From Clostridia bacterium (lineage in GTDB: Bacteria > Bacillota > Clostridia > Christensenellales > Aristaeellaceae), in NCBI GenBank assembly GCA_017410445.1, contig JAFQQU010000297.1:1-37866 (forward strand): a stretch of DNA of 37,866 nt, in the 5' to 3' direction. Positions within the stretch are counted from its first letter, which is position 1. The number at the start of each line of letters is the position of its first letter. Made by a program: the position numbers and the translations under genes. This document shows positions 1 through 37,866 of the stretch, in pieces. The notes below the pieces were generated by a model that did not search any database, was not told the origin of the DNA, and saw nothing but the letters and a program-made list of their open reading frames with translations.

Positions 1-1213
1 AGCCGGCGGTTTCGTAGCAGGAATGCATGGCTAGCTGGGGCAGGCCGATGTCAACGGTGTTCATGGAGGCGTGGGTGTTGGCGATGTTGCCCAGGGTGGA
101 ACCGCCGACCATGTCGGAGCGGTTAGAGAAGTGCTGCACCGGAACGCCTGCGCGCTCGCAGATCATGGAGAAGACCGCGTCGGAGATGGCGTCGGAGGTG
201 TACTTCTGGTTGGGGGAGTGCTTGATGACGACGCCCTCGTTCATGAAGGTGCGGTTCTGAACGTCGTACATCTCGGGATGGTTGGGATGCACGGAATGCG
301 CGTTGTCCGCAGATACCATGAAGCTGGAGACGATGGCGGCGCGGGTCTGCGCGTCGGTCATGCCGAAAGCGGCGGCGGTGCGCATGAGCACATCGGTCAG
401 GAAGGTGGAAGCGGCGCCCTGCTTGGAGGTGCTGCCGACCTCTTCGTTGTCGAATACCGCGCAGACGTTCACATGGCCTACGGGTTCGGCGTCGATGAAG
501 CCCATGAGGGAGGTGTAGGCGCACTCGAGGTCGTCGATGCGGGAGCAGGAGAAGTATACGTCGTCGCGGCCCCATACGATGCCGGGCTGGCTGCAGTAGA
601 GGGACAGGTCGCAGGTAACGATCTTGTCGGCCTCAACGCCGGCGGCGGCGGCTACGTCTTCCATCAGCTTGCCCTTGGCGGTGATGTCGCCGTACATGGG
701 CTGCATGTCTACCTGGGGGTTATACTTGAAGCCGTCGTTCAGCTGACGGTTCAGGTGAGCGGCTACGTTGGGGATCATGATGGTCTTGTCCAGATCAACC
801 AGCTTGGTGGTCAGCTTGCCGCCTTCGCGGATGACGACGCGGCCGGCGATGGACAGGGGACGGTCCAGCCAGGTGTGCAGAACCATTCCGCCGTATTTTT
901 CGATGTTCAGGCGAACGAACTTCTCGCATACGGAGTTCTCGCAGGTGGGCTTGAGCTTGAAGGTGGGGGAGTCTGAGTGGCTGGCGACGATCTGGAAATG
1001 GGTGAAGCCGTCCTTCGGCACGGTGAAGGCCATGATGGAGGACAGATTGCGCGTTACATAATACTTGCCGCCGGGAACCAGCTTCCACTCCTCGTGCTCA
1101 TAAAGACGCTCGAAGCCCTTGGCCTTGAGCTCGGTGATCATTGCGTCTACCGCGTGGAACGTGCTGGGCGCGTTGTCGATGAAATTCAGAAAACCCTGAA
1201 CCTGCTGAGTCAT
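1..1213 (-). CDS. apeB: M18 family aminopeptidase (aspartyl aminopeptidase-like), 3' end outside the window
   Basis: Cytoplasmic zinc aminopeptidase of family M18, removing N-terminal residues (acidic ones in characterised members) from peptides. Reading leftward from ATG 1213-1211, 404 residues are visible without a stop; the family is usually about 430-450 long, so roughly the last 30 are missing. Visible family motifs, in order: ASHSDSP (zinc-ligand His), RIDDL (bridging Asp), DNEEVGS (catalytic Glu pair), a SADNAHSVHPNHPE block and AMHSCYETAG near the edge. GGGAGG lies about 8 bases before the ATG. It is transcribed from its own TTGAAA/TATAAT promoter, divergent from the GH43 gene. The family call is confident; the substrate preference is inferred from the family. 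Confidence 0.93.
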   Translation of the reverse strand, partial: MTQQVQGFLNFIDNAPSTFHAVDAMITELKAKGFERLYEHEEWKLVPGGKYYVTRNLSSIMAFTVPKDGFTHFQIVASHSDSPTFKLKPTCENSVCEKFVRLNIEKYGGMVLHTWLDRPLSIAGRVVIREGGKLTTKLVDLDKTIMIPNVAAHLNRQLNDGFKYNPQVDMQPMYGDITAKGKLMEDVAAAAGVEADKIVTCDLSLYCSQPGIVWGRDDVYFSCSRIDDLECAYTSLMGFIDAEPVGHVNVCAVFDNEEVGSTSKQGAASTFLTDVLMRTAAAFGMTDAQTRAAIVSSFMVSADNAHSVHPNHPEMYDVQNRTFMNEGVVIKHSPNQKYTSDAISDAVFSMICERAGVPVQHFSNRSDMVGGSTLGNIANTHASMNTVDIGLPQLAMHSCYETAG

Positions 1214-1253
1214 GTTGATTTGCCTCCCGATTTTTTTATATGGTTATGCCAAC

Positions 1254-1282
1254 ATTATACACGCTCGGAGCGCTTCTTTCAA
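1254..1282 (-). promoter_or_regulatory. Sigma-A-type promoter of the M18 aminopeptidase gene
   Basis: On the minus strand, TTGAAA (1277-1282) and TATAAT (1254-1259) are separated by exactly 17 bases, about 40 bases before the start codon. Confidence 0.8.
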
Positions 1283-1297
1283 GCATTATTTCCTTCC

Positions 1298-1326
1298 TTT
1301 ACACCGGGGTGCGGGGATGATATAAT
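1298..1326 (+). promoter_or_regulatory. Sigma-A-type promoter of the GH43 gene
   Basis: TTTACA (1298-1303), a 17-base spacer and a perfect TATAAT (1321-1326) lie 57 bases before the GH43 start. It is back to back with the aminopeptidase promoter; I see no obvious palindromic operator between them. Confidence 0.8.
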
Positions 1327-1382
1327 TCAAGCAGGGCCGGATGTGCGGCCCTGACGGATTCAGAACAGGAGGCGCATGCCCT

Positions 1383-2858
1383 ATGAAATACGCAAACCCC
1401 GTAATCCGCGGCTTCAATCCCGATCCGAGCGTATGCCGGGTCGGCGAGGATTTCTATCTGGTCACCTCCACATTTGAGTTTTTTCCGGGCGTTCCGGTGT
1501 ATCACAGCAAAAATCTGGTCAACTGGACGCTCGTCGGCCACTGTCTGACGAAGGACAGCCAGCTTCCCCTTGAAAAGGCTTCTCCGTCCGCCGGCATTTA
1601 CGCGCCCACCATCCGCTGGCATGACGGCCTCTTCTATATGACCACCACCAACTGCTCCGCCGGCGGAAACTTCATCGTCCATGCCAAAGACCCGGCGGGC
1701 GAATGGTCCGAACCGGCGTATGTCGCTCAGGGCGGCATCGACCCGTCGCTCTTCTGGGACGACGACGGCGCCTGCTATTTCTGCTCGAACGCAGGCCTTG
1801 ACGGCCGGGCGGGCATCGTCGGCTGCCGGATTGATCCCATTACGGGAGAAATGCTCTCTCCGGGCGTGTTCCTAACCGCGGGCAGCGGCGGACGCTACTG
1901 CGAGGCCCCGCATATCTACAAGCGAGGAGAGTATTACTACCTCATGACCGCCGAGGGCGGCACCGAATACGGCCACATGGTCACACTCTTCCGCGGACGT
2001 TCCCCGCTCGGCCCGTACGACGAGGCCTGCCCGCACAATCCGATTCTCACGCACCGCGACGACGGCCTTTCGCCCATTCAGTGCACGGGTCACGCCGAGC
2101 TGTTCGACGATCAGAACGGAAACAGCTGGCTGGCCTGCCTCGGAACCAGGCCGTTTATCAACATGCTGCATCATCTGGGCCGGGAGACCTTCCTCTCGCC
2201 GGTCGTCTGGAATGACGAGGGCTGGCCGGTCGTCGGAAACGGCGGAAGAATCGCGCCTGAGATGGACGGCCCGCTGCCCGGCGAGCCGGAAAAGGCGTCG
2301 TTTGATTTTGCGGACGATTTCACTTCAGACGAGATCAAACCCGGCTGGGTCTGGGTGCGGAATCCGCACAGGGAGAATTACAGGAGCGGAGGCGGCGAGC
2401 TGGTTCTTGCGGGCACGCAGGTCAGCCTGAATGATCAGGATTCGCCCACGCTGCTTTTGACCCGGCAGACCGGGGCGGAGGTGCAGTTCGACGTATCCCT
2501 CACGCGGGACGGCGCGCGGGAAGCGGGTCTTGTGCTGTATTACAATATGGATTATTACTATGCGCTCTCGCTGCGGGAGGGAGAGATCGTTCTCTGCCGC
2601 CGCCAGCACGGCTTCGACAGCGACGTGCATATTCCTTTTGAAGGAAACGCTGCTTTCCTGCGCATCACGACCGGCAATCAGAGCTACAGGTTCTGGTACA
2701 GCGCGGACGGGCAGGAATATGCGCCCGTCGGCGAAGCGGCATGGGCGGGCCTTGCGACCGAAATTACGCGCACTGTCAGCTTCACCGGAACCATGGCCGG
2801 TCTGTATGCGGTGGACGGAGAGTCGAGGTTCAGAGGCTTTTCTATGGAGCTTGCGTAA
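1383..2858 (+). CDS. Glycoside hydrolase family 43 (beta-xylosidase / arabinofuranosidase type)
   Basis: Predicted inverting glycosidase that trims xylo- or arabino-oligosaccharides. 491 residues. The N-terminal five-bladed propeller (about 1-300) shows the GH43 catalytic set: Asp14 in NPDPS (base), Asp120 in GIDPS (pKa modulator) and Glu174 in RYCEAPH (acid). The C-terminal part (about 305-491, from the DFADDF segment) fits the beta-sandwich domain of XynB-like GH43 enzymes. No signal peptide, so probably cytoplasmic, acting on imported oligosaccharides. ATG 1383 is chosen because AGGAGG (1367-1372) sits 10 bases upstream; an in-frame ATG at 1341 has no ribosome site. Monocistronic, ending before a hairpin. 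No transporter is adjacent, so the exact substrate is open. Confidence 0.93.
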   Translation: MKYANPVIRGFNPDPSVCRVGEDFYLVTSTFEFFPGVPVYHSKNLVNWTLVGHCLTKDSQLPLEKASPSAGIYAPTIRWHDGLFYMTTTNCSAGGNFIVHAKDPAGEWSEPAYVAQGGIDPSLFWDDDGACYFCSNAGLDGRAGIVGCRIDPITGEMLSPGVFLTAGSGGRYCEAPHIYKRGEYYYLMTAEGGTEYGHMVTLFRGRSPLGPYDEACPHNPILTHRDDGLSPIQCTGHAELFDDQNGNSWLACLGTRPFINMLHHLGRETFLSPVVWNDEGWPVVGNGGRIAPEMDGPLPGEPEKASFDFADDFTSDEIKPGWVWVRNPHRENYRSGGGELVLAGTQVSLNDQDSPTLLLTRQTGAEVQFDVSLTRDGAREAGLVLYYNMDYYYALSLREGEIVLCRRQHGFDSDVHIPFEGNAAFLRITTGNQSYRFWYSADGQEYAPVGEAAWAGLATEITRTVSFTGTMAGLYAVDGESRFRGFSMELA

Positions 2859-2880
2859 TTGCGCCCGGAACATAACGAAA

Positions 2881-2912
2881 CCGCCGCGCCCGGAAGAGAT
2901 CGGGCGCGGCGG
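2881..2912. terminator. Strong GC hairpin between convergent genes
   Basis: CCGCCGCGCCCG and CGGGCGCGGCGG form a perfect 12-bp stem with an 8-base loop, between the GH43 stop and the convergent small gene. The U-tract is poor on both sides, so termination is likely but not certain. Confidence 0.65.
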
Positions 2913-2928
2913 TCATTCTATCTGTCTT

Positions 2929-3117
2929 TTATTCGTCTCCCAGCATCATGCTCTGAAGGTAGTCCCCGCCCTCCATCACAAAGCTGTCTTCAACCGGCAG
3001 TCCGCATCTCATGCAGACCGCCCAGAAGCCGGTTTCATCCTCTTCCTGAGAGGAATCAATGCATTCGTCGCACTGACAGAACTTGTTTTTGAGCTTTGCA
3101 AGGCGGTAGGAAATCAT
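2929..3117 (-). CDS. Small four-cysteine (CxxC pair) protein
   Basis: 62 residues, starting at ATG 3117-3115 behind an AGGAAAGGAAG purine run. The pairs CQCDEC (near residues 14-19) and CMRC (near 36-39) suggest one zinc ribbon; the rest is acidic (SSQEEDE, MEGGD). No membrane segment or signal peptide. A longer in-frame reading up to 3315 is possible, but it would run through the acyltransferase promoter and has no ribosome site. I do not recognise a family; a metal-binding structural role is the most that can be said. Confidence 0.62.
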   Translation of the reverse strand: MISYRLAKLKNKFCQCDECIDSSQEEDETGFWAVCMRCGLPVEDSFVMEGGDYLQSMMLGDE

Positions 3118-3235
3118 GGGCGTGCGCTTCCTTTCCTGCTGAATGGTACAGGCCTTATTATATCCCCGTCCGGCGGATTGTGTCAACCGGAGCGAGGATT
3201 TGCGTGTCAAATCCGGCGGAAAATTGACGGCTGGC

Positions 3236-3264
3236 TTTACTTTGGGTAAAGCGTATCGTATAAT
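3236..3264 (+). promoter_or_regulatory. Promoter of the acyltransferase gene
   Basis: TTTACT (3236-3241), 17-base spacer, perfect TATAAT (3259-3264). It rules out the ATG at 3267, which lies right after the -10 box, and supports the downstream TTG start. Confidence 0.7.
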
Positions 3265-3314
3265 GGATGAAAACGCATAAATCAGCCGTCTTAGAGGGAG
3301 AAGGGGGAATACCA

Positions 3315-4574
3315 TTGAAAATATCCGTCCGCAGCATGCCGCTTGAAAAGGTTCTGAGCCTGAAACGGCCCAGGCATCACGACCCGATGAAGCCGCACAT
3401 GTTCTTCCGCGCGCTCATCCGCTTTCTGTCGATTCCGTCGCTGATGAAGACCAGGTTCACCTACACCGGCGAGCGGCTGGAGGAGATCAAAGATAAGCCC
3501 TGTCTGATTCTCATGAACCATTCAAGCTTCACCGATCTTAAAGTGGCCTACAGCATCTTCTTCCCGAGGCCTTTGTCCATTGTCGCCACGACCGACGGCT
3601 ATCTGGGCAAGCCGTGGCTCATGCGCCTGATCGGCTGCATCGAGACGCAGAAGTTCATCAGCGATCTTCAGCTGATCCGCGATATGAGCTATGCCCTGAC
3701 CAAGCTGAAGTCCAGCGTTCTCATGTTCCCGGAGGCCGTCTATTCGCTGGACGGCCGCGCGTCGGTGCTGCCGAAGCATCTGGGCGTGATCGTGAAGCGG
3801 CTGAAGGTGCCGGTGGTCACGGTTACGACCTACGGAGCCTTTGCCCGCGACCCGCTGTACAACGGCCTTCAGCTGCGCAGGGTGCCTGTGAGCGCCGAGG
3901 TAAAATGCATCCTGACGCCTGAAGAGATCGAGAATCTTCCGCTCAGCGAGCTGGATGAGCGGATCGAAAGCGCCTTCCGCTTCGATCAGTTCGCCTGGCA
4001 GCGGGACAACAATATCTCCATTGCCGAGCCCTTCCGCGCGGACGGACTCCATCGCGTGCTGTATCACTGTCCCGAGTGCGGCGCGGTCGGAAAGATGGAG
4101 GGCAAGGGCGTTTATCTGACCTGCGGCGCGTGCGGAAAGCAGCATAAGCTGATGGATAACGGCCAGCTTCGCGCGCTCGACGGAAACACCCGCTTCGCCC
4201 ATATCCCGGACTGGTTCGACTGGCAGCGCGAGCAGGTGAGAGGGGAGATCGAACGGGGCGGGTTTACGTTCGATTCCGAGGTGGATATCGGCGTGTTGGT
4301 GGATCACAAGTCGCTCTATAAGGTCGGCGAGGGGCGGTTCCGCTTTGAAGACGGCAAGTATGTTCTGACCGGCTGCGATGGGGTGCTTCATTATGAACAG
4401 AACATCACCTCAAGTCACAGCCTGAATGTGGACTATTTCTGGTATGAGCTGGGCGACATGATCAGCATCGGCGACAAGAATGCGCTGTATATCTGCTTCC
4501 CGAAGGACGGCGCGGTGGTTACACGGGCGAGAATCGCCGCGGAGGAGATATTCCGCATGAAAAAGGGCAGGTAA
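3315..4574 (+). CDS. PlsC-like lysophospholipid acyltransferase with an internal zinc ribbon
   Basis: 419 residues from TTG 3315, which has an AGGGGG ribosome site about 8 bases upstream. Residues about 40-230 are a PlsC/LPLAT domain: NHSSFTD gives the HX4D catalytic pair (His69, Asp74), followed by the FPEAVYS block (substrate-binding FPEG-like motif) and a PVVTVTTYG segment. This fold transfers acyl chains to lysophosphatidate or related lipids at the inner membrane face. The C-terminal half is unlike classical PlsC: a ribbon with CPECG and CGACG pairs near residues 250-275, then about 140 residues with no motif I recognise. The acyl acceptor cannot be deduced. Confidence 0.82.
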   Translation: MKISVRSMPLEKVLSLKRPRHHDPMKPHMFFRALIRFLSIPSLMKTRFTYTGERLEEIKDKPCLILMNHSSFTDLKVAYSIFFPRPLSIVATTDGYLGKPWLMRLIGCIETQKFISDLQLIRDMSYALTKLKSSVLMFPEAVYSLDGRASVLPKHLGVIVKRLKVPVVTVTTYGAFARDPLYNGLQLRRVPVSAEVKCILTPEEIENLPLSELDERIESAFRFDQFAWQRDNNISIAEPFRADGLHRVLYHCPECGAVGKMEGKGVYLTCGACGKQHKLMDNGQLRALDGNTRFAHIPDWFDWQREQVRGEIERGGFTFDSEVDIGVLVDHKSLYKVGEGRFRFEDGKYVLTGCDGVLHYEQNITSSHSLNVDYFWYELGDMISIGDKNALYICFPKDGAVVTRARIAAEEIFRMKKGR

Positions 4575-4675
4575 GCGGATTCGTTATATGTAATATTTTG
4601 AATTGGACAGCGAAGTATCTTCCATAATCCGGTCGGATTGTGTAAAATATTGGTATACCGAAAGGAGGAATTCCC

Positions 4676-5635
4676 ATGCGCAAGATTCTTTCCCTGGTGC
4701 TTACCCTGGTTCTCCTGCTCTCCGTCATGGCGCCCTTCGCCTCTGCGGAAGCGGGCCTGTCCGACGACGTCGTCATCCTGTTCACCAACGACGTCCACAC
4801 CTACATCGACAACCCCATCAGCTACGACGTCATTACGGGCGTCAAGGCCGAGCTGAAGAAGCAGTATGCCAACGTGCTGCTGGCCGACGCCGGCGACCAT
4901 ATTCAGGGCACCGCGTACGGTTCCATGGATAAGGGCGAGACCATCATCAAGCTCATGAACGCCGCGGGCTACGACGTCGCCACGCTGGGCAACCATGAGT
5001 TTGACTACGGCATGGAAGGCTGCATGAACGTCATCGAGTGGGCCGAGTACCCCTATGTTTCCTGCAACTTCTATCATGAGGACTACTTCGTCCGCAATGA
5101 GAACGTGCTGGACAGCTACAAGATCTTCGAGTGCGGCGCGCAGAAGATCGCCTTCATCGGCATCACCACCCCCGAGACCTTCACCAAGTCCACGCCTGCC
5201 TACTTCCAGGATGAGACCGGCGCGTACATCTACGGAATTGCCGGCGGCGAAGACGGCGCTCTGCTGTATGCCGACGTTCAGGACGCGGTAGACGCGGCCA
5301 AGGCCGAAGGCGCGACCACCATCATCGCTCTGGGCCATCTGGGCGTAGACGAAGCCTCCGCCCCCTGGACCAGCAAGGAGACCATTGCTCAGGTTTCCGG
5401 TCTGGACGCCTTCATCGACGGCCATTCCCACACCCTGATCGAGGGTGAAGAAGTTGCGGATAAGGACGGCAACGCCGTTGTTCTGGCTCAGACCGGCGAA
5501 TATTTCGACCGCATCGGCATGATGGTCATCGACGCCGAGACCGGCGCGATTACCGTTGATATGATCGAGGTCAACGAGCTGACCGAGACCACTAAGGACG
5601 CCGAGGGCAAGGACATTACCAAGGTCATCGGCTAA
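4676..5635 (+). CDS. Secreted 5'-nucleotidase / metallophosphatase, N-terminal half (ends at an in-frame TAA)
   Basis: 319 residues, starting 18 bases after the first base of an AAAGGAGG ribosome site. Residues 1-25 are a signal peptide (KxL start, long Leu/Val core, ASA-EA cleavage site). The calcineurin-like phosphoesterase domain is complete: FTNDVHTY (metal-binding Asp and His), DAGDHIQG, LGNHEFDYG, ALGHLG and DGHSHT. Proteins of the UshA/YfkN type hydrolyse nucleotides outside the membrane for phosphate and nucleoside uptake. The reading frame stops at TAA 5633-5635 and continues in the same frame as the C-terminal half, so this is one gene split by a single nonsense codon. The half may still fold as a metallophosphatase but lacks the substrate-binding domain. 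Confidence 0.85.
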   Translation: MRKILSLVLTLVLLLSVMAPFASAEAGLSDDVVILFTNDVHTYIDNPISYDVITGVKAELKKQYANVLLADAGDHIQGTAYGSMDKGETIIKLMNAAGYDVATLGNHEFDYGMEGCMNVIEWAEYPYVSCNFYHEDYFVRNENVLDSYKIFECGAQKIAFIGITTPETFTKSTPAYFQDETGAYIYGIAGGEDGALLYADVQDAVDAAKAEGATTIIALGHLGVDEASAPWTSKETIAQVSGLDAFIDGHSHTLIEGEEVADKDGNAVVLAQTGEYFDRIGMMVIDAETGAITVDMIEVNELTETTKDAEGKDITKVIG

Positions 5636-5650
5636 GAGCTGGTATCCGAT

Positions 5651-6490
5651 ATGTATGCCGGCGAGAAGTGGATATCCGACGAAGCCGTTGCTTCCATCAA
5701 GGACGGCTGGATGACCGCCATCGACGAGCAGCTGGGTCAGGTCATCGGCTCCACCGCGCTGACGCTGGACAACTACACTGCCGATGGCAAGCGTCTGGTC
5801 CGCAGTCAGGAAACCAACACCGGCGACTTCGCTGCCGACGCGCTGTACTGGCTGTTCGACAGCATGGATCTGGATGTTGACGTTGCCATCATGAACGGCG
5901 GCGGCGTACGCAACAAGGCCGTTACCGGCGAGATCTCCTACAAGGTCTGCAAGAACATCCACACCTTCGGAAACGTTGCGTGCCTGCAGACCATCACCGG
6001 TCAGCAGCTGCTGGACGCTCTGGAGTGGGGCGCGCGCGGCGTTGGCACCGGCGAGGAAATCGGCGGCTTCCTGCATGTTTCCGGCATTACCTATAAGATT
6101 GACAGCGCCTATCCGCAGTCTCTGGTTGCCGACGACAAGGGCGTTTGGGTAAGCGGCCCGACCGCCGGCTACCGCGTACACAGCGTCATGGTTTACAACA
6201 AGGAAATCGGCGCTTACGAGCCCCTGGACCTGACCGCCAATTACAACCTGGCCGGTTACAACTACACCCTGCGTGATCTGGGCGACGGCTTCGCCATGTT
6301 CGACGGCGCGGTCAACGTACTGGACTACGTCATGGAGGACTACATGGTTCTGGCCAATTACGTTCAGGCCTTCGAGGGCGGCGTAATCGAGGCGGCCAAC
6401 TCCCCGCTGCTGGCCAAGTACGCCGGCATGAAGCTTGACTACGGCACCGTCGACGGCAGCGGCCGTATCGAGATGGCTCCCGTCAAGTAA
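5651..6490 (+). CDS. 5'-nucleotidase C-terminal domain, separated from its N-terminal half by one stop codon
   Basis: 279 residues from ATG 5651, in the same frame as the preceding half; only five codons lie between the TAA and this ATG, and they read naturally as protein (E-L-V-S-D). It carries the 5'-nucleotidase C-terminal (specificity) domain: SQETNTGDFAADAL, NGGGVRN (substrate loop), the TFGNVACLQTITGQQLLDALE helix and SGITYKID. There is no signal peptide and only a weak GAG-type ribosome site, so independent translation would give a cytoplasmic fragment without catalytic metals. Best regarded as the lost half of a disrupted gene unless the stop is read through or is a sequence error. 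Confidence 0.8.
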   Translation: MYAGEKWISDEAVASIKDGWMTAIDEQLGQVIGSTALTLDNYTADGKRLVRSQETNTGDFAADALYWLFDSMDLDVDVAIMNGGGVRNKAVTGEISYKVCKNIHTFGNVACLQTITGQQLLDALEWGARGVGTGEEIGGFLHVSGITYKIDSAYPQSLVADDKGVWVSGPTAGYRVHSVMVYNKEIGAYEPLDLTANYNLAGYNYTLRDLGDGFAMFDGAVNVLDYVMEDYMVLANYVQAFEGGVIEAANSPLLAKYAGMKLDYGTVDGSGRIEMAPVK

Positions 6491-6510
6491 TCGTTCATAC
6501 GAATATAGAT

Positions 6511-6552
6511 CGTCCGCCGCAGTGCATGGAGCATTGCGGCGGACGGTTTTTT
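6511..6552 (+). terminator. Rho-independent terminator after the nucleotidase
   Basis: A GC-rich stem beginning CGTCCGCCGCA and closing with TGCGGCGGACG, followed by a run of six T. It separates the plus-strand nucleotidase from the convergent DUF4367 gene. Confidence 0.9.
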
Positions 6553-6556
6553 GTCT

Positions 6557-7330
6557 TCATCGGACGATTTTCCGGACGCTGGAGGCGAGCTCTATGGCCA
6601 GTTCTTTGGATTCCTGACAGGTCAGATAGAAGAATCGATCATCGATGGACCATATTACATCGAACGAATACGAGCGAAACCGTTCTCCGTCTATGAAGCG
6701 GGGAGGTTCCTCGATTACTATGGCTTCTATGCCGTTGATGCTGACGGTAGAATAGATGGCGTTTTCAGCAGAGATAGACACTGTGTCGTGCGTGAATGCC
6801 TCCCCGAAGCAGATTATCTGTTTTTGGGCGTTTACATATCGCACCTCTGGATAAATCATGCTGACAAAATTCAGTTCATATCCATCTGGCACAAGGGTAA
6901 GGTAGTAATCGCCCATATACCCTGCGGGCACCTCAAACACAGCGTCCTCAACCGGCTGGAGACTGACTGCGGCGTGATCGTCGTTCAGCTCGATGATCAG
7001 CTCCAGCAGTTTGCTGCGGATGACGTCCACGTTCGCCACGGCGACCGACATGGAGATGCCGAGCGCCAGTACGATGCAGGCCGCGGCCTCTATGAGATAG
7101 GCGAACCGGCGGCGCTTGCGGGCGGGCTTTTTGGCGCCTGCCTGCGCGGCCAGCTTCTGAAGGAACAGCGCATAGCCCGTCTTAAGCTGTTCTTCCTCGC
7201 AGGCGGTGAGGGGACGGGCGCTTTCATCGATCAGCTGACAGATTTCTTCTCCGGCTGCGCGGCGGTAGGCGAGGCGCAGCATCAGGTCAAGATGCTCGTC
7301 CTCAAGGGTCCTTGTCTGAGCAGGGGTCAT
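6557..7330 (-). CDS. DUF4367 single-pass membrane protein (candidate anti-sigma/sensor), copy 1
   Basis: 257 residues. Start ATG 7330-7328 is chosen because AAGGAGGA lies 8 bases before it; a longer in-frame ATG at 7351 would place that ribosome site inside the gene. Cytoplasmic N-terminus (about 1-75, rich in charged helices: LEDEHLDLMLRLAYRRAAGEEI), one membrane helix (about 77-100), then an external DUF4367 domain (about 120-257) ending SSVRKIVR. It is last in the sigma-DUF4367-DUF4367 cluster and is clearly paralogous to the preceding gene (shared LAYRR, VPAxxxGxY and SVRKIV blocks). Such proteins often follow ECF sigma genes in Clostridia; an anti-sigma role is inference, and no zinc-binding HxxxCxxC motif is present. 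Confidence 0.82.
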   Translation of the reverse strand: MTPAQTRTLEDEHLDLMLRLAYRRAAGEEICQLIDESARPLTACEEEQLKTGYALFLQKLAAQAGAKKPARKRRRFAYLIEAAACIVLALGISMSVAVANVDVIRSKLLELIIELNDDHAAVSLQPVEDAVFEVPAGYMGDYYLTLVPDGYELNFVSMIYPEVRYVNAQKQIICFGEAFTHDTVSISAENAIYSTVSINGIEAIVIEEPPRFIDGERFRSYSFDVIWSIDDRFFYLTCQESKELAIELASSVRKIVR

Positions 7331-7347
7331 ATCCGGTTCCTCCTTTC

Positions 7348-8220
7348 TCACGGCTGGCCGCCGGCGTCGGTCTGTTCGTCAAGCGGCTTGACGTAGGGAT
7401 AAGGAGGAACAATTTTCCGCACGCTCCGGGCGATTTTGAGGGTTTCTTCGAGCGGTTCACTGGTCCATAGCATGAAATATTTGTCGTCCTTCTGCCAGAT
7501 GACGGTGTACCAGTCGGGTCTTGGTGTTCCTTTATAATCGGGCTGCGCTTTCCTGAGAATGGTTGCAGTGGCGCCGTTGATGAGTTCATTCGTCACAACA
7601 GAGTTTTCGGAATCAGTGGAAACGTAGGTGTTCTCCGTCAGCTCGTTAAACGAGATGTTCAATCCGTCAGAATTCTTGAATTCTATGATCGCAGTGTACT
7701 GACTGATGAGGCAGATCTTGTAGCCCTCCGGAATATACGCCGGGAAATATTCGCCCTTCCAGTCTGCGGGAACGTCAAACTCTTCGTCCTGCACCTCCCG
7801 CATGCTGAGCGTCACATTGCCGTCTCCGTGCTCGATGAGCATCTCCAGCACCGCGCTGCGCACGCGCTCGTTTTTCGCCACCGCATACGGAAGCGCGACC
7901 GGAATAATCACCGCCAAAATCAGTATCAGGCAGGAGACGACGCGGATTGCGCGGCGGACGGCCCTTCTGATGCGCGCTCTGCGGCGGGCTTTCTTCTGCG
8001 CGCGCAGGTGCTCTTCGTATTTTACGAGGAACTGCCGGTAGGCAAGCTCAAGCTGCGCGTCTTCTTCAGGCGTGAAGGGGCGCTTGCTGTCCTCGATGAT
8101 CTCCTCGATTTTCCGTTCGGCTTCGCGGCGGTAGGCAAGGCGCAGCATGCCGTCCAGATGCTCGTCGAGAAGCTCGTTCGTCAGCTCTCCGGCGTCCGTC
8201 GGAATGGGTTTCATGCTCAT
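7348..8220 (-). CDS. DUF4367 single-pass membrane protein (candidate anti-sigma/sensor), copy 2
   Basis: 290 residues. ATG 8220-8218 overlaps the stop of the upstream sigma gene in an ATGA, implying translational coupling; an ATG two codons later is possible. Cytoplasmic part (about 1-92, ending in a very basic KKARRRARIRRAVRRAIR stretch), one membrane helix (about 93-115), then an external domain with VPADWKGEYFPAYIPEGYKI and a C-terminal ARSVRKIV block, as in its paralogue downstream. Coupled production with the sigma factor suggests that it binds or controls that sigma factor, but this is inferred from gene order only. Confidence 0.83.
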   Translation of the reverse strand: MSMKPIPTDAGELTNELLDEHLDGMLRLAYRREAERKIEEIIEDSKRPFTPEEDAQLELAYRQFLVKYEEHLRAQKKARRRARIRRAVRRAIRVVSCLILILAVIIPVALPYAVAKNERVRSAVLEMLIEHGDGNVTLSMREVQDEEFDVPADWKGEYFPAYIPEGYKICLISQYTAIIEFKNSDGLNISFNELTENTYVSTDSENSVVTNELINGATATILRKAQPDYKGTPRPDWYTVIWQKDDKYFMLWTSEPLEETLKIARSVRKIVPPYPYVKPLDEQTDAGGQP

Positions 8221-8783
8221 AGGCTTCCTTTCTCCGCGGCGTACAGGCGGGTTTTCAGGTGGTTGCGGGCGCGGCAGATGCGCTTGGATACGTTGTTCGG
8301 CGACAGGCCGGTGCGCTCGGCGATTTCGTTGTGGGAAAGCCCCAGATCATATTTCATCCGCATGATGCTCTGCTCCATATCGGGCAGCTGACTGATGGCC
8401 GTCCATACCCGGTCCAGCTCGTCCTGGAGGATGATCTGTTCCTCGGGGCTTTCGCATCCGATGATGGGCAGGCTGTCTTCGCTCGCGAGGTCCATGGCGA
8501 TCATGCCCCGGTCCGTGCGGGTGAGATAGGTGATGGCGGTGTTGCGCACCGTCATGCAGACATAGCTTTTCAGCTGCGGGGTTTCAAGCGTCTTCAGCAG
8601 CTGGATTTTCTCGATCAGACGCAGGCAGCTTTCCGATACGATATCGCATGCATCCTCCGGCTCGCGGGCGAATTTCCACGCCATTGCATACATCAGGCGG
8701 CGGTATTCGCAATACAGCCATTCCATATAGCTCTTGTCGCCGCCCTCGGGCATGGCCTGAACAGAACAGGGAATCAGAATCAT
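8217..8783 (-). CDS. ECF-type RNA polymerase sigma factor (copy 1)
   Basis: 188 residues. Sigma region 2 (about 18-85): YCEYRRLMYAMAWKFAREPEDACDIVSESCLRLIEKI. Region 4 helix-turn-helix (about 125-185): LPDMEQSIMRMKYDLGLSHNEIAERTGLSPNNVSKRICRAR. It directs RNA polymerase to a small regulon. GGAGG lies 8 bases before the ATG. It heads a cluster with two DUF4367 membrane proteins and overlaps the first by 4 bases. The other sigma factor, 170 bases upstream on the same strand, is a paralogue (shared AMPEGxDxxYME N-terminus and DELDRVWxA block). No separate sigma-A promoter is obvious in the gap, so it may be read through from the upstream sigma gene. Confidence 0.92.
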   Translation of the reverse strand: MILIPCSVQAMPEGGDKSYMEWLYCEYRRLMYAMAWKFAREPEDACDIVSESCLRLIEKIQLLKTLETPQLKSYVCMTVRNTAITYLTRTDRGMIAMDLASEDSLPIIGCESPEEQIILQDELDRVWTAISQLPDMEQSIMRMKYDLGLSHNEIAERTGLSPNNVSKRICRARNHLKTRLYAAEKGSL

Positions 8784-8952
8784 TTTTCAGTCCTCCGTAT
8801 GAAGATCGTCGTCCGGCGGGGAAATGCGGCCGTCAAATGCGCGCGGAAGATGTGAACGCATCCGGCTGAATGAAGCCCCCATGCCGTCACTCATCTTACT
8901 AAACAACCGAAGAACCGGTTTCCGGACAGAATTTCCGGAAAAATGCAGATTT

Positions 8953-9516
8953 TTATTTTATCTGTTCCTTATAGACCAACCGGCGCACCTTTTCCCTCGC
9001 GCGGCGGATGTATTTGTCCACGCTGCTCACGGCCAGACCGGTCTTGTCGGCGATTTCGTCGTTGCCGAGGCAGAGGTCGTATTTCAGCTGCATGACCATT
9101 CTTTCCTTCTCGGGCAGCATATTCACAGCCGCCCATACCCGGTCCAGCTCCTCCTGAAGCAGGATTTTCTGCTCGGTGTCCATCTGGCCGGGCACGGAGA
9201 TGAGGTCTTCGTCCGGCAGGTCTTCAAAGCGCTGCCGGGCGCGCTTGTCCATGAGCAGCCGGTTGAGCGCCGTATTGCGTATGGTATTGACGATATAGGC
9301 GCGAAGCGGACGCTCGGACAGCGTGCGGAGGGTATCGATTTTCCCGATGAGCGCCAGACAGCCGTCCGACACCACGTCGTCCACGCGCGCATGATCGTTC
9401 AGATATTTCCATGCCGTCGCGTACATCAGCCGGCAATGCTGCCGGTAGATGTTTTCCATATATTCCCTGTCGCTGCCCTCCGGCATGGCGGCAATGGAAA
9501 GCGGCATAATCAGCAT
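8953..9516 (-). CDS. ECF-type RNA polymerase sigma factor (copy 2)
   Basis: 187 residues. Region 2 reads IYRQHCRLMYATAWKYLNDHARVDDVVSDGCLALIGKI; region 4 reads LPEKERMVMQLKYDLCLGNDEIADKTGLAVSSVDKYIRRAREK, the DNA-binding helix-turn-helix. The ATG follows GAGGTGAG by 6 bases. Expressed from a near-consensus sigma-A promoter about 107 bases upstream, so basal expression does not need its own activity. Paralogous to the next sigma gene on the same strand; the two probably came from a tandem duplication. No DUF4367 gene directly follows this copy, so its partner may be one of the two downstream. Confidence 0.92.
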   Translation of the reverse strand: MLIMPLSIAAMPEGSDREYMENIYRQHCRLMYATAWKYLNDHARVDDVVSDGCLALIGKIDTLRTLSERPLRAYIVNTIRNTALNRLLMDKRARQRFEDLPDEDLISVPGQMDTEQKILLQEELDRVWAAVNMLPEKERMVMQLKYDLCLGNDEIADKTGLAVSSVDKYIRRAREKVRRLVYKEQIK

Positions 9517-9622
9517 CGTTTCTCACCTCTTGTCAGTCCTGCGGCAGCAGCCGGCCATACGCATTTATCCGGCGCGGCGTCTGCTTTTCCGGAAGACCGG
9601 TTCAGGACATTGAATTGAGTTG

Positions 9623-9651
9623 ATTATACACGATTCGGGCGGATGAATCAA
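9623..9651 (-). promoter_or_regulatory. Sigma-A-type promoter of the ECF sigma cluster
   Basis: On the minus strand TTGATT (9646-9651), 17 bases, perfect TATAAT (9623-9628). It leaves a leader of about 100 bases before the first sigma gene. Confidence 0.8.
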
Positions 9652-9703
9652 TGCCCGGCGTGTTCTGTTTGCCATAGGGCATGCGTCTGATGGGCGGATG
9701 CGG

Positions 9704-9741
9704 CAAAAAAACCGCTGCCAATCGTGAAATTGACAGCGGTT
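9704..9741 (-). terminator. Rho-independent terminator after the Gfo/Idh/MocA gene
   Basis: On the minus strand AACCGCTGTCAA and TTGGCAGCGGTT form a 12-bp stem with one mismatch, followed by a T run, 67 bases past the oxidoreductase stop. Confidence 0.88.
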
Positions 9742-9807
9742 CTGCAGGAAGGTTTATGAATATGCGCCTGACGGATTGATCCGTTTTTTCGGATCATGCG
9801 CCGCGGC

Positions 9808-10893
9808 TTAGTCGAAGAATACCGGCTTTCCGGTCTTGGAGGAGACGTAAATGGCTTCCAGAATTTCGGAAACCACCATGGCCTGCTCGGGCTTGACGAT
9901 CTGCTCGGTGTCATTGACGATTGCGTCAATCCACGCTCTGGCTTCGGCCTCAGCGGGGCTCAGGGAAGCACCGTCGTAGAAGGCAACGCCGCCCGCGGAG
10001 CAGTCGACGTCGGAGACGATCTGGCGGCCCAGCTCGACCTTGTTGATGCGCAGTTTGTTGTTCTTCAGGGACAGGCCGGCCTTGCTGCCGCACAGTACGC
10101 AGCTGCCTTCCTGAATGGGTTCGTCGGTGTTCAGGGCCCAGCTGGTCTCCAGCATGATGGTGGCGCCGTTCTTCATGCGGATGAAGGCGCAGGCGGCCTC
10201 TTCCAGCGGAGTGGTGCTGACGCCGTTGTCGCCCCAGATGTTGCCGGCTTCGGGATGCTCCAGTTTCTTGTGGGTCTTGCCGACGACCATCTCGGGCTCG
10301 TAGTTGTTCATCAGATACAGGGTCAGGTCCAGAGAGTGAGTGGCGATATCGATGATCGGACCGCCGCCCTGAGCTTCTTCATCCAGGAATACGCCCCAGT
10401 TGGGGGTGCCGCGGCGGCGAATGGCGTAGCAGTTGGCATAGTAAATCTCGCCCAGCGCGCCGCTCTCGATGTACTCGCGGGCATACTGAGCCTGGGGCTT
10501 CATGCGGTGCTGATAGCCGATGGCGAGCTTCTTGCCGGTCTCGCGGGCGGCGGCGCACATCCTGCGGGCGCCTTCGGCCGTCTTGGCCATGGGCTTCTCA
10601 CACATGACATGCTTGCCGGCGTGGAGGGCGTCGATGGTGATTTCGGCATGCTCCCGGTTGGGGGTCAGAACATGAACCACTTCGATGTCTTCGATGGCCA
10701 GAAGCTCTTTGTAATCGGTGCAGACAAAGGCATCGGGGGTGCCGAACTTTTCCTTTGCCTTCTGCGCGCGCTCGGGAATCAGGTCGCAGAAAGCAACCAT
10801 GCGGACGTTTTCAACCTTGGACAGGGAGGGCATGTGCTTGTTATTGGCGATGCCGCCGCAACCGATGATGCCGACTTTAACGATTCTTGCCAT
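9808..10893 (-). CDS. Gfo/Idh/MocA family NAD(P)-dependent oxidoreductase
   Basis: 361 residues from ATG 10893-10891, with AAAGGAGTG 6-7 bases upstream. N-terminal Rossmann domain (about 1-125): VGIIGCGGIANNKH dinucleotide loop and the CEKPMAK motif (catalytic-site Lys of the family). The C-terminal domain (about 126-361) has GGGPIIDIATHSLDL, with the Asp and His of the sugar-oxidation site. Members oxidise or reduce sugars, inositols or glycoside intermediates in the cytoplasm. It follows the huge glycoside hydrolase gene on the same strand after 138 bases, so it may act on sugars that hydrolase releases. It has its own -10 box. Exact substrate unknown. Confidence 0.92.
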   Translation of the reverse strand: MARIVKVGIIGCGGIANNKHMPSLSKVENVRMVAFCDLIPERAQKAKEKFGTPDAFVCTDYKELLAIEDIEVVHVLTPNREHAEITIDALHAGKHVMCEKPMAKTAEGARRMCAAARETGKKLAIGYQHRMKPQAQYAREYIESGALGEIYYANCYAIRRRGTPNWGVFLDEEAQGGGPIIDIATHSLDLTLYLMNNYEPEMVVGKTHKKLEHPEAGNIWGDNGVSTTPLEEAACAFIRMKNGATIMLETSWALNTDEPIQEGSCVLCGSKAGLSLKNNKLRINKVELGRQIVSDVDCSAGGVAFYDGASLSPAEAEARAWIDAIVNDTEQIVKPEQAMVVSEILEAIYVSSKTGKPVFFD

Positions 10894-10914
10894 AGGGAAC
10901 ACTCCTTTGTTTAT

Positions 10915-10938
10915 ATTATACCGCTGCCTGACAGACAG
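10915..10938 (-). promoter_or_regulatory. -10 box and palindromic candidate operator before the oxidoreductase
   Basis: TATAAT on the minus strand (10915-10920) is followed upstream by CTGCCTGACAGACAG (10924-10938), an imperfect palindrome of the form CTGnCTGnCAGnCAG. The palindrome fills the -10/-35 spacer, where a repressor would block polymerase. The -35 box is poor. Confidence 0.5.
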
Positions 10939-11031
10939 GGTATTATTGCATTGGGTTTCTCCGGGCGGGATTTGGGTTTCCGGGCCCTGTTCATGAAAGA
11001 ACGGCGAACGGGCCGCTGTCCGTACAGTTGA

Positions 11032-13950
11032 TCAGAGGTCGATTCCGAAGCGGACGAAGGAATATCTCTCGCGGAACAGCCGGCACTGCTCGTCCTTCCA
11101 CATGTTTTCCAGCGAGAAGGTCACCGGGCTGACTCCGTAGGGCTCCGGATCGATGAAGTGATGCGGGCCCAGCAGGTTGCGGGGCGAATTGGTCAGCTTC
11201 AGCGCAATCCGGTTTTCACCTTCGGTAAGATAAGGCGTGAGATCTGCATGGCGGCGGAACAGGAGCGTATCGGCCCTGACGCCGTTGACGGTGATCTCGC
11301 AGGCGGAATAGCGGCCGTTGACGAACAGCTCGGTAGGCATGCCCGGGCGGTAATCATAGACCGTTTCCGCTTCGATGCTGCCGCTGAAGAAGGGATAGCC
11401 GTCGGCGACGATATTGGTCAGGTCGATTTTTTCGGTCTGCGGGGCGATGGTGAATTCTCCGTCGTAGCAGAAGGAGTTCTTAACATCCGGCTTCAGATGT
11501 TCTTTGTCGATGTTGATGCGGAAGCCGCCCGTGAGGTAGATGCTCTCGATTTCCGTATCGAAGCACAGGCAGTTGCGCAGCGATTCCGATACGCCGCCAT
11601 ACAGTACGTAGAATACGTAATCGCGCTGATAGTAGTCGATGTGCAGAACGATTTCGTTGCGGCCTGGCTTCACGTAGGGCGCGACGTCGGCGGTGGTGAA
11701 GCTGCGGTCCAGCCACCACGGTCCGTTGATCTCGATGGGCGTTCCGTTGACGGTCACGCTCTTGTAGCGGGAGGGCTCGAACGCAGCCCGGATCGACTGG
11801 GGCAGGCTGTCGACGGTGAAGCTGTAGCGCAGATACAGATCGCCGCGGTAGCGCTTTCTCAGCAGCATGTCGCGGATCAGAATGATCGGACGCGGCTTTT
11901 CATAGACGACGCCGTCGTAGGACAGCTCGGCGTAGTCCAGATTGATCATGTTTTCGGGCGCGTTCACCAGCCGGAAGCCGTTGTTCAGCGGAATGGCTTC
12001 CTTGCCGCAGGCGGGCGCGGGCAGCAGCTGCGCGTCCGTTTCCGCTTCGACCAGCAGGTAGGCCTGAGAGTCCTCAAAGGTGAGCTGAACGGTGCAGGCT
12101 CCGTTTTCGGCGCGGCATTCAAGCGCGCGCACCTCCAGCGTATTCAGATCCAGCGCGCACAGGCTCTTTGCGCCGCGCAGCGAGACGGATACATTCTCGA
12201 GAAGATCGCCGGTCAGGTTGGTGACATAAACCACACGGCCGTGCTCGGTACAGCGGGTCATCTGACGCAGCTGAGGCACATTTTTGCCGCCGCAGGAAAT
12301 CATGGTTTCGGCGGTGGCGCGGATATCCTCGAAGGAGCAGGTGGACTTAAGCCAGGAGAGATCGGCCTTCCGTCCGTCGATGCGGGTGGGCGCCTGGCCG
12401 AACAGCCAGACCTTGCCGCCGTTTTCCATGTATTTGCGGAGCATTTCAGCGGTGCAGCGGTCCAGCGAATCCATCGCGGGAACGATCACATGATCATAGC
12501 TGCACAGGCCCACTTCAATGCTTGCGCCCGAGACCTTTGCCATATCGGCCATCATGCATTCGTCGCCGAAATGATAGGGAATCTGGTTGTCGGAAAGCGC
12601 GCTGTTGAGGGCGTACAGATCGGTCTGCAGCTGCTTGATGGACTCCGCATCCTCCTTGCGCTTGTAGGTGAGGTAAGCGCTGTGGATGGGGTGCACGACC
12701 AGCACGCGCGCCTGCTCCCTGCCGCGGGAGAGGATATAGCCCAGATTGTTGAAATACTCGTTGAATTCGGCCATGTATTCCTGCCAGGGCAGATGCTCGG
12801 AATAGAATCCGGGATGATCGCCCTTGCGCTGACCGCGGATGGAATAGGGATACAGATGCTGGCACATCAGGTTGACGCCGTTTGCATACTGCAGGTCTGC
12901 GATGCGCTTGAGCTCGTTGGCGCTTACGTCCCAGCCGCAGCAGGCGAACATCTCGGACAGCGCCTTTTTCTTGCCCAGCTGCGCGCAGACCGAGCCCAGC
13001 TGGCGGCCGGCGATATCGGTAGCCAGCGCGCGGCCCAGATAGTCAATGCCCGGGATGTGCTCATAGGCGTAGAAGGGCATGACGCCGCCGCAGCACCACA
13101 TCTGGCCGTGCAGATTGCTCTCCTCAACGGCATGGCCGGTCAGCTGGCAGCCGTTCTTTTCGCACCAGTCATAAACCTCTTTGATAAAGCCCTTCGTGAA
13201 CAGCTCGTGGCACAGGCGGTAGTAATCCCAGCGGAATTCCTCAGCGCCCTCAAAATCGACGAACAGCGCGGGCAGCAGGTCCAGAACGTCATAGCCGTAC
13301 CGGTTCATGAACTGTGCCGGCATGGTATCGGACCAGGGCGTCGCCCAGCGGTAATACTGCGGCTCGTCCACGAAGAAGCCGGGCATGTGCTTTCCGAAGC
13401 CCACGCGCTTTTTGTATTCCTCATGGGTTGCCTGAATGAATTTCTGCGTGATGGAGGGGTCCATGGTATCGACGTAGGATTCGTCCCATCCCTGAATGAT
13501 GGCGGTATATTCGGATACGCCCTCCTCAGGCGCGGTCACTCTGCGGCATTTGCCGCCGCTGATGACGTAAGCGCCCAGAAGGTGCTCGTCGGCAGGGAAA
13601 TCCCCGGAGGTTTCGATCTTCAGGAAGGTGGCCCAGTTGGCCTTGTCCTTCAGGAGGATGCCGCCGGCAAAGCCGCTCGGCCAGCCGTTTTCATCATAGC
13701 ACCAGGCTTCCATATCGAGCTTTTCGGCTTCCTTGATGCAGGCCTTGATGCAGTCGAACCATTCCTCGCTCAGATATTCGGTCTCCAGGCCGCCGCGGGC
13801 GTGCATGAAGAAGCCGTTCATCTTGAGCTTGTGCATGACGTGAATCTGCCTGCAGAGTTCCTCGGGATCGAGCTTGTCGTTCCAGCTCCAGAAGGGGATG
13901 CTGCCGTATTCCCGGGAATGCTTGCGGATCTCCTGAACGAATCTTTGCAT
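11032..13950 (-). CDS. Very large GH106-like glycoside hydrolase (alpha-L-rhamnosidase type)
   Basis: 972 residues from ATG 13950-13948, with GCAGGAGG 9 bases upstream. The N-terminal TIM-barrel region (about 1-420) has the typical start FWSWNDKLDPEEL, NGFFMHARGGLETEYLSEEWF and WCYDENGWPSGFAGG, then GFFVDEPQYYRW with its acidic residues. The middle (about 430-620) resembles a beta-galactosidase-trimerisation-type domain, and the C-terminus carries beta-sandwich modules (jelly-roll blocks around TPIEINGPWWLDRS and NEIVLHIDYYQRDY). The layout fits the GH106/GH2-like sandwich family that removes rhamnose from plant or bacterial polysaccharides. No signal peptide, so probably intracellular. GH106 is my best match; a related unclassified family is possible. 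Confidence 0.85.
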   Translation of the reverse strand: MQRFVQEIRKHSREYGSIPFWSWNDKLDPEELCRQIHVMHKLKMNGFFMHARGGLETEYLSEEWFDCIKACIKEAEKLDMEAWCYDENGWPSGFAGGILLKDKANWATFLKIETSGDFPADEHLLGAYVISGGKCRRVTAPEEGVSEYTAIIQGWDESYVDTMDPSITQKFIQATHEEYKKRVGFGKHMPGFFVDEPQYYRWATPWSDTMPAQFMNRYGYDVLDLLPALFVDFEGAEEFRWDYYRLCHELFTKGFIKEVYDWCEKNGCQLTGHAVEESNLHGQMWCCGGVMPFYAYEHIPGIDYLGRALATDIAGRQLGSVCAQLGKKKALSEMFACCGWDVSANELKRIADLQYANGVNLMCQHLYPYSIRGQRKGDHPGFYSEHLPWQEYMAEFNEYFNNLGYILSRGREQARVLVVHPIHSAYLTYKRKEDAESIKQLQTDLYALNSALSDNQIPYHFGDECMMADMAKVSGASIEVGLCSYDHVIVPAMDSLDRCTAEMLRKYMENGGKVWLFGQAPTRIDGRKADLSWLKSTCSFEDIRATAETMISCGGKNVPQLRQMTRCTEHGRVVYVTNLTGDLLENVSVSLRGAKSLCALDLNTLEVRALECRAENGACTVQLTFEDSQAYLLVEAETDAQLLPAPACGKEAIPLNNGFRLVNAPENMINLDYAELSYDGVVYEKPRPIILIRDMLLRKRYRGDLYLRYSFTVDSLPQSIRAAFEPSRYKSVTVNGTPIEINGPWWLDRSFTTADVAPYVKPGRNEIVLHIDYYQRDYVFYVLYGGVSESLRNCLCFDTEIESIYLTGGFRINIDKEHLKPDVKNSFCYDGEFTIAPQTEKIDLTNIVADGYPFFSGSIEAETVYDYRPGMPTELFVNGRYSACEITVNGVRADTLLFRRHADLTPYLTEGENRIALKLTNSPRNLLGPHHFIDPEPYGVSPVTFSLENMWKDEQCRLFRERYSFVRFGIDL

Positions 13951-14119
13951 ATGACTACCTCCTGCGGCCAATGCCGCTGACGAAATGTGTGCTGCCGGCG
14001 CGGCAGAGAATGCTTCGGTTCAATGGAGCAGTCAGGGCGAATCCCTTGAAAAACATAGCGCGGCCGCGGGCGTTCCTTCATCAATTCATAGTGAAAGAAT
14101 CCGCATGCGCCGCATTTTT

Positions 14120-14149
14120 ATTCTACCACAGGAAGATCGGCACTGTCAA
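14120..14149 (-). promoter_or_regulatory. Promoter of the large glycoside hydrolase gene
   Basis: On the minus strand TTGACA (14144-14149), 18-base spacer, TAGAAT (14120-14125). It predicts a long 5' leader of about 160 bases before ATG 13950, in which I recognise no riboswitch. Confidence 0.7.
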
Positions 14150-14186
14150 CAAAACGCCTTCGCGGAAGAACGGCAGTCTTCTGCTA

Positions 14187-14247
14187 GTGAATTCCCAAAG
14201 TAAACGCCACAGTGGCGTTTGAGGTGGCGTTTAGTGTGGGAATTCAC
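14187..14247. repeat. 61-bp near-perfect inverted repeat
   Basis: Arms of 24 bases (14187-14210 and 14224-14247) pair at 22 of 24 positions around a 13-base loop. The outer arms are GTGAATTCCCA/TGGGAATTCAC and the inner arms TAAACGCCAC/GTGGCGTTTA; the loop holds another copy of GTGGCGTTT. It sits between the divergent promoters of the hydrolase gene and the B12 operon. No adjacent T run makes it a classical terminator. It may be a two-sided hairpin, an operator or a miniature mobile element. Confidence 0.75.
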
Positions 14248-14285
14248 TTGTAAATAAAAGATGCTGGGTTAATTGAGATAAGCAA

Positions 14286-14314
14286 TTGACGCTGACTGCG
14301 AGATGCGATATAAT
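14286..14314 (+). promoter_or_regulatory. Promoter of the cobalamin biosynthesis operon
   Basis: TTGACG (14286-14291), 17-base spacer, perfect TATAAT (14309-14314), directly upstream of the cobalamin riboswitch. Confidence 0.88.
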
Positions 14315-14334
14315 TTAATCACAATTAAATATCT

Positions 14335-14528
14335 GTCAGTTTTCAGTGCCTCGCAGGTTCAATGCCGTTTGGGCAACTATGCGGGGGTAAAAGGGAATCA
14401 GGTGCGAGTCCTGGGCGATCCGGTCACTGTAAGCGGGAAGAAAGGCTGCATATGCCATTGTGCCAAGAGGCATGAGAAGGCGCAGCCGGACAATGATCCG
14501 CAAGTCAGGAAACCTGCTGAAAATGATT
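14335..14528 (+). ncRNA. Cobalamin riboswitch controlling the cbiB-cobC operon
   Basis: Leader RNA with the conserved cobalamin-aptamer landmarks: GGGAATCAGGTGCGAGTCCTG near 14393-14413, the B12-box-like GGTCACTGTAAGCGGG near 14422-14437, and the closing AAGTCAGGAAACCTGC at about 14501-14516. Binding of adenosylcobalamin or a related cobalamin is expected to switch off the operon. A terminator hairpin at 14604-14638 is the likely expression platform. The exact aptamer class was not determined. Confidence 0.93.
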
Positions 14529-14603
14529 GGTGGATGGCTTCCGAAGAAGGCCTGATGACCATGAGCCTGCGGGTCTTGTTTGTTGTAGAATTGGCTCGGT
14601 GTG

Positions 14604-14638
14604 CGTCTGCTTTCGATGGAAGCAGGCGTTTTTCTTTT
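14604..14638 (+). terminator. Riboswitch-linked terminator before cbiB
   Basis: CGTCTGCTT and AAGCAGGCG form a 9-bp stem (one G-T pair) followed by TTTTTCTTTT, between the aptamer and cbiB: a typical transcription-attenuation platform. Confidence 0.88.
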
Positions 14639-14667
14639 GCTTGGATGAAAGTGAGGGGCAGATGAGT

Positions 14668-15627
14668 ATGGGTTTTGTGGAAATGAATGTTGCGGCGATG
14701 ATGGTAGGGTTTGCGCTCGATCTGATCATTGGTGATCCGGAGGGCTGGACGCATCCGGTCATCTGGATCGGAAAATGGATCTCGTTCATGGAAAAGAAAT
14801 TGCGTAAAAGAGGCGGAAATCTAAGGTTTTCTGCGCTTGTGCTGACGGCTTCGACGGTTCTGATTTCCATGATTTGCACGGCGGCGGTGCTGGGCGTTCT
14901 TGCGCTGGTTCATCAGGCGGCGCTGTTTGCAGGAATGTGCGTTGTGTCGTGGTGGTGCCTTTCGGCAAAGTGTCTTGCGGTGGAGGCGAAGGGCGTTTAT
15001 CGTGCGCTTGGCGTTTCGGTAGAAAAAGGTCGCACACAGGTGGCGCGCATCGTCGGGCGGGATACGACGGAGTTGTCTGAGGAAGAAATCACCTGTGCGA
15101 CCATTGAAACGGTCGCGGAGAATACGACTGACGGCGTGATATCGCCGATGCTTTATCTGTTGATCGGCGGCCCGGTGCTGGCGATGGGCTTCAAGGCGGC
15201 CAGCACACTGGATTCTATGGTGGGGTATCTCGATGAAAAGTATCGGGATATCGGCTGGTCCAGCGCCAAGTTTGACGATGTACTGAACTATATCCCTGCC
15301 CGTATCTGCGGATTCCTTATGTGTATCGGCGCATTTTTCACCGGAATGGACGGAAAGAATGCGCTGCGCATCATGAAGCGCGATCATGCAAACCATCTGA
15401 GTCCCAACTGCGCGTGGAGCGAATCGGCGGCGGCGGGCGCGATGCACATTCAGCTGGGCGGCACGCATACCTATTTTGGAAAAGTGGTTGAAAAGCCGAC
15501 CATCGGCGATCATGACAGGCCGGTTGAAAAGGACGATATTCTCCGGGCAAACAAGCTGCTGTATGCTTCGGCTGTCATGATGGCAGGCATTGCGGCGATT
15601 GCCGGACTGATCCTCTGGATGATCTGA
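14668..15627 (+). CDS. cbiB: Adenosylcobinamide-phosphate synthase CbiB
   Basis: Membrane enzyme that attaches (R)-1-amino-2-propanol phosphate (made from threonine phosphate by CobD) to adenosylcobyric acid, giving adenosylcobinamide phosphate. 319 residues with several membrane helices and family blocks: LDLIIGDPEGWTHPVIWIGK, VGRDTTELSEEEI, ATIETVAENTTDGVISPMLYL, AASTLDSMVGY, PNCAWSESAAAGAM and LGGTHTYFGKVVEKPTIG. AGGGG at 14654-14658 favours ATG 14668 (9-base spacing) over ATG 14662 (3-base spacing); both are in frame. First gene of the riboswitch-controlled B12 operon, 14 bases from cobD. Confidence 0.95.
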   Translation: MGFVEMNVAAMMVGFALDLIIGDPEGWTHPVIWIGKWISFMEKKLRKRGGNLRFSALVLTASTVLISMICTAAVLGVLALVHQAALFAGMCVVSWWCLSAKCLAVEAKGVYRALGVSVEKGRTQVARIVGRDTTELSEEEITCATIETVAENTTDGVISPMLYLLIGGPVLAMGFKAASTLDSMVGYLDEKYRDIGWSSAKFDDVLNYIPARICGFLMCIGAFFTGMDGKNALRIMKRDHANHLSPNCAWSESAAAGAMHIQLGGTHTYFGKVVEKPTIGDHDRPVEKDDILRANKLLYASAVMMAGIAAIAGLILWMI

Positions 15628-15641
15628 TCGGAGAGAATGAT

Positions 15642-16697
15642 ATGATACACGGCGGCAATGTATGGCAGGGTAATTCTCCGGCGCAGTGGCTGGACTATTC
15701 GGCGAATATCCGCCCGGAAGGTGCGCCCGATTGGGTGAAGGATGCGCTCATGGGTGCGATGGACAAGCTTTCTTATTATCCGGATCAGGAAATGAAGCGC
15801 GCGAGGCAGTCGCTGTCTGCTTATCTTGATTTACCGGCGGAATACGTTTTGCCCACGGCGGGCGGAATCTCGGCGATTAATCTGGCGACGCACCTTCCCG
15901 GCACGGGTATGTTGCAGTTCACGCCATGCTTTGCGGAATATTCTATGCTCAGCGAAAACCGGGGAAAGACCATCGGCAATATTCCGCTTCTGACAGGCAG
16001 GCATATCATTGGCGACCCGGTAGAACAGGCGAAAGGACGCTTGTTTGAAGGCTGTACGGTATGGCTGTGCAATCCGCTCAATCCCATCGGCTGCGCATTT
16101 ACAGTTGAGCAGATCGAGAAGCTGCTGATGCTTGTTGAAGAAAAGCACGGCTGGCTGGTGGTGGATGAAGCGTTCATCGAATACTGTCCGGATCATTCGG
16201 CGGTCGGTCTGACCCAAAAACACGAACGGCTGCTGGTCACCGGTTCCATGACGAAGATTCTCGGCATCCCCGGCGTGCGGTTGGGGTATCTGTGCGCTCA
16301 GCCGCAGGTGCTGGTCGAAATCGGCAAATATCAACTCACATGGGAAGTGAGCTGCTTTGCGGAAGCAGTGCTCTGTGCGCTTCCGAAGTACAAAGTGGAT
16401 GTGCAGGCTTACTGCGAAGTGAATGCCTGTCGCCGGGAACATCTCAGAAAAGGTTTGGAAGGACTGGGCGTTTACGTGTATCCGTCCGAAGCGGCATTTG
16501 TGCTGGCTGACTTTGGAAATCCGGTGCATCGACTTATTGAAAAGCTGAAAGAAAGAGGGATTCTCGTCCGGCAATGCATGAATTTCGAGGGTGTGAACAA
16601 CGGCTGCCATCTGCGCCTTGCAGTCAAGGATGAAAGTTCAAATGATAGATTGATCGAAGCGATACGGGAGGAAATGATATGCGCGGAAAATCTCTGA
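15642..16697 (+). CDS. cobD: Threonine-phosphate decarboxylase CobD (class I PLP aminotransferase fold)
   Basis: Makes (R)-1-amino-2-propanol phosphate, the side-chain donor for CbiB, from L-threonine O-3-phosphate. 351 residues beginning IHGGNVW, as in CobD proteins, followed by LDYSANIRPEG. PLP-binding features: NPLNPIG, the VVDEAFIEY Asp, and the Schiff-base Lys205 in SMTKILGIPGVRLGY. It could be confused with histidinol-phosphate aminotransferase, but the HGG start and the position between cbiB and cobQ make CobD clear. GGAGAGAATG precedes the start. Its last 19 bases overlap cobQ. Confidence 0.93.
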   Translation: MIHGGNVWQGNSPAQWLDYSANIRPEGAPDWVKDALMGAMDKLSYYPDQEMKRARQSLSAYLDLPAEYVLPTAGGISAINLATHLPGTGMLQFTPCFAEYSMLSENRGKTIGNIPLLTGRHIIGDPVEQAKGRLFEGCTVWLCNPLNPIGCAFTVEQIEKLLMLVEEKHGWLVVDEAFIEYCPDHSAVGLTQKHERLLVTGSMTKILGIPGVRLGYLCAQPQVLVEIGKYQLTWEVSCFAEAVLCALPKYKVDVQAYCEVNACRREHLRKGLEGLGVYVYPSEAAFVLADFGNPVHRLIEKLKERGILVRQCMNFEGVNNGCHLRLAVKDESSNDRLIEAIREEMICAENL

Positions 16698-18214
16698 TGT
16701 TCATGGGAACAGCTTCATCGGTGGGCAAATCCATGCTGTGCGCGGCGGTACTGCGCATCATGAAGCAGGACGGTTATTCCGTCGCGCCGTTCAAATCTCA
16801 GAACATGGCGCTCAACTCCTTTGCCACCAAGGAAGGGCTTGAAATGGGGCGGGCGCAGGTCACGCAGGCGGAGGCGGCAGGCCTTGAGCCTTCCGTGCGC
16901 ATGAATCCGGTACTGCTCAAGCCGACTTCCGACAGAAGATCGCAGGTCATCGTGGGCGGCAAGCCCATCGGTACCATGTCAGCCATGGAATATGACAAGT
17001 TCAAGCCTCAGCTGCGCGAGATGATCAGAGAGATCTACGATGATCTGGAAAAGGACGTAGATGTCGTCGTCATTGAAGGCGCGGGCAGTCCGGCCGAGAT
17101 TAATCTGAAGAAGGGCGATATCGTTAATATGTCCATGGCGAAGACGGCGGATGCGCCGGTGATCCTGATCGGCGATATCAATCCGGGCGGCGTATTCGCA
17201 TCGCTCTACGGCACGGTCAAACTGCTGGACGAAGAAGAACAGAAGCGCATCAAGGGTATTGTCATCAATAAATTCAGAGGCGACGTAAAAATCCTCGAAC
17301 CGGGTCTGAAGATGATTGAGGATTTGCTGAACATCCCGGTGATCGGCGTCATCCCGTGGATGGACATTGACATGGAAGATGAAGACAGCGTGACCGAGCG
17401 CTTCACCCAGCGCAGTGGAAAAGGGCAGATCCGCACCGCCATCGTGCGGCTTCCGCATATTTCCAACTTCACGGACTTCAATCTGCTGGGCAATGAGGCG
17501 GACGTTTCGGTGTATTACGCTACCCGCGCTTCGGAACTGCAGGATGCGGACATCATCATCCTGCCCGGCACGAAAAACACCATTGAAGATCTGAACTGGC
17601 TCAAGCAGCACGGTCTGGCGGACGAGATCATCCGTCACAGCCGCAAGGGCGGCATGGTCATCGGTATTTGCGGCGGCTATCAGATGCTGGGGCAGTCGCT
17701 TCACGATCCGCTGCACACCGAATCCCGCATTCCCGAAATGGCGGGGCTGGGGCTGCTGGACTTCTCCGTCACCTTCAACAAGGACAAGACCACCGTGCAG
17801 GCAAACGGCGTGATTGACTGCAAGGAAGGATGGATGCAGGAGCTGAACGGCATTCTGTTGGACGGATATGAGATTCATTCGGGCGTGAACACCTTTGGCG
17901 AACACTGCGTGCCGTTCCTTAGGCTCAATGGCCGCGAGGAAATTGATGGCATCACCAACAAACAGGGCAATATCATCGGCTCGTATTTGCACGGCATTTT
18001 TGATACAGGTTCTTTCTGGCGCGCGCTGATCAATCGCATCCGCGTGCAGAAGGGCATGGATGTAAATGACGAAGAAGTGCTGACCATCCAACAGTTCCGC
18101 GACCGGGAGTTTGATCGGCTAGCGACTATTGTTCGGCAGAATATCGATATGGAATCTGTGTATAAGATTGTGCGCGGCGAGGAAGTGCCCTGCGGACGGT
18201 GGGACAATGATTAA
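16679..18214 (+). CDS. cobQ: Cobyric acid synthase CobQ/CbiP
   Basis: ATP- and glutamine-dependent amidase converting adenosylcobyrinic acid a,c-diamide into adenosylcobyric acid (side chains b, d, e and g). 511 residues. N-terminal dethiobiotin-synthetase-like P-loop domain: GTASSVGKSMLCAA, KSQNMALNS, VIEGAGSPAEINL. C-terminal class I glutamine amidotransferase domain with nucleophile Cys331 in GICGGYQMLG and His438 in SYLHGIFD. An AGGA site lies before the ATG. It overlaps cobD by 19 bases and cbiA by 8, consistent with tight translational coupling in the B12 operon. Confidence 0.96.
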   Translation: MRGKSLMFMGTASSVGKSMLCAAVLRIMKQDGYSVAPFKSQNMALNSFATKEGLEMGRAQVTQAEAAGLEPSVRMNPVLLKPTSDRRSQVIVGGKPIGTMSAMEYDKFKPQLREMIREIYDDLEKDVDVVVIEGAGSPAEINLKKGDIVNMSMAKTADAPVILIGDINPGGVFASLYGTVKLLDEEEQKRIKGIVINKFRGDVKILEPGLKMIEDLLNIPVIGVIPWMDIDMEDEDSVTERFTQRSGKGQIRTAIVRLPHISNFTDFNLLGNEADVSVYYATRASELQDADIIILPGTKNTIEDLNWLKQHGLADEIIRHSRKGGMVIGICGGYQMLGQSLHDPLHTESRIPEMAGLGLLDFSVTFNKDKTTVQANGVIDCKEGWMQELNGILLDGYEIHSGVNTFGEHCVPFLRLNGREEIDGITNKQGNIIGSYLHGIFDTGSFWRALINRIRVQKGMDVNDEEVLTIQQFRDREFDRLATIVRQNIDMESVYKIVRGEEVPCGRWDND

Positions 18215-19559
18215 GAAGGCTGGAAGAATCCTGATTGCCGGAACGGGCAGCGGATGCGGCAAGACTACTGTGGTCTGTGCGATTCTGCAGGCACTCAAAA
18301 ATCGCGGGCTGGATGTTGCTTCTTTCAAGTGTGGGCCCGATTATATCGACCCCATGTTCCATTCGGAGATCATCGGTACGCCCAGCACCAATCTTGATCT
18401 GTACTTTGCGGGCGAAGAACTTGCCCGGGGACTTTTTCTGAAACATTCGGCTGAGCTGAACGTTATCGAGGGCGTGATGGGCTACTATGACGGTTTATCC
18501 ATGCAGTCAGCGGAATCCTCCAGCTGGCATGTGGCGCAGACGCTTGAAGCTCCCGCAATTCTGATCGTGAACGGACAGGGGATGGCGCTGTCCACCGCCG
18601 CAGTCGTCAAGGGGTTTCAGGCCATGCGTAGTCCCAGCGGCATTGCGGGCGTTATTCTGAACCGGGTGTCGCCCATGACGTATCCGCAGCTGAAAGCAGT
18701 CATCGAGCAGGAATGCAGCGTGCATGTTTACGGTTATATGCCGACCAACGAAGCATGTAGTTTGGAAAGCCGCCATCTGGGCCTTGTAACCGCGCAGGAA
18801 GTATCCGATTTGCAGGAAAAGATGCAGACGCTGGCAGCGCAGGCCGAAAAGAGCATCGAATTGGATAGACTGATCGACCTGATGAAAGCACAGCCTGCGA
18901 TGGAAGCGGATATTCCCGTTGCAAGCAAGATCGCCAGTGTGCGCATTGCCGTGGCAAAGGATAAGGCGTTCTGCTTCTATTATCGGGACAATCTGGAATT
19001 GCTGGAGGAACTGGGCGCGACGCTCATTCCCTTCTCGCCGTTAGAAGACAAGGAACTGCCAGAGTGCGATGGATTGTATCTGGGCGGCGGCTATCCGGAA
19101 CTGTATACCGAACAGCTTTCACAGAACATCTCCATGCGGGAATCGGTGAAAAACGCTGTGCAGGACGGACTTCCGACCATTGCCGAGTGCGGCGGCTTCA
19201 TGTATCTGACAGACCGCATCGCGGATTCGGAAATGGTCGGAGTAATCCATACTGGGTGCAGGGATATGAAGAGGCTGGTGCGGTTCGGATATGCGGAGCT
19301 TTCAGCAGATAAAGACAGTCTGCTCTTCTCAAAAGGAGATATTGTGCGTGGACATGAGTTTCATCATTGGGACGCGGTTCTGCCCGGGAACGATCTGACA
19401 GGCAAAAAGACTTCCGGGCGCAGCTGGCAGTGCGCTTATGCAACGGATACCCTGTATGCGGGCTATCCGCATCTGTATTTCCGAAGCAATCCGGCGCTTG
19501 CTGAGCGGTTTGTTCTCCGATGTTATGAGAGGAGGCTTTTGCGTGAACACGGAAAATGA
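18207..19559 (+). CDS. cbiA: Cobyrinic acid a,c-diamide synthase CbiA
   Basis: ATP-dependent amidation of the a and c side chains of cobyrinic acid using glutamine, the step before cobalt reduction and adenosylation. 450 residues from ATG 18207, which overlaps the cobQ stop by 8 bases; an earlier in-frame start inside cobQ has no ribosome site. P-loop domain: GTGSGCGKTTVVCAI, FKCGPDYIDPMFH, VIEGVMGYYDG. C-terminal amidotransferase domain: GGGYPELY, nucleophile Cys328 in AECGGFMYL, and RGHEFHHW with the general base. Full length. Confidence 0.96.
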   Translation: MIKKAGRILIAGTGSGCGKTTVVCAILQALKNRGLDVASFKCGPDYIDPMFHSEIIGTPSTNLDLYFAGEELARGLFLKHSAELNVIEGVMGYYDGLSMQSAESSSWHVAQTLEAPAILIVNGQGMALSTAAVVKGFQAMRSPSGIAGVILNRVSPMTYPQLKAVIEQECSVHVYGYMPTNEACSLESRHLGLVTAQEVSDLQEKMQTLAAQAEKSIELDRLIDLMKAQPAMEADIPVASKIASVRIAVAKDKAFCFYYRDNLELLEELGATLIPFSPLEDKELPECDGLYLGGGYPELYTEQLSQNISMRESVKNAVQDGLPTIAECGGFMYLTDRIADSEMVGVIHTGCRDMKRLVRFGYAELSADKDSLLFSKGDIVRGHEFHHWDAVLPGNDLTGKKTSGRSWQCAYATDTLYAGYPHLYFRSNPALAERFVLRCYERRLLREHGK

Positions 19560-19833
19560 GAACCTCCATCATCAGTTTTTCCAGAACCGGGAATGCAAGT
19601 ATTTCCCATGCCACAAGGGGATCAATGAAGAAGAATTCAACTGCCTGTTCTGCTATTGCCCGCTGTATGCACTGGGCAGAAAGTGCGGCGGGAACTGCCG
19701 GTACAACGAAAAGGGCAATAAGGCCTGTACGGACTGCACCTTTCCGCATCACAAGGACAATTATATGAAGGTGATTAGCCGATACAGCGAGATCATGGGC
19801 GTCGTTCGACGCTCGGACGAGGAGGATGTATGA
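19543..19833 (+). CDS. Cysteine-rich small-domain protein of the cobalamin cluster
   Basis: 96 residues from GTG 19543, with GAGGAGG 8-9 bases upstream; it overlaps the end of cbiA by 17 bases. Compact cysteine pattern: NRECKYFPCHK, CLFCYCPLY, KCGGNCRY and CTDCTFPHHKDNY, matching the 'cysteine-rich small domain' family often found in clostridial B12 clusters. Probably binds zinc or an Fe-S cluster; function unknown, with roles in cobalt handling or lower-ligand attachment suggested only by position. It ends in an ATGA overlap with cobT. No signal peptide or membrane helix. Confidence 0.87.
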   Translation: MNTENENLHHQFFQNRECKYFPCHKGINEEEFNCLFCYCPLYALGRKCGGNCRYNEKGNKACTDCTFPHHKDNYMKVISRYSEIMGVVRRSDEEDV

Positions 19834-20849
19834 ACGCAAGAGAACAGGCGCAGTGGAAATGGGATCATGTCGCCAAACCGCTGCATTCATTGGGGTTGCT
19901 GGAAGATATGATTGTCAAAATCGCTGGAATCCATGAAACGGCAAATGTTCGCATCGATAAGCGGTGCGCGCTGGTTTTCTGTGCCGATCACGGTGTGGTG
20001 GCGGAGGGCGTTTCCCAGTCGGGCAGCGAGGTGACCCAACTGGTGGCGCAGTCCATTGCCGAAGGAACGGCCAATATTAACCTCATGGCGGGTTTCTCTA
20101 ATGCAGACGTGTATGCGGTGGATATGGGCATGCTGAACCCAGTTCCCGGAACGCTTGATCGGAGAATTGCAGAAGGTACTGCGAATATGGCAAAACAGCC
20201 TGCTATGACTTGCGAACAGGCGCAGAGTGCTCTGCAGGCCGGTATTGATCTGGTGGGAGAAATGAAGGAAAAGGGCTATCAGATCATTTTGACCGGCGAG
20301 ATGGGCATCGGAAATACCACTGCTTCTACAGCTATGTCCTGTGCGCTGCTGGAATTCTCGCCTGAGGGATTGACCGGACGCGGCGCAGGTTTGTCTGATG
20401 CGGGACTTGTACGCAAGCGGAATGCAATTGAGCGGGCGCTGTCTGTGAATCGCCCTGATGCCAATGATCCGGTTGATGTGCTGGCCAAGGTGGGCGGCCT
20501 GGAAATCGCCGGTATGGCGGGTGCGTTTCTGGGCGGCGTGGAGCACCGTGTGCCGGTTATCATTGACGGCGTGATTTCTGCGGTTGCCGCGCTGGTGGCC
20601 GCGCGCATCTGCCCAGAGGCAAAGGATTTTATGCTTCCTTCTCATATGAGCCGCGAACCCGCCGCGCTGCGCATTATGGATGAGCTGGAACTCAAGCCCA
20701 TCATTCATGCCGATATGGCGCTGGGTGAAGGAACCGGCGCGGCGGCGCTGCTACCGCTTCTGGACATGGCGCTGCGCGTTTATCACGGGCCGCACACCTT
20801 CGATGATCTGGGCATGGACGTATACACGCCGCAGGAGGGAAAGAAATGA
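19830..20849 (+). CDS. cobT: Nicotinate-nucleotide:dimethylbenzimidazole phosphoribosyltransferase CobT
   Basis: Transfers phosphoribose from nicotinate mononucleotide to the lower-ligand base, giving alpha-ribazole phosphate, the nucleotide later joined by CobS. 339 residues. Family blocks: KPLHSLGLLEDM, FCADHGVVAEGVSQS, LTGEMGIGNTTASTAM, GRGAGLSDAG, GGLEIAGMAGAFLGG, and catalytic Glu300 in LGEGTGAA. GAGGAGG lies before the ATG; the gene overlaps the Cys-rich gene by 4 bases and cobU by 4 bases. No bluB-type base synthase is nearby, so the lower ligand may be scavenged. Confidence 0.96.
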   Translation: MNAREQAQWKWDHVAKPLHSLGLLEDMIVKIAGIHETANVRIDKRCALVFCADHGVVAEGVSQSGSEVTQLVAQSIAEGTANINLMAGFSNADVYAVDMGMLNPVPGTLDRRIAEGTANMAKQPAMTCEQAQSALQAGIDLVGEMKEKGYQIILTGEMGIGNTTASTAMSCALLEFSPEGLTGRGAGLSDAGLVRKRNAIERALSVNRPDANDPVDVLAKVGGLEIAGMAGAFLGGVEHRVPVIIDGVISAVAALVAARICPEAKDFMLPSHMSREPAALRIMDELELKPIIHADMALGEGTGAAALLPLLDMALRVYHGPHTFDDLGMDVYTPQEGKK

Positions 20850-20990
20850 TCGTATTGATCACGGGCGGCAGCGGCTGCGGAAAATCCACATGGGCAGAAA
20901 AGCTGGTCGCCTCGCTGCCTAAGGAAAAAGAGTATACATCGCCACCATGCAGGTGTACGATGAGGAATCGGTGAAGCGCGTTGAGCGGCA
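20846..20990 (+). pseudogene. cobU: cobU 5' fragment (P-loop part), frameshifted and cut by an insertion
   Basis: CobU phosphorylates adenosylcobinamide and guanylylates the phosphate. Here only the first ~49 codons remain: ITGGSGCGKSTWAEKL is the P-loop. After the KEK codons (to 20929) one base is missing; as written, the frame stops at 20972-20974 after 42 residues. Restoring one base gives VYIATMQVYDEESVKRVERH, the classic CobU YIAT...DEE...RH block, which stops matching at 20990. The rest of the gene resumes at about 26011 with HRAQRTDKGFQTIE. ATGA overlap with cobT and GGAGGG ribosome site are intact, so this was a normal operon gene before the damage. Confidence 0.9.
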
Positions 20991-20993
20991 TGC

Positions 20994-21036
20994 AATCACG
21001 CAGATGTTAATACAATGTCTGCGTGATTCTTTTTTT
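20994..21036 (+). terminator. Strong terminator at the left end of the insertion
   Basis: AATCACGCAGA (20994-21004) and TCTGCGTGATT (21018-21028) form a perfect 11-bp stem followed by C and seven T. It begins four bases after the CobU junction and should stop transcription coming from the B12 operon. Confidence 0.9.
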
Positions 21037-21229
21037 GTATATATGCACAGAAACGGTTGAAAATAGAGGGTAATAGTGACAATTCCGGATAAAAAGTCGC
21101 AGTTTGACTGCTGAATATGTTGATATGGCCGGTTTGGGAATGCTCCCTGCCGGTCTTTCTGCGTTTTAGGGAGAGGAATTTGAGAGAATTATTCCTTGGA
21201 TACTGATAGAATGCACCCGCTCTGGACGA

Positions 21230-21720
21230 TTATAGAAAAACGTCCCGGGTTAAGGGGAATTGTCCAGAATATAAGCTTGCCACTAAGATGAACTCCCAGA
21301 AAAAGACGTGCTTGATGGTGACATAGGGACTGACAATCACCACAGATTCTTTCGAATCAACGACATCATGCAGAAATCGCTTCTGAAACGTGATATGGTC
21401 ATAAATAATATCGTTGCCGAGGACTGCATCCGGCTGATCGGCGGCAACGCTGTAGCCGATACCGGCGTAGCCCTTGAGGCGTTTGCGGTACATTTTCTCC
21501 AGCATGACAGCGTGGTTATCGATGTAATCGTAGACGCGGACTTGGCGTTTCTCTTCGTGCAGGCGATGCAGCCGACCGACATATTGAGCCAGAGTTCCAT
21601 GCCAAGAGATTGGAATTGGTCAGAATTTGCACATGCTGGGCGCGTTTACTGAGCAGAAGGCAGTTTTTGCCGTCTTTGATGCAGTTCATCACATTTTTAA
21701 TAGATCTCCACATGCACAAA
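21230..21720 (-). pseudogene. Decayed C-terminal piece of an SF2 helicase with a PLD-like segment
   Basis: Minus-strand reading gives CIKDGKNCLLLSKRAQHVQILTNS, then after a frame change AQYVGRLHRLHEEKRQVRVYDYID (helicase motif VI, QxxGRxxR), then MLEKMYRKRLKGYAGIGY and FLHDVVDSKESVVIVSPYVTI (phospholipase-D-like nuclease style). The order resembles the end of DEAD/DEAH-box restriction or conflict-system helicases. The N-terminal helicase half is absent, at least one frameshift or short deletion lies near 21590-21610, and the remaining frame ends abruptly at 21230. Clearly a remnant, not a working gene. Confidence 0.75.
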
Positions 21721-21818
21721 GATACTACGACACTGGTTGACATCTTTCGTATTTCAAAATACAATAAATATATATCAAATTCAGCTGTGATTGTATGAAA
21801 ATGAATACAACTGTAAAA

Positions 21819-21833
21819 GTAATTGTCAATTAC
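21819..21833. repeat. Small palindrome upstream of the STAND gene
   Basis: GTAATTG-T-CAATTAC, perfect 7-bp arms, about 105 bases before the STAND start in an AT-rich leader. Possibly an operator; I found no convincing promoter hexamers beside it. Confidence 0.35.
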
Positions 21834-21937
21834 ACAAGGGGAATCAGCAATACATCATTTAATTCTACTATGAATGTAGTATTCCAGACAACATACGAGG
21901 TTCTGCAATAGTGACTCGATACACAAGGAGGCAAAGC

Positions 21938-24900
21938 ATGCTGAGGTCTGTATTTGTATCAAGTACCTTTCAAGATATGCATGGAGAAAGGGATGCGATC
22001 CGAACAAAAGTAACCCCCACAGTGAATGCGATGGCGGAGAAATACGGCGAATCTGTCGCAACATGCGATCTGCGGTGGGGCGTGGATACGTCGGAGATGA
22101 GCGAAGAGGGCAGCGCCCGGAAAGTGCTTGACGTCTGTCTGGACGAGATAGACCGGTGCAGACCGTATATGATCGTCATTCTAGGCTACCGGTATGGATG
22201 GATTCCCGGCAGGGAGTTGATCAAGGGAGCTGTACACGACAAGGACGGCTTTTCCCTGTCGGATGCGGATATCAGCGTAACCGCGCTGGAGGTGGAATAC
22301 GGCGCGCTGTCCGCAGCCGATCTGGACCGTACACTGTTCTACTTCCGGGAAATCGATGGCTCCTGCGATGCGGTCTATCAGGCCGAAACAGCGCAGCACC
22401 GTCAGCGGCTGGAAGCGCTCAAGACCCGGATTCTGTCTCGCCCGGGAGCCCATGTCCGCACCTATCACGTTCGTTTGGGCGAGGGATATGCGCAGAGCAT
22501 GACCGCTTTTGCCGGCATGGTGACAGAGGATCTGTGTGCGCTGCTTCACAGGGAATGGGAGGAAAACGCCCGGCTGGATGCGTATGCACTGGATCAGAAA
22601 AAACATTGGAATTTGCTGGAAGGCAAGAGAGCTCAGTTCCTTTCAAGAGATGGGCTGCTTTCAGCTTGCCTTGAGCATATGCGCAGCGCAGGGGCCAGAA
22701 TTCTTCTGCGGGGCGCATCCGGCAGCGGAAAGAGCACTCTGCTCAGCCGCATCGGCGATGAGATGCGGCAGGCAGGACAGGTTGCAGTGCCGGTATTCTG
22801 CGGATATACGCCTCTTTGCAGCTCGGGCTTTGACGTGCTGCGGTATATGGTATGGGAATTGGAGCGTTTGCTCTGCTTGCCCCATTTTGCCGACACAGCC
22901 GGAAAACACAGATCCAGCCCCGCAGTCTGGCTGGAGCATATCGACCGACTGCTGGAGCAGTATGAAGCGTCCGGTTTGCCGGAACTCGCCTTCCTGATCG
23001 ATGGTCTGGATCAGCTGATTCAGGACGATATTGCCCGGGAACTCGCTTTCATTCCGCGTCGGAAGGACGGACGCATCCGCTTCGTCGTGAGTACGACATC
23101 CATGGACACGGAGGTCATGGATTTTCGTCAGATCGATGTGGGAGACCTCTCACTTCCGGAGCGCAGACAGGTCATCCGGGGAATCCTGCGTACCCGCCAC
23201 CGCGAACTGGCAGCTGCAGCCATTGAACACCTGGCCGGCAAGGAAAGCGCCCGTCTTCCCCTGTATCTGAGCCTGGTGCTGCAGCGGCTGCTGATGATGA
23301 GCTACGAAGATTTCCGGCACATTGCCGCTACAGGCGATGGAATGAACGCCATCACCGCCTATCAGATGCGCCTGATTGACGCATGTCCCAAGGGGCTGGA
23401 GGACATGTCCGCCTATATTCTGGATCACGCATCCCGACAGATCGGCGGCGCATCCATGCTGGAAGCGGCAACGCTTCTGGCTGTCAGCCGAAGAGGCCTG
23501 CGCCTGACTGATCTGGAAGGATTGATGCACGGGCGCGGAATGGAATGGAAGCCTCTGGACGCCGCAGCCTTCATCCAGTACATGGGTCCCTCTTTCATCC
23601 ATCGCAGCGACGGCCGCATCGACTTTGCCCACAAGAGCATCCGGCAGGGCTTTTTGCTGCGCTGCGGCAATGTGCAGCCCCTTCACAGGGTGTTGGCAAA
23701 ATGGATGCTGGAGCTACCCGAAAACGATGAAGTGCGCGTTCAGGAGCTGGTCTGGCATCTGATTCAGGCCGACATGAAGGAAGAATTTGCCGACACCATC
23801 GCCCTGATGACGCATGACAACATCAATCTCACCGGCATCACCAAGGACGCCGTGGACGCGGTTATGAGCGACGGCGGCGCGTGGATTACGGAAGTGGTGA
23901 AGGAAGTATTTGCACAGAACTCTTTCCCGCATCTGACCCATTTTATCGAATTCCATATCATGTTCAACATCGTCAACAACCGGGCGAATCTGGATATCAA
24001 GCGCCGCCTGGGCGAACTGATGCTCGAGGCGGTACAGAAGCGCTGCGCCATCCATGAAACCTTCGGTGGGATCTGGGAGATCTCCGTGGCATGCGACCGT
24101 CTGGCCGGCATTCACCGCCAATATGAAACCCGGGATCATCTCCTTTTTGCGCAAAAATGCTCCAAACAGAGCCTGATGATCCGCAAACAGCTGTTGAACA
24201 TGATGGCTGAGCTGAATACAGAGGAAAAACAACGCAGGCACTGGCTCAATGAGCTGCAGGCCAGCGGAACGCGTATCCAGCAGACGCCGAGCGCAGAGCA
24301 GCTTCAGGGACTGACGGACGGCTTTATCAGCGAGCTCAGAAGAGGAGTCTGCGTCGTATCGGAGGATATGGCCGCTGCATTGGAATCGGGCGACATAGAG
24401 GAGCAGTTCGAGGCGCTGAAATACCTGCAGGACAGCCTGCGGATGCGCGAAGAAATATATCGCACCAAGGGCGATCATGTGTTTATTGAGGACGATGAGG
24501 TTGAATTGGCGCGTATCTACGGCAGAGCCGTGCAGGTCTGCCTCTCCCTGAAAGACGATAAGTATCTGCGGCTGGCCGGGAAGTACTGCGCCCGCGCGAT
24601 GCAGGTGAGTGAGAACAGTCTGAAAAAGGGAGCTACGCCCGAACGGCTGGAGGGCTGGTGTGCAGCCTGTGTCAGCCTGTCCACATGGCAGAAAACGCAG
24701 CCGGGCGGAATCGCCATGGCGCTGAAAACCTGCCTGAAGTGTCTGCCTGTGCTGGAAAAGCTGGATCTTCAAGCCCGCAGCGTCCAGAGCCAGACAAATC
24801 TGGCCGACGTCTGCAGCCGTATCGGCGATCTGTACAGCGCTCAGGGTGATCGGGCCCGGGCCGAGCAGTTTTATCGCCGGAGTAAAGGGTTGGTACAGGA

Positions 24901-25873
24901 CGTCGCCGCACGCCACAGCAGTCTGGCAGCGGAACGCAACGTAGTTGTCCTCAATCAGAGACTGATCCAGGAGGCGCACATCGATCCGGACGAGGGGCTT
25001 GATCCGGCAATGTCGCAGTTAATCCGCGCCAGCTTCAGCAAAGCACAGGAAATCTTTGTGCAGATGCGATCCCCGGAAGCCTGCGATCATCTGAAGGAGC
25101 TGTATTCAGAGATGATCCGCATGTTTGAGGAGGCGAAACATCTGGATGATACAGTCCGCAAGCGCATCCTGACAGAACTGAAGGTCTGCCTGCTGGAGAA
25201 TCGTCTGCTCGTCCAGAATCAGGATGATGATGATCTGCGCCATGCAGTGATCAAGCTGGCAGAGTTGGCCGAAACGCTGCATTCGGCGCAGGACAGCACG
25301 CTGCAATCCATTCCTCTGCCGCTTCAGGAGCTGCTGACGGGCATAGGAATCACTTCTCAGCGGCTGACCGAGTCGCACGCCAAACGCGCCTGCCAGCTGA
25401 TCCGCCTTGCACTGCAAGTATCTGATGATCTGGTTCAGCGCACGGGCGAGCGGGCGGACCGGGATATACTGGCTGTCACGCTGGCTAAGGCGTCGATGAT
25501 CTTCCTTACCGGCTCGCCGGAGGAATGGCCGAAAATAAACGAGCGGATGCGCGTTACCGCCCTGGAGCTGATGCGCGAAACCGGTGACGAGAAATACACT
25601 CAGATGGTCGCCATGGCGGAGATCGGCAGACAATTCGCTTCCATGAGGAGAGAGGCCTCCGGCCCGGCGTCCGCCCCTCGTTCTGACCGGCCAATCGAAA
25701 AAAAGGCGCCGGCTGAATCGGATGAAATCAGCATTCTGCGCCGCAAAATCGAACAACTGACCGCAGAAAAGGACAGTCTGACCGGCCTGCACACGCTCGC
25801 TGCCCGCCTTCGCCTTGATCGCCAGATCAAAAGCCTGCAGCAGCAGTTGAACCAGCTGTTGGGAGATGCATAA
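21938..25873 (+). CDS. DUF4062-NACHT STAND NTPase, candidate anti-phage defence protein
   Basis: 1311 residues, starting at ATG 21938, 6 bases after AAGGAGG; an in-frame GTG at 21911 lacks a ribosome site. Residues about 2-125: DUF4062 (SVFVSSTFQDMHGERDAI, CDLRWGVDTSE, VILGYRYGW). Residues about 245-420: NACHT-type P-loop ATPase with Walker A GASGSGKST (259-267) and Walker B LAFLIDGLDQL (350-360). Then a winged-helix-like region and a long helical part with TPR-like segments (for example near 955-985, SRIGDLYSAQGDRARAEQFYRRS) and a C-terminal coiled coil (about 1255-1311). STAND proteins act as switch ATPases that oligomerise on sensing a trigger; in bacteria many are Avs-type defence sensors. 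The architecture recalls eukaryotic TEP1/NPHP3/NWD1 proteins. Defence is inferred; no separate effector gene is present. Confidence 0.87.
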   Translation: MLRSVFVSSTFQDMHGERDAIRTKVTPTVNAMAEKYGESVATCDLRWGVDTSEMSEEGSARKVLDVCLDEIDRCRPYMIVILGYRYGWIPGRELIKGAVHDKDGFSLSDADISVTALEVEYGALSAADLDRTLFYFREIDGSCDAVYQAETAQHRQRLEALKTRILSRPGAHVRTYHVRLGEGYAQSMTAFAGMVTEDLCALLHREWEENARLDAYALDQKKHWNLLEGKRAQFLSRDGLLSACLEHMRSAGARILLRGASGSGKSTLLSRIGDEMRQAGQVAVPVFCGYTPLCSSGFDVLRYMVWELERLLCLPHFADTAGKHRSSPAVWLEHIDRLLEQYEASGLPELAFLIDGLDQLIQDDIARELAFIPRRKDGRIRFVVSTTSMDTEVMDFRQIDVGDLSLPERRQVIRGILRTRHRELAAAAIEHLAGKESARLPLYLSLVLQRLLMMSYEDFRHIAATGDGMNAITAYQMRLIDACPKGLEDMSAYILDHASRQIGGASMLEAATLLAVSRRGLRLTDLEGLMHGRGMEWKPLDAAAFIQYMGPSFIHRSDGRIDFAHKSIRQGFLLRCGNVQPLHRVLAKWMLELPENDEVRVQELVWHLIQADMKEEFADTIALMTHDNINLTGITKDAVDAVMSDGGAWITEVVKEVFAQNSFPHLTHFIEFHIMFNIVNNRANLDIKRRLGELMLEAVQKRCAIHETFGGIWEISVACDRLAGIHRQYETRDHLLFAQKCSKQSLMIRKQLLNMMAELNTEEKQRRHWLNELQASGTRIQQTPSAEQLQGLTDGFISELRRGVCVVSEDMAAALESGDIEEQFEALKYLQDSLRMREEIYRTKGDHVFIEDDEVELARIYGRAVQVCLSLKDDKYLRLAGKYCARAMQVSENSLKKGATPERLEGWCAACVSLSTWQKTQPGGIAMALKTCLKCLPVLEKLDLQARSVQSQTNLADVCSRIGDLYSAQGDRARAEQFYRRSKGLVQDVAARHSSLAAERNVVVLNQRLIQEAHIDPDEGLDPAMSQLIRASFSKAQEIFVQMRSPEACDHLKELYSEMIRMFEEAKHLDDTVRKRILTELKVCLLENRLLVQNQDDDDLRHAVIKLAELAETLHSAQDSTLQSIPLPLQELLTGIGITSQRLTESHAKRACQLIRLALQVSDDLVQRTGERADRDILAVTLAKASMIFLTGSPEEWPKINERMRVTALELMRETGDEKYTQMVAMAEIGRQFASMRREASGPASAPRSDRPIEKKAPAESDEISILRRKIEQLTAEKDSLTGLHTLAARLRLDRQIKSLQQQLNQLLGDA

Positions 25874-25995
25874 ACACCTTCCATGTTCAAACAGTCACTT
25901 TGCGTTCGCACGATAATTGTACATGGGATATTAATTGACCGAATCAATGCAACGTTCGTCGAGAAATAACGGGTGCAGCCGTCTCTTGTATCATA

Positions 25996-26382
25996 ATGGG
26001 CCGGATTAGCCACCGTGCGCAGCGGACGGACAAAGGATTTCAGACCATTGAGTGTGAAAAGAATTTGGCCTCTGTCGATATTGCGGATGGAAGCATCGTT
26101 CTGCTGGAAGATCTGGTGAATCTGATGGCTAACGAGATGTTCGACGGCGGCGACGCGAATCGGATTGTGCCTGCGCTGAATGTTCTTGCGAAGAAATGCA
26201 GACATCTGATCATGGTCACCAACGACATCTTTTCCGATGGGATTGAGTATGCCGAGTCCACGCAGGAGTATATCCGGCAGCTGGCTGAGATCAACAATGC
26301 CGCCGCACAGCTGGCGGACAGCGTGGTCGAGGTGGTCTATTCCATTCCGATTGCCGTGAAAGGAGAATTGCCGTGCGTGTGA
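25996..26382 (+). pseudogene. cobU: cobU 3' fragment (adenosylcobinamide kinase/guanylyltransferase C-terminal part)
   Basis: Open from ATG 25996 but without a ribosome site; CobU coding truly begins at about 26011 (HRAQRTDKGFQTIECEKNL), continuing exactly where the 5' fragment at 20990 broke off (RVERH). Later blocks: ADGSIVLLEDLVNLMANEMF (the conserved nucleotide-site segment), LIMVTNDIFSDGIEYAESTQEYIRQLAEINNAAAQLADSVVEVVYSIPIAVKG (CobU C-terminus). It lacks the P-loop, so it cannot act as kinase or transferase alone. It ends 10 bases inside cobS. Together with the 5' fragment about 173 residues are accounted for, close to the usual CobU length of about 180. Confidence 0.88.
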
Positions 26383-27134
26383 TCCGTTCCTTTGTCATCG
26401 CCTTTTCTACCTATTCGCGCATACCAATGCCGCAGGTGGAATGGTCGGATGAAAACAGAAAGTATAGTATGTGCTTCTTTCCCCTTATCGGTGCAGTGAT
26501 TGGATTGATTCTGTGGGGATGGCTGTGCCTCTGCGACACGCTGAAAGTTGGAATTCTGCTGAAGGGCGCGGTCGGCGCAATCATTCCGCTGCTGGTCACA
26601 GGCGGCATCCATATGGACGGATTTATGGATACGTCTGATGCTATGGCCTCGTGGCAGCCAAAAGAGCGCAGACTGGAAATCCTCAAAGACAGCCATACGG
26701 GCGCGTTTGCCGTGATCGGCTGCGCGGGATATCTGCTGCTGTCTGCGGCGGTGTATGGTGAAATGCCCGTGCAGAGCGCGCCGATGCTGATGGGCGTTTT
26801 CGTGATTTCGAGGGCTTTGAGCGCGCTGGCGCTGGCGTTTTTCAAAAGCGCGCGTCCCGGCGGCATGATGGATGGCTTTGCCCGGACGGCGCACAGGAGA
26901 ATGGTGAGCATAACTGCGGCTGTATATGCTGTTTTCTGCGCTGTACTGTGGGTTATGTGCGGAAGAGGGATTGCTGTTGGATGCCTTGCGGCTACTGCGG
27001 CCTACTTTGCGTATTACCGGCATATGGCGTACAAGAATTTCGGCGGCGTGACGGGCGATCTGGCCGGATGGTTCGTGCAGATCACGGAGCTTGCGCTGGC
27101 GGTGGTCATCGTACTGGGAGGAAAGATACTATGA
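26373..27134 (+). CDS. cobS: Cobalamin synthase CobS (adenosylcobinamide-GDP ribazoletransferase)
   Basis: Integral membrane enzyme joining adenosylcobinamide-GDP with alpha-ribazole (phosphate) to make adenosylcobalamin (phosphate). 253 residues from GTG 26373, with AAAGGAGAA 6 bases upstream. Typical blocks: FVIAFSTYSRIPMP, FFPLIGAVIGLI, LLVTGGIHMDGFMDTSDAMAS, LEILKDSHTGAFAVIG, ARPGGMMDGFAR and GGVTGDLAGW (metal-binding Asp residues in the second and last sets), with about six membrane helices. Intact, although its substrate-making neighbour cobU is broken. ATGA overlap with the next gene. Confidence 0.95.
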   Translation: MRVIRSFVIAFSTYSRIPMPQVEWSDENRKYSMCFFPLIGAVIGLILWGWLCLCDTLKVGILLKGAVGAIIPLLVTGGIHMDGFMDTSDAMASWQPKERRLEILKDSHTGAFAVIGCAGYLLLSAAVYGEMPVQSAPMLMGVFVISRALSALALAFFKSARPGGMMDGFARTAHRRMVSITAAVYAVFCAVLWVMCGRGIAVGCLAATAAYFAYYRHMAYKNFGGVTGDLAGWFVQITELALAVVIVLGGKIL

Positions 27135-27460
27135 AACTGTATGTAGGCGGCGTCTGTCAGGGACAGGAAGAGCTTGCGCGCTCGGAAAATCCGGGCTGCG
27201 AAGTATTTGCAGATTTCCACGAAACGATCCGCACAGCCGTGCTCCGGGACGGACAGGAGCCGCGCGAGTTTGCGCGAAGATTCTGTGAGGAGCATCCGAA
27301 TGCGGTAATCGCAGCGAACGAAGTCGGTGCAGGAGTGGTGCCGATGACGGCAGAGGACAGAAAATTCCGGGAGGCGGTCGGACGGGCGCTTTGCGTGATT
27401 GCGCAGAAGGCGGACAGCGTGACGCGCTGCATGTGCGGAATTGGGGTGCGCATCAAATGA
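27131..27460 (+). CDS. Short CobU-like protein without a P-loop
   Basis: 109 residues, start overlapping the cobS stop (ATGA) after GAGGAAAG. The N-terminus LYVGGVCQGQEELARSE resembles a P-loop region that has lost the GKS signature; the C-terminus AANEVGAGVVPMTAEDRKFREAVGRALCVIAQKADSVTRCMCGIGVRIK strongly resembles the end of CobU (SNEVGxGxVP...FRDxxGR...). Such short paralogues occur in clostridial B12 operons; their activity is not known to me. Because the P-loop is absent, it probably does not bind GTP like CobU. Its intact state next to a ruined cobU is notable. Confidence 0.78.
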   Translation: MKLYVGGVCQGQEELARSENPGCEVFADFHETIRTAVLRDGQEPREFARRFCEEHPNAVIAANEVGAGVVPMTAEDRKFREAVGRALCVIAQKADSVTRCMCGIGVRIK

Positions 27461-28005
27461 AGTGGATTCTGATCCGGCACGGGCAGACGCAGGGCAACAT
27501 CGAACACCGCTATATCGGCTGTCGGACAGATGAGTCACTGTGTTCACAGGGCGTCGAAAGCCTGAAAGAGAAAGAATATCCTGCCGTCCGGCGCGTGTTC
27601 ATTAGCCCGATGAAGCGGTGCCGGGAAACGGCTGAACTGATTTATCCCGGCGTTCAGGTGGAAGTCATCGATGATTTCCGCGAGTGCGATTTCGGTGAAT
27701 TTGAAAATAAGAATTATGCTGATTTGAACGATCGCGCGGACTATCAGGCGTGGATCGATTCAAACGGCGAAATGCCTTTCCCGGGCGGAGAAAGCCGGAC
27801 GGAGTTTGCTGCACGCTGCGTGTATGCATTCGATGAACTGGTGAAGCGGGATTTGAAGGAAGATTGCGCAATCATCGCCCATGGCGGCACGATCATGGCC
27901 GTCATGGAGCAGTATGCTAATCCGAAGGGCAGTTATTACGACTTTCAGGTGAAAAACGGAGAAGGGTATATTCTCTGTTCGGACGGTATATATGAGAGAA
28001 TATGA
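27457..28005 (+). CDS. cobC: Alpha-ribazole phosphatase CobC (histidine phosphatase family)
   Basis: 182 residues, ATGA overlap with the preceding gene. It removes the phosphate from alpha-ribazole-5'-phosphate or cobalamin-5'-phosphate, the last step of nucleotide-loop assembly. The phosphohistidine motif is LIRHGQTQGN (catalytic His8); further blocks are FISPMKRCRETAEL, DDFRECDFGEFENK (acid Glu), PFPGGES and IIAHGGT (second catalytic His). Last gene of the B12 operon, followed by a terminator. Other broad-specificity histidine phosphatases look similar; position decides the name. Confidence 0.9.
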   Translation: MKWILIRHGQTQGNIEHRYIGCRTDESLCSQGVESLKEKEYPAVRRVFISPMKRCRETAELIYPGVQVEVIDDFRECDFGEFENKNYADLNDRADYQAWIDSNGEMPFPGGESRTEFAARCVYAFDELVKRDLKEDCAIIAHGGTIMAVMEQYANPKGSYYDFQVKNGEGYILCSDGIYERI

Positions 28006-28012
28006 TCAGATG

Positions 28013-28047
28013 GCGGTTCTTCGGAGAGAGGAGCCGCTGTTTTTTTG
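28013..28047 (+). terminator. Terminator at the end of the B12 operon
   Basis: GCGGTTC and GAGCCGC form a 7-bp stem (one G-T pair) extended by weak pairs, followed by TGTTTTTTT, 8 bases past the cobC stop. Confidence 0.87.
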
Positions 28048-28052
28048 AAGTG

Positions 28053-28080
28053 ATTTAAATAAGTGTTGACTTAAATAAAT
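28053..28080. promoter_or_regulatory. Upstream operator of the ArsR-type regulator
   Basis: Imperfect palindrome with 12-base half-sites ATTTAAATAAGT and ACTTAAATAAAT around GTTG (two mismatches). It covers the -35 box. Confidence 0.65.
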
Positions 28081-28093
28081 GGAGTGGTATAAT
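28066..28093 (+). promoter_or_regulatory. Promoter of the arsR-like/chromate-transporter operon
   Basis: TTGACT (28066-28071), 16-base spacer, perfect TATAAT (28088-28093), squeezed between two palindromic operators. Confidence 0.85.
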
Positions 28094-28111
28094 TAAGTTG
28101 TTACTTAATTA
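28090..28111. promoter_or_regulatory. Downstream operator of the ArsR-type regulator
   Basis: Perfect palindrome: TAATTAAGT, spacer TGTT, ACTTAATTA. It overlaps the -10 box and start point and shares the core AAGT-N4-ACTT with the upstream operator; their centres are 34 bases apart. Suits repression by the adjacent dimeric regulator. Confidence 0.7.
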
Positions 28112-28124
28112 AAGGAGGCGTCAT

Positions 28125-28451
28125 ATGCAGCTGGATGGAATGCTGAAGGCGCTGGGTGAGCCGATGCGGATGAAGATATATGTGTGTCTCCTGGAACGAA
28201 AGCACTGTGTGCGGTCTCTTTCCAAGAAGCTGGGCATTACGGAATCAGCCATTTCTCAGCATATGAAGGTTATGCGGGAAGCCGGACTGGTATATGCCGA
28301 GAAATACGGCTATCATACGCACTTTCTGCCGTCGCAGGAGGCTGTTGATTTTCTGACGGAACAGTTTCAGGGGATGAGAAAAAAGTCCCTTATGCTGAAC
28401 CGCGAACAGACGGTTTGCCAGTGTGAATTCAGAAAGGAGGAGCAGGAATGA
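28125..28451 (+). CDS. ArsR-family winged-helix repressor
   Basis: 108 residues; AAAGGAGG 7 bases before the ATG. Winged helix: KALGEPMRMKIYVCLLERKHCVRSLSKKLGITESAISQHMKVMREAGLVYAEKYGYHTHFLP. Cys residues in HCVRSL (position of the ArsR metal-binding helix) and VCQC near the C-terminus (about 99-101) could form a metal or oxyanion site; that is a guess. Probably represses its own operon through the two palindromes flanking the promoter, controlling the chromate-type transporters that follow (4-base ATGA overlap). Confidence 0.9.
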   Translation: MQLDGMLKALGEPMRMKIYVCLLERKHCVRSLSKKLGITESAISQHMKVMREAGLVYAEKYGYHTHFLPSQEAVDFLTEQFQGMRKKSLMLNREQTVCQCEFRKEEQE

Positions 28452-29026
28452 ATATATTGCTTGATTTGTTTCTGACGTTTGCTAAAATCGGTCTATTTAC
28501 CTTTGGCGGGGGATACGCCATGATCTCCATGATTGAGAACAACTGCGTCGAACGCAAGAAGTGGATATCGCATGACGAGATGATGAACGTGACCGTCATC
28601 GCCGAATCCACACCCGGCCCGATTGCCATCAACTGCGCGACGTTCACAGGATACAAACAGGCGGGTTTTGTCGGTTCGCTTGCAGCGACGATCGGAATGG
28701 TTTTGCCGTCCTTCCTGATCCTTTACCTGATTTCGATGTTTCTGGATAATTTCCTCGAGCTGACGCTGGTCGCAAATGCGTTCAAGGGAATCAAGATTGC
28801 CGTGGGCATCCTGATTCTGGACGCAGCGTTCACAATGAGCAGGAAGATGCAGAAAAAGCTGCAGCCGAGGGTTACGATGATCTGTGCCTGCATTGTAATG
28901 CTGCTGATTAACATCTTTTCGTGGGATTTTTCTTCGATCAGCCTGATGCTGATCGCTGCGGTCGTCAGCCTGACGATCTTTCTGGTGAAGGGCGCGCCTC
29001 AGCAGAAGGGAGGTTCGGGTAAATGA
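28448..29026 (+). CDS. Chromate transporter (CHR family), half-size subunit 1
   Basis: 192 residues, about five or six membrane helices. One CHR domain: FLTFAKIGLFTFGGGYAMISMIE near the start and TVIAESTPGPIAINCATFTGYKQAGFVGS in the middle. Short CHR proteins work as pairs encoded side by side, exporting chromate or a related oxyanion in studied cases. AGAAAGGAGGAGC lies before the ATG. Downstream of, and overlapping, the ArsR-type gene; overlaps the second subunit by 4 bases (ATGA). Substrate not proven. Confidence 0.92.
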   Translation: MNILLDLFLTFAKIGLFTFGGGYAMISMIENNCVERKKWISHDEMMNVTVIAESTPGPIAINCATFTGYKQAGFVGSLAATIGMVLPSFLILYLISMFLDNFLELTLVANAFKGIKIAVGILILDAAFTMSRKMQKKLQPRVTMICACIVMLLINIFSWDFSSISLMLIAAVVSLTIFLVKGAPQQKGGSGK

Positions 29027-29586
29027 TTCTTCTGGATCTGTTCCTCGGATTTCTGAAGGTGGGCTGCTTTGCGTTCGGTGGCGCATACGGCGCGATTCCG
29101 CTGATCCGGGATGTGGTTATGTCCTACGGCTGGCTGAGCGATGAAATGCTGACGTATATGATCGCGGTGAGCGAAAGCACACCCGGACCGATCATGGTCA
29201 ATCTTGCAACATATGTGGGCAGCAGTCAGGCTGGCTTCTTCGGCGCTTTGCTGGCGACGCTGGCGGTCGTGCTGCCTTCGTTCCTGATCATTCTGCTGGT
29301 AACTGCGCTGCTGAAAACCGCGCTGAAGAATAAGTATGTGCAGGCGATTCTGAGGGGACTGAAGCCCTGCGTCATCGGCATCGTACTGGCGACCGGTATC
29401 TATATGGTGATCGGGAACTGCCTGCGAACTGCCGGCAATGCGCGGATTGATCTGCGCGCCCTCATCATAACGGCCATTCTGGCAGGCTCGATGCTGGGAT
29501 ATAAACATCTGACAAAGAAGAAGCTATCGCCGATTCTGCTGATTGTCATCTCGGCAGTGGCTGGCATGATCGTATACGGAATATAA
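29023..29586 (+). CDS. Chromate transporter (CHR family), half-size subunit 2
   Basis: 187 residues, membrane protein homologous to subunit 1: FLGFLKVGCFAFGGAYGAIPLIRD and IAVSESTPGPIMVNLATYVGSSQAGF. The pair likely forms an antiparallel heterodimer equivalent to a full-length ChrA. Start overlaps subunit 1 (ATGA) with GGGAGGTTCGGG upstream. Ends just before a hairpin shared with the convergent methyltransferase gene. Confidence 0.92.
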   Translation: MILLDLFLGFLKVGCFAFGGAYGAIPLIRDVVMSYGWLSDEMLTYMIAVSESTPGPIMVNLATYVGSSQAGFFGALLATLAVVLPSFLIILLVTALLKTALKNKYVQAILRGLKPCVIGIVLATGIYMVIGNCLRTAGNARIDLRALIITAILAGSMLGYKHLTKKKLSPILLIVISAVAGMIVYGI

Positions 29587-29591
29587 TGAAA

Positions 29592-29626
29592 CACGGAGCG
29601 GCTGCGATGATTACTGCTGCTCCGTG
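29592..29626. terminator. Hairpin between convergent operons
   Basis: CACGGAGC pairs with GCTCCGTG and the stem is extended inward, between the chromate-transporter stop and the convergent methyltransferase stop. T tracts are weak on both sides; probable two-way terminator. Confidence 0.65.
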
Positions 29627-29631
29627 CTGAT

Positions 29632-30504
29632 TTATGAGAGGTTTTTCCGGATGCTGCTGAGTGCGGCGATATGTTCCGGCGTCGTTCCGCAGCATCCGCC
29701 AACAAGGGCAGCGCCGTTTTCCATGCACCGGCGCATGACGTCTGTGAACATGGGAAGATCTACCGGCCGAACACCGGCCACGGCCCGTCCGGTATTGGGC
29801 TTACAGATCAGAGGAACAGAGATGCGCTTTTTCAGACGGTTCACAAGCGGCGGAAGCATATCGTCTGCCGCGATGCAGTTCATGCCGAGCGCAGCGGCTC
29901 CTTCCTGTTCCAGTTCGGCGAAAACTGTTTCGGCATCATGACCCGAGCGGAGCGTACCGTCCGGCTTGAGCGCGAAGGAAATCATGACCGTGGAAACGCC
30001 TTCTTCTCTGGCGGCGTACAGAACGGCTTTTGCCTCCAGCGGATGAAGCAGCGTTTCGGCGGCCAGCAGATCGGCTCCACCTTGACAGAGGGCACGAATC
30101 TGTTTTCTGTATACCGAAGTCATCCGGTCATAGCTGCTCTCGTCTGCGGGGTCAAGGTATGCTCTGAGCGTGGTCAGGTTTCCAGCAATCAGACAGTCCG
30201 GCGCGGCTTTGCGGGTAAGGGCAATCAGCTGCGCGTTGATTGAAGTTATATCAGCGTCAAGACCGTGCCGGCCGAGCGCAAGCTCATTAGCCTGAAAGGT
30301 AGGGGCATAGATGATCTCGCTTCCGGCTTCGGCGTAACTGCGCTGAAGTTCAGTGAGAGCTTCGGGATGCTCAAGAATCCATGCTTCCTGACAGCAGCCC
30401 CGGGGCATACCGGCTCTGATCAGCGAAGTCCCTGTTGCGCCGTCCAGCAGATGGATTCCATAGTGAAAAGATTCTAAAAATGCTTTTTTCTCCAGCAAAT
30501 ACAA
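29632..30504 (-). CDS. Homocysteine S-methyltransferase family protein
   Basis: 290 residues from TTG 30504-30502, placed after AAAGGA; a TTG two codons later or an ATG at 30561 without ribosome site are alternatives. TIM-barrel of the Hcy-methyltransferase domain: LLDGATGTSL at the start, TFQANELAL, GADLLAAETL, and the zinc-thiolate ligands Cys210 (GMNC) and Cys271/Cys272 (GGCCGTTPEH). The domain transfers methyl groups to homocysteine, as in MetH (corrinoid-dependent) or S-methylmethionine enzymes. It lacks the B12-binding domain, so it would need a separate corrinoid protein or another donor. Last gene of the B12-riboswitch operon, which supports a B12-linked methionine role. Confidence 0.88.
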   Translation of the reverse strand: MYLLEKKAFLESFHYGIHLLDGATGTSLIRAGMPRGCCQEAWILEHPEALTELQRSYAEAGSEIIYAPTFQANELALGRHGLDADITSINAQLIALTRKAAPDCLIAGNLTTLRAYLDPADESSYDRMTSVYRKQIRALCQGGADLLAAETLLHPLEAKAVLYAAREEGVSTVMISFALKPDGTLRSGHDAETVFAELEQEGAAALGMNCIAADDMLPPLVNRLKKRISVPLICKPNTGRAVAGVRPVDLPMFTDVMRRCMENGAALVGGCCGTTPEHIAALSSIRKNLS

Positions 30505-30570
30505 GTCATCCTTTCTGGCGTACAGGATTGAACGCTGGGAAGCAAAGCAGGCTATGCGCACTTGGAAGAA

Positions 30571-30864
30571 TTATTCTTTAGTTATCTGCTTTGCTCGCGC
30601 AGCCATTCGCTTTGCAACCTGATCCGGTTCGCGTTCCGATGGCAATCCGGCTGCCTTGATGGCGTCTTTCCGGCAGCGGAAGCGCCCCTTGATTTTGCCG
30701 GATTCGGGGACGTCGGAAATCAACGGCGTATATCCCAGTTCGGAAGCTTTGTCTTTGATATACTTCAGCAAAACCTCGTCTTTTTCGGTCAAAGCCATGC
30801 CTTCATGCCAGAAGTTTCCCTGGCGTTTCAATTCATTTCGGGCGGCTATTTTATGCTTGGCCAC
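30571..30864 (-). CDS. Small protein with a homing-endonuclease-associated repeat-like fold
   Basis: 97 residues from GTG 30864-30862, with GGGAGTG 6 bases upstream, 4 bases past the ABC ATPase stop. The core DEVLLKYIKDKASELGYTPLISDVPESGKIKGRFRCRKDAIKAAGLP has the pattern of the homing-endonuclease-associated repeat, a small helical DNA-binding module usually found beside HNH nucleases. The N-terminus (AKHKIAARNELKRQG) and C-terminus (AKRMAARAKQITKE) are basic. No nuclease motif, no membrane segment. Why it sits in a B12 import operon is unknown; a nucleic-acid-binding role is inferred. Confidence 0.72.
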   Translation of the reverse strand: MAKHKIAARNELKRQGNFWHEGMALTEKDEVLLKYIKDKASELGYTPLISDVPESGKIKGRFRCRKDAIKAAGLPSEREPDQVAKRMAARAKQITKE

Positions 30865-30868
30865 ATGA

Positions 30869-31624
30869 TCACTCCCATTGCCCCAGCATTTCGCGCATCC
30901 AGGAATACACATCCATGTCATAGACTGCCTGCAGATTCTGAGGAGTCAATACATCATTGATGTTGCCCTGCGATACGCATTTTCCGTTATTCATGAGAAC
31001 TGCGTGCGTTCCGTATTTCTTTGCCAGACTCAGATCATGCACAACGGACAGAACTGCGCGTCCGGGTATTTTCAGCCACTCATGAATGAGTGAAAAGATG
31101 TGCTTCTGATACACCAGATCGAGATGATTGGCGGGCTCGTCGAGAATCAGAATTTCGGGGTCCTGCGCGAATACCTGAGCGAGGAAGGTGCGCTGAAGTT
31201 CGCCGCCGGAAAGTGTCAGCACATTGGACTTGCGTAGTTCGGTAAGGCCGGTGAGTGCCAATGCGTTCTCCACGCGTGCTTCTCCGTCGTCATCCTTTCC
31301 AGCCAGGAATCCTCGGGAATGAGCATACCTGCCCAGTCCAACGACTTCTTCCACAGTATATGAATAGCCGACGTTGTTCTTCTGCGCCAGCACGCCGATT
31401 TTCTGAGCAAGATGCGCAGGCTTATAGCGGCGGATGTCCTTATCGGCTAGCGTAATGCTGCCGGTATAGGGTGCTCCTTGCGAAACGGCATGGATGAGCG
31501 TACTTTTACCCGCCCCATTGGGACCGGCCAGCATCAGCCACTGCCCCTCCTGCAAATGAAAGGATAGATGATCGACGATTGTATGATCTCCGTAGCGTAC
31601 GGTTACGTTTTCAGCCTTCAGCAT
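30869..31624 (-). CDS. btuD: ABC transporter ATP-binding protein, BtuD-like
   Basis: 251 residues. ATG 31624-31622 is chosen because GAGGTGATC, a near-perfect anti-SD match, lies 3 bases upstream; a GTG at 31633 overlapping the permease stop is the alternative. Walker A GPNGAGKST, Q-loop near LAQKIGVLAQKN, signature LSGGELQR, Walker B ILILDEPANHLD, switch His in VVHD. Energises the adjacent FecCD-type permease. The B12 substrate is inferred from the upstream cobalamin riboswitch; the protein family alone would also fit iron-siderophores. Confidence 0.9.
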   Translation of the reverse strand: MLKAENVTVRYGDHTIVDHLSFHLQEGQWLMLAGPNGAGKSTLIHAVSQGAPYTGSITLADKDIRRYKPAHLAQKIGVLAQKNNVGYSYTVEEVVGLGRYAHSRGFLAGKDDDGEARVENALALTGLTELRKSNVLTLSGGELQRTFLAQVFAQDPEILILDEPANHLDLVYQKHIFSLIHEWLKIPGRAVLSVVHDLSLAKKYGTHAVLMNNGKCVSQGNINDVLTPQNLQAVYDMDVYSWMREMLGQWE

Positions 31625-31629
31625 CCGGA

Positions 31630-32661
31630 TCACCTCGCCTTTCTTGTACGGTAGAAGATGATGATGAAAGCCACAGCGCCGACCAGCGACGTCACTACGC
31701 CGATGGAAAGTTCGATGGGACTGAGCAGTGTCCGGGCAACCAGATCAGCCAGCAGCAGGAAGATCGCGCCGGAGAACATGGAGGACGCCAGCAGCCGCTT
31801 GTGATTCGGTCCCACGATCATGCGCGTCATGTGCGGCATGACAAGACCCACAAAGCTGATCGTTCCGCTGATGGATACGCAGACTCCGATCATTACGGAT
31901 ACGGTGATGAGGATCACCAGTTTGACCAGCTTCACGTTCACGCCGATATGGCGGGCGTTGTCCTCGCCGACGGCGAAAGCATTCAGTTCCCGCGCATATC
32001 GCAGGATGATGCCGCCGCAGATCAGCAGCGTACCCAGCAGAATCGCGGACTGGGTATAGTTTGTGCCGGACAGTGAGCCCATCGTCCAGAAGGCAATGGA
32101 CCGGGCATGATCATCTGCGAAGGTGATAATCAGGTTCATCGCGCTGGATGTGAACATGGAAAAGATGACGCCGATCAATATGATTGAGTTGGTGGACATG
32201 GACCGGTCCAGCACATAGGCCAGCGACAGAATGAGAAGAAGGGATAAAAACGCGAACAGCATGGCCATGATCATGGTGCCGGCGTATTCAAGCCCGGGAA
32301 TGCTCACGCCGAAGGCCAGCGAAATCACCGCGCCCAGTGATGCGCCGGAGGAAACGCCCAGCGTTGAGCCATCGGCCAGTGGGTTTCTGAGCAGTCCCTG
32401 CATGGCCGCGCCGCACAGAGAAAGCGCAGCGCCGACCAGCGCTACATTAATGACGCGCGGAAGACGGACGTTGAGGATGATATTCTTCGATACTCCGGCG
32501 GGCAGCTCAAGCCCCCAGAGCGTATTCCACATGGCGGTCAGCGTGTTTTTCAGCGGAATATTGACGCTGCCAATACAGATACACAACAGCATCGTCGTGA
32601 GCAGCACCACCACAAAAACCACATAAGTCCGCCACGAAAATCGTTCGGATATAGTCTTCAT
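31630..32661 (-). CDS. btuC: FecCD-type ABC permease, BtuC-like
   Basis: 343 residues, about ten membrane helices. Family blocks: LPRVINVALVGAALSLCGAAMQGLLRNPLADGSTLGVSSGASLGAV and GTISFVGLVMPHMTRMIVGPNHKRLLASSMFSGAIFLLLADLVAR (coupling helix region). AGAGGCG lies before the ATG. Works as a homodimer with the downstream ATPase and the upstream substrate-binding protein to import corrinoids. Specificity inferred from the riboswitch. It is separated from the binding-protein gene by a hairpin that may reduce its expression. Confidence 0.92.
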   Translation of the reverse strand: MKTISERFSWRTYVVFVVVLLTTMLLCICIGSVNIPLKNTLTAMWNTLWGLELPAGVSKNIILNVRLPRVINVALVGAALSLCGAAMQGLLRNPLADGSTLGVSSGASLGAVISLAFGVSIPGLEYAGTMIMAMLFAFLSLLLILSLAYVLDRSMSTNSIILIGVIFSMFTSSAMNLIITFADDHARSIAFWTMGSLSGTNYTQSAILLGTLLICGGIILRYARELNAFAVGEDNARHIGVNVKLVKLVILITVSVMIGVCVSISGTISFVGLVMPHMTRMIVGPNHKRLLASSMFSGAIFLLLADLVARTLLSPIELSIGVVTSLVGAVAFIIIFYRTRKAR

Positions 32662-32688
32662 AACGCCTCTTATATGAAATCGTTCTGT

Positions 32689-32717
32689 AAAAACGGGGAG
32701 CCGCAGACGGGCTCCCC
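32689..32717 (-). terminator. Intercistronic terminator between btuF and btuC
   Basis: On the minus strand GGGGAGCC, loop, GGCTCCCC (perfect 8-bp stem) followed by GTTTTTAC. It is inside the operon, so likely a partial terminator or mRNA stabiliser giving more binding protein than permease. Confidence 0.8.
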
Positions 32718-32738
32718 TTAATGCTGCATGGTGTGCAA

Positions 32739-33692
32739 TTATTTAGTTTCAGTGGGCTCCTCGGTTGCGGTCGGAGCAGCCGGAATGGCAGTCTCGTCGA
32801 TCTCAACACCATAAAGGAACTCATACAGGCCGATGGCTGCATCTGCCAGACGGGGAGCCGGGCGGGTCATGGCGTAGGAGTCTGCATTGTAGACGGTGGC
32901 AGCCTTGATGGCTTTCATATCGCCCCAGCCTTCGCGGCCCAGCACTTCGTCGACAGCGGTTTCGCCCATGCCGGTGACCAGAACGATGTAATCGGGATCG
33001 CGTTCGATGACCTGCTCAGCGCTGATGGCCTGCCAGTCAACGATATCTGCAAAGGCATTCTCCATGCCGCAGATGTGAGCCAGTTCATGCATGAAGGTCT
33101 TGTCGCCCGCAGTCCACAGACCCCATTCAAGCGGCATGACTTCAAAGTAGATGGTCTTATCGGTCTTTTCGCACAGACCGGAGATGTATTCAAAGGTAGC
33201 CTGCATCTTGGCGATGACTGCTTCGCCTTCGGCTTCCTTGCCGACCAGCGTGCTGATCATGCGGATAGCGGTGTATACGCCCTCGATATCGGTGGTTTCG
33301 CTGACAACCACCTTTACGCCATTCTGCTCCAGCTGCTGAACCTGCTCATCGGTCTGGTTCATATCGCTCATCAGAACGATCTGCGGTTCAAGGGCGAGAA
33401 TCTCTTCTACGTTCAGGTTGTCGCCGGTTGCCAGTGCGGGCAGTTCCAGAATGGTTTCCGGATAATCGCAGTACTTGCCGCGGCCGACGAGCATGTCTTC
33501 ACAGCCGATGGCGCACAGGATTTCGCAGTCAGCGGGAGTCAGCGCAACGACTCGGGTCACGGGCTCGGTCAGGACGATTTCACGGCCATGCATGTCGGTG
33601 ATGGTGACCGAAGTATCCTCGGCTACAACCACGGTGGTCATGCTGAGCATCATCAGCACAACAAGGAACAGGGAAACGAGTTTCTTGGACAT
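32739..33692 (-). CDS. btuF: ABC corrinoid-binding protein, BtuF-like
   Basis: 317 residues. Signal peptide (about 1-25: MSKK, hydrophobic core, VVVAED) without a lipobox cysteine, so secreted rather than lipid-anchored, unusual for a Gram-positive binding protein. Cluster-A type periplasmic-binding fold: RVVALTPADCEILCAIGCEDMLVGR, LALEPQIVLMSD, then ERDPDYIVLVTGMGE and NADSYAMTRPAPRLADA. The tail (about 300-317) is Pro/Thr/Glu-rich (AAPTATEEPTETK). GAGGAGGG lies 6 bases before the ATG. First gene after the second riboswitch; B12 or cobinamide binding inferred. Confidence 0.9.
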   Translation of the reverse strand: MSKKLVSLFLVVLMMLSMTTVVVAEDTSVTITDMHGREIVLTEPVTRVVALTPADCEILCAIGCEDMLVGRGKYCDYPETILELPALATGDNLNVEEILALEPQIVLMSDMNQTDEQVQQLEQNGVKVVVSETTDIEGVYTAIRMISTLVGKEAEGEAVIAKMQATFEYISGLCEKTDKTIYFEVMPLEWGLWTAGDKTFMHELAHICGMENAFADIVDWQAISAEQVIERDPDYIVLVTGMGETAVDEVLGREGWGDMKAIKAATVYNADSYAMTRPAPRLADAAIGLYEFLYGVEIDETAIPAAPTATEEPTETK

Positions 33693-33749
33693 AACAGTCC
33701 CTCCTCAAATAAGATCAAATGAATTAGCAGGAGGAGATCGCTTTTTGCA

Positions 33750-33781
33750 TAAAAAAACAGTGCCCCTCCCTGAGGAACACT
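33750..33781 (-). terminator. Riboswitch-linked terminator before btuF
   Basis: On the minus strand AGTGTTCCTC and GAGGGGCACT (two G-T pairs) form a 10-bp stem followed by GTTTTTTT, between the aptamer and btuF: the probable expression platform. Confidence 0.85.
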
Positions 33782-33927
33782 AATCAAACCGCCGGTCTTC
33801 ATACGGTGTTTGTCAAGAAAATACACTGATCTCTGCGAGATACGGATATATTTTGCCCTTGCTACACCGAAAAAGGCTGTCAGCCCAATAGCATGCCCAC
33901 CCCCAGGGGAATGTTTTTCACGGTGTA

Positions 33928-34072
33928 AACAAGTCTCCCGGCTTAGCTTCATCCTACTTGCGCACCTTCCCGCTTTCGCAGTGGCTTCCTATGGCAATAG
34001 ACCAACACGCTTTCGTCAGCTTCACGGTTACTGGGATAGCCCGGAAATTTCATCCGATTCCTATGATAGTCA
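33928..34072 (-). ncRNA. Cobalamin riboswitch controlling the btuFCD operon
   Basis: Minus-strand leader with the B12 box GCCACTG followed by CGAAAGCGGGAAGG, then GGATGAAGC and AAGCCGGGAGACTTG, the conserved end of cobalamin aptamers. About 235 bases separate the aptamer from btuF. The stretch in between contains ACACCG...CGGTGT arms (about 33855-33930) and the terminator at 33750-33781. High cobalamin should reduce import. The 5' half is less typical than in the riboswitch at 14.4 kb, so its exact 5' edge is approximate. Confidence 0.9.
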
Positions 34073-34135
34073 TATGCTTATATAACTATCGCGCATCGCT
34101 GCGCAGATACACCGGCTATTCATTTGTCAGTAAAT

Positions 34136-34164
34136 ATTATACCTCTTGCGGTCGTCTTCGTCAA
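34136..34164 (-). promoter_or_regulatory. Promoter of the btuFCD operon
   Basis: On the minus strand TTGACG (34159-34164), 17-base spacer, perfect TATAAT (34136-34141), upstream of the second cobalamin riboswitch. Confidence 0.88.
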
Positions 34165-34210
34165 TTGTTCCTTTATCAAAATATGAAAAGAAGCAAAACT
34201 CCGTTGCTTT

Positions 34211-34480
34211 TTACAAAAACGCGAAATATAGTTTGGAAAAGGGGAGGATATCGTTTGTGAGCCTCTTTTTCAGGAAAATGACGTATTCGTTGTACGTCTG
34301 GATGGTGATTTCATTGAGCGGCATCTGTGGATCAAAGGCCTTGAACATCTGCAAATAACTCTGGCGGTAATGATTGATCGTTGCTTCGCGCAGGTTGCGC
34401 TGCCTGCAATCATTCAGATACAGCTGGCAGCCTTCTTCAAGGGTGATAGAGGTTGTTCTGTCCATACGGAGCTTCTTCAT
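34211..34480 (-). pseudogene. Truncated tyrosine recombinase (N-terminal core-binding domain only)
   Basis: 89 residues from ATG 34480-34478, with GGGAGGAAC 4 bases upstream. The sequence TLEEGCQLYLNDCRQRNLREATINHYRQSYLQMFKAFDPQMPLNEITIQTYNEYVIFLKKRLTND is the SAM-like N-terminal domain of phage-type integrases. A full enzyme has about 280-400 residues; the catalytic domain with the R...HxxR...Y residues is missing and the frame ends shortly after this domain, 47 bases before the btu promoter. A remnant of an integrating element; it could still make a small DNA-binding protein. Confidence 0.75.
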
Positions 34481-34503
34481 AGCTGTTCCTCCCAAAAAAT
34501 AAA

Positions 34504-34545
34504 TTAGACACATCATCAAGGAAAATCCTAAAATGATGTGTCTAA
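34504..34545. repeat. 13-bp perfect inverted repeat next to the truncated integrase
   Basis: TTAGACACATCAT (34504-34516) and ATGATGTGTCTAA (34533-34545) with a 16-base loop. It lies 23 bases upstream of the integrase start. Could be a recombinase binding or attachment site, an operator or a hairpin left by an element. No T run follows on either side. Confidence 0.7.
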
Positions 34546-34630
34546 CTGTTATTCAGAGGATACAGCGATCAGCTTTTCATGAAAAACACTGAAAACTGCC
34601 TCGGATACACAATATTATGCGTATTTCCTC

Positions 34631-35647
34631 TTACTTCGCAGCCTGCTCGATGGCAACGGCAACCGCAACGGTCATGCCGACCATGGGGTTGTTGCCCGCG
34701 CCGATCAGACCCATCATCTCAACATGGGCCGGAACGGAGGAGGAGCCGGCGAACTGGGCGTCAGAGTGCATGCGGCCCATGGTGTCGGTCATGCCGTAGG
34801 AGGCGGGGCCGGCGGCCATGTTGTCGGGATGCAGGGTACGGCCAGTGCCGCCGCCGGACGCTACGGAGAAGTACTTCTTGCCGGCTTCGGTCATTTCCTT
34901 CTTGTAGGTGCCAGCGGTGGGATGCTGGAAGCGGGTGGGGTTGGTGGAGTTGCCGGTGATGGAAACGCCGACATTCTCGTGCCACATGATGGCAACGCCT
35001 TCGCGGACGTCGTCAGCGCCGTAGCACTTGACCTTCGCGCGCTCGCCGTTGGAGTAGGGAGTCTCCTTGACGATGGTCAGAGCGTGGTCTTCCTTGACGT
35101 CATGGCCCAGGTAGTCATACTTGGTCTCGACGTAGGTGAAGCCGTTGATGCGGGAGATGATCATGGCCGCGTCCTTGCCCAGGCCGTTCAGGATAACGCG
35201 CAGGGGAGTCTTGCGGACCTTGTTGGCGTTGCGGGCGATACCGATGGCGCCTTCGGCGGCGGCGAAGGATTCGTGGCCGGCCAGGAAGCAGAAGCACTCG
35301 GTCTCTTCACGCAGCAGCATGGCGCCCAGATTGCCGTGGCCCAGACCAACCTGACGCTGGTCGGCAACGGAACCGGGGATGCAGAAAGCCTGCAGGCCTT
35401 CACCGATGCAGGTGGCGGCTTCCGCGGCAGTCTTTACGCCCTTCTTCAGCGCGATCGCGGCGCCCAGTTCATAGGCCCACTTGGCGTTTTCGAAAGCGAT
35501 GGGCTGAATGCCTTCCACGATCTTATAGGCGTCCACACCCTTGGAATTGTTATAAGCCTTCAGCTCTTCAAAATCCTTGAAGCCGTACTTTTCGAGCACG
35601 GGCTGGAGCTGGGGCATGCGGCGTTCATAACCTTCAAACAGAGCCAT
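34631..35647 (-). CDS. GGGtGRT protein (conserved family of unknown function)
   Basis: 338 residues; TAGGAGGTG 6-7 bases before the ATG. It contains the name-giving block SVASGGGTGRTLHPDNMAAGPASYGMTDTMGRMHSDAQFAGSS and a His-rich GLGHGNLGAMLL. No signal peptide or membrane helix, so cytoplasmic. The family is found in anaerobes, almost always beside the NifU-like protein encoded just upstream here (17-base gap), suggesting a joint role around an Fe-S or metal cofactor; the biochemical function is unknown to me. Confidence 0.9.
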   Translation of the reverse strand: MALFEGYERRMPQLQPVLEKYGFKDFEELKAYNNSKGVDAYKIVEGIQPIAFENAKWAYELGAAIALKKGVKTAAEAATCIGEGLQAFCIPGSVADQRQVGLGHGNLGAMLLREETECFCFLAGHESFAAAEGAIGIARNANKVRKTPLRVILNGLGKDAAMIISRINGFTYVETKYDYLGHDVKEDHALTIVKETPYSNGERAKVKCYGADDVREGVAIMWHENVGVSITGNSTNPTRFQHPTAGTYKKEMTEAGKKYFSVASGGGTGRTLHPDNMAAGPASYGMTDTMGRMHSDAQFAGSSSVPAHVEMMGLIGAGNNPMVGMTVAVAVAIEQAAK

Positions 35648-35664
35648 ATTATGCGCACCTCCTA

Positions 35665-36366
35665 TTACTGCTTCCGGGGGTCGATCCAGGCGACCGCGCC
35701 GTCTTCGGCCTTAAAGCGGCCGTAGGTGCCAATGTTCTTTTCGTAGGCTTCGTTGGGGCTCATGCCCTTCTTGATGGCGTCCATCATCTTGCCCAGGGAC
35801 AGGAACTGATAACAGCAGATCTGGTTATCCTTGTCCAGAGCGATCTTCAGCACGTAGCCTTCAGCCATTTCCAGGTAACGGGGACCCTTTTCCAGGGTGC
35901 CGTACATGGTGCCAACCTGGGAGCGCAGGCCCTTGCCCAGGTCTTCCAGACCGGCGCCGATGACCAGACCGTCATCAGAGAAAGCGGACTGGGTGCGGCC
36001 GTACACGATCTGCAGGAACAGTTCGCGCATGGCGGTGTTGATGGCGTCGCACACCAGGTCGGTGTTCAGCGCTTCCAGAATGGTCTTGCCGGGCAGGATT
36101 TCGCTGGCCATAGCGGCAGAATGGGTCATACCGGAGCAGCCGATGGTTTCCACCAGCGCTTCCTGGATAACGCCCTGCTTAACATTCAGGGTGAGCTTGC
36201 AGGTGCCCTGCTGAGGGGCGCACCAGCCGATACCGTGGGTCAGACCGGAAATATCCTTGATTTCCTTCGCCTGGATCCACTTGCCTTCTTCAGGAATGGG
36301 AGCGGGGCCATGGTTGGGGCCCTTCATCACGCATACCATTTCTTCCACTTCGCGGGAATATTGCAT
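35665..36366 (-). CDS. NifU-like iron-sulfur cluster assembly scaffold protein
   Basis: 233 residues; TAAGGAGG 9 bases before the ATG. Resembles the NifU/IscU N-terminal fold in a divergent form: GIGWCAPQQGTC, VETIGCSGMTHSAAMASEILPGKTILEALNTDLVCDAI (candidate cysteine ligands). Expected to hold a transient cluster in the cytoplasm. Encoded directly upstream of the GGGtGRT protein, its usual partner, so a two-protein system is likely. Longer than housekeeping IscU (about 130 residues); the C-terminal extension after about 150 is specific to this subfamily. Confidence 0.85.
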   Translation of the reverse strand: MQYSREVEEMVCVMKGPNHGPAPIPEEGKWIQAKEIKDISGLTHGIGWCAPQQGTCKLTLNVKQGVIQEALVETIGCSGMTHSAAMASEILPGKTILEALNTDLVCDAINTAMRELFLQIVYGRTQSAFSDDGLVIGAGLEDLGKGLRSQVGTMYGTLEKGPRYLEMAEGYVLKIALDKDNQICCYQFLSLGKMMDAIKKGMSPNEAYEKNIGTYGRFKAEDGAVAWIDPRKQ

Positions 36367-36412
36367 GGATTCACAGCCTCCTTACAGATAATTGTGGGAC
36401 ATACACCAATTT

Positions 36413-36418
36413 ATTATA
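36413..36418 (-). promoter_or_regulatory. -10 box of the NifU-like/GGGtGRT operon
   Basis: Perfect TATAAT on the minus strand, 47 bases before the start codon; no good -35 hexamer, partly because the terminator of the upstream gene lies there. Confidence 0.5.
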
Positions 36419-36435
36419 TCACAATCCCTACAAAG

Positions 36436-36462
36436 AAAAAAGAGGGGAAGCCCTCTTTTTTT
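36436..36462. terminator. Two-way terminator after the zinc-finger membrane protein gene
   Basis: AAAAAAGAGGG, loop GAAG, CCCTCTTTTTT: the T runs exist on both strands. On the minus strand it ends the 36568-36906 gene just before the next promoter. Confidence 0.85.
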
Positions 36463-36567
36463 CTCTTTTATCGGGACTGATTTCGCCCGCTGGCAAAACA
36501 TGACCCATCACGCTCATCCCCGCATGCATTTTCTCCGATGCGGCAGATTCCGGGCTTAATGGTATTT

Positions 36568-36906
36568 TTACTCGTCCTTTTCCATGCCCAGCACCACCTG
36601 GACGACCGCCAGGGCCATCAATCCAATCAGCGCGCCCATCAGCATCATCAGAATGCCGCTCCAGGGGCTTGTTTCCAGGGCCAGGATGCCCGCCGTGATC
36701 CCAATGGCGCAGGCACAGAGGAAAAAAAGCCAGCCGATGATCCGCAGGCTGGTTCGCCAGAATTGATTCCTTTTTTTCAGCAGCATTTTCAGCCGTTTCC
36801 GGCAGCCGGGGCAGATATACCGATACGCATCCGTTCCTTTCATCGGAAGCATTAAATATCCCCGCCGGTCGGTTATTTCGCTTTGGCAGATGCAGCATTC
36901 CTTCAT
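36568..36906 (-). CDS. Zinc-finger plus two-transmembrane-helix protein
   Basis: 112 residues; GGAGGG 7 bases before the ATG. Four cysteines in two CxxC pairs (CCICQS near residues 4-7, CPGC near 32-35) suggest one zinc ribbon, followed by a basic KRLKMLLKKRNQ stretch and two membrane helices (about 54-75 and 82-106). No known family recognised. Its strong TTGACA/TAAAAT promoter contains an operator copy of the divergent XRE regulator, so that regulator probably represses it. Confidence 0.72.
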   Translation of the reverse strand: MKECCICQSEITDRRGYLMLPMKGTDAYRYICPGCRKRLKMLLKKRNQFWRTSLRIIGWLFFLCACAIGITAGILALETSPWSGILMMLMGALIGLMALAVVQVVLGMEKDE

Positions 36907-36945
36907 TTCTCATCCCTCCGCTATGCAGGGCGTCATCCTATTTCG

Positions 36946-36974
36946 ATTTTATGACATAATGTCATATTTGTCAA
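36946..36974 (-). promoter_or_regulatory. Promoter of the zinc-finger membrane protein gene
   Basis: On the minus strand TTGACA (36969-36974), 17-base spacer, TAAAAT (36946-36951). The spacer is almost filled by the palindrome ATGACATAATGTCAT. Confidence 0.8.
36951..36965. promoter_or_regulatory. XRE operator copy 1
   Basis: ATGACATAATGTCAT, perfect 7-bp arms around one base. It lies between the -10 and -35 boxes of the minus-strand gene. Confidence 0.75.
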
Positions 36975-36982
36975 GAGAGAAT

Positions 36983-36997
36983 ATGACATAATGTCAT
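36983..36997. promoter_or_regulatory. XRE operator copy 2
   Basis: An identical ATGACATAATGTCAT, centred 32 bases (about three helical turns) from copy 1. It overlaps the ATG at 36991, suggesting autorepression and possibly a later start for the regulator. Confidence 0.75.
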
Positions 36998-37221
36998 TGG
37001 GTGATGAAATGCAGAATCGTTTGAAGGAATTGCGGAAAAGCAGAGGATATACCCAGGTCGCGCTGCAGATGCAAACGGGCATCGAGCAGGCGCTGCTTTC
37101 CAAATTCGAAACCGGCGAAAGAATCCCGCCTACGGAAACTCTCCTGCATCTGGCGGATTTCTACAACGTGAGCATCGATTATATTTTGTGCCGGACGGAA
37201 AAACCGGAAATCAATCGGTAA
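36991..37221 (+). CDS. XRE-family helix-turn-helix regulator
   Basis: 76 residues if started at ATG 36991; ATG 37009 (70 residues) is equally plausible because 36991 lies inside an operator. The helix-turn-helix is LKELRKSRGYTQVALQMQTGIEQALLSKFETGERIPPTETLLHLADFYNVSIDYIL, a single lambda-repressor-type domain with no effector domain. Likely binds the two palindromes between itself and the divergent zinc-finger membrane gene. Confidence 0.9.
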   Translation: MSLGDEMQNRLKELRKSRGYTQVALQMQTGIEQALLSKFETGERIPPTETLLHLADFYNVSIDYILCRTEKPEINR

Positions 37222-37236
37222 AATTATGGTTATTGC

Positions 37237-37272
37237 GGGGGAACCACTTTTGAAGCCAAAAGTGGTTCCCCC
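37237..37272. terminator. 16-bp perfect hairpin after the XRE gene
   Basis: GGGGGAACCACTTTTG and its exact complement around loop AAGC, 16 bases past the regulator stop. No T run, so it may act as a repeat or mRNA end rather than a classical terminator. Confidence 0.6.
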
Positions 37273-37577
37273 ATCCCGCAACCTCAATCGTCGCGCTGGT
37301 TCGCTGCCGCTCCCATCGCTCGTTTCGGTTGATTCGTTCAGCTTCCTATGGCCTTTCAGGCCATTCCTCCACTGGAGGATCGGTCGCTTCACTCACCCCC
37401 TCCGAAAAGCCGCTCTGGATGATATAAATCGCCCTTGAATCCGCTTGGATGCCAGTGGAGCATGGGGGAGGTTATGGGGCTTATTCAGCCCCATGCCCCG
37501 AACCAGGGACATTGTCCCTGGACCCAATTGCGGAATAATCAAAACTTTTCTAACAACATGTTTCCCGCTGATACGAA

Positions 37578-37619
37578 AAAACGCCGGAGGAGAAAGCTCG
37601 CTTTCTCTCCCGGCGTTTT
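37578..37619. terminator. Long terminator-like hairpin
   Basis: AAAACGCCGG...CCGGCGTTTT stem continued inward by GAGAAAG/CTTTCTC, with T runs on both sides. Confidence 0.7.
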
Positions 37620-37660
37620 CTCGTTTTATTGTGCCCGTGGAAATCGTTGTTCCATTCCCA

Positions 37661-37690
37661 AAGCTGCTTGCGCATTCATGCAGCTTTTTT
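37661..37690 (+). terminator. Rho-independent terminator-like hairpin
   Basis: AAGCTGC, 12-base loop, GCAGCTT followed by further T (six in all). Confidence 0.7.
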
Positions 37691-37866
37691 AATATGCCCA
37701 TGTCGCATACCGGAGTCCAGAGGAGGATCTCCTCTGGCGAGGGGTACAGGGGGCGAGAAGCCCCCTGCTCCATCATTGGCCCCTGCTTCGCACTCAGGCC
37801 GCTATCCTGTTCATGGGGTTCCACGTGCCCGTCACATAGCAGCGCAGGAACAGGAAAAAGAGCAAA

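Follow-up and report, generated by a model that had tools for sequence, protein, structure and literature searches.

The closest described counterparts of the locus analyzed here are UshA of Escherichia coli, human CD73 and the 5'-nucleotidase of Thermus thermophilus (PDB 2z1a), in each of which a metallophosphatase domain (PF00149) and a 5'-nucleotidase C-terminal domain (PF02872) follow one another within one chain. The effect of separating such domains has been described for a related enzyme, the 3'-nucleotidase CpdB: the isolated N domain is reported to keep its activity on 2',3'-cyclic nucleotides and bis-4-NPP while nearly losing that on 3'-AMP and dinucleotides, and the C domain in isolation is inactive (PMC7922932). 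The passage on linkers in a study of UshA/CpdB chimeras holds nothing usable on truncated domains (PMC8071527).

The window, by which we mean the whole stretch of 37,866 nucleotides that was analyzed, is one contig (C285) of a draft genome of an uncultured Clostridia bacterium (3.42 Mb in 331 contigs, 83.7% complete, 3.69% contamination). It carries a gene whose two halves both match the secreted two-domain 5'-nucleotidases, but where UshA, CD73 and 2z1a form one chain, the window copy is interrupted by a stop that follows residue 319. The explanation that we favor, and regard as likely, is that a single, recent nonsense substitution in the sequenced strain split a secreted two-domain 5'-nucleotidase of the UshA/CD73 type. 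A search of the literature for premature stops in gut metagenome genomes, or for a broken 5'-nucleotidase or ushA gene, found no published report matching the case.

Gene layout and reading frame

Sequence and translation of the window place the gene on the plus strand, running from the ATG at 4676 to an in-frame TAA at 5633-5635, after which 284 sense codons continue in the unshifted frame up to a second TAA at 6488-6490, with no further stop between the two (Table 1). When only frames that begin with a start codon are listed, the gene appears as two, of 319 aa (4676-5635) and 279 aa (5651-6490). The preliminary description had reported a single in-frame TAA inside a secreted 5'-nucleotidase, with no frameshift involved; its coordinates, frame and stop are correct, the halves match PF00149 and PF02872, and the frame stays unshifted to 6490, in agreement with alignment to intact homologs.

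Table 1. Features of the interrupted 5'-nucleotidase gene, in window positions.
Feature	Positions	Strand	Basis
Stretch containing a strong ribosome-binding site (AAAGGAGG), ahead of start codon	4655..4675	+	Sequence
Signal-peptide-like N-terminus, about 25 aa	4676..4750	+	Translation by eye; aligns with intact homologs
First half, 319 aa: signal-like start and metallophosphatase core	4676..5635	+	ORF, translation, Pfam
In-frame TAA	5633..5635	+	Sequence, homolog alignment, model of intact relative
First in-frame ATG past the stop	5651..5653	+	Sequence
Second half (284 codons), with the linker helix and the substrate-binding C-terminal domain of the 5'-nucleotidase	5636..6490	+	Translation, Pfam, structure
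Intrinsic-terminator-like hairpin, 19 pairs, 3' of the full gene	6507..6549	+	Terminator scan

Motifs like that of the ribosome-binding site (AAAGGAGG) precede the start codons of many intact homologs. The translated first half contains NDVH, DAGDH, GNHEFDYG, GHLG and DGHSH, which we take to be the metal-binding motifs of the metallophosphatase family. No export signal is evident in the second half itself, and inspection by eye found no Shine-Dalgarno-like sequence at normal spacing before the ATG at 5651, where re-initiation is possible but probably weak. The ribosome-binding site and signal-like start ahead of the first half, together with the terminator-like hairpin after the second, suggest that the gene was probably a single transcription unit originally; the hairpin is the one found in a scan that was overall not above chance (mean of 1.8 in shuffled sequences).

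Domain content and structure of the enzyme

Assignment of the halves rests on Pfam matches of the first to Metallophos (PF00149, E 4.8e-10) and of the second to 5_nucleotid_C (PF02872, E 5.1e-25, profile positions 15-157 of 158). When X is put in place of the stop, the translated gene can be aligned over almost its whole length with intact homologs, and this near full-length homology across the stop rules out two chance ORFs. Identity to the window gene is 74.5-78.6% for the three closest of 80 named homologous loci and reaches 80% for the closest intact homologs among the matches listed from a wider family search. The best named homologs lie in metagenome genomes titled Oscillospiraceae, Lachnospiraceae and other Clostridia, many of them from animal gut by title, and a DNA search of the bacterium's own genome returned one match only, the gene itself. 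With both PF00149 and PF02872 present, the intact form is predicted from its sequence to be a secreted two-domain 5'-nucleotidase of the UshA/CD73 type, of which the window copy lacks the single open chain, owing to the TAA at 5633-5635.

An intact relative that is 76% identical to the window gene (L034) was modeled with a mean pLDDT of 86, and its domain order and fold are those of UshA, CD73 and 2z1a: the model matched 2z1a with a Foldseek E of 1.6e-40, E. coli UshA (1oi8) with a query TM of 0.70, and also human CD73. The stop column corresponds to residue 319 of the model, within a strand (312-322) that is the last long one, part of a hairpin, ahead of the inter-domain linker helix (335-352). 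Judged from this model, the truncated product would consist of the signal and catalytic core, without the substrate-binding domain.

That the stop falls close to the domain boundary counts against a chance nonsense mutation, and is what would be expected of a functional split, in which the 319-aa product would act as a secreted phosphoesterase made of the catalytic domain only, with altered specificity, and the second half would be silent or restarted at the ATG at 5651. We consider such a split improbable. It accords with the placement of the stop after the metallophosphatase core, with the activity that CpdB's N domain retains in isolation toward 2',3'-cyclic nucleotides and bis-4-NPP (PMC7922932), and with the chains of related enzymes in PDB entries 3gve, 3jyf and 5eqv, which are only 339-341 residues long and, from that length, probably represent N domains alone. 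Opposed to it are the conservation of the second half as in intact relatives, where a silent half would decay in time, its want of an evident export signal or a good ribosome-binding site, the occurrence of such a split in none of the 80 homologous loci, and the same account of CpdB, in which the C domain alone is inactive and very little of the 3'-AMP and dinucleotide activities is left once it is removed (PMC7922932). Slightly less probable still is the stronger proposal that the stop is fixed and useful, the product being a secreted catalytic-domain-only phosphoesterase with other substrates and so a natural counterpart of the CpdB N domain. The predicted truncation would, like that domain, be a catalytic domain alone, but the CpdB N domain is a laboratory construct of a 3'-nucleotidase, whereas the single-domain product of the window is predicted from sequence. 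Because the isolated CpdB N domain keeps some activities, residual activity of the truncated product is, by analogy, possible.

Distribution of the stop among relatives

The named loci compared with the window gene were the best 80 out of 593 relatives, and in none does the aligned gene contain a stop; all 80 alignments span the site, with 79 covering at least residues 35-560. The stop column is occupied by a residue in 39 of these loci and by a gap in 41, which indicates that the segment around it is variable in length. Among 23 nearby homologs the column holds a sense codon in every case, and in 21 of them that codon is a single substitution from the stop seen in the window gene.

The wider search covered 300 genomes of the family, of which 148 had a match at E <= 1e-60. 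Four of the 150 match rows listed contain an interior stop, namely the window and rows from genomes G020, G232 and G125; on inspection the last looks like the natural end of its gene, leaving three truly interrupted rows including the window, which all differ from one another in both stop codon and position. The 11 nearest orthologs listed from that search (71-80% identity), at least one of which also belongs to the 80 loci, have no stop. Of the interrupted homologs, that of G020 (L158, contig C287) has an in-frame TAG right after the signal peptide, and that of G232 (L159, contig C7) has an in-frame TGA ahead of the DGHSH motif.

A conserved programmed split was rejected, given that the two other interrupted members differ from the window gene in both stop codon and place. 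Since the three interrupted rows share neither, the interruptions across the family have, as far as sequence tells, the pattern of random loss or error rather than that of a programmed element. Among the sequences compared, no other genome shares the stop, and this privacy, together with the conservation of both halves, supports recent nonsense mutation, one of the options put forward in the preliminary description. No genome of the same genus was found among 60 relatives, nor among the genomes listed from the 300 of the family search. In 18 related loci used for a neighborhood test, the nucleotidase itself was matched in all 18, and the 11 flanking ORFs had no tblastn match at 1e-8, so that synteny was uninformative. 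L162 (from G292) and L035 have sequence in common and probably represent a single record.

Readthrough, recoding and switching

If the TAA were read through, by programmed readthrough or by a suppressor tRNA, some full-length enzyme would be made, as the intact frame and intact second half would allow; the bin also contains one suppressor-type tRNA, with the anticodon CUA. That anticodon, however, decodes UAG and not UAA. The genome, which is incomplete, has 38 tRNA matches, of which 37 were called by ARAGORN (the other is partial, at a contig end), and no UUA anticodon is found among the 37. Three 100-base stretches around the stop fold no better than shuffled sequences (z of -0.3 to -0.5). 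TAA is, moreover, an ordinary stop across the window, where, of the 24 genes matched by Pfam at E <= 0.001, 8 terminate in TAA, 16 in TGA and none in TAG. Recoding of TAA was rejected on its normal use as a stop in the window and the lack of a UAA-reading tRNA among the 37 called, an outcome that upholds the earlier argument from normal TAA usage, and readthrough of any kind is very improbable. In loci of the same genome, 7 of 50 long-ORF stops are TAG, a crude count that includes spurious ORFs and from which no inference is drawn.

Phase-type variation, whereby the gene would be reversibly switched on and off, had also been offered as an option. Nothing was found in its favor: the lesion is a substitution, the stretch 5500-5780 yielded no inverted repeat, and there is no simple repeat or slippage tract at the stop. 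A 12-base direct repeat (5622-5633 and 5739-5750) is likely due to chance in coding sequence. A slippage or inversion switch was rejected for want of a suitable repeat, and we give phase-type variation hardly any credence.

Selection, age of the lesion and possible consensus error

Nei-Gojobori dN/dS between the window gene and six relatives is 0.16-0.28 for the first half and 0.16-0.29 for the second, as compared with 0.15-0.27 and 0.13-0.37 in the 15 pairs among the same six intact genes; synonymous distances are large (0.56-1.46), such that these ratios reflect the whole branch and are blind to short recent decay. A fixed 24-protein tree gave the window gene a terminal branch of 0.186 for the first half and 0.128 for the second, against 0.184 and 0.090 for its sister L035, 0.163 and 0.158 for L034, and 0.251 and 0.134 for L005. 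Both halves thus show purifying selection as intact relatives do, with decay seen in neither, which argues that the lesion is young or else a consensus error. Conservation of the second half argues, in turn, for selection on the full-length enzyme up to recent times, or up to the present should the base be an error.

In all, 169 of 5427 possible single substitutions in the gene (3.1%) create a stop, and by that arithmetic up to about 100 neutral substitutions could pass without a second one; the missing second stop therefore excludes only an old loss. With the stop absent from close relatives, no relaxed selection seen and no added stops, the gene resembles a recent nonsense pseudogene.

The same observations are shared by the reading in which the stop is a consensus error, arising from sequencing, assembly or strain mixing within the bin, while the organism itself has an intact gene. 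Both halves are conserved like those of intact relatives, no second stop lies in frame, and the genome is a fragmented draft with measurable contamination; a wrong consensus base in such a draft gives an identical picture, and this weakens the favored explanation. Substitution errors are nonetheless rare in a well-covered short-read consensus, and no other clearly broken gene was noticed among the Pfam-scanned genes of the window, in a survey that was not systematic and in which one CobU-like gene matches its profile only in part. We regard a consensus error as unlikely, yet as the main rival.

A phage-like segment and other observations

The CUA-anticodon tRNA belongs to a phage-like segment elsewhere in the genome, at about 9900-19100 of locus L156 (contig C314, 8000-27789), which encodes a Pol III alpha subunit, a Toprim-helicase, a PD-(D/E)XK nuclease and an integrase. 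The tRNA (L156 9911-9992, minus strand) is called tRNA-Pyl by ARAGORN; it has a long variable arm and was judged by eye to be leucine-like. Several genes of the segment are joined when TAG is read through, and the Pfam match improves in three of four tested: Toprim_2 from 2.7e-8 to 2.3e-11, PDDEXK_1 from 1.1e-13 to 1e-18, and AAA_24 from 2.3e-11 to 1.6e-14. For the polymerase, readthrough connects the HHH_6 piece with the remainder, and the scores do not improve. The first TAG of the polymerase faces leucine in all three phage homologs examined; against a leucine reading, the other two, near the less conserved end, face leucine in none of the three.

Eight genes of the segment were compared with three related viral contigs (L167 and L168, which give identical alignments and are counted as one, and L169); five were matched, four of which contain TAGs. 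Where a TAG of these relatives is opposite a sense codon in the segment's genes, that codon specifies leucine in 17 of 18 cases and threonine in one. Conversely, in 12 comparisons at the segment's own TAG codons the relatives show TAG five times, leucine four times, and glutamine, threonine and methionine once each. L169 (IMGVR_UViG_3300028833_005988) has its own CUA tRNA (13079-13163), called tRNA-Pyl despite a long variable arm, and none was found in the examined stretches of L167 and L168, both excerpts from longer contigs. The segment thus appears to decode TAG as leucine. Recoded gut phages in the literature read TAG as glutamine (PMC10607447; PMC9523058), and a full-text literature search found no report of TAG-to-leucine recoding in phages, which is not proof of novelty. 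The element merits its own study and, because a CUA anticodon reads UAG, is irrelevant to the UAA of the window.

Two further observations concern the cobalamin genes of the window. Amid them, 21911-25873 encodes a large protein with matches to DUF4062, a NACHT-type NTPase and, weakly, TPR, which we guess to be STAND-type and possibly involved in defense. The CobU-like gene at 26948-27460 matches only the C-terminal third of its profile (106-168 of 168), and if translation begins at a likely start near 27131, the protein would be about 110 aa long.

Paralogs, consequence and significance

Under the favored explanation of a recent nonsense substitution, translation would start normally and the product would be exported, ending after the catalytic domain, with the substrate-binding domain absent or present only as intracellular traces. 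The likely outcome, as predicted from sequence, would be that 5'-nucleotidase activity is lost or strongly reduced. Two distant paralogs remain in the same genome, neither with a stop in its matched part: a 538-codon frame on contig C313, 31% identical over most of the protein, and a 612-codon frame on contig C109, 37% identical over residues 2-121. Loss of the window nucleotidase may therefore be buffered, and the paralogs may make it tolerable. In short, the sequences show the stop, its privacy among those compared, the intact homologs, the conservation of both halves and the absence of stops from the matched parts of the paralogs; the reality of the base, the export and truncation of the product, the loss of activity and its buffering we infer.

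Like ordinary single-nonsense pseudogenes, the gene combines a private stop with an otherwise intact frame and paralogs elsewhere in the genome, and it differs from them in nothing tested, provided that the consensus base is real. Most likely, then, the case is ordinary: a recent nonsense mutation in a familiar type of enzyme, its chief rival being consensus error. By itself the finding is minor, in that one gene of one uncultured bacterium has been lost by point mutation, or misread. Its use is as a negative control for claims of stop-codon readthrough: continuation in the same frame and the presence of family motifs were insufficient, and what decided the matter was that the stop is private, together with selection on both halves, the tRNA complement and the use of stop codons.
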